Source: Gammaproteobacteria bacterium (GTDB lineage Bacteria > Pseudomonadota > Gammaproteobacteria > SZUA-140). Taken from it: a DNA stretch of 40,373 nt. Each line of letters starts with the position of its first letter. The stretch's first letter is position 1. Below the pieces are notes generated by a model that was not told the DNA's origin, did not search any database, and saw nothing but the letters and a program-made list of their open reading frames with translations. The translations under genes were made by a program, and so were the position numbers. The stretch lies in assembly GCA_016124415.1 (NCBI GenBank), contig WGNS01000013.1:1-40373 (forward strand). Reading direction: 5' to 3'. Below, piece after piece: positions 1-40,373 of the stretch.

Positions 1-20
1 AATGACTCTACGGCGCATAT

Positions 21-86
21 AGCTGAATTTAGATGATCTACACCCGTCAGGCTCCGCCCTCCGGATTCCGACATCTAAATCCAGCT
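21..86. repeat. Imperfect inverted repeat (15-bp arms, 14/15 matching, 36-nt spacer)
   Basis: AGCTGAATTTAGATG (21-35) against CATCTAAATCCAGCT (72-86), the reverse complement with one mismatch. Confidence 0.6.
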
Positions 87-100
87 GCACCTATCCCGGT

Positions 101-685
101 CTACTCGCCTTCGCGTCGCTCTCCATGGCTCGCAGTATCGGTAAAGCCTTTTCCTTGCGGCAACAAGCCGTAACGCCCCAGGATCGATTCCGGTCGTTTA
201 AAAATCTGGACACTCCGAGCCATGATGGCCCTATAGAACAAGTCCTCAGAATGCGGAAAGACGGGGCTTTGTTCGAATTGATCAAGACGGATGGTGGAAA
301 CCCGTGTACGCATGACGACCAATCTGGGCGCCATGATACAACCCTGCCCTTTCCCTCCATACCTTAATCCGCCAAGGAAGCCATATTGGCATCCCGTGAT
401 ATCCAAGATCGTTTCAAGGGCATCCGAGAAACAATATGGCGCGGGGGGATGGCTGAAAGGGTATAATGATGCAGTCCCGTTCCTGGACATATTGATATTC
501 CTTAGTAGTGGTTGCAGCAGGCCCTCGGTACTCGTGCAAAAAGTTGTGTCGGCAAAGGCATCCATGTCCACTGCCGACACTGAATTTTGGTACATCCATG
601 TACCCGAAACGGACGATGTCGAGGACAGATCATCTATGGTTCCGTGTCCGAGGTTAGATTTTGGGGCCTTTGCGGTGGGGAGCAC
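101..685 (-). pseudogene. Possible decayed GAF-domain protein remnant
   Basis: Minus frame contains DALETILDITGCQYGFLGGLRYG and LFYRAIMARSVQIFKRPESILGRYGLLPQGK, which resemble GAF sensor segments (LxxLLELTGSEYGFIGEVLY and LFGAVMxSGxPVIxNDPxxDPRRGGLPxGHP); no intact gene around it and several competing ORFs. Confidence 0.35.
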
Positions 686-841
686 AATTGCCCAAAAGGA
701 TTACTACTAAAGTATGAGTTTGGTTTCCGGTCTCTTCCGCACGGCACCCTCGCGCGCCGATTTCCCTAGGGGGCATACCGGTTTGTTCTACCTGTACCGG
801 ATCGGGTAATATGATGATTTTTATCCATTAAGGGACTGAAT

Positions 842-1510
842 GTGCGTTTTCTGGTGGCAGACGACCATCCTCTGGTTAAAGCGGGCCTGAAACAACTGCT
901 GATCACGGAATGTCCGGACGCTCAGCTCGACGAGGCGGCAAACGGCGCGGAAGTCATCGCCGTGCTGGAAGCCGCGGATCCGGCCTTCGACCTTATCCTG
1001 CTCGACTACTACATGCCGGGAAGCGAGGACGGTAGATTGATCGCTTTATTGAAGGATCGCTTTCCACAGCTTTCGATCCTGGTGCTGTCCGCCTGCATGG
1101 AGCCGGACGTGATCGAACGCTGTCTCGCGCTTGGTGCCTCGGGCTACGTCACCAAACAAACGGCCCATGAGGCCGTCATCGCGGCGATCAGGCACATATT
1201 GGCGGGTGGCACCTACAAGCCCCCTGAACTGCTGTTGTCACGATTTGATAGCTCGAGTGCCGAGGATAATGCTCCCGAAGGAACGACGGAGGATCCTCGT
1301 TATAAAATGACCAAACGCCAGCGGGATGTCCTGGCGCTGCTCGCTCACGGCGATTCGAATAAGACGATTTCGCGAAAACTGAGCCTGTCGGAGAATACAG
1401 TCAAATCGCACGTTACGTCGATCCTACGTGTTCTCGGCGTGAGCAGCCGTATGCAGGCCGTGCTTGTCGCACAACAATTGGGGATCGACCACGTTCCTTC
1501 ACAACAATAA
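842..1510 (+). CDS. Response regulator, REC plus LuxR/NarL-type HTH
   Basis: N-terminal VADDHPLVKAGLKQLL...LILLDYYMPG receiver; C-terminal MTKRQRDVLALLAHGDSNKTISRKLSLSENTVKSHVTSILRVLGVSSRMQAV HTH; GTG start with AAGGGA upstream. Confidence 0.93.
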   Translation: MRFLVADDHPLVKAGLKQLLITECPDAQLDEAANGAEVIAVLEAADPAFDLILLDYYMPGSEDGRLIALLKDRFPQLSILVLSACMEPDVIERCLALGASGYVTKQTAHEAVIAAIRHILAGGTYKPPELLLSRFDSSSAEDNAPEGTTEDPRYKMTKRQRDVLALLAHGDSNKTISRKLSLSENTVKSHVTSILRVLGVSSRMQAVLVAQQLGIDHVPSQQ

Positions 1511-1567
1511 TTCATCACGCCACGGATGTGATGAGCCAATAAAATCTGATATTGGGATAGTTACCGC

Positions 1568-3664
1568 ATGTCTTTTTGCTTTTATAGAAATTTAGTTCAA
1601 AAATCGTTGTGTACCGTGGGGATGATCGCCCTGCCGACATTGGGATTCGCAAGCGCCGAACCGACGGCCAACGAGGCGGATTTCGTCTCCGAGATCCCGA
1701 TTATCCTGACCGCCACCCGCCTTTTGCAGCCCATTAATGAAACGCCGGTATCGACGACTATCATCGATCACCAAACCATTCAGAACATGGGCGCCACGAA
1801 TATCGCCGACCTGCTCAGGCTCGTGCCGGGCATGCAGGTGGGGCACGGTTCGAGCGCCAACTTTTCGGTGACGTATCATGGTAACAGCAGCACCTTTTCC
1901 CGACGTATGCAGGTGCAGATCGACGGCCGGTCGGTCTATTCTCCGCTGTTTTCCGTCGTCGACTGGACCCACCTGGGTATCGCCATAGAGGATATTGAAC
2001 GCATCGAGGTCATTCGCGGCAGCAATACCCCCATCGACGGCACGAACGCCTTTATCGGGACGATCAACATCATCACCCGCCAGCCGTTTCAGGATAAAGG
2101 CGTCTATATCAGCGGAACCAAAGGCGCCCAGGGTTACGGCAGGGAGATGCTTCGTATCGCCGGCGAAACCGGGCCTGTCGAGCAACGCCTGACCCTGGAG
2201 CACCGGGAAGACAACGGGTTTGATCAGGTCTACGACTCGCAAAGCCTCGACATGGTCGCCTACAGAGGCAGCTACTTTCCGTCCCAGAAGGACTCGTTCG
2301 ATTTCCAACTCGGTTACAGCAGAGGACCGGAAGGCATAGGATCCTTCGACGATCCTTTGGATCCCGCGCGATACAAGGAAACGCACGCGTCCTACGGATT
2401 CATTCGCTGGGAACGGATCTTTTCGGATACCAACGATCTATACGTCCAGTTCTATCAGAATCGCCTGGTTTGGAGCGACAAGGAAGACATCGTCGGCCCG
2501 CTTTCAAGCCTCTTTGGAGTCTCACCCGCGACGATTCTTGCCCTGACGGGAAATCCGGACCAAACCGTCCCTCTGGGCCTTTACGACGGCGAGGCCGAGC
2601 GTATGGACCTCGATTTCAGGAATACCATTCAAGTCACCGGCGATATCAGACTGATCTGGGGTGGCGGACTGCGTCGCGACCGTTTCAAGACGCTGCTCAA
2701 TCTGGATCGTCCCGATCCTATCGACAACTATAGCCGCCGTCTCAACGGACACCTGGAATGGACGATGAGCGAGCGTCTTGTCACCAACGCAGGCGTGATG
2801 ATTGAACATAACGATCTCAGTGACACCGAGATATCGCCGCGATTGGCGCTCAATTATCATCTGGACCACGCCCAGACCCTGCGTTTCGCCGTTGCCCGAT
2901 CGGCGCGTATGCCATCGATCTACGAGGCCAGGGGAGAAAACATCGTTCGATTCGACAGCGGCGACATCATCGACATCACGACGACCAACATCAAAAGCGT
3001 AAGTCCCGACCTCGACGTACGTCCTGAGTTGCTCGACACTTATGAAATCGGCTATGTCTTGTTCCTGCCCGTAAAAAAACTGCAACTGGACGCAAAAATC
3101 TACAAGGACGAGATCACCAAGGTGATATCCGGGCCGACCCTACGCCCATTCAACGACCTTTACGACCAAAAGGCATTCGTCTGGATGAACTCGGGCAATA
3201 TCAAGATCCACGGTCTGGACTTGGGGCTCGATTTTCAGCCGAGCCCGAACACTCGAGTGATCCTGGCTTACGGCTACGCGCGTGCAGACGGACGTATTCT
3301 GAAACGATGGGACCTCGATACCAACAAAACGATCTACTGGCCCAATGAACCCGGAAACAATCAACAGGCCAACAGCGTTCCGCGGCATACCGTGAGCCTG
3401 ATGACCAGCCACCACTTTCCCAGGCACATCGACACCAGCGTGACCTGGTACCATGTCAGCGATATGGAGTGGCTCGGCGACGGAGATCCGGTAAAGGGCT
3501 ACGATCGATTTGACCTGCGTCTGGCCAAGGGGTTTTCGCTGTTCAATTCGACGGCCTCGGTGGAACTGTTGGTCCAAAACCTGTTTGATGACGGATATAT
3601 CGATACGGTAAAAAACAATCGGTTCGGACAGCGTATGTTTATGAATGTCAATCTAAAGTATTGA
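1568..3664 (+). CDS. TonB-dependent outer-membrane receptor
   Basis: Signal peptide; plug domain (ILTATRLLQPINETPVSTTIIDHQTIQNMGATNIADLLRLVPGM...IEDIERIEVIRGSNTPIDGTNAFIGTINIITR); beta-barrel ending in aromatic FMNVNLKY. Confidence 0.93.
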   Translation: MSFCFYRNLVQKSLCTVGMIALPTLGFASAEPTANEADFVSEIPIILTATRLLQPINETPVSTTIIDHQTIQNMGATNIADLLRLVPGMQVGHGSSANFSVTYHGNSSTFSRRMQVQIDGRSVYSPLFSVVDWTHLGIAIEDIERIEVIRGSNTPIDGTNAFIGTINIITRQPFQDKGVYISGTKGAQGYGREMLRIAGETGPVEQRLTLEHREDNGFDQVYDSQSLDMVAYRGSYFPSQKDSFDFQLGYSRGPEGIGSFDDPLDPARYKETHASYGFIRWERIFSDTNDLYVQFYQNRLVWSDKEDIVGPLSSLFGVSPATILALTGNPDQTVPLGLYDGEAERMDLDFRNTIQVTGDIRLIWGGGLRRDRFKTLLNLDRPDPIDNYSRRLNGHLEWTMSERLVTNAGVMIEHNDLSDTEISPRLALNYHLDHAQTLRFAVARSARMPSIYEARGENIVRFDSGDIIDITTTNIKSVSPDLDVRPELLDTYEIGYVLFLPVKKLQLDAKIYKDEITKVISGPTLRPFNDLYDQKAFVWMNSGNIKIHGLDLGLDFQPSPNTRVILAYGYARADGRILKRWDLDTNKTIYWPNEPGNNQQANSVPRHTVSLMTSHHFPRHIDTSVTWYHVSDMEWLGDGDPVKGYDRFDLRLAKGFSLFNSTASVELLVQNLFDDGYIDTVKNNRFGQRMFMNVNLKY

Positions 3665-3673
3665 TACGTATGG

Positions 3674-3693
3674 CGGGAACATTTTATGTCCCG
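3674..3693 (+). terminator. Stem-loop just after the TonB-dependent receptor
   Basis: CGGGAACATTTTATGTCCCG, with one bulged A; weak T-rich tail. Confidence 0.3.
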
Positions 3694-3885
3694 ATTTAGT
3701 CTTTGAAGTTGAGATGATTTGGTGCAGTCACGTCATTCCCTAACGGCCGATAGACCGTTATGGGGAAAACAACCGGATCGGCCGTAGCATCTATTTTCTT
3801 CAAGACGATTATTTCATCCTGTTGACGGCATCCACGGAATGGAGATGATGCAAGTGACAATGACGACCTCGTTCAGCGCACCGCT

Positions 3886-4845
3886 ATGTCTGCCCTGACA
3901 CCGATCGTTCGCGCGCTTTTTATGGTGGCGCTGCTGTGCGTTACCGGTCAGGTCTCTGCGCACGTCCGAATATTGCTTAGCCACTCCACCCCGCCCTACC
4001 GCGCGCTCGCGGATTCGATCAGCGCGTATATCGATGGACAGACATTTTCCATCATCGACGTAGGGTCGCCTGGTCCCGATTCGGATACCCCCGGTTCCGA
4101 TACCGGCATGCTGAATATCGCCGTCGGCAGCCGAGCGATGGATTACGCGTTAAAGACGATGCCGAATATTCCATTGCTGGCCACGCTCGTACCCAGCAAT
4201 GCCTACGAGGATTTACTGAAGACCCACGAGGATGTGCTCAAACCGGGCAAGGTATCGGCAGTCTTTCCCGATCAGCCATTGGAACGCCAGGTCGCGTTCG
4301 TTCATCTGTTGATGCCGGACAAGAAACGGATGGGCGTACTGGTCGGCCAACATTCCTTTCAGTATGTAAAACCGTTAACCCGTTTGGCGTCCGCCCGCGG
4401 CCTCAGCGTAACGATCGGCGACGCCCGCGAGGATCGAATACCTGATGCCATTAAAGACATGCTCGCAGGCAGCGACTTCGTCCTCGCACTGCATGATTCC
4501 AGTCTGCTGACGCCTAACCACGCCAAGTGGTTGCTTTATATGGCCTACCAGCGCCGGATACCCGTTATCGGCTACTCGAAGACCTATGTCCGCGCCGGCG
4601 CGTTGGCGGCGCTCTATTCGTCGAATGATCAAATCGGCCGCCAGGTCTCATCCATGCTTGGGAAAGCGGGACTGCGTCCCCGATACCACACGGCGGACAT
4701 AAAGCTGCCCAAACCGGAATATCCGAACGAATTTTCCATAGAACTCAATAACAACGTGGCCGATTCATTCGCACTTTGGGGAATCGACCCCGATCTGATC
4801 GCGGACCGGCTTCGCCACCTGAACGGAAAAGGAATCGAGCCGTGA
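3886..4845 (+). CDS. Periplasmic ABC-type substrate-binding-like protein (PF04392-like)
   Basis: N-terminal signal peptide (IVRALFMVALLCVTGQVSAH); two-lobe binding-protein pattern (FPDQPLERQVAFVHLLMPDKKRMGVLVG...LALHDSSLLTPNHAKWLLYMAYQRRIPVIGYSKTYVRAGALAALYSSNDQIGRQ). Confidence 0.75.
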   Translation: MSALTPIVRALFMVALLCVTGQVSAHVRILLSHSTPPYRALADSISAYIDGQTFSIIDVGSPGPDSDTPGSDTGMLNIAVGSRAMDYALKTMPNIPLLATLVPSNAYEDLLKTHEDVLKPGKVSAVFPDQPLERQVAFVHLLMPDKKRMGVLVGQHSFQYVKPLTRLASARGLSVTIGDAREDRIPDAIKDMLAGSDFVLALHDSSLLTPNHAKWLLYMAYQRRIPVIGYSKTYVRAGALAALYSSNDQIGRQVSSMLGKAGLRPRYHTADIKLPKPEYPNEFSIELNNNVADSFALWGIDPDLIADRLRHLNGKGIEP

Positions 4846-7586
4846 AGACTCACTTTCTAAACATCCGTATGAAGATCATCCTGCTGGCATGTCTCCCCGT
4901 GATCGCCATCAGTCTCGTCCTGAGCGTCCACATGGTGCAGACGCGCATGAACGATATATTCCAATCGTTGTTGAAACAAGGACAGTTGATCGCCCACAAC
5001 CTCGCGCCGGTCTGTGAACTGGGACTCTTTGCCGGCGACAATGAACTGCTGCAGCGCCTCGCCGACAACACGCTGCGCGACCCCATCGTCAAATCGGTGT
5101 CGATCGTCTCCGCGGATCGTCGCGTGCATCTGCAGGTATTCGCTTCCAGGTCCGAGTCTATTTCGATGACCGGTCCGGTACTCAAAACCCCTCACACCCT
5201 GCTCTTCACCGAACCCGTATATCAAACCGGGACGCCGATCGACGAATACGTCGGAGGACTTCAGAAGAACGCGGTCATCGGGTGGGTCAAGGTCGAGATC
5301 AGCCAGGACGAGGCCATACGCAAGAGAAAGGAAATTCTCGAAAACGGGCTCTCGATCGGAGTACTCGGCGCCCTTGTCAGCATCCTTATCGGTCTCCGCC
5401 TGGAAAAAGGTATCTCCAAGCCCATTCTAAATCTCACCGGGGCGATGGAACGCATGCAGGCGGGTGACCTGGACGCGCGTGCCGAAGGACACGCCAAGGG
5501 CGAGCTCGGGCAGCTGCAGCGCGGATTCAATGAGCTCGCCGACGTCATCAGTGCATCCCAACAGGATTTGACCAAACAAGTGGATGACGCGACGGAAAGA
5601 CTGCGGAGAAACCTCATCGAACTCGCAAAGAAAAACATCGAACTCGATCAAGCCCGGAAAAAGGCCATCGAATTGGGCGACGAAAAATCGAGTTTCCTGT
5701 TCAATATGTCACACGAGATCAGGACGCCGCTCAACGCCGTTCTAGGCTACAACTCGCTGCTCGAAAAAACCGAATTGGATCAGCAGCAAAAGGAATATGC
5801 CCAGATTGTGCACCAGGCCTCGAAACAACTTCTTAGCGTGATCGATGACATCCTCAGCTACGCCCGTCTGGAGTCCGGAAAGGTCATTCTCGAGGAAGTG
5901 CCCTTCGATCTTCTGAAATGTTGTGAGGACGTCATGGCGCTCATGACGCCACTGGCGGCGGAGAAGGAACTCGACTTTGCATTGATCCTGACCAGCCAAT
6001 TCCCCGAAACCGTTCTGGGCGATCCAAATCGCCTGACCCAGATCCTCACGAATCTCGTCAGTAACGCCATCAAATTCACCGAACTCGGACATGTATCCGT
6101 AGAGATCGGTATCGACGAGACGCGCGATGAACCCACGCTCAGGATCGCCGTTCGCGATACCGGAATCGGGATGAGCCAGGAGGCGCAGTCGAATATCTTT
6201 GAGCAATTCCAGCAAGGCGACAATACGATCACAAGGCGCTTCGGCGGTACGGGTCTGGGCCTTGCCATTGTTTCGAGACTCGCCAGGCTCATGGACGCGC
6301 ATATCGACGTAGCAAGCACCGAAGGTCGTGGCACGACGTTTACGTTCCGTTTACCGCTCAGTGTTCCGGACGGAGCGCCCGCAAAGGCAAAGTCCGACGA
6401 CGCGCTGACTGGAACCCGTTGTCTGCTCTACGATTCCAGCGAAATCGAGCGGCAAGCCGTCACCGCGCTACTTCGCCTTTGGAAGGTTGAGGCGATCCAG
6501 GCGGCGCACCTCGACACCGTCATTCCGACACTCGATGCCGAAATTCGATCCGGACGTCGTGTCGATTTCGTGTTCGGCGGCCTTCGGCTGCGCCAGAACG
6601 ATATCGATGACCTCGCAAGCGCCGTGGGTACATTGAGGAAACACTATCAAGGTCCGGTAATGTTACTGTTGACGCATGAAAAACAGGCCAAGGATCCCCG
6701 TTTAAACGTTGACGACCGCATAACACCGATCTGCAGACCCATCCGGCATCGTCTCATGTATGAGCAGATCCGCGCCATGATGCAGCCTGAGACCCAACCG
6801 AAACCCGGCCCGAGCAAGGCCCCCCTGGCAAAACGAAGCCCGCCGATACGCGGCCTGCGCATTCTGCTCGCGGAAGACAACGACCTCAATCGACGCCTGT
6901 TGACCACGCTCGCCGACCAAAAAGGCGCCACGGTTATTTCCGCACATGACGGACAGCACGCCATGAGCATCGCCTGCGCCGAGCCGTTGGACTTGATCCT
7001 GCTCGACCTGCATCTGCCGGAGCTGGATGGCATAGAACTGGCGAGACAGATCCGGGGACTTTCGGGAAGCATGGGACAAGTGCCCATCATCGCGCTGACG
7101 GCGGATATCTACCGCGGAAAGAAGGACAATCTGAAGAATGCCGGATTCAACGGTTGCGTTTTCAAGCCCATCGACGAGGCATCGCTATGGGACTGCGTCG
7201 GCGATGCCCTAAAGGGTATCGATTCCCCCAGATGCTGGCCCGGGCAGGACGATCCCAAGGCATTCAGGGAAACCCGCGTGCGCGCAAAGGAACGGGAGCG
7301 TAAAGGCGCATCGGGATATCCGTCCGGACTGCTACCCGAACTCGAACAGCAATTTGTCGTCGGAAGGCAAGCCATTGCCGATGCGATTGGAAACGACGAC
7401 CGGGTTAAAATCCTGAAGCACAGCCACGACATCAGCGGTGTTGCCGGCATATTCGGGCACACGCGAATCGCCATGGCGGCGGCGGAGATCGAAGGGGCCG
7501 TCCACCGCGAGGCAAAGCTTGCTGATATTTCCCGGCTGTTCGAAGAACTCGATGCAGCGTTCGAAGATCTCGGCGTGACGGGATAA
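4842..7586 (+). CDS. BarA-like hybrid sensor histidine kinase (TM-periplasmic-TM-HAMP-HisKA-HATPase-pseudoREC-REC-Hpt)
   Basis: FLFNMSHEIRTPLNAVLGYN H-box; ILTNLVSNAIKFT N-box; DTGIGM and FGGTGLGLAI G-boxes; ILLAEDNDLNRRLL...LILLDLHLPELDG receiver; C-terminal ILKHSHDISGVAGIFG Hpt; GTG start at 4842 overlaps the TGA of the upstream gene. Confidence 0.92.
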   Translation: MKTHFLNIRMKIILLACLPVIAISLVLSVHMVQTRMNDIFQSLLKQGQLIAHNLAPVCELGLFAGDNELLQRLADNTLRDPIVKSVSIVSADRRVHLQVFASRSESISMTGPVLKTPHTLLFTEPVYQTGTPIDEYVGGLQKNAVIGWVKVEISQDEAIRKRKEILENGLSIGVLGALVSILIGLRLEKGISKPILNLTGAMERMQAGDLDARAEGHAKGELGQLQRGFNELADVISASQQDLTKQVDDATERLRRNLIELAKKNIELDQARKKAIELGDEKSSFLFNMSHEIRTPLNAVLGYNSLLEKTELDQQQKEYAQIVHQASKQLLSVIDDILSYARLESGKVILEEVPFDLLKCCEDVMALMTPLAAEKELDFALILTSQFPETVLGDPNRLTQILTNLVSNAIKFTELGHVSVEIGIDETRDEPTLRIAVRDTGIGMSQEAQSNIFEQFQQGDNTITRRFGGTGLGLAIVSRLARLMDAHIDVASTEGRGTTFTFRLPLSVPDGAPAKAKSDDALTGTRCLLYDSSEIERQAVTALLRLWKVEAIQAAHLDTVIPTLDAEIRSGRRVDFVFGGLRLRQNDIDDLASAVGTLRKHYQGPVMLLLTHEKQAKDPRLNVDDRITPICRPIRHRLMYEQIRAMMQPETQPKPGPSKAPLAKRSPPIRGLRILLAEDNDLNRRLLTTLADQKGATVISAHDGQHAMSIACAEPLDLILLDLHLPELDGIELARQIRGLSGSMGQVPIIALTADIYRGKKDNLKNAGFNGCVFKPIDEASLWDCVGDALKGIDSPRCWPGQDDPKAFRETRVRAKERERKGASGYPSGLLPELEQQFVVGRQAIADAIGNDDRVKILKHSHDISGVAGIFGHTRIAMAAAEIEGAVHREAKLADISRLFEELDAAFEDLGVTG

Positions 7587-7603
7587 CGTCCGCTCGACCA
7601 GGA

Positions 7604-8395
7604 TCAGCCTGGGAAAAACAAGGTGTGGAAATTTGCCGAGGTCTGCCGTGCGATGGTCTGAAGATCCGTACCGCGAATTCGTGCGAGCGCTTCGGCAACA
7701 TACCGGACGTAGGCCGGCTGATTGGTACGGCCGCGATGAGGTACCGGGGCCAGATAAGGCGAGTCGGTCTCGATCAGGAGCCGATCGGCCGGTACCTTTG
7801 CCGCAACCTCCCGCAGACTGTCCGCGCTCTTGAACGTGATGATGCCGGAGAAGGAGATATAGAAGCCCAAATCCAGCGCAGCTCGCGCAAGCGCCCAATC
7901 GCTTGCGAAGCAGTGCATGATACCCCCCGCATTCTCTGCACCTTCCTCCCTGAGCACGCGTATCGTGTCGTCGTCCGCCTCGCGCGAATGAATGATCAGA
8001 GGCTTTCGACTGACCTTGGCTGCACCGATATGGGTCCGGAAACGCCGCCTCTGAACCTCAAGATGCTCGTCGGAGCTCCGAAAATAATCGAGGCCCGTTT
8101 CGCCTATGGCGATTACAGAGGGTTCTCTCGCCAGTTCCAGGAGCGTATCCAGATCGGGATCCTCGCCTTCGCTGACGTTCGGATGCACGCCCACGGAAGC
8201 ATGGATCTTCGGATAACGCCGGGCAATATCCAGTACCTCGGGAAGCGTTTCCAGATCGATGGAGACGCACAGCATCTCATTCACACCCAACCCGCGGGCT
8301 TCGGCGAGCACCCCATCCAGGTCCGTCCCAAGCTTCTCCAGCTCCAGACAGTTCAAGTGACAATGTGAGTCGATCAGAGAGAAGTCGTGTTGCAT
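7604..8395 (-). CDS. tatD: TatD family metal-dependent hydrolase
   Basis: LIDSHCHLNCLELE...SVGVHPNVSE...AIGETGLDYFR...IHSREADDDTIRVLREEG...MHCFA...LLIETDSPYLAPVPHRGRTNQPAYVRYVAEALA. Confidence 0.93.
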   Translation of the reverse strand: MQHDFSLIDSHCHLNCLELEKLGTDLDGVLAEARGLGVNEMLCVSIDLETLPEVLDIARRYPKIHASVGVHPNVSEGEDPDLDTLLELAREPSVIAIGETGLDYFRSSDEHLEVQRRRFRTHIGAAKVSRKPLIIHSREADDDTIRVLREEGAENAGGIMHCFASDWALARAALDLGFYISFSGIITFKSADSLREVAAKVPADRLLIETDSPYLAPVPHRGRTNQPAYVRYVAEALARIRGTDLQTIARQTSANFHTLFFPG

Positions 8396-8411
8396 GTGTC
8401 ACCCTCGGCGA

Positions 8412-8439
8412 GGAACCGGAAAACGCCGTTTTCCAGTTC
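8412..8439. other. Stem-loop between fba and tatD
   Basis: GGAAC-C-GGAAAAC-GCC-GTTTTCC-A-GTTCC, 12 bp paired with one internal mismatch. Confidence 0.5.
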
Positions 8440-8449
8440 CCCAAAACGA

Positions 8450-8474
8450 CAGGGGCGGTCATAGACCGCCCCTG
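8450..8474 (-). terminator. Putative terminator hairpin downstream of fba
   Basis: CAGGGGCGGTC-ATA-GACCGCCCCTG, perfect 11-bp stem; no strong U-tract. Confidence 0.55.
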
Positions 8475-8524
8475 GTTGTAACCGATCGTTCCCGAAGAAC
8501 GTTCCGACCGGTCAATAGCGGACC

Positions 8525-9589
8525 TTAGTTGATCCGCGGATCCAGTTCACCCGAGACATAACGCTGGAACATTTTCTCCAGCGAGACGGGCTTGATCTTG
8601 GAGCCCATGCCGGCGCAGCCGAAGGCCTCGTAACGGGCCTTACAGATCTCCGTCATACCCTTCGTGGCTTCCTTCAGGAATTTGCGCGGATCGAAATTCG
8701 CTTTGTTCTCCTCAAGATGCTTACGAATCGCACCCGTGGAGGCCATACGCAGGTCGGTATCGATGTTGACCTTGCGAACGCCGTGCTTGATACCTTCGAC
8801 GATCTCCTCGACGGGAACGCCGTACGTCTCACCCATGTCGCCGCCGTAGCTATTGATGACCTTGAGCCAATCCTGGGGAACGGAGGACGAACCGTGCATG
8901 ACGAGATGCGTGTCCGGGATACGGGCGTGAATCTCCTTGATGCGATCGATCGCCAGGATGTCGCCTGTGGGCGGACGCGTGAACTTGTATGCGCCATGGC
9001 TGGTGCCGATGGCGATGGCCAGCGCGTCGACTTTGGTTTTCTTGACGAAGTCGGCGGCCTGCTCGGGGTCGGTCAGCAGCATGGACTTGTCCAGCTTGCC
9101 CTCGGCGCCATGGCCGTCTTCCTCACCCATTTCGCCGGTCTCAAGCGAACCCAGACAGCCGAGCTCGCCCTCGACGGAGACGCCGCCGGCATGCGCCATG
9201 GCGACGACCTGGGAGGTCACGTCGACGTTGTACTCATAGGAAGACGGGGTCTTCATATCGGCCATCAGCGAACCGTCCATCATGACGGAGCTGAAACCGC
9301 TCTGGATAGAGCGCAGGCAGACGGCCGGCTCGGAACCGTGGTCCTGATGCATCACGATGGGCACATCAGGATAGGCCTCCAGGGCAGCCAGAATCAGGTG
9401 ACGCAGGAACGGCTCGCCGGCATAGCTGCGGGCGCCGGCGGAACCCTGCATGATGACCGGGCTGTCGCAAGCGGCGGCAGCCTGCATGATGGCATGCACC
9501 TGCTCCATGTTGTTGACGTTGAACGCCGGGACGCCATAGGAATGCTCCGCAGCGTGATCGAGAAGTTGTCTAAGTGAGATGAGTGCCAT
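8525..9589 (-). CDS. fba: Class II fructose-1,6-bisphosphate aldolase (CbbA type)
   Basis: [21 protein letters not shown]...VIMHQDHG...[25 protein letters not shown]...[13 protein letters not shown]...[19 protein letters not shown]. Confidence 0.95.
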
Positions 9590-9681
9590 AGTGGTTATCC
9601 TCCGCTAAAAAATCTCTTGTTTATTTCGTGACTCGTTATAGTCCGTCGAGTTGTGCATCCCGAACGGGATCGGGATACCGA

Positions 9682-11127
9682 TCAGGTCTCCCCCACCCTC
9701 AGGATCTTCATCGTATTCGTATGTCCCAGCATTCTCATCATATCACCCTTGGTGATGATGACCATCTCGCCCTCACGGACAGTACCCTGGCGCAACAATT
9801 CGTTGGTAACGGCCTTGTTGATCTCGATATGGGACTTGTCGGGATCGACGTCGAACGCAACCGGATAGACGCCCCGGTAGATTGCCACTTTACGACGCGT
9901 CGACTCATGCCGCGTCAGGGCGTAGATCGGGATCCCGGAGCTCACGCGCGACATCCACTGGACCGTGGCGCCCGACTCCGTCATGGCCGCGATCGCGCGA
10001 ACCCTTAGGTGGTTGGCCGTATACATCGTGGCCATGGCCACGGCCTCGTCAACGTGGGTGAATTCGTTATTGATGCGCTGCCGGGCGATCACCGAAACCT
10101 TCTGACGTTCAGCGCCCTTACACACACGGTCCATGGCGACAATGGCCTTGACGGGATGTTTGCCGATCGCGGTCTCGTCGGAAAGCATGACCGCGTCGGT
10201 GCCGTCCAACACCGCATTGGCCACGTCGAACACCTCGGCCCGGGTAGGGATCTGATTGTTGACCATGGACATCATCATCTGGGTCGCCGTGATCACGACA
10301 CAGTTCATGCCGCGGGCCAGATGAATCAGGTGTTTCTGGACCCCCGGCAGCTCGGCATCGCCGATCTCGACGCCCAAGTCGCCGCGCGCGACCATGATGA
10401 CGTCGGCAGCGGAGATGATGCCTTCGATAACGCCCAGCGATTCGGCGCGTTCGATCTTGGCAACGATACCGCCCTCGCCTCCCGCAGCTCGCAGCAAGCG
10501 CCGGGCCTCGTGGACATCCTCACCGTCCCGCGGAAAGGATATCGCGACATAGTCGGCCTTGAGCTTCGCCGCCGTGGCCATGTCCGACTTGTCCTTCTCG
10601 GTGATGGCCGCGGCCGAAAGGCCTCCGCCCTGACGGTTGATACCCTTGTTATTGGAGACTTCACCGCCAACCAGCACCTTGCAGCGGATTACGCGATCGT
10701 CGGACTCAGTGACGCGCAGGACGACCTTACCGTCGTCGACAAGCAGGACGTCGCCCGAGGAGACGTCCTTGGGCATATCCTTATAAGTGAGTCCGACCCT
10801 GTGCTGATCGCCGTCGTCGTCGGGACAGTCGATATCGAAGGTGAACGTATCACCTTCCTTCAACGTGACAGGCCCGCTCTTGAATCGGGTCAAGCGAATC
10901 TTGGGCCCCTGAAGATCGACCAGAATCGCAACGTCCTTACGCACCGACGCAGCAGCGGCACGAATCGCCTCGGCGCGACGAATGTGCTCGCTCGACTCGC
11001 CGTGCGAGAAGTTGAGGCGAAAGACGTCGACTCCGGCCCGGATCATCTCCTCGATGATCGCGGGATCGTCACTTGCCGGCCCCAACGTCGCTACGATCTT
11101 GGTCCTACGCAAAACTGAATTGCTCAT
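9682..11127 (-). CDS. pyk: Pyruvate kinase
   Basis: RRTKIVATLGPASDDPAIIEEMIRAGVDVFRLNFSHG...MVARGDLGVEIGDAELPGVQKHLI...ITATQMMMSM...AVLDGTDAVMLSDETAIGKHPVKAI. Confidence 0.97.
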   Translation of the reverse strand: MSNSVLRRTKIVATLGPASDDPAIIEEMIRAGVDVFRLNFSHGESSEHIRRAEAIRAAAASVRKDVAILVDLQGPKIRLTRFKSGPVTLKEGDTFTFDIDCPDDDGDQHRVGLTYKDMPKDVSSGDVLLVDDGKVVLRVTESDDRVIRCKVLVGGEVSNNKGINRQGGGLSAAAITEKDKSDMATAAKLKADYVAISFPRDGEDVHEARRLLRAAGGEGGIVAKIERAESLGVIEGIISAADVIMVARGDLGVEIGDAELPGVQKHLIHLARGMNCVVITATQMMMSMVNNQIPTRAEVFDVANAVLDGTDAVMLSDETAIGKHPVKAIVAMDRVCKGAERQKVSVIARQRINNEFTHVDEAVAMATMYTANHLRVRAIAAMTESGATVQWMSRVSSGIPIYALTRHESTRRKVAIYRGVYPVAFDVDPDKSHIEINKAVTNELLRQGTVREGEMVIITKGDMMRMLGHTNTMKILRVGET

Positions 11128-11197
11128 AGTAACAGTAGACCCGCGCCACTGGGACGGCGGGTCTCTTTATCCTCCAATAGAATGGTGGTTTTAGCGA

Positions 11198-12373
11198 TCA
11201 GCCGGCGCGCTCTTCCAGAATGGCAACGGCGGGCAGCTTCTTGCCTTCAAGGAATTCGAGGAAGGCGCCGCCACCGGTCGAGATATACGATACTTTATCA
11301 GCAATCTGATACTTATCAACCGCAGCCAAGGTGTCGCCGCCACCGGCGATCGAGAACGCACTCGAATCGGCGATCGCCATGGACAGCGCCCTGGTGCCTT
11401 CGCCGAACTGGTCAAACTCGAAAACGCCGACGGGACCGTTCCAGACGATGGTGCCGGCACCCTTGAGGATCTCCGCCAGCTGGGCGGAAGTCTGAGGACC
11501 GATATCGAAGATCATGTCGTCGTCGGCGACGTCGGCGACATTCTTCAGGGTCGCGGCGGCGCTCTCTGAGAACTCCTTGCCGCAAACGACGTCGACGGGC
11601 ACCGGAATGTCGCCACCACGTGACTGGGCATCGGCCGTCAACTTGTTGCAGGTATCGATCAGGTCGGCCTCGTAAAGCGACTTGCCGACGTTGTGACCGG
11701 CCGCCGCGATGAACGTATTGGCGATACCGCCGCCGACGATCAACTGATCGACGACCTTGGAAAGCGATTCCAGAACGGTCAGCTTGGTGGAAACCTTGGA
11801 ACCGCCGACGATGGCGACCAACGGGCGGGCCGGATTGTCCAGCGCCTTGCCCAAAGCGTCGAGTTCCGCCGCGAGCAGCGGGCCGGCGCAGGCAACGGGA
11901 GCAAACTGAGCGGCGCCATAGGTGGAACCCTGTGCCCGGTGTGCGGTGCCGAAGGCGTCCATAACGAATACGTCACACAGCGCGGCGTATTGCTTGGCAA
12001 GCGCATCTTCGTTCTTCTTCTCGCCGTTGTTGAAGCGAACATTCTCCAGGATCACGACCTCGCCGTCAGCAAGATCTACACCGTTCAGGTAGTCCTTGAC
12101 CAGACGAACGTCCTTGCCGAGCATTCCTCCCATGTGAGCGGCAACCGGCGCCAGCGAAAACTCTTCCGCATACTCGCCCTCGGTCGGACGTCCCAGGTGA
12201 GACATGATCATCACCTTCGCGCCTGCTTTCAAAGCATGTTCAATCGTCGGCAACGACGCGCGGATACGCGCATCGGAAGTCACCTTGCCGTCCTTTACGG
12301 GGACGTTCAGATCCTGCCTGATCAATACACGTTTGCCGGCAAGATCGAGATCGGTCATTTTGATTACGGACAT
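11198..12373 (-). CDS. pgk: Phosphoglycerate kinase
   Basis: [36 protein letters not shown]...SHLGRP...[18 protein letters not shown]...[20 protein letters not shown]...[13 protein letters not shown]. Confidence 0.97.
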
Positions 12374-12498
12374 TTCAAATTCCTCAATAAATGTAGAACA
12401 AAGAGCGGAAGATCAAAGCGTAAGCGGCGGACATATGCCCGCCACCTACAGGTTTCCAACCGACTGCTTTAGTTCCTCTCGTAGCTGTTCTTTCCCTA

Positions 12499-13509
<1,011 letters not shown>

Positions 13510-13589
13510 TTATCCTCCACAAACTAATTTAAAGAAAATCCTTGTTCCCCGCCCGCCCAGGGACGGAACGGGGATGGTTATCGTTGTAT

Positions 13590-15584
13590 TTAGAGAACAG
13601 ACTCCACAGCCTTGACGACATTGTCAACGGTAAAACCGAATTGCTTGAAGAGTTCACCGGCCGGGGCGGATTCACCAAAGGTGTTCATCGCCACGGCCTT
13701 GCCCTGAGTGCCGATGTACTTGTACCAGCCATCCGCGATACCGGCTTCGACCACGACACGTGCCGTGACGGAAGAAGGCAACACGGACTCGCGATAAGCA
13801 CCATCCTGAGCGTCGAAGACGTTGGTCGACGGCATAGAGACCACGCGAACCTGCTTACCCTTCGCGAGCAAGGCCTCGGCGGCGTCCATGGCCAGCCCGA
13901 CTTCGGAACCCGTTGCGATGATGATCGCATCCGGCGTGCCGTTGGTGTCGCGAAGGACGTATCCGCCGCGCCCGATATCGGCGATCTGCTGCGCGGTGCG
14001 CTGCTGATGCGGCAGGTTTTGGCGGGAGAAGATCAGGCTGGTCGGGGTGCTGCGACGCTCGACGGCATCCTTCCAGCACACGGCGCTCTCGACCGCGTCG
14101 CAAGGACGCCAGACGACCATGTTCGGGATCATACGCAGGGTAGCGGTCTGCTCGACCGGCTGATGCGTGGGGCCGTCCTCGCCCAGACCGATGGAGTCGT
14201 GGGTAAACACGAAGATGCTGCCCTGCTTCATGAGCGCGGCCATACGCAACGCGTTACGCGCATACTCCGAGAACATCAGGAAGGTCGCACCGTAGGGGAT
14301 AAACCCGCCGTGCAGCGTAATACCGTTCATGATCGCGGCCATGCCGAACTCGCGCACGCCGTAGTGGATGTAGTTACCGCCGGATTCGGTGTTGCTGACC
14401 GCGATGGAACCGGACCACAGGGTCAGGTTGGAACCGGCGAGGTCGGCGGAACCGCCGAGGAACTCGGGCAGGATCGGACCCAACCCGTTGATGGCGTTCT
14501 GCGAAGCCTTGCGGCTGGCGATGGTTTCGGCCTTGTCGTTGACGGCGTTCACGAATGCGCCGGCCTTGGCCTCCCAATCGGCGGGCAATTCGCCGGCCAC
14601 GCGACGCTTGAGCTCCGCGGCCAGCTCGGGATAGGCGGCCTCGTAAGCGGCAAACTTGTCGTTCCAGGCGGATTCGGCAGCCTGGCCCTTTTCCTTGCCG
14701 TTCCATCCCGCATAGACCTCGGAAGGAATCTCGAACGGAGGGAAGTTCCAGTCGAGGTTCTTACGGGTCGCGGCGATTTCGTCTTCGCCCAGCGGGGCGC
14801 CGTGGCAATCGTGGCTGCCGCAAAGATTGGGCGCGCCGTAGCCGATGACGGTCTTGCAGCAGATCAGGGAAGGCTTGTCGTTGACCGAACGGGCCTCGAG
14901 GATGGCCTGACGGATCGACTCGGGGTCATGCCCGTCGACGCCGCGAACAACATGCCACTTGTAGGCCTCGAAACGGGCCGCGGTGTCGTCCGTGAACCAG
15001 CCTTCCACATGGCCGTCGATCGAGATGCCGTTGTCGTCCCAGAACGCGATCAGCTTGCCCAGACCCAGCGTACCGGCGAGCGAACACGCTTCATGGGAGA
15101 TACCTTCCATGAGACAGCCGTCGCCCATGAAAACGTAGGTGTAATGATCGACGACGTGGTGACCGTCGCGGTTGAACTGTCCGGCCAGGACCTTTTCAGC
15201 GATCGCCATGCCGACGCCGTTGGTGATGCCCTGACCCAGCGGGCCGGTCGTGGTCTCAACACCGGGCGCATAACCGTATTCCGGGTGGCCGGGCGTTCTC
15301 GAGTGCAGCTGACGGAACTGCTTGAGGTCGTCGATGCTCAGGTCGTACCCGGTAAGATGCAGCAAGGAATACAGCAGCATCGAGCCATGGCCGTTGGACA
15401 GGATGAAACGATCCCTGTCCGCCCAATTCGGATTACCGGGGTTGTGCTTGAGGAAATCATTCCACAGCACCTCGGCAATATCCGCCATGCCCATCGGGGC
15501 ACCGGGATGGCCGGATTTGGCCTTTTGGACGGCATCCATACTCAGGACACGAACGGCATTGGCTAACACTTTACGGGTGGACAT
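13590..15584 (-). CDS. tkt: Transketolase
   Basis: [35 protein letters not shown]...[38 protein letters not shown]...[20 protein letters not shown]. Confidence 0.97.
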
Positions 15585-15907
15585 ATACGCCTCCTAAAGA
15601 ACTAAAGAAATCTGTATGCGTTGGCCCGCGAACGGTGGATGGCAACGGACAATAGGGGTGTCCAAGGATACCCGAGGATCCGAGAAATCTACAGCCGGAG
15701 CGAGCAACATCATTAATGTAATAGTTTAAAAGACTACCCTAACTCATTTATATAGTGGGTGATTATTATGCTTGTAACCGCCCCGAACTCTCTGGCTGAC
15801 CAAGAGCCCGACTGATCATCGGTGGGGACTCGAATTGACGGCGTACATTCTCGCTTACCTGAGCGAATTCGGCAAGTACAATCACTCCCGCCGCTCTGTA
15901 AAGCCGG

Positions 15908-16462
15908 TCATCCCCGCCATTTGATCGAGCACCCCATGCTCGGAATCTGCTCCCGAGGTCCTTCTCCCGTTTCCGCCACGAGCCTCATCGCCTCGAACAA
16001 GTCCCGTCTGGCGTCTGCGGCAGCAGGCTCCTTTCGGCTGGCGTCAAGCCGCCCTCTGTACTGCAAACCGCGGTCGGCGTTATACCCGAAAAAATCCGGG
16101 GTGCACACGGCACCGAACTCCTTCGCGACCGACTGATCTTCATCGAAAAGATAGGGAAACGGGTATTGATACTCTTCGGCGACGCGCTTCATGTTCTCGA
16201 AGCCGTCCTCGGGATAATCGGCGGGATCGTTGGACATGATCGCCACACTACGAATGCCGAAATCCAGGAGTTCCCGGGTATCCCGGATCAAACGATCGCG
16301 GATGGCCTTGACGTACGGACAGTGATTGCAAATGAACATCACCAAGAGGCCGTTCTCGCCAAAACAGTCGTCAAGCGACCAGATTTTGCCGTCGACGCCC
16401 GGCAGCGAGAAACCGGGGGCCGGCAGATCGAACTCGCAGACGGGGGTTTCGAGACTCACCAT
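15908..16462 (-). CDS. Thioredoxin/AhpC-TSA-fold protein with CNHCPY motif
   Basis: FDLPAPGFSLPGVDGKIWSLDDCFGENGLLVMFICNHCPYVKAIRDRL...VCTPDFFGYNADRGLQYRGRLD. Confidence 0.85.
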   Translation of the reverse strand: MVSLETPVCEFDLPAPGFSLPGVDGKIWSLDDCFGENGLLVMFICNHCPYVKAIRDRLIRDTRELLDFGIRSVAIMSNDPADYPEDGFENMKRVAEEYQYPFPYLFDEDQSVAKEFGAVCTPDFFGYNADRGLQYRGRLDASRKEPAAADARRDLFEAMRLVAETGEGPREQIPSMGCSIKWRG

Positions 16463-16506
16463 AGCGTTATCACCTTCGATATATGGGGCTTGGGTAAAAA
16501 CGGATT

Positions 16507-16530
16507 CGGGAGCGGCGGTTGCCGCTCCCG
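16507..16530 (-). terminator. Putative terminator of the carbonic anhydrase gene
   Basis: CGGGAGCGGC-GGTT-GCCGCTCCCG, perfect 10-bp stem; minus-strand continuation AATCCGTTTTT. Confidence 0.65.
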
Positions 16531-16540
16531 ATCGGACACA

Positions 16541-17536
16541 TTAGTTGCCCAGGCGAACTACCCGGCCGTTGAGCGGCTGGACCGGACGATTGTCATGGAC
16601 GATGCTGGCGCGGAACTGCTCGAGCTGCGCATCGGAGATCTGAATCGGGGCCGACAACACCAGCCAGTTAACGTTCTCACTGCAAGGCGGCGTCGTCAAA
16701 GAGCCGGTGTAGTTGAAATGATTGAGATCCGGTGGCAACAGATCCGCGACGTTGACCTCTACGCCCTCGGGCGTATTGTGATCGCCGCTCGCGGCCGGGA
16801 AAGCCGACCAGAGTTTGGCGATGAAGGGGTTGTCCGGACCGCCGGCATCGATCATGACGCCGATAACGGCCAGCTGCCCGTCATCGGCTTTGTGAACAAG
16901 ATGCGCTTCCAATGCGTGGGATTTCCCGCCGATGGTGTGCTCGCTGGGCGAATGGAAATGGAACTGCAACAGCTGATAGGTCTTGCCGTCAACGGTCATC
17001 GAACTACCGGGGGCATAGTTGACCTGAATCGCGTGGCCGTTATTGACGATATCCAGGGGAGTCGCCTTGTAATCGGTCTTGATGTCGTCCAGGCTCGTGA
17101 TGGTAGCAGCGGAAATGTCGACCGGAGACTGCTTCGTGCCGTCCTTACAGAGCGCGTAGTCTTCCTTGAGATCGCCCCAATACTGAGGCGCGCCGATGCC
17201 GGTATAGCTCCAGTGAAGGGAATGATGGAAGCTGGTCATGTCATGGTGCGCCATCTCCTTGTCTTCATGCGCGGAAGATTCCTTGTGGCCCATGAACACT
17301 TCGCCGAAAGTCGCATGAGGAACCACGGACGGAGCGGCTTCAGGCGCGGCAGGCTCGGCTGGCGCAGCCGGTTCGGCCGGTGCGGGAGCGGCGTCCTTTG
17401 CCTGCGGCGCAGGGGCCGCCTCCTCTACCGTGACGTTGGGATGGGACCAACCCATCGCATCGCCGGCATGAGATGACATCGACGAAGCCATTAATGCCCC
17501 GCCAACGAGTAATCCCGTCGTCCACAACTTGATCAT
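16541..17536 (-). CDS. Secreted/periplasmic alpha-carbonic anhydrase with Pro/Ala/Glu-rich and His-rich N-terminal extension
   Basis: Signal peptide MIKLWTTGLLVGGALMASSMSSHA; HWSYTGIGAPQYWGDL...QSPVDIS...QFHFHSPSEHTIGGKSHALEAHLVH zinc-ligand motif; GSLTTPPCSENVNWLVL. Confidence 0.93.
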   Translation of the reverse strand: MIKLWTTGLLVGGALMASSMSSHAGDAMGWSHPNVTVEEAAPAPQAKDAAPAPAEPAAPAEPAAPEAAPSVVPHATFGEVFMGHKESSAHEDKEMAHHDMTSFHHSLHWSYTGIGAPQYWGDLKEDYALCKDGTKQSPVDISAATITSLDDIKTDYKATPLDIVNNGHAIQVNYAPGSSMTVDGKTYQLLQFHFHSPSEHTIGGKSHALEAHLVHKADDGQLAVIGVMIDAGGPDNPFIAKLWSAFPAASGDHNTPEGVEVNVADLLPPDLNHFNYTGSLTTPPCSENVNWLVLSAPIQISDAQLEQFRASIVHDNRPVQPLNGRVVRLGN

Positions 17537-17787
17537 TTGATTGTCTCCTCCATTCATATCGCGCGTTCTTTATCACTCGTTTTTGTTGATGAATACCCCC
17601 GAGTCGCGAGGATAGCCGCAAAATCGCAAAAAGGCCAGCCTCGCGCCCTGGCCGGGACCTTGGCGCCGCTGATCGATACGGGGTTGAAAGGAGACGGGGA
17701 ATCCGCGAACCTAAGAAGATCAGCGCGCCTCGAGGTCGAGGCCCGCGCGCAGTCGACCCGAATGCACAATCCGAGGCATGCCTATAC

Positions 17788-18222
17788 ATGAACTACTACC
17801 TGATTATCCTGGGGCTCCTCACGATCGGCGGTTTGGCGACCACGATCTGGGGCCTGAAAAGCTTGCGCAACACTCAACGCATCGCCGCTTGGCCCGGAAC
17901 CGGAGGAACGATCGAATCATCGACAGCACAATCGGTAGAAGACGATCTGCTGCCGGAGATCGTCTATCGATATGAGGTGGAGGCGGTTTCGTATCGGAAC
18001 AAGCTGGAGTTGCCCGCGGGCACCCTGCCCTCACAGGAACTCGCCAAACGTCTGGCCCGGGATTACCCGGTCGGGAAGACCGTTGAAGTCCGTTACGATC
18101 CTGACGCGCATGGGAAATCGGTGATCGAGGGCGCGCAGCGCAAGGGCGGCGACGTATTCATTATCCTGTTCGGCATCGCCGGCACCCTGTTTGGTATCCT
18201 GGCGATGCTGCAAGGCATCTGA
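17788..18222 (+). CDS. DUF3592-like membrane protein
   Basis: TM helix at each end; central YRYEVEAVSYRNKLELP...ARDYPVGKTVEVRYDPDAHGKSVIE pattern. Confidence 0.7.
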   Translation: MNYYLIILGLLTIGGLATTIWGLKSLRNTQRIAAWPGTGGTIESSTAQSVEDDLLPEIVYRYEVEAVSYRNKLELPAGTLPSQELAKRLARDYPVGKTVEVRYDPDAHGKSVIEGAQRKGGDVFIILFGIAGTLFGILAMLQGI

Positions 18223-18268
18223 CGACAATGTTTCCGTTCAGCTCGCCGATGCGAGGTCTAGGGATTTG

Positions 18269-18517
18269 CTATTCGTCGGGGAATTCGGGCGCCCCATCCT
18301 TCATCTGGGGATGCGACATGATCACGGCAACGAAGGCGATCATGAAGAGACAGGGGAACATCGCCATCCAGGAAATAAAATACACCGCATCGATCGCGAC
18401 CAGGATGAGACATACGATAACCATCGAGAAGATAACCCGATGGCTCCTTTCCAGAAAAAACGACAAACCGATCGCAGCGACAACGATGGCCGCAAAGATC
18501 TCATAAAAGTGCGCCAT
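18269..18517 (-). CDS. Small hydrophobic protein, about 3 TM segments, unknown function
   Basis: MAHFYEIFAAIVVAAIGLSFFLERSHRVIFSMVIVCLILVAIDAVYFISWMAMFPCLFMIAFVAVIMSHPQMKDGAPEFPDE; compact ORF with TM-like periodicity. Confidence 0.55.
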   Translation of the reverse strand: MAHFYEIFAAIVVAAIGLSFFLERSHRVIFSMVIVCLILVAIDAVYFISWMAMFPCLFMIAFVAVIMSHPQMKDGAPEFPDE

Positions 18518-18582
18518 AACCCGCGCTCCCCCTTTTACTCGATGGATGCATCAAATCACACATATTGTAGGGGTATAGTACC

Positions 18583-18615
18583 GGGTCCCGGCTTGGATGT
18601 AAAACGCCGGGCCCC
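18583..18615 (-). terminator. Stem-loop downstream of the PilZ-like/flagellar gene cluster
   Basis: GGGTCCCGGC (18583-18592) pairs with GCCGGGCCCC (18606-18615), 9 of 10. Confidence 0.45.
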
Positions 18616-18631
18616 ATTGAAGTGTGACGAG

Positions 18632-19213
18632 TTATTTTTCCGTCTGATGAAGCAAGGCCACCATGCGGCGATGCTGGCGGAAAATCATCCTTTCCAAATG
18701 GTCACGGACAATGTCCGATAGCCCTTCGAACGTGCAGACCACCTTCCAGACGCCGTCGGTCGCCTTTTCTACGCCCGCAACACGTCCGCACACGACCAGA
18801 GGCTTGAGATATTGTCTGTTCAGATATACGGCAAGCTGAAAATACCGTCCCTGTTCCGGCGCTTCCGGCATGACGCAGGAAATGCCATTGGACTTCATCT
18901 CTACCGCCGATGGCGCCGGTAGCTCCAGTCTTTGCGCGAGCACCTGGGACACCATTTCCATGAGCATGTTGACTTTGAACTCAAGGCGGGCCACGTCGTG
19001 CGCCAACGGTTCGGCATCCTTGCCTTCGTGCATATATTCGTCCAGAGAACTCATGTAACGCAGGAGGCGCTCGTTCTCTTCATTGAGAACGGCGAACGTC
19101 GCCTCCGGTGGAGGCCCATCCAACCGTTCCCACTGGACGGGAATGACATCCAGATAGGTCAACCCCTCGCCGAGGCAGGCGTTGATCAATGATGGTGTTT
19201 CGGCATCCGTCAC
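18632..19213 (-). CDS. PilZ-domain-like protein, flagellum-associated
   Basis: Position after fliS-fliT; helical N-terminus followed by beta-rich MKSNGISCVMPEAPEQGRYFQLAVYLN...VVCGRVAGVEKATDGVWKVVCTFEGLSDIVRDHLERMIFRQHRR. Confidence 0.65.
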   Translation of the reverse strand: MTDAETPSLINACLGEGLTYLDVIPVQWERLDGPPPEATFAVLNEENERLLRYMSSLDEYMHEGKDAEPLAHDVARLEFKVNMLMEMVSQVLAQRLELPAPSAVEMKSNGISCVMPEAPEQGRYFQLAVYLNRQYLKPLVVCGRVAGVEKATDGVWKVVCTFEGLSDIVRDHLERMIFRQHRRMVALLHQTEK

Positions 19214-19243
19214 TGTCGATTCATTCCTATGGTGTTTCGAGGC

Positions 19244-19567
19244 TCAGGCCAGCTGATAGCCACGACTGGCTTTTCTGGCACGGCCCAAGGTCGCGAGACT
19301 GTCCCGAGCGGCGTCACGCTCCTTGATACATCGCGCGATGAGCGCAGAGTCATCGTGTAAGAGCGATTGTAGCGCGGTAAGGAGCGCACGCTTATCCTCC
19401 GGCGCGCACTCGAGCTCCATACATCGTTCGATGAGATCGTGCCGCTCGCGTACCAAGGTGACGAGGTCGTCCCAGGCCTCGTCTCTGGCCAGATCCGACA
19501 TTCGCGCCGTCCTGACGCGAATCTCGTTCAGTATACCGTCCGCCCAAACACGTTGTTCAGCGGCCAA
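19244..19567 (-). CDS. fliT: FliT-like flagellar chaperone
   Basis: All-helical small ORF immediately downstream of fliS; TTG at 19567 preceded by GGAGG, the track's longer ATG form overlaps fliS. Confidence 0.6.
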   Translation of the reverse strand: MAAEQRVWADGILNEIRVRTARMSDLARDEAWDDLVTLVRERHDLIERCMELECAPEDKRALLTALQSLLHDDSALIARCIKERDAARDSLATLGRARKASRGYQLA

Positions 19568-19578
19568 GACGACCTCCG

Positions 19579-20007
19579 TCAACCTTGCACACCGTGCTGC
19601 TTGGCGTGATTCTGGATGATCTCCTCGGGAATGGCGTCCCACGCATCCTTGATTTGATCGAGCAGACCGGTAACCTCGTCGAGATACGTGGATTCATTAC
19701 GCAGATTCGCTTCGAACAATCGGCGAATCATGTAGTCGTACAGATCGTCAAGATTCTGAGCGATGGTATGATCGCCACTGCCCGACTTATCCAAGCTGGC
19801 CCGCAAACCGTCGATCATCGAGATGGCCCAGCTGATTTGCTGACCCTTGCCGGGGATATCGCCGTTTTGCATTTGCTGCTTGGCCGAAGCGATCTTCTGC
19901 AAGGCGCCTTCCATGAGCATCTGAATCAAACGATGCGGCGTAGCCGACTCGACCCGGTTGGTCAATCCAAATCGTCTGTATTCATCCAATGCTGCATTGT
20001 GGTTCAT
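19579..20007 (-). CDS. fliS: Flagellar export chaperone FliS
   Basis: AALDEYRRFGLTNRVESATPHRLIQMLMEGALQKIASAKQQMQNGDIPGKGQQISWAISMIDGLRASLD...NLDDLYDYMIRRLFEANLRN. Confidence 0.94.
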   Translation of the reverse strand: MNHNAALDEYRRFGLTNRVESATPHRLIQMLMEGALQKIASAKQQMQNGDIPGKGQQISWAISMIDGLRASLDKSGSGDHTIAQNLDDLYDYMIRRLFEANLRNESTYLDEVTGLLDQIKDAWDAIPEEIIQNHAKQHGVQG

Positions 20008-20102
20008 GGTCTCTCCTCGTTATGACTACGTGCACCAAAGATTTATCCCTATATCGTCACCGCTTCGATCGAATGTCCGACGCGGCTCCCCGCCGTCGAT
20101 TC

Positions 20103-22115
20103 CTATCCTCCGATCTTCGGCAGGGACGCCAGCTGGCTTGCCAGCGAATTGCTCGTCGCGGTCAATTGACCCACCAGAGTATCGAGCGCGATAAATTGTT
20201 TCTGTAGCCGATCGTGAAGCGCCGTCTGTCGCACCAGCAACTGGTCGCGCTGCGCGTTGATATCGTCGATCGACGAATTGATACTGTTGGTTTTGTCGTT
20301 CAGCATGCCATTGGTATCCAGCATACTGGCCATCAATGCATCAAGCTGTACCCCGATGCCTCTGGTCAGTGTGATGGAGCCTCTTGAACCGGTAGCGGAA
20401 CCTGTCACCTTGATCTTGAGTCCCAGCGCACCGGCGTCGCCGGTCAATTCCTGACCGGATCCCGTCCCCGCCGCCGACCCGATCGATCCGACAATGTCGG
20501 TCCCGTCCGTCGCAACCGGACTTGAGCCGAACAGATCGGTTTGACCCGTGCCTCCGGTCACCGAGACTGCCGAGGACGATCCGTAGCGATTCGAGGTCAG
20601 CGTCAGGACACCCGCGTTCTCGGATACGGTAACGGACAAGCCCGCATTTGAATAAGTCTGAATGCCGTTGATCGCCGCTTGAATTTCCGCCGCGAGCGTG
20701 GCGGCCGTGTAGGTGCCGGGCGTCAGGGTAATTCCACCGGCCACGCCGCCAAGAGAAATATCCAAGGTGTCGTTGACCCCGGACGTGATCGTAAGCGCCG
20801 CCGCCGCCGATCCGACAAAGGTCCCTTGAGTCGCGAGCGAAGTGACGTCAACCGCGTAGTTGCCGACTGGCGTATCCGAAAGCGACTCGACATAACTCAC
20901 CTGCGAGTCCGTGGCGTTGCCTTGATCGCCGAACAAATTCGCGACGTCTTTGGGATTGTTCTGCAACGCCGCGTCCAGCTTGGCGCTATCGATCGTCATG
21001 GTGCCGTCGCTGCTGCTGCGCGTGATGCCGACGTCGGCCAGGATGCGATACGGCGCATCGGAAGGCAGGCCGTCGACGGCACTGGCAAGAATGGTGTTCA
21101 GTTGCGACCGGATACTCAGCAAGGTCACGTCCCCTTGCAGCGGTCCACCCACCTTGGTGGCCGGATCGTACGCGGAGAGCTTGTTCATGGTGGAGACCAG
21201 ACCGTTGTAGGCCTTAACGAAGCCGTTGATCGCGCTCTTCGCCGAGGACGTATCCTGACTCACCGTGATCGTAGACGTGCCCGCGCTGTTGAGCGTCACG
21301 TTTAACCCGCTGATCGTGGACGTCAAAGTATTACTGGCGTTGGTAACGGAAACACCGTTGATCGACAGCAATGCGTCCTGCCCCGCGTGGGTCTGAGAAA
21401 GGTTCGTTGCCGAACTGCTGAAATCCAACAGCGACAGGCCGGACGCGTCGGTATTATTGCCGTCGTCGTCGGCGACCGTAATCTCCATACTGGAGGCTTC
21501 GCCGGTTGTGGACGTGATCGCCAAACGGTAATGGGTGCCGTCATTGATGATCGAGGCCGTGACCCCCATGCCGGCGTTGTTGATGGCATCGCGAATACCC
21601 ACCAGGCTGCCGTCGGTGATCGTGATGCTCTGACTGCCCTTATCCGCGTTTTGCGTAAAACTGGTGTAGGTGTCGGTCACCGGATCGTAGGCCGTGGTCC
21701 CGAACTTGAACGTAAGCGTTCCGGTCCCGAGCACATCGGTCTCGCTGGTAAACTGGGCCGCGGTCAGGCTCGAATCCGTCACCAGCGAATGGGCGTCGGC
21801 CAATTGTGTCACGGAAAGGTTATAATTGCCGCTCGCGGCAGTTTCGGTCGTCGTGACGTCGGCAACGGAAGTATTGCTCGATATGGCGCTGCGGCCATCG
21901 AAGTTCAACTGGCCTCTGAGCGCCGACAGGCTGGATTGAAAGTTCGACATCGATCCCTTAAGGGTGCCGACAGCCGAAATCTGGGCTTGCAGCCTGACTT
22001 CTTTCTGATCCAAGCGATTGGCTTTGGGCGTGATTTCCGCTGAGACGAGCTGATTCACGATCCCGGTGATATCGAGACCTGAGCCCAAACCCGTTGAAGT
22101 CGTAATTCCTACCAT
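20103..22115 (-). CDS. fliD: Flagellar filament cap protein FliD
   Basis: GITTSTGLGSGLDITGIVNQLVSAEITPKANRLDQKE...AINGFVKAYNGLVSTMNKLSAYDPATK...C-terminal MLDTNGMLNDKTNSINSSIDDINAQRDQLLVRQTALHDRLQKQFIALDTLVGQL. Confidence 0.95.
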   Translation of the reverse strand: MVGITTSTGLGSGLDITGIVNQLVSAEITPKANRLDQKEVRLQAQISAVGTLKGSMSNFQSSLSALRGQLNFDGRSAISSNTSVADVTTTETAASGNYNLSVTQLADAHSLVTDSSLTAAQFTSETDVLGTGTLTFKFGTTAYDPVTDTYTSFTQNADKGSQSITITDGSLVGIRDAINNAGMGVTASIINDGTHYRLAITSTTGEASSMEITVADDDGNNTDASGLSLLDFSSSATNLSQTHAGQDALLSINGVSVTNASNTLTSTISGLNVTLNSAGTSTITVSQDTSSAKSAINGFVKAYNGLVSTMNKLSAYDPATKVGGPLQGDVTLLSIRSQLNTILASAVDGLPSDAPYRILADVGITRSSSDGTMTIDSAKLDAALQNNPKDVANLFGDQGNATDSQVSYVESLSDTPVGNYAVDVTSLATQGTFVGSAAAALTITSGVNDTLDISLGGVAGGITLTPGTYTAATLAAEIQAAINGIQTYSNAGLSVTVSENAGVLTLTSNRYGSSSAVSVTGGTGQTDLFGSSPVATDGTDIVGSIGSAAGTGSGQELTGDAGALGLKIKVTGSATGSRGSITLTRGIGVQLDALMASMLDTNGMLNDKTNSINSSIDDINAQRDQLLVRQTALHDRLQKQFIALDTLVGQLTATSNSLASQLASLPKIGG

Positions 22116-22213
22116 CTAAAGCCTCAAATCATCTTGGCGTCAGAGCCGTTGCCAATTCCATGTTTGGAAAAAAGCAATTCCCGTGCCTAAAGCCGGGAAC
22201 CACATCAAAACTT

Positions 22214-22246
22214 AAAAAAAAAGAGACCCTGCAAGCAAGGTCTCTT
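22214..22246 (-). terminator. Rho-independent terminator downstream of flaG
   Basis: Minus strand: AAGAGACC-TTGCTTGCA-GGGTCTC followed by TTTTTTTTT. Confidence 0.85.
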
Positions 22247-22277
22247 CTTGTCTTAGCGATCGTAACTGTTACCTGTT

Positions 22278-22658
22278 TCAGGCGCGTGCATCGAGTATGT
22301 GCGGATTATCCGCGTCGTGCATCGCGCGTGCCATGCGAATGAATTCCTCGGAAGGAATTTGACGGATGACGTCACCCGTCGCGCCGTCATGGACTGTGAT
22401 AATGACTTTGTGTAGTTTCTCGTCCACTGAGAACTCAAGCTCGCGGCGAACATTTTGAAATTGTTCGCGGACCTGAGTCATAGCCGCTTGGACGTCTTCC
22501 GAGCGTGTCACACCGTTGACTGGCGCAGTTGCGCTTCCAGCGATCTTCAACTCCCGGACATTAGAGTTGGGGTTGAGCGTCGAGGGATCAGCGGAAAATT
22601 CGGCCCTTCTTCCGTTGCTTATCGAGCTCACCTGAGTAGGTGTATTGATCGATGACAT
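22278..22658 (-). CDS. flaG: FlaG family flagellar protein
   Basis: VREQFQNVRRELEFSVDEKLHKVIITVHDGATGDVIRQIPSEEFIRMARAM. Confidence 0.9.
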   Translation of the reverse strand: MSSINTPTQVSSISNGRRAEFSADPSTLNPNSNVRELKIAGSATAPVNGVTRSEDVQAAMTQVREQFQNVRRELEFSVDEKLHKVIITVHDGATGDVIRQIPSEEFIRMARAMHDADNPHILDARA

Positions 22659-22701
22659 GGCGTCCGCCTCACGCAAATCCTATGGAACTCCTCTAGGCTG
22701 C

Positions 22702-22727
22702 CCTCCGGGGCCGAATGGCCCCGGAGG
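22702..22727 (-). terminator. Hairpin downstream of the flagellin gene
   Basis: CCTCCGGGGCC-GAAT-GGCCCCGGAGG, perfect 11-bp stem; no U-tract. Confidence 0.6.
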
Positions 22728-22745
22728 TGACCGTGCCTCTAGTCC

Positions 22746-24197
22746 TTATCTCAGGAGAGAAAGTGCTAGCTGCGGCAAGGAGTTCGCCTGCTGGACGATG
22801 GAGACACCGGCCTGCTGCAGGATCTGCGCTCTCGTCATCGCCGCCGTTTCGGATGCGAAGTCGGCGTCCTGGATACGCGATCTTGCAGCGGCCAGGTTTT
22901 CCGACGTCACCGACAGATTGGAGATCGTCGATTCCAAACGGTTCTGCAAGGCACCGAATGACGCTCGCTGCGCCACGATATTCGTGATCGCGCTATCGAC
23001 GATACTCAGTGCGGCGTTGGCGTTGGTCAGCGTGGAGACGTCCAGGGTCGACACGGCCTGCAGCGCGGAGGTGTTGGACACGGAGGCGAAGTGGCCACCC
23101 GTCGCCTCGTTGACGCTGAAGGACTTGTCGGAGTTGAACAGCACCTGACCCGTAACCAGGGTACCATTGGCGACGGAATCGGCCGCCAGCGTGGCGGTAC
23201 CGACCGTCACGGCACCGGCGTTGGCGGTGGTTCCATCACGGACGATGATGTCGTTACCGGTGGAGTTCGTCAGCGTGATACCCGTTCCGGCGGAGTTCAG
23301 TTCGGCCGTGACGCCGGTCTTCGACGAGGCGTCGTTGAAGGCCTTGATGGCGGACGACAAACCGGAAGCGCCGGAAGTTGCGGTGACGTTGAACGAAATC
23401 GACTGAGCGGTGGTGTTATCGGAAACGATCGACAGCTGATAGGCTCCAGTGGCGGCCACCGAGAGATCGATCGAGGTCTCGGCGGTTGCGGTGACGCCAG
23501 TGTTGTTCGTCTGGGCGTTCACCTGCTCTGCCACGGCCTTGGCGCTCGAGTTGGTTACCGGGGTAACCGTTGCGGTACCCAGGGAACCGTTGATCGTCAG
23601 GGCCTGAGCGGTCGCGGCGCGCGAGGTTTCGGAACCCGAAGCGGCAGCCGTGGAGGCCGAAGCAGCGGTACCCGTCACACGATAGTTACCGTACTGGTTG
23701 GTACGGAAGTTACCCGTGCTCGCGATGATGGTCTGGCCTTCGTTGGCGCCGACCTGGAAGGCCGCCGTGCCGAAGGTGCCGTCGAGCAGCTTGGTACCGT
23801 TGAATTCGGTGGTCTGGGCGACGCGATCCAACTCGGATACCAGCTGACTGACTTCGGAGTTGAGGGTCAGACGGTCGGAATCGGAGTTCGTGGCATTGGC
23901 GGACTGAACGGCCAGTTCGCGAATACGCTGCAGAATACCGCTGGCGGTGCTCAGCGCGCCTTCGGCGGTCTGAGACAGAGAAACGGCGTCGTTGGCGTTA
24001 CGAATGGACTGATTCAAGCCTCGGACCTGGGAGGACATACGCTCCGCGATACCCAGACCTGCGGCATCGTCCTTGGCGCTGTTGATACGCAGACCGGAGG
24101 ACAGCCGGGTCAGGGCCGTCGACATCTCGTTCTGAGTACGATTCAGATTGCGCTGAGCCGTCAGTGAGGCAATATTGGTATTAATAATCTGAGGCAT
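22746..24197 (-). CDS. fliC: Flagellin
   Basis: MPQIINTNIASLTAQRNLNRTQNEMSTALTRLSSGLRINSAKDDAAGLGIAERMSSQVRGLNQSIRNANDAVSLSQTAEGALST; C-terminal ESTISNLSVTSENLAAARSRIQDADFASETAAMTRAQILQQAGVSIVQQANSLPQLALSLLR. Confidence 0.97.
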   Translation of the reverse strand: MPQIINTNIASLTAQRNLNRTQNEMSTALTRLSSGLRINSAKDDAAGLGIAERMSSQVRGLNQSIRNANDAVSLSQTAEGALSTASGILQRIRELAVQSANATNSDSDRLTLNSEVSQLVSELDRVAQTTEFNGTKLLDGTFGTAAFQVGANEGQTIIASTGNFRTNQYGNYRVTGTAASASTAAASGSETSRAATAQALTINGSLGTATVTPVTNSSAKAVAEQVNAQTNNTGVTATAETSIDLSVAATGAYQLSIVSDNTTAQSISFNVTATSGASGLSSAIKAFNDASSKTGVTAELNSAGTGITLTNSTGNDIIVRDGTTANAGAVTVGTATLAADSVANGTLVTGQVLFNSDKSFSVNEATGGHFASVSNTSALQAVSTLDVSTLTNANAALSIVDSAITNIVAQRASFGALQNRLESTISNLSVTSENLAAARSRIQDADFASETAAMTRAQILQQAGVSIVQQANSLPQLALSLLR

Positions 24198-24305
24198 GAT
24201 CGATTCTCCTGCAAACACCGAACCTAGTTATATCGGTTAGGCTTCGGTGTGTTCATTCTCAGCGGATATACTCCAAGACAGGAATATTCACCGCTCCCGA
24301 ATGCC

Positions 24306-24333
24306 TTATCGGTCAATCCGTCTCACGCCTTTA
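24306..24333 (-). promoter_or_regulatory. Candidate sigma-28 (FliA) promoter for flagellin
   Basis: Minus strand TAAA-N16-ACCGATAA, close to the TAAA-N15-GCCGATAA consensus, upstream of the flagellin start. Confidence 0.5.
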
Positions 24334-24350
24334 GGCCTAAATCAGGATTG

Positions 24351-24368
24351 GGGCCTGTTAACACTAAT
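24351..24368. repeat. 18-bp motif GGGCCTGTTAACACTAAT shared with 40162-40179
   Basis: 17 of 18 identical to GGGCCTGTTAACATTAAT at the end of the window. Confidence 0.6.
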
Positions 24369-24409
24369 ACCACCGAGGAGGAGATCATATCTTCGGCCCA
24401 GCCGGGCGC

Positions 24410-25792
24410 TTATATCACCTTGGAGAAACGCTGGCCGCCGTGCCCCTTGAGATAGCGGTCGAACACCATACAGACATTACGAATCAGCAGACGGCCCCGG
24501 GATTGCACCACGACACCCTGCGCGTCCATTTCGATCAGGCCGTCGGCCTGCATCTTTTCAAGCTCCTTGAGCTCGGGAGCGAAATAGGCGGCGAAGCTCT
24601 GAGCGCCGGGAATACGGACTTCGTCGAACCGCAGCGAAAAATGACAGATCAACTCGGTCATGACGGCCCTGCGCACGATGTCGTCATCGTTCAGGGCGAT
24701 TCCGCGCCACACCGGCAACCTACCCTCTTCAAGGGCCGCATAATACGGATCGGTCGCCTTCAGGTTCTGACTATAGGTATTGCCGACCTTACCGATCGAG
24801 GTAACACCGAGTCCGATAAGATCGCAATCGGCATGCGTGGCATAACCCTGGAAATTTCTATAGAGGCTGCGTTCCCGCTGCGCGATCGCTAGTTCGTCGT
24901 CGCGCTTGGCGAAATGATCCATGCCGATGTAAACGTAGCCTGCGGAAGTCAGGCGCTCGATCGTGGCTTGCAGGATATCGAGTTTCTCGGCCGCCGACGG
25001 CAGGTCCTCGGCGTTGATACGACGCTGAGGTTTGAACATCTCCGGAAGATGGGCGTAATTGAACACCGACAGGCGATCCGGGCTGACCGCGATCACCTTT
25101 TCCAGGGTCGCCATGAAGCGATCCACGGTCTGGAACGGCAGACCGTAGATCAAATCCAGGCTGATGGACTTGAATCCCACGCGGCGGGCCTCATCCAGGG
25201 CCGTGAAGGTCTGACCTTCGCTTTGAATCCTGTTGACCGCCTTTTGGACCTTGGGGTCGAAATCCTGGACACCCATGCTCATGCGGTTGAAACCGAGTTC
25301 CCTGAGCAAGGCGATTGTGTCGCTACGGACTTCGCGGGGATCGATTTCGATCGAATACTCGCCCTCGTCGTCGTCGCAAAGCGTGAAATGTTGACGTGTA
25401 TGCGCCATCAAAGCGCGCATCTGACCGTGATCGATAAAGGTCGGCGTGCCGCCGCCCCAATGAAGCTGCTCAACCCTCCGGCTGCGGTCGAACAACTCCG
25501 CCTGCATGGCGATCTCGCGATGCAGGTAATCGAGATAAGGCACGGTGAGCGCCCGGTTCTTGGTCGCGATCTTGTTGCAGCCGCAGTAGAAACAGACGGT
25601 GTCGCAGAACGGGATATGGAAATAGAGCGACAGCGGACGACCGCTCGCATTGCTCGCCTTGGCGGCCTCGATGTAGGCCGCTTCGTCAAACCCTTCATGG
25701 AACTGAACCGCCGTAGGATAGGAAGTGTAGCGGGGACCGCTCTTGTCGTAGCGGTTAATCAGTTCAAGATCAAATTCCAGCGTCTGTTCCAT
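24410..25792 (-). CDS. hemN: Oxygen-independent coproporphyrinogen III oxidase
   Basis: NRYDKSGPRYTSYPTAVQFHEGF...LYFHIPFCDTVCFYCGCNKIATKN...LHWGGGTPTFI...EIDPREVRSDTIALLRELGFNRMSMGVQDFDPKVQKAVNR. Confidence 0.96.
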   Translation of the reverse strand: MEQTLEFDLELINRYDKSGPRYTSYPTAVQFHEGFDEAAYIEAAKASNASGRPLSLYFHIPFCDTVCFYCGCNKIATKNRALTVPYLDYLHREIAMQAELFDRSRRVEQLHWGGGTPTFIDHGQMRALMAHTRQHFTLCDDDEGEYSIEIDPREVRSDTIALLRELGFNRMSMGVQDFDPKVQKAVNRIQSEGQTFTALDEARRVGFKSISLDLIYGLPFQTVDRFMATLEKVIAVSPDRLSVFNYAHLPEMFKPQRRINAEDLPSAAEKLDILQATIERLTSAGYVYIGMDHFAKRDDELAIAQRERSLYRNFQGYATHADCDLIGLGVTSIGKVGNTYSQNLKATDPYYAALEEGRLPVWRGIALNDDDIVRRAVMTELICHFSLRFDEVRIPGAQSFAAYFAPELKELEKMQADGLIEMDAQGVVVQSRGRLLIRNVCMVFDRYLKGHGGQRFSKVI

Positions 25793-25812
25793 CTTATTGC
25801 CTCCGATCCCGT

Positions 25813-27363
25813 TTACTCTGACGGGATGTTTGCCTCGCCCCGCTTCTCGGGACGCATGTGCGGAAATAGCAGCACGTCGCGAATCGACGGCGAATCCGTC
25901 AGCAGCATGACGAGCCTGTCGATCCCGATACCCTCGCCGGCGGTCGGCGGTAGCCCGTACTCAAGGGCGCGGATGTAGTCCGCGTCAAACTCCATGGCCT
26001 CCTCATCGCCACGCGCCTTGGCCTCTAGCTGGGCACGCATACGCTCTGCCTGGTCCTCGGGATCGTTGAGCTCGGTAAAGCCGTTGGCGATCTCACGTCC
26101 ACCGATGAACAATTCGAAACGGTCGGTCACCGACGGATCGTCGTCGTTGCGTCGCGCCAAAGGCGATACTTCCGTCGGATAGGCCGTGATGAACGTCGGC
26201 GCCATGAGACGATGTTCGACGGTCTTTTCGAATATTTCAACCAGGATTTTACCCGGACCGCAACCATCGGGCAGCGGCACGTCGAGTTTCTTCGCGGTCG
26301 CACGCAATGCGGACTCGTCGGCGATGTCCGCATCGCTGAGCTCCGGATTGAAATGCAGCACCGATTCGCGCAAGGTGTGGCGCTGAAACGGCCGCGAGAA
26401 ATCGTATCTTTCACCTTGGTAGACCACGGTATGCGTGCCCAGGACCGTCTGCGTCAGCTGCCGCATCATGTCCTCCGTGAGGTCCATGAGGTCATGATAG
26501 TCGCTGTAGGCCTGGTAGAACTCCAGCATCGTAAATTCCGGATTGTGCCGGGTGGAAAGACCCTCGTTTCGGAAATTACGATTGATCTCGAAAACCTTCT
26601 CGAAGCCGCCGACGACCAGCCGCTTGAGATAGAGCTCCGGTGCGATCCGCAGGTAAAGCGGGATATCCAACGCATGGTGGTGGGTCACGAAAGGCTTGGC
26701 TGCGGCGCCGCCCGGCATGACCTGCATCATCGGAGTCTCGACCTCCATGAAGCGGCGCTCCACGAGATAGCGGCGAATAAAGTCGATCGTGGCCGCACGG
26801 ACTCGGAAAGTCTCCCGCGTGGCTTCGTTCATCATCAGATCCAGGTAGCGCTGACGATAACGCGCCTCCTGGTCGACGAGGCCGTGGAACTTCTCGGGGA
26901 GAGGACGCAGGGACTTCGTCAACAAACGGATCTCGCTGACGCGCACCGAGAGTTCTCCGGTTCGGGTACGGAACAGAACGCCGACCACGCCGACGATATC
27001 GCCGATGTCCCATTTCTTGAAATCCGAATAGACATCGGTGCTCACGACGTCACGCTGGACGTAGATCTGCATGCGCCCGGTCATGTCCTGAATATGCGCG
27101 AAGCTCGCCTTGCCCATGACCCGCCGGGTCATCAGCCGTCCGGCGAGCCGGACGTGGATCTGCTCTGCTTCAAGGGCTGCCTCGCCGTGGTCGGCGTAAT
27201 CGGCCGCCAAATCCGCGGCAAGCCGGTCGCGGCGAAAATCGCTCGGATAAGCGATCCCGGTCTCCCTCAACGCCGAAAGTTTCTCCCGCCTTAATTCGAC
27301 CTGTTCGTTATGTTCGCGTTCCGGCGCCTTCTCGACGGGCACCGTATTCGTCGTTTCACTCAT
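25813..27363 (-). CDS. lysS: Lysyl-tRNA synthetase, class II
   Basis: [34 protein letters not shown]...[19 protein letters not shown]...[26 protein letters not shown]...[38 protein letters not shown]. Confidence 0.97.
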
Positions 27364-27371
27364 CTTGAATC

Positions 27372-28470
27372 CTATAATCCGCTCTTGAGGCTAGCCTCGA
27401 TAAAATCGTCCAGATCACCGTCGAGTACGGCCTGGGTGTTTCCGGTCTCGACCCCCGTACGGAGGTCCTTGATGCGCGATTGATCGAGCACGTAGGAGCG
27501 GATCTGGCTGCCCCAGCCGATATCGCTCTTCGAATCCTCGATGGCCTGCTGCGCGCCTTGCCGCTTTTGCATCTCCAGCTCATAGAGCTTGGCCTTAAGC
27601 TGTTTCATGGCCGTGGCGCGATTCTTGTGCTGGGAACGATCGTTCTGACACTGAACGACGATGCCCGTAGGTTCGTGCGTGATACGAATGGCCGACTCGG
27701 TCCTATTGACGTGCTGTCCGCCGGCGCCACTGGCGCGATAGGTGTCGATGCGCAAATCCGCGGGATTGATCTCGATATCGATATCGTCGTCGATCTCGGG
27801 CGAGACGAAGACAGCGGCGAACGAGGTATGCCTGCGGTTTCCGGAATCGAACGGGGATTTACGCACGAGACGGTGCACGCCGGTCTCGGTGCGCAACCAG
27901 CCATAGGCATAGTCCCCGCGGAAATTGATCGTGGTGCTCTTGATGCCAGCCACTTCACCCGGCGAACACTCAATGACCTCCGTATCGAATCCCCGCCGCT
28001 CGCCCCAACGCAGATACATGCGCATGAGCATTTCGGCCCAATCCTGCGCCTCGGTGCCGCCGGAGCCTGCCTGAATATCCAGGAAGGCGTCGTTGGGATC
28101 CATCTCTCCGGAGAACATGCGCCGGAACTCGAGGGACGACAGTTCCTTTTCCAGGCTGTCTATGTCCGAGCAGACCTCGTCGACCGTGGCCTGATCATTC
28201 TCCTCGGCAGCGAGTTCCAACAACTCCCGCCCCTCGGACAGACCGTCGCCCAGTCGGGTCATCGTATCCACAAGCGTTTGCAGCGATGCGCGCTCTTTGC
28301 CCAGTTCCTGGGCCCGCTCGGGCTGCGACCAGATGTCGCCGTCCTCGAGCTCCCGCTCGATCTCGATCAGGCGTTCACGACGATTTTCGTAGTCAAAGAT
28401 ACCCCCTGAGGGTCTTGCTACGATCCTCCATGTCTTTGATTCGGTTAAGGTGGGGCGCGATCTCTATCAT
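27372..28470 (-). CDS. prfB: Peptide chain release factor 2, expressed via programmed +1 frameshift
   Basis: Zero frame [25 protein letters not shown] then TGA (28395-28393); the +1 frame continues [22 protein letters not shown]...[11 protein letters not shown]-terminal part has [21 protein letters not shown] and [19 protein letters not shown] (GGQ motif). Confidence 0.96.
28393..28407 (-). promoter_or_regulatory. prfB programmed frameshift signal
   Basis: Minus strand AGGGGGTATCTTTGA followed by C: internal SD-like AGGGGG, CTT slip codon, in-frame TGA-C. Confidence 0.95.
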
Positions 28471-28535
28471 TACTTTAAGGGTTCCGAGCTAAAAGCGGGT
28501 ATTTTACACAACTCGCCCCGGATTGTAATGATAAG

Positions 28536-28552
28536 CCGGCCCCTTGGGCCGG
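28536..28552 (-). terminator. Hairpin downstream of glmM
   Basis: CCGGCCC-CTT-GGGCCGG, perfect 7-bp stem. Confidence 0.45.
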
Positions 28553-28555
28553 GAC

Positions 28556-29908
28556 TCAGGCCACGGTTTGTTGCCCGGAGATGACCTCGGCGATCCCTGC
28601 CGCGAGACGCTTCACAAGCTGGGCGTCGCTGCCCTCGACCATGACCCGGATCAGGGGCTCCGTGCCCGATTCTCGGAGCAGAACCCGCCCTTCCGAACCC
28701 AGCGCGGATTCCGCCGCCTTGAGGGCCTCGGTGACCGCATCCGACTTGCGGAAATCGAAACCGTTGTTCAAAGGCACATTGATCATGCGCTGCGGGAATT
28801 TACTCATACCCTGACGAAGTTCGTGCAGGGTGCAACCGCTTTGAATCAGCGTCGCCAAGACCTGCAAGGCGGAGACGATACCGTCACCCGTGGTGGTCCG
28901 ATCGAGACAGATGATGTGCCCCGACGATTCGCCGCCGAGCAGCCATCCCTTCTCCTTGAGCCGCTCCATGATGTAGCGGTCGCCCACCGCGACGCGTTCG
29001 AAATCGATACCCAAGCCTTTAAACGCCAGCTCGAGACCGAAATTCGTCATCAACGTGCCGACGACGCCGCCGCCGAGATGGCCCTGCTGGAATCGGGAAC
29101 GGGCGACGATGAACAACAACTCGTCGCCGTCCACGACCTCGCCCTTGTTGTCCACCATGATCACGCGATCACCGTCTCCGTCCAACGCGACGCCGAGATC
29201 CGCATGATGCTCCAGCACCGTCTTCTGCAAGGCCTGGGTCGCGGTTGCGCCGCAGTCCTTATTGATATTGAGTCCGTTGGGCTGCACGCCGATTTTGATC
29301 ACGTCCGCGCCGAGTTCGGTAAACACGTCCGGCGCGACATGGTAAGTGGCGCCGTTCGCGCAATCGACGACGATCTTAAGCCCCCGCAGCGTCAGCGTGG
29401 ACGGAATCGTGCTCTTACAAAATTCGATGTACCGACCGGCCGCGTCGACCACACGCTCCGCCTTGCCCAGCGCGGCGGAGTCCACGGTGACCATCGGTTC
29501 GTCCAGTTCCGCCTCGATTGCCTCTTCCAGTGCGTCGGGCAACTTGCAACCGTCGGCCGAAAAGAATTTGATGCCGTTGTCGTAGTAGGGATTGTGCGAG
29601 GCGCTGATGACGATTCCGGCCTGGGCCCGCAAGGTACGGGTCAGATAGGCGATCGCCGGCGTCGGCATCGGCCCCAGCAATAGGATGTCAACGCCCGCGG
29701 CGGACAAACCGGCCTGCAAGGCCGACTCAAACATATAACCTGAAATCCGGGTATCCTTACCGATCAGGACCTTGCGCCCGCCCGGCGCCTTTTCGCCGGC
29801 CAGCACGCGGCCGACGGCCCAACCGAGCTTCAATACGAACTCGGCGGCTATCGGCGCTTCGCCGACCCGTCCGCGAATACCGTCGGTCCCGAAATACCGT
29901 CTACCCAT
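28556..29908 (-). CDS. glmM: Phosphoglucosamine mutase
   Basis: [31 protein letters not shown]...[19 protein letters not shown]...[23 protein letters not shown]...[26 protein letters not shown]. Confidence 0.96.
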
Positions 29909-30746
29909 GGTCACTCATCTCCTTTTCAAAAATCGCCTGACAAATGCGTATGGCATCAACCGTCGCCCCGACATCATGAGCGCGGATCAAAGCGGCGCCG
30001 CGACTCGCTGCGAGCGTGGCCAAGGCGATGCTGCCGTAAAGCCTGTCGCCCACGTCGTGCCCCAATATCTTTCCGATCATCGTCTTGCGCGACACGCCGA
30101 CAAGCACGGGGAACCCCAACTCGACAAACCTCGGCAGGTCCCTGAAGAGCTGAAGATTATGGTCCAGGTCCTTACCGAACCCAAACCCCGGATCGATCAG
30201 TATGCGCGCCTCATCAATCCCTGACGCGAGACAAGCCTGAACCCTGCTCCGCAGAAAATCGATCACCTCGGTCGTGACATCGGCATAATGTACATCCTTC
30301 TGCATGCTGCGAGGCTCACCGCGCATATGCATGAGACAGACCGGTACATGACTTGCAACGGCGACTTCAAGCGCGCCCGGCTCCCTGAGCGCCCGTACGT
30401 CGTTGATCAAGCCGGCTCCGGCTACAACCGCGGCTTTCATGACTTCGGCCTTGCTGGTATCGATCGACAAGGGGATATCGAGGTCGTGATGCAAGGCCTC
30501 GATGACCGGAATGACCCGATCCAATTCTTCCGCTACGGAAACGGGCCGAGCGCCCGGACGAGTGGATTCTCCACCGATGTCGATAATGGCGGCGCCCTCG
30601 GCCGCCATCCGACCGGCCTGCCTGCGTGCCGCGTCCAGGCTAAAAAAAACACCCCCGTCCGAAAAGGAATCAGGGGTGACATTTAGGACGCCCATGACCC
30701 GGGGGATATTCAGGTCAAGCGGCTTTCCCGCGCAATCGAGCTTCAT
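29901..30746 (-). CDS. folP: Dihydropteroate synthase
   Basis: [20 protein letters not shown]...[29 protein letters not shown]...[10 protein letters not shown]...[18 protein letters not shown]...[11 protein letters not shown]. Confidence 0.96.
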
Positions 30747-30786
30747 TTTGTCAGATGATTAAAATCCTTCCCGGGGATGCGGATCA

Positions 30787-32730
30787 TCAGTGTTGTCCGG
30801 CAGGATCCCCGATCGGCTTGTCGGAATCCTTGTCCTTCTTGGACTTATCGCCCTCGACCTTGACGCCCCCCTCGCCCGAACCGCTGCCCGTCGAATGGTC
30901 GGGATTCTGCCAATCGCGAGGCGGCGGAACCTCTCTGCCTTCCATGATCGCATCGATCTGGTGGGCATCGATGGTCTCATATTTCATGAGCGTCTCCGCC
31001 ATCAAATGCAGCTTGTCCATATGCTCGATCAGCAGATTGCGCGCACGCTCGTAATTGCGGTCTACGATGGCGCGGACCTCTTCGTCGATGGTGTGGACGG
31101 TCTCGTCGGAAATGGTCTTGTGTTGGGTCACGGACCGGCCAAGGAAAACCTCGCCCTCGTCCTCGCTGTAGGTCAGCGGGCCCAAACGCTCGGACAAGCC
31201 CCACTTCGTCACCATGCTGCGCGCGATCTCCGTGGCGCGCTGGATATCGTTGGAAGCGCCGGTCGTGACGGCATCCACGCCAAAGATCAGTTCCTCGGCG
31301 ATCCGCCCGCCGAACATGCTCGAGATCTGGCTCTCGAGGCGCTGGCGGCTGTAGCTGTGACGGTCTTCTTCGGGCAGGAACATGGTCACGCCGAGCGCAC
31401 GGCCGCGCGGAATGATCGTAACCTTGTGAACCGGGTCGTGCGAAGGTACGAGGCGACCCACGATCGCATGGCCCGACTCGTGATAAGCCGTAAGGCGTTT
31501 CTCTTCCTCGCTCATGACCATGGAGCGACGTTCGGCGCCCATCATGACCTTGTCCTTGGCCTTCTCGAGGTCGCCCATATCGACGGTACGCTTATTGGCG
31601 CGGGCGGCAAACAAGGCGGCCTCGTTAACCAGGTTGGCGAGATCGGCACCCGAGAATCCCGGCGTACCGCGAGCAATGATCGCGGGCTCGACGTTGTCGG
31701 CCATCGGCACCTTACGCATATGGACGCGCAGAATCTGTTCACGGCCGCGAATGTCGGGCAGAGGAACGACGACCTGGCGGTCGAAACGGCCCGGTCGCAG
31801 CAGGGCCGGATCAAGCACGTCGGGACGGTTGGTCGCGGCGATGACGATGACGCCCTCGCTGCCCTCGAATCCGTCCATCTCGACCAGCAACTGGTTCAGC
31901 GTCTGCTCGCGCTCGTCGTGACCGCCGCCGAGGCCCGCGCCGCGATGACGTCCGACGGCGTCGATTTCGTCGATGAAGATGATGCACGGAGCGTGCTTTT
32001 TGGCCTGTTCGAACATGTCACGGACACGCGCGGCACCCACGCCGACAAACATTTCGACGAAATCGGAACCGGAAATCGTGAAAAACGGCACCTTGGCCTC
32101 GCCGGCAATCGCCTTGGCGAGCAACGTCTTGCCGGTGCCCGGGGGACCTACCGTCAACACGCCGCGCGGAATCTTGCCCCCGAGTTTCTGGAACTTGCTC
32201 GGGTCACGCAGGAACTCGACGAGCTCGCCGACTTCCTCTTTGGCCTCTTCCACGCCGGCAACGTCCTGGAACGTGATCTTGACCTGGTCCTCGTTCAACA
32301 GACGGGCGCGGCTGCGGCCGAACGACATCGCACCACGGCCGCCGCCGCCACCCTGCATCTGGCGCATGAAGAAGATCCAGACGGCGATCAGCAGCAGCAT
32401 CGGGAACCAGGAGATAAAGATCTGCATCAGGACGCTTTGCTGCTCCTGGGGCCGGGCCTGAATGGTAACGCCGTTGTTCAGGAGATCGCCGACAAGACCC
32501 GGATCGCCGGGGCTGAAGGTCGTGAACTTCTCGCCGGCCTGGGTGGTGCCCTGGATCGTGCGGCCGTTGATGACCACCTCGCGGACATCGCCGTGTTTGA
32601 CGCTCGAGATGAACTGTGAGTACGAAAGCTGGTGCGACGACACCTGCGGGGGGCTGAAATTATTGAATACGGAGATCAGGACTACCGCGATGACCACCCA
32701 CAGGATGATGTTTTTTGCCATGTCGTTCAA
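30787..32730 (-). CDS. ftsH: ATP-dependent zinc metalloprotease FtsH
   Basis: Two N-terminal TMs; [23 protein letters not shown] Walker [31 protein letters not shown] zinc motif. Confidence 0.98.
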
Positions 32731-32826
32731 ATCGAAGTCCTCTTCAGGTGGCCTATCGGGCCCGGGTATTTCCGCACCGGTGTTACGGGGCGTAGTTCGT
32801 AAGATTTTATCGGTAATCGGTCAATT

Positions 32827-33447
32827 TTATGAAATCAGGTCTCGCGACAGCGCGTATACCTCGCGTGAACGCGGTCTCGAGGCCTTCGGCTTTCTCACAG
32901 TAACCACCTTGAAATGTTGCCTCAAGAGGCGAATATAGTCATCCGAGCCCGCGCCCTGAAACACCTTTACGAGTAAATTCCCGCCGGGTTTCAGTATCTT
33001 CAGCGCCAAATCGAGCGCCAGTTCGGTCAAAAACATCGCTCTGGGTTGATCGATGGCGGCTACACCACTGATATTGGGGGCCATATCCGAGATTACAAGG
33101 TCGGCCTTGGCATCTCCGAGCAACGCCATGATCCGGTCAAAAACCGCCTGTTCACGGAAATCGCCCTCAACGATCTCTACCCCAGCCAGAGGATCCATCG
33201 GCAGGATATCGCTGGCGATAATCCTCCCCTTGCCTTGAAGCCGGATTGCCGCCACCTGGGACCAACCGCCTGGCGCCGCGCCTAAGTCTATGACGGTCAT
33301 GCCCGGTTTCAGGATGCGGTCACGGTCGTCGATTTCGAGAAGCTTATAGACCGCGCGCGACCGGTAGCCTTCCTTGCGGGCCCGTTTGACGTAGTCGTCG
33401 TTGTGATGCTCGTTGAGCCAACGCTGTTTACTCTTGTGGGATTTCAT
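32827..33447 (-). CDS. rlmE: 23S rRNA (uridine-2'-O)-methyltransferase
   Basis: [32 protein letters not shown]...[15 protein letters not shown]...[33 protein letters not shown]. Confidence 0.96.
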
Positions 33448-33476
33448 TCTGTAAATGATATAGGTATGATTCGCCG

Positions 33477-33764
33477 ATGACACTCGAACCCGCACGAAAA
33501 AGAGAACTCAAGGCCCTCGCCCACAAGCTCAAACCCATCGTCATCGTCGGCTCCGCAAGCCTGACGCCGGCAGTGATCGAAGAAATCGACCGTTCGATCG
33601 AACACCACGAACTTCTGAAAGTACGCGTCAATTGCGCAGACCGTAAGATGCGTTCCGATATGATCACCCGCATCTGCGACGAGACCCGCAGCGAGCTCGT
33701 GCAGGTCGTCGGCCATGTCGCAACGCTGTTCCGAAAGGGCAAACCTTCCCGCTCAGTCGGCTAG
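33477..33764 (+). CDS. yhbY: CRM-domain RNA-binding protein YhbY
   Basis: [48 protein letters not shown]; divergent from rlmE. Confidence 0.94.
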
Positions 33765-34235
33765 ATAGCGAACCGTAACGATCTCGTATTCACGCATGCC
33801 GCCCGGTGCGTCATAGGTAATGACGTCGCCCTCTTCCTTTCCGATCAAGGCGCGCGCGATCGGAGATTTCACCGAGATCTTGCCGCGTTTGATGTCGGCC
33901 TCCAGGTCGCCCACGATCTGATAATTGACGGTCTCGTCCGTATCGACGTTCAGCAGCTCGACCGTAGCCCCGAAGACCACCTTGCCCTGGGCGTTGAGTG
34001 CCGAAACGTCGATGATCTCGGCAAGCGAGAGCTTGCTTTCCAGCTCGTTGATCCGGCCCTCGATGAAACTCTGCTGTTCGCGCGCGGCGTGATACTCGGC
34101 GTTCTCCTTGAGATCGCCGTGCGCCCGCGCCTCGGCGATCGCGGCGATGACTGCGGGCCGTTTGACGTTCTTGAGATCCTGTAATTCGCCCTGCAAGCGC
34201 TTTGCGCCGGCGGCGGTCATCGGTACTTTTTGCAT
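33753..34235 (-). CDS. greA: Transcription elongation factor GreA
   Basis: [69 protein letters not shown]...[14 protein letters not shown]. Confidence 0.96.
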
Positions 34236-34237
34236 CG

Positions 34238-37200
34238 TTATGACATCCCCTTGTGCAGATCTTGAAGGCTCTTGACCTCGAAGTCGTCCTCGCAGGTCAT
34301 GGCCATGCACATCGCCCTCGCGCCCGCAGCCGTCGTTGTATAGGTCACTTTATGTTGTAGGGCCGCCCGCCGGATCGCTCCCGAATCGGCGATGGCCTTG
34401 CGACCTTCGGTCGTATTGATGATCAGTTGAATGTCGCCATTCTTGATCATGTCGACGATATGCGGACGGCCTTCCCCCACCTTGAAGACGGTCTCGCACG
34501 CGACCCCGGCCTCGGTCAATGCGGCCGCGGTTCCCCTCGTCGCCAGAATCTCAAACCCTAAGCGAATCAACGAGCGTCCGACCTCGATAATCCGGACTTT
34601 GTCCGCGTCTCTGACACTCAGGAAGGCCTTCCCCCCTGCGGACAGGTGAATGCCGGATTCCTTCTGTGACTTGGCGAAGGCCTCCGCGAAACTGCGACCG
34701 ATACCCATGACCTCTCCGGTGGACTTCATCTCGGGACCCAGGATGGTGTCGACGCCGGGGAACTTGGCGAACGGGAACACGGCCTCTTTCACGGATACGA
34801 ATTGGGGTGAAATCTCGCCGCTAACCCCTTGTTGCTCAAGTGTCTTACCAGACATACAACGCGCACCGATCGCGGCCAGCGGACGTCCCGTCGCCTTGGA
34901 CACGAAGGGAACGGTACGCGACGCCCTGGGGTTGACCTCGAGCACGTAGATCGAGTCCTCCTGAATCGCGAACTGGACGTTCATGAGTCCCACGACCTTG
35001 AGTTCGAGCGCCATGGCCACGACCTGCTCGCGAAGGCGCTCGATCAGTCCTACGCCAAGGCTGTAGGGTGGAAGCGAACACGCGGAGTCGCCGGAATGGA
35101 CGCCGGCCTGTTCGATATGCTCCATGACGCCGCCCAGAATCACCGTCTTACCATCGCTGACGGCGTCGACGTCGACCTCGATGGCGTCATCGAGGAAACG
35201 ATCCAGCAGTACCGGGGCATCCGGCGTGACCTTCACGGCCGTGCGCATGTAATGATCGAGCTCTTTCTCGTTGTGCACGATCTCCATGGCGCGGCCGCCG
35301 AGCACGTAGGAAGGCCTGACCACGAGCGGATAACCGATCTCGCGAGCCGCAGTGATCGCCGTTTCGATGTTGCGCGCGATCCGGTTGGGCGGCTGACGAA
35401 GCCCCAACCGCTCGATCATGTCCTGGAAGCGTTCGCGGTCCTCCGCCAGATCAATGGCGTCCGGGGTGGTGCCGATGATCGGCGTGCCGGCGGCCTCGAG
35501 CGCGCGGGCCAGGTTCAGCGGGGTCTGACCACCGTACTGGACAATGACGCCGGCGGGCTTCTCGACATGAATGATCTCGAGCACGTCCTCGAGCGTCAGC
35601 GGCTCGAAATAGAGCCGGTCCGAGATATTGAAATCGGTCGAGACTGTCTCGGGATTGCAGTTGACCATGATGGTCTCGTAACCGTCCTCGCGCATGGCCA
35701 GGGCCGCGTGGACACAACAATAGTCGAATTCGATACCCTGGCCGATACGGTTCGGACCACCGCCGAGGACCATGATTTTGTTCCGCTGCGAAGGCGCCGC
35801 TTCGCATTCGGCCTCATAGCTCGAATACAGGTATGCCGTACTCGTGGAGAATTCGGCCGCGCAGGTGTCGACCCGCTTGAAGACCGGACGGACACCGTGT
35901 TTCCAACGGGTTTCGCGCACCTCGCGTTCGGAAACGGCCAGCAGCGTCGCCAATCTGCGATCGGAAAAGCCCTTGCGTTTGAGCGCGCGCAGCTGGAACG
36001 CATCCAGCGCGTGAAGCGAGCCGCCGCGCAAACCTTCCTCGGTCGCGACGATTTCCTGTATCTGGGTCAGGAACCACGGGTCTATACGGGTAATTTCTTG
36101 GATCTGTTCCAGAGTCATCCCCATCCGGAATGCGTCTGCGACATACCAGAGCCGGTTCGGCCCGGCGAAACGCAGTTCCTCGACCAGATCGTCATCAAGC
36201 GACGACGATTCGCGATCGAGGATCTCGTCGAACCCGTCGACTCCCGTTTCGAGCCCGCGCAAGGCCTTCTGCAAGGATTCCTGGAACGTCCTGCCGATCG
36301 CCATGACCTCGCCGACGGACTTCATCTGCGTGCTCAGACGGGCCTCTGCCTGCGGGAACTTCTCGAAGGCGAATCGCGGCACTTTGGTTACGATGTAATC
36401 GATCGCGGGTTCGAACGAGGCCGGCGTGGCGCCGCCCGTGATCTCGTTGGCCAGCTCATCCAACCGGTAGCCGACAGCCAGCTTCGCCGCAACGCGAGCG
36501 ATCGGGAAGCCGGTTGCCTTCGATGCCAGGGCCGACGACCGTGAAACCCGGGGATTCATCTCGATAATGACGCAGCGGCCGTCTTCGGGATTGATCGCGA
36601 ACTGCACGTTGGAACCGCCGGTGTCGACCCCGATCTTGCGCAGCACGGCGATCGAAGCGTCCCTAAGACGCTGATACTCCTTGTCCGTCAGCGTCAGCGC
36701 GGGCGCGACCGTAATCGAGTCGCCGGTGTGGATACCCATCGGATCCAGGTTTTCGATGGAACACACGATGATGCAGTTGTCGGCGCGATCGCGCACGACC
36801 TCCATCTCGAACTCCTTCCATCCGAGCAAGGACTCTTCGATCAGCAATTCGTTGGTCGGCGACAGGTCCAGGCCGCGCTCGCAGATCTCGATGAATTCCT
36901 CTTTGTTGTAGGCGATACCGCCGCCGCTGCCGCCGAGCGTGAACGACGGACGGATGATCGTCGGGAAACCGACTTGAACCTGGACCTGGAAAGCCTCCTC
37001 GAGGCTGTGTGCGATCGCCGCGCGCGCCGATTCGAGGCCGATCTCGTTCATGGCCTTGCGGAAGCGGTCGCGATCCTCCGCCATGTCGATGGCGTCCTTG
37101 GATGCGCCGATCAGTTCCACGCCGTACTTCTCGAGCACGCCTTCGCGATCGAGGTCGAGCGCGCAATTCAGGGCCGTCTGTCCGCCCATGGTCGGCAACA

Positions 37201-37456
37201 AGGCATCCGGGCGCTCCTTCTCGATGACCTTGGCCACGGTGCGCCAGTCGACGCTCTCGACATAGGTCGCGTCGGCGAGTCCGGGATCGGTCATGATGGT
37301 CGCGGGATTGGAGTTCACGAGGATGACCCGATAGCCCTCCTCTTTCAGGGCCTGACAGGCCTGGGTCCCGGAATAATCGAACTCGCACGCCTGACCGATG
37401 ACGATCGGACCGGCGCCCAGAATCAGGATGCTTTTTATATCTGTTCTCTTGGGCAT
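34238..37456 (-). CDS. carB: Carbamoyl-phosphate synthase large subunit
   Basis: [58 protein letters not shown]...; second ATP-grasp half and C-terminal MGS-like domain present. Confidence 0.98.
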
Positions 37457-37467
37457 CTAAGTAACTA

Positions 37468-38637
37468 CTACTGTGCAGATTGTTTCAACAAGGATTTGGA
37501 ATCGGCCATCAGCGCCACGAACTGATCGAACAGACCGCTGGCGTCATGTGGTCCGGGGCTGGCCTCGGGATGCCCCTGAAAGCCGAAGGCCGGGCGGTCG
37601 GTACGACGTATGCCCTGCAAGGTACCGTCGAACAAGGAACGATGCGTCACCTCGAGCGTGTCGGGCAAACCCTGCTCCGAAACGGCGAAGCCGTGGTTCT
37701 GGCTCGTGATCATGACGCGCCCCGTTCCCAGTTCCTGAACCGGATGGTTCGCGCCGTGATGGCCGAACTTCATCTTCTCGGTACGGGCGCCGGAGGCCAG
37801 CGCGAGCAGTTGATGGCCGAGACAGATCCCGAAGGTCGGAATACCAGAGTCGACCAGCGTACGAATGGCTTCGATCGCGTAGTCGCAGGGTTCCGGATCC
37901 CCGGGACCGTTCGACAGCATGACGCCGTCCGGCGCCAACGCCAGCACATCTTCGGCGGAGGTCTGAGCCGGTACCACGGTCAGTTCACAACCGCGATCGA
38001 CGAGCATGCGCAGGATATTGTGTTTGACACCGAAGTCGTAGACGACGACCTTGTAGTTACCCGGTACGGACGGCTTGAGCGCGCCGATCATGCCGCTCGG
38101 ATGGGCCGCCTCCCAGGTCCCGTCGCTCCAGGCATAGGTCTGTTGCGTGGTCACCTCGCGGGCGAGGTCCATACCTTGCAGGCCCGCGAACGAACGCGCC
38201 TTGGCCACGGCCGCTTCGGCATCGATACCGTTTCCGGCCTGAATGCAGCCGCGTTGAGCGCCCTTGTCGCGGAGGATGCGGGTCAATTGGCGGGTGTCGA
38301 TACCGGCAATGGCGATGACGCCCTGGGTCTCGAGAAATTCCGCGAGCGTGCCCTGTCCGCGCCAGTTGCTATAAGCCAACGGCAGATCGCGAATGACCAT
38401 GCCGCTGGCGAGCACGCGCGGCTGTTCGAGGTCTTCGTCGTTGTATCCGACGTTGCCGATGTGCGGACAGGTGAAGGTGATGATTTGCCGGCAATATGAG
38501 GGATCGCTCAGGATTTCCTGATAACCCGTCATGGCGGTATTGAACACCACCTCACCAATGGTTTCACCAGCCCGGCCTATGGAAAGGCCCGTAAAGCAGG
38601 TACCATCTTCAAGCGCCAACAAGGCCGGTTGGTACAC
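37468..38637 (-). CDS. carA: Carbamoyl-phosphate synthase small subunit
   Basis: [20 protein letters not shown]...[17 protein letters not shown]...[37 protein letters not shown] start at 38637 preceded by GGAGG; the track's longer ATG start is less likely. Confidence 0.96.
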
Positions 38638-38970
38638 CCCTACCTCCAAACTATCTGAGATCACGAAATCAACACATGCGGAAACCCCGAAGGCTGCCAC
38701 CAACCGGAGAAGGAACGTCTTTCCACGCCCGGCGCGGGCTTGTTTCGGTCGTCATGTTTATCCGCACGCAAACGGCCATCGATTCTATATGATCCACCGA
38801 TCCGCGTCCACGCCGGAAGGAAGGTCGAACGATCCGATCGGCGGCGTTTGTCCGCGCGACTCGCCGAGCGCCGTTTCCGACGGGGATATTGAACTGATGT
38901 ATTACTTATCTGATATTATTAGTCCTTTGGTCCGAACCGGCCCCATCAACCCCTAACCACCAGATAAGAC

Positions 38971-40152
38971 ATGACCGAATTCGCTAGAATCAAGCGCTTA
39001 CCGCCCTACGTTTTCAACATCGTTAACGAACTGAAGGCTGCGGCACGAGCCCGAGGGGAGGACATCATCGATTTCGGCATGGGCAATCCGGACCAGCCGA
39101 CGCCGAAACATATCGTCGACAAGCTCGTCGAGGTCGCTCAACGCGACGACACCCACCGTTATTCCATGTCCAAGGGCATCCCGAGATTGCGCAGGGCCAT
39201 CTGCAATTGGTATCTGCAGCGCTACGGCGTGGACCTGGATCCAGATCATGAGGCCATCGTCACGATCGGTTCCAAGGAAGGCCTGGCCCACCTCGCGCTT
39301 GCCACCATGGGGCCCGGGGACGCGGTGCTGGTCCCGAACCCGGCCTACCCGATCCATCCCTACGGTTTTGTCATCGCCGGCGCCGATATCCGGCATGTGC
39401 CGCTGATTCCGGGTGTGGACTTCTTCGCCGAACTCGAGAAGGCCATCGTGGACTCGTGGCCGCGGCCCAAGATGCTCGTGCTGAACTTCCCGGGCAATCC
39501 CACGACCCAGTGCGTCGAACTCGACTTCTTCGAAAAGGTCATTCAGATTGCGGCCGAGCACAAGATCTGGGTCGTGCACGACCTCGCCTATGCGGATATC
39601 GTATTCGACGGCTACGTAGCCCCCTCGATCCTCCAAGTACCCGGCGCCAAAGAGATCGCCGTCGAGTTCTATACCTTGTCCAAGAGCTACAACATGCCCG
39701 GCTGGCGAGTCGGCTTCATGTGCGGCAACCGTGAACTCGTCGCCGCGCTGACGCGTATCAAGTCGTATCTCGACTACGGCATGTTCACTCCGATTCAAGT
39801 CGCAGCGATCACCGCCTTGGAGGGACCGCAGGATTGCGTCGGGGAAATTGCGGAAATCTATCGCCAGCGTCGCGACGTCCTTTGTGACGGCCTGAACGCC
39901 ATCGGGTGGAAGGTGGAAAAGCCCAAGGCGACGATGTTCGTCTGGGCCCAGATCCCCGAACAGTATCGGGAAATGGGTTCGCTTGAGTTCAGCAAACTGC
40001 TTCTGAAGGAAGCCAAAGTGGCGGTTTCGCCGGGTATCGGCTTCGGCGCCTACGGCGACGATCACGTCCGCTTCGGCCTGATCGAGAACGAACATCGTAC
40101 CCGCCAGGCGATCCGCTGCATGCGGCAAATGTTTCGCCAGGAACGAACATGA
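38971..40152 (+). CDS. alaC: PLP-dependent class I aminotransferase (AlaC-like)
   Basis: [44 protein letters not shown]...[18 protein letters not shown]...[14 protein letters not shown]...[20 protein letters not shown]. Confidence 0.93.
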
Positions 40153-40161
40153 TTTAACCTA

Positions 40162-40373
40162 GGGCCTGTTAACATTAATTCGATCGTCGCTGCTGGAGTC
40201 ATTTTTTCGTCCAGCAAGGCAGAGGGAGAGCTGTGTAGTGAATCTACATAAACGACCGATAACGCTGCTGGACGGAAAAATGGCCCCAGCCCTTCGGGTT
40301 GTGGCTAAAATGCCGCCACTCGTCGTTGCTCGGCGCTCATTTGGAATAACCAAACCACGCTTCTCGCGCCTAG
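40162..40373. repeat. Nested palindromic intergenic repeat or mobile-element remnant, truncated by the window edge
   Basis: GCTGGAGTCATTTTTTCGTCCAGC (40192-40215) and GCTGGACGGAAAAATGGCCCCAGC (40267-40290) are inverted copies (21 of 24) and each folds on itself; central TGTAG-N5-CTACA (40234-40248); TTTGG-AATAA-CCAAA (40340-40354). Confidence 0.65.

Follow-up and report, generated by a model that had tools for sequence, protein, structure and literature searches.

A candidate sensory module combining a TonB-dependent receptor, a PF04392-type binding protein and a hybrid kinase in a gammaproteobacterial contig

Four adjacent genes on a gammaproteobacterial contig appear to encode a sensory module reaching across both membranes. 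Judged by analogy with described systems, it is of the kind in which a binding protein gates a hybrid kinase, here supplemented by an outer-membrane receptor of its own. According to our model, the TonB-dependent receptor (TBDR) would move a scarce ligand into the periplasm, where a PF04392-type binding protein (SBP), which has no visible transporter partner, would bind it; the ligand-bound SBP would dock on the kinase at its small sCache_4 domain and alter kinase activity. Phosphate would travel from His291 to Asp722 to His862 of the kinase and on to the Asp of a LuxR-type response regulator (RR), and the regulator would control genes, possibly including its own operon. The support for the model is computational and comes from gene content, linkage, clade separation, the intact relay residues, and the unique regulator and non-CheA Hpt domain in the available genome. 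On this sequence evidence we judge the model as a whole to be somewhat probable; that the four genes form one functional unit we hold more firmly than this, and the order of import followed by sensing less firmly. The contact between SBP and kinase, the direction of regulation and the regulon are elements of the model that we infer.

Results

Organisation of the locus

The window, that is, the whole 40,373-nucleotide stretch of DNA analysed, is one contig of a genome of 2.19 Mb, assembled in 98 contigs and 80% complete. As described in an earlier note on this DNA, it carries four plus-strand genes in a row, and all of the domains named there score above the Pfam cut-offs:

842–1510, plus strand: LuxR/NarL-type response regulator (RR), REC and GerE HTH domains, GTG start
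1511–1567, plus strand: 57-bp gap between the RR and TBDR genes, containing a short inverted repeat, CATCAC...GTGATG
1568–3664, plus strand: TonB-dependent receptor (TBDR), Plug and barrel (Pfam)
3886–4845, plus strand: secreted PF04392-type binding protein (SBP) of the signalling clade (Pfam, predicted fold, tree)
4842–7586, plus strand: hybrid sensor kinase, 914 aa (Pfam, GTGA overlap, conserved relay residues, sensor model)

The kinase gene probably starts at GTG 4842 and not at the listed TTG 4776, because this GTG forms a GTGA overlap with the SBP stop codon, is preceded by AAGGA, and has the 4-base overlap that is common in relatives; kinase length and residue numbers are counted from it. 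The TBDR-SBP gap of 221 bp offers space for a separate promoter, a point against the model. The inverted repeat lies at 1512–1535, right after the RR gene, and possibly represents an operator or a hairpin. A conserved operator upstream of the TBDR or RR was considered and rejected, as the window's repeat was not seen in relatives compared by eye.

To the left of the RR are two ORFs without a Pfam family, the contig starting at base 1; right of the kinase gene lies tatD, in opposite orientation. The immediate neighbours include no sigma or anti-sigma (FecI/FecR) gene, in agreement with the earlier note. Elsewhere in the window, G+C is 0.51 at positions 1–841, the contig end, versus 0.59 for the remainder; fba, pyk and pgk (assigned by sequence) and the GAPDH gene lie consecutively on the minus strand at 8525–13506; and flagellin and fliD are found at 20.1–24.2 kb. 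A PHROGs comparison yielded no match.

Conservation and correlated divergence

Of 94 related genomes, 22 proved to encode the SBP, in most cases between an upstream TBDR gene and a downstream gene for a BarA-like kinase. We searched for PF04392 in 370 gammaproteobacterial genomes and read 80 higher-ranking loci, six of which (L120, L140, L145, L154, L166 and L171) were re-filed by hand after their start or category had been miscalled by the simple ORF caller; the sample is ranked by PF04392 score and non-random, and related genomes within it are not independent. An sCache kinase adjoins the SBP in 28 of the 80 loci, and a TBDR is located nearby in 22 of these 28 as compared to none of the 52 other PF04392 loci (Fisher p ~1e-14, uncorrected for kinship of the genomes). 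The TBDR is directly upstream and on the same strand in 16 of the 22 TBDR-bearing loci of this SBP-anchored sample.

A list of 64 SBP-kinase pairs, partly reached via the TBDR and thus biased as a count, has the TBDR upstream on the same strand in 46 cases, and the 4-base overlap of the SBP and kinase genes is common among the pairs. For 12 of the 64 no TBDR was detected nearby (an artefact of detection in L171 and L205 at least), which argues that the TBDR is not obligatory for an SBP-kinase pair. An SBP-kinase fusion in L171 was ruled out, since the two genes are in different frames. A phylum-wide search with 20 further loci recovered the TBDR-SBP-kinase triad in most, including genomes of ~6 Mb and another class. 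Recurring as it does in dozens of genomes, the neighbourhood is not due to chance.

A diverged version (RR-CPBP-TBDR-SBP-like-HK) sits beside partition and transfer genes on a mobilizable plasmid of Massilia sp. WG5 (L062:4045-10254); here the SBP-like protein scores against none of the Pfam families, and the dimerisation domain of the kinase is of another type, HisKA_3. The SBP-like gene also occurs on a further Massilia plasmid, NZ_CP103372.1. Searching the open-access literature with literal terms, we found no description of a TBDR-PF04392-kinase module, an absence that is weak evidence.

In a midpoint-rooted maximum-likelihood tree of 110 PF04392 proteins, the window SBP falls in a 48-row clade (support 95/93), all rows of which have an sCache kinase and 40 of which have a linked TBDR. 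None of the 16 loci filed as ABC-linked lies on this clade's side of the midpoint root; the filing is coarse (L106, filed as ABC, has a kinase directly downstream). The window's own 11-row subclade has weak support (93/61), leaving its exact limits uncertain. A LuxR regulator is present in all assessable members of this subclade, upstream in each locus except L032, where it is downstream; many modules outside the subclade have no linked LuxR regulator, which counts against the model. The check proposed in the earlier note, a conserved neighbourhood, gives strong support for TBDR, SBP and sCache_4 kinase, and for the regulator within the window's subclade.

Pairwise distances across 39 modules correlate at r 0.84 for SBP-TBDR, 0.77 for TBDR-sensor and 0.72 for SBP-sensor, with the kinase catalytic core giving r of about 0.3 against each of the three. 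Part of this contrast with the core reflects deep splits, because the main clade alone (33 modules, rank r) gives a smaller one: 0.71, 0.58 and 0.52, respectively, versus 0.43–0.47 for the core. After partialling on the kinase core, the main-clade values are 0.62, 0.47 and 0.40. These correlations, from which shared species history is partly removed, fit with TBDR, SBP and sensor diverging together.

It is against this pattern that the strongest alternative has to be weighed, namely that the TBDR is mainly a regulated output: SBP, kinase and regulator would sense a solute arriving otherwise, through porins, and switch on a high-affinity TBDR, the sensing itself being TBDR-free. Five SBP-kinase pairs for which no TBDR was detected nearby (L040, L134, L148, L169 and L172) are consistent with this reading, as are five loci with the TBDR encoded on the other strand (L120, L133, L146, L155 and L165), as expected of a regulated target. 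However, no other pair of parts has distances as strongly correlated as SBP-TBDR, and the TBDR gene mostly sits immediately ahead of the SBP gene in the same orientation; we consider the alternative unlikely, if worth keeping in mind.

Receptor and binding protein

The model of a receptor that imports for the SBP puts the identity of both proteins in focus. The TBDR consists of Plug (69 bits) and TonB_dep_Rec barrel (99 bits) domains; these are its only Pfam matches at E < 0.01, with no STN signalling domain. The genome yielded a single further TBDR, which is BtuB-like (567 bits, slightly below the TIGR01779 cut-off), and TonB was found as well. Two tandem TBDRs precede the SBP at L138:868-5387 and L168:7978-11985.

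The nearest named family of the window TBDR is NF053590 (TOL_0244), with a score of 195 bits that falls short of the 645-bit cut-off; ten other module TBDRs scanned reach 137–247 bits. Matches to NF053590 across 281 genomes are bimodal, with a strong group above 400 bits and a second group at 140–257 bits, many TBDRs of which coincide with SBP-kinase modules. Strong members often precede a DUF4154 (YfiR/HmsC-like) gene, followed by a GGDEF/EAL protein or kinase, an arrangement verified in five loci; such loci, with a TOL_0244-type TBDR and a GGDEF/EAL protein or hybrid kinase downstream, are L179, L182, L189, L194 and L196. With long-chain alkane, TOL_0244 increases; the protein resembles OmpS of Alcanivorax, which is reported to be necessary for detecting alkanes (PMC6304351). 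We did not read a ligand from this alkane-linked family, the cut-off of which is far above the TBDR score, and take it as a hint only.

The SBP matches ABC_sub_bind (PF04392) with 39.2 bits (gathering cut-off 25.9) and is the sole PF04392 homologue found in the genome. Its AlphaFold model (pLDDT 85) predicts the fold of a two-lobed binding protein and matches the PF04392 structures 6hnj, 3lkv, 3lft and 6hni at Z 20–23. At several positions that are conserved among transporter SBPs the window SBP has other residues, which suggests a changed binding pocket; because of these replacements no ligand is called from the fold, although the nearest structures bind aromatic amino acids. The motif AKWLLYxA marks the window's SBP subclade, AKWLLYMAY being invariant in ten aligned proteins, and residues 213–222 (AKWLLYMAYQ; window 4522–4551) are almost invariant, the remainder of the protein being down to 22–35% identity; this stretch is a possible interaction surface. 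At L122:5227-8040 a single 937-aa protein joins a PF04392 domain to PAS-GGDEF-EAL, a natural fusion that speaks for the model.

YfiR controls YfiN via the periplasmic domain of YfiN, which makes the DUF4154 slot a useful analogy and brings up a second alternative: the SBP may resemble YfiR in acting as a periplasmic inhibitor, one that keeps the kinase inactive (or active) and answers to the state of the envelope or to the TBDR, and not to a classical small ligand. Such a role would sit well with the replaced positions and with the DUF4154/YfiR-like protein that occupies the SBP slot next to related TOL_0244-family TBDRs, ahead of GGDEF/EAL proteins or kinases. Against it stands the two-lobed predicted fold, which matches ligand-bound PF04392 structures with Z above 20; we regard this alternative as improbable.

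Kinase and response regulator

In our preferred model the ligand-bound SBP acts on a kinase ordered TM, sCache_4, TM, HAMP, HisKA (H291), HATPase, degenerate region, REC (D722) and Hpt (H862). The degenerate region between HATPase and REC resembles BarA on sequence inspection. H291, D722 and H862 are conserved across the alignment of module kinases, leaving the relay residues intact. In the predicted structure of the sensor part, long helices flank a small mixed domain; this structure weakly matches a WalK-YycH model and a LapD output domain. The RR matches PF00072 (66 bits) and PF00196 (65 bits) and carries the phosphoacceptor motif LILLD, which supplies the partner Asp.

In the 80%-complete genome we found no GerE (LuxR-HTH) protein besides the RR, and two Hpt domains: that of the kinase and that of a CheA-like protein. 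Assignment of the RR as the kinase output gains support from these counts, as the genome yields a single LuxR-HTH protein and CheA is the only other Hpt protein. To the extent that the genome is complete, neither kinase nor RR would seem to have another candidate partner of the respective type; given that the genome is 80% complete, all 'only one' counts (LuxR-HTH, Hpt, TBDR) are provisional.

A relay of this composition could also mean that the kinase is simply the BarA/GacS orthologue of this organism and feeds into the Csr pathway, with TBDR and SBP incidental. BarA (NF008318) is indeed the best NCBIfam model for the kinase, which is the sole BarA-like hybrid kinase found in the genome, and the window RR is the genome's top match to the UvrY model; but with 542 bits against a cut-off of 890 and 71.5 bits against 280, respectively, both proteins score far too low, and the widespread TBDR-SBP-kinase linkage is no recent accident, making this reading quite improbable.

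Least credible of all is that the SBP is an ordinary ABC-transporter subunit, with permease and ATPase encoded elsewhere and the kinase linkage reflecting mere co-regulation: its Pfam name, its fold and its closest solved structures, which are PF04392 amino-acid binding proteins, would suit such a role, but a search of the 80%-complete genome for the CmpB-type permease (PF06541) gave no match, the SBP differs at positions that transporter SBPs conserve, its clade stands apart from transporter-linked SBPs, and many relatives show the 4-bp overlap between the end of the SBP gene and the start of the kinase gene. The separate clade and the permease search favour the SBP as a sensor part over a transporter subunit. 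Taken as a whole, the interpretation in the earlier note is partly supported.

Discussion

TonB-dependent receptors have mostly been studied as importers, and their signalling is known mainly via the FecA route. We tentatively suggest, as a possibility less probable than the model for the window itself, that the module belongs to a widespread undescribed class in which dedicated TBDRs pass ligand or occupancy state to a periplasmic adaptor (PF04392 or YfiR-like) controlling an inner-membrane kinase or cyclic-di-GMP enzyme; in this way an outer-membrane receptor would act on gene expression independently of sigma factors, perhaps through direct contact with the adaptor. If this is true, the recurrent TBDR-adaptor-kinase unit is a second route of TBDR signalling in many environmental proteobacteria, and functions could be proposed for many genes annotated as 'TonB receptor', 'ABC substrate-binding protein' or 'hybrid kinase'. 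The window organism, in which one LuxR-type regulator and one non-CheA Hpt were found, would then be a convenient reduced case.

Individual features of the module have counterparts in known systems. LuxP/LuxQ and TorT/TorS likewise combine a periplasmic binding protein with an inner-membrane hybrid kinase, and the window SBP is, as expected of a binding-protein-gated kinase, encoded beside the kinase and not beside a transporter. However, LuxP/LuxQ and TorT/TorS use another binding-protein family and another sensor domain, whereas the window kinase has a built-in Hpt and a linked LuxR-type regulator as its putative output; neither of the two systems is known to have a dedicated TBDR. BarA/GacS with UvrY/GacA has the same HAMP-HisKA-HATPase-REC-Hpt order and a LuxR-type regulator, but the window genes are linked to a TBDR and an SBP, and both scores are below the family cut-offs.

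The PF04392 ABC-transporter SBPs (TrpX, 3lft; CD0873, 6hni/6hnj; and the V. cholerae protein, 3lkv) have fold and family in common with the window SBP, which differs from them in the lack of transporter genes, the replacement of conserved positions and its separate clade. In FecA-FecR-FecI a TonB-dependent receptor is likewise tied to gene regulation, but no STN domain was found in the window TBDR, and the route would be an SBP-kinase relay. Loci in which a TOL_0244-family TBDR is combined with DUF4154 and a GGDEF/EAL protein or hybrid kinase have a related TBDR subfamily and the same three-compartment layout, with a YfiR/HmsC-like periplasmic part in the position where the window module has PF04392.
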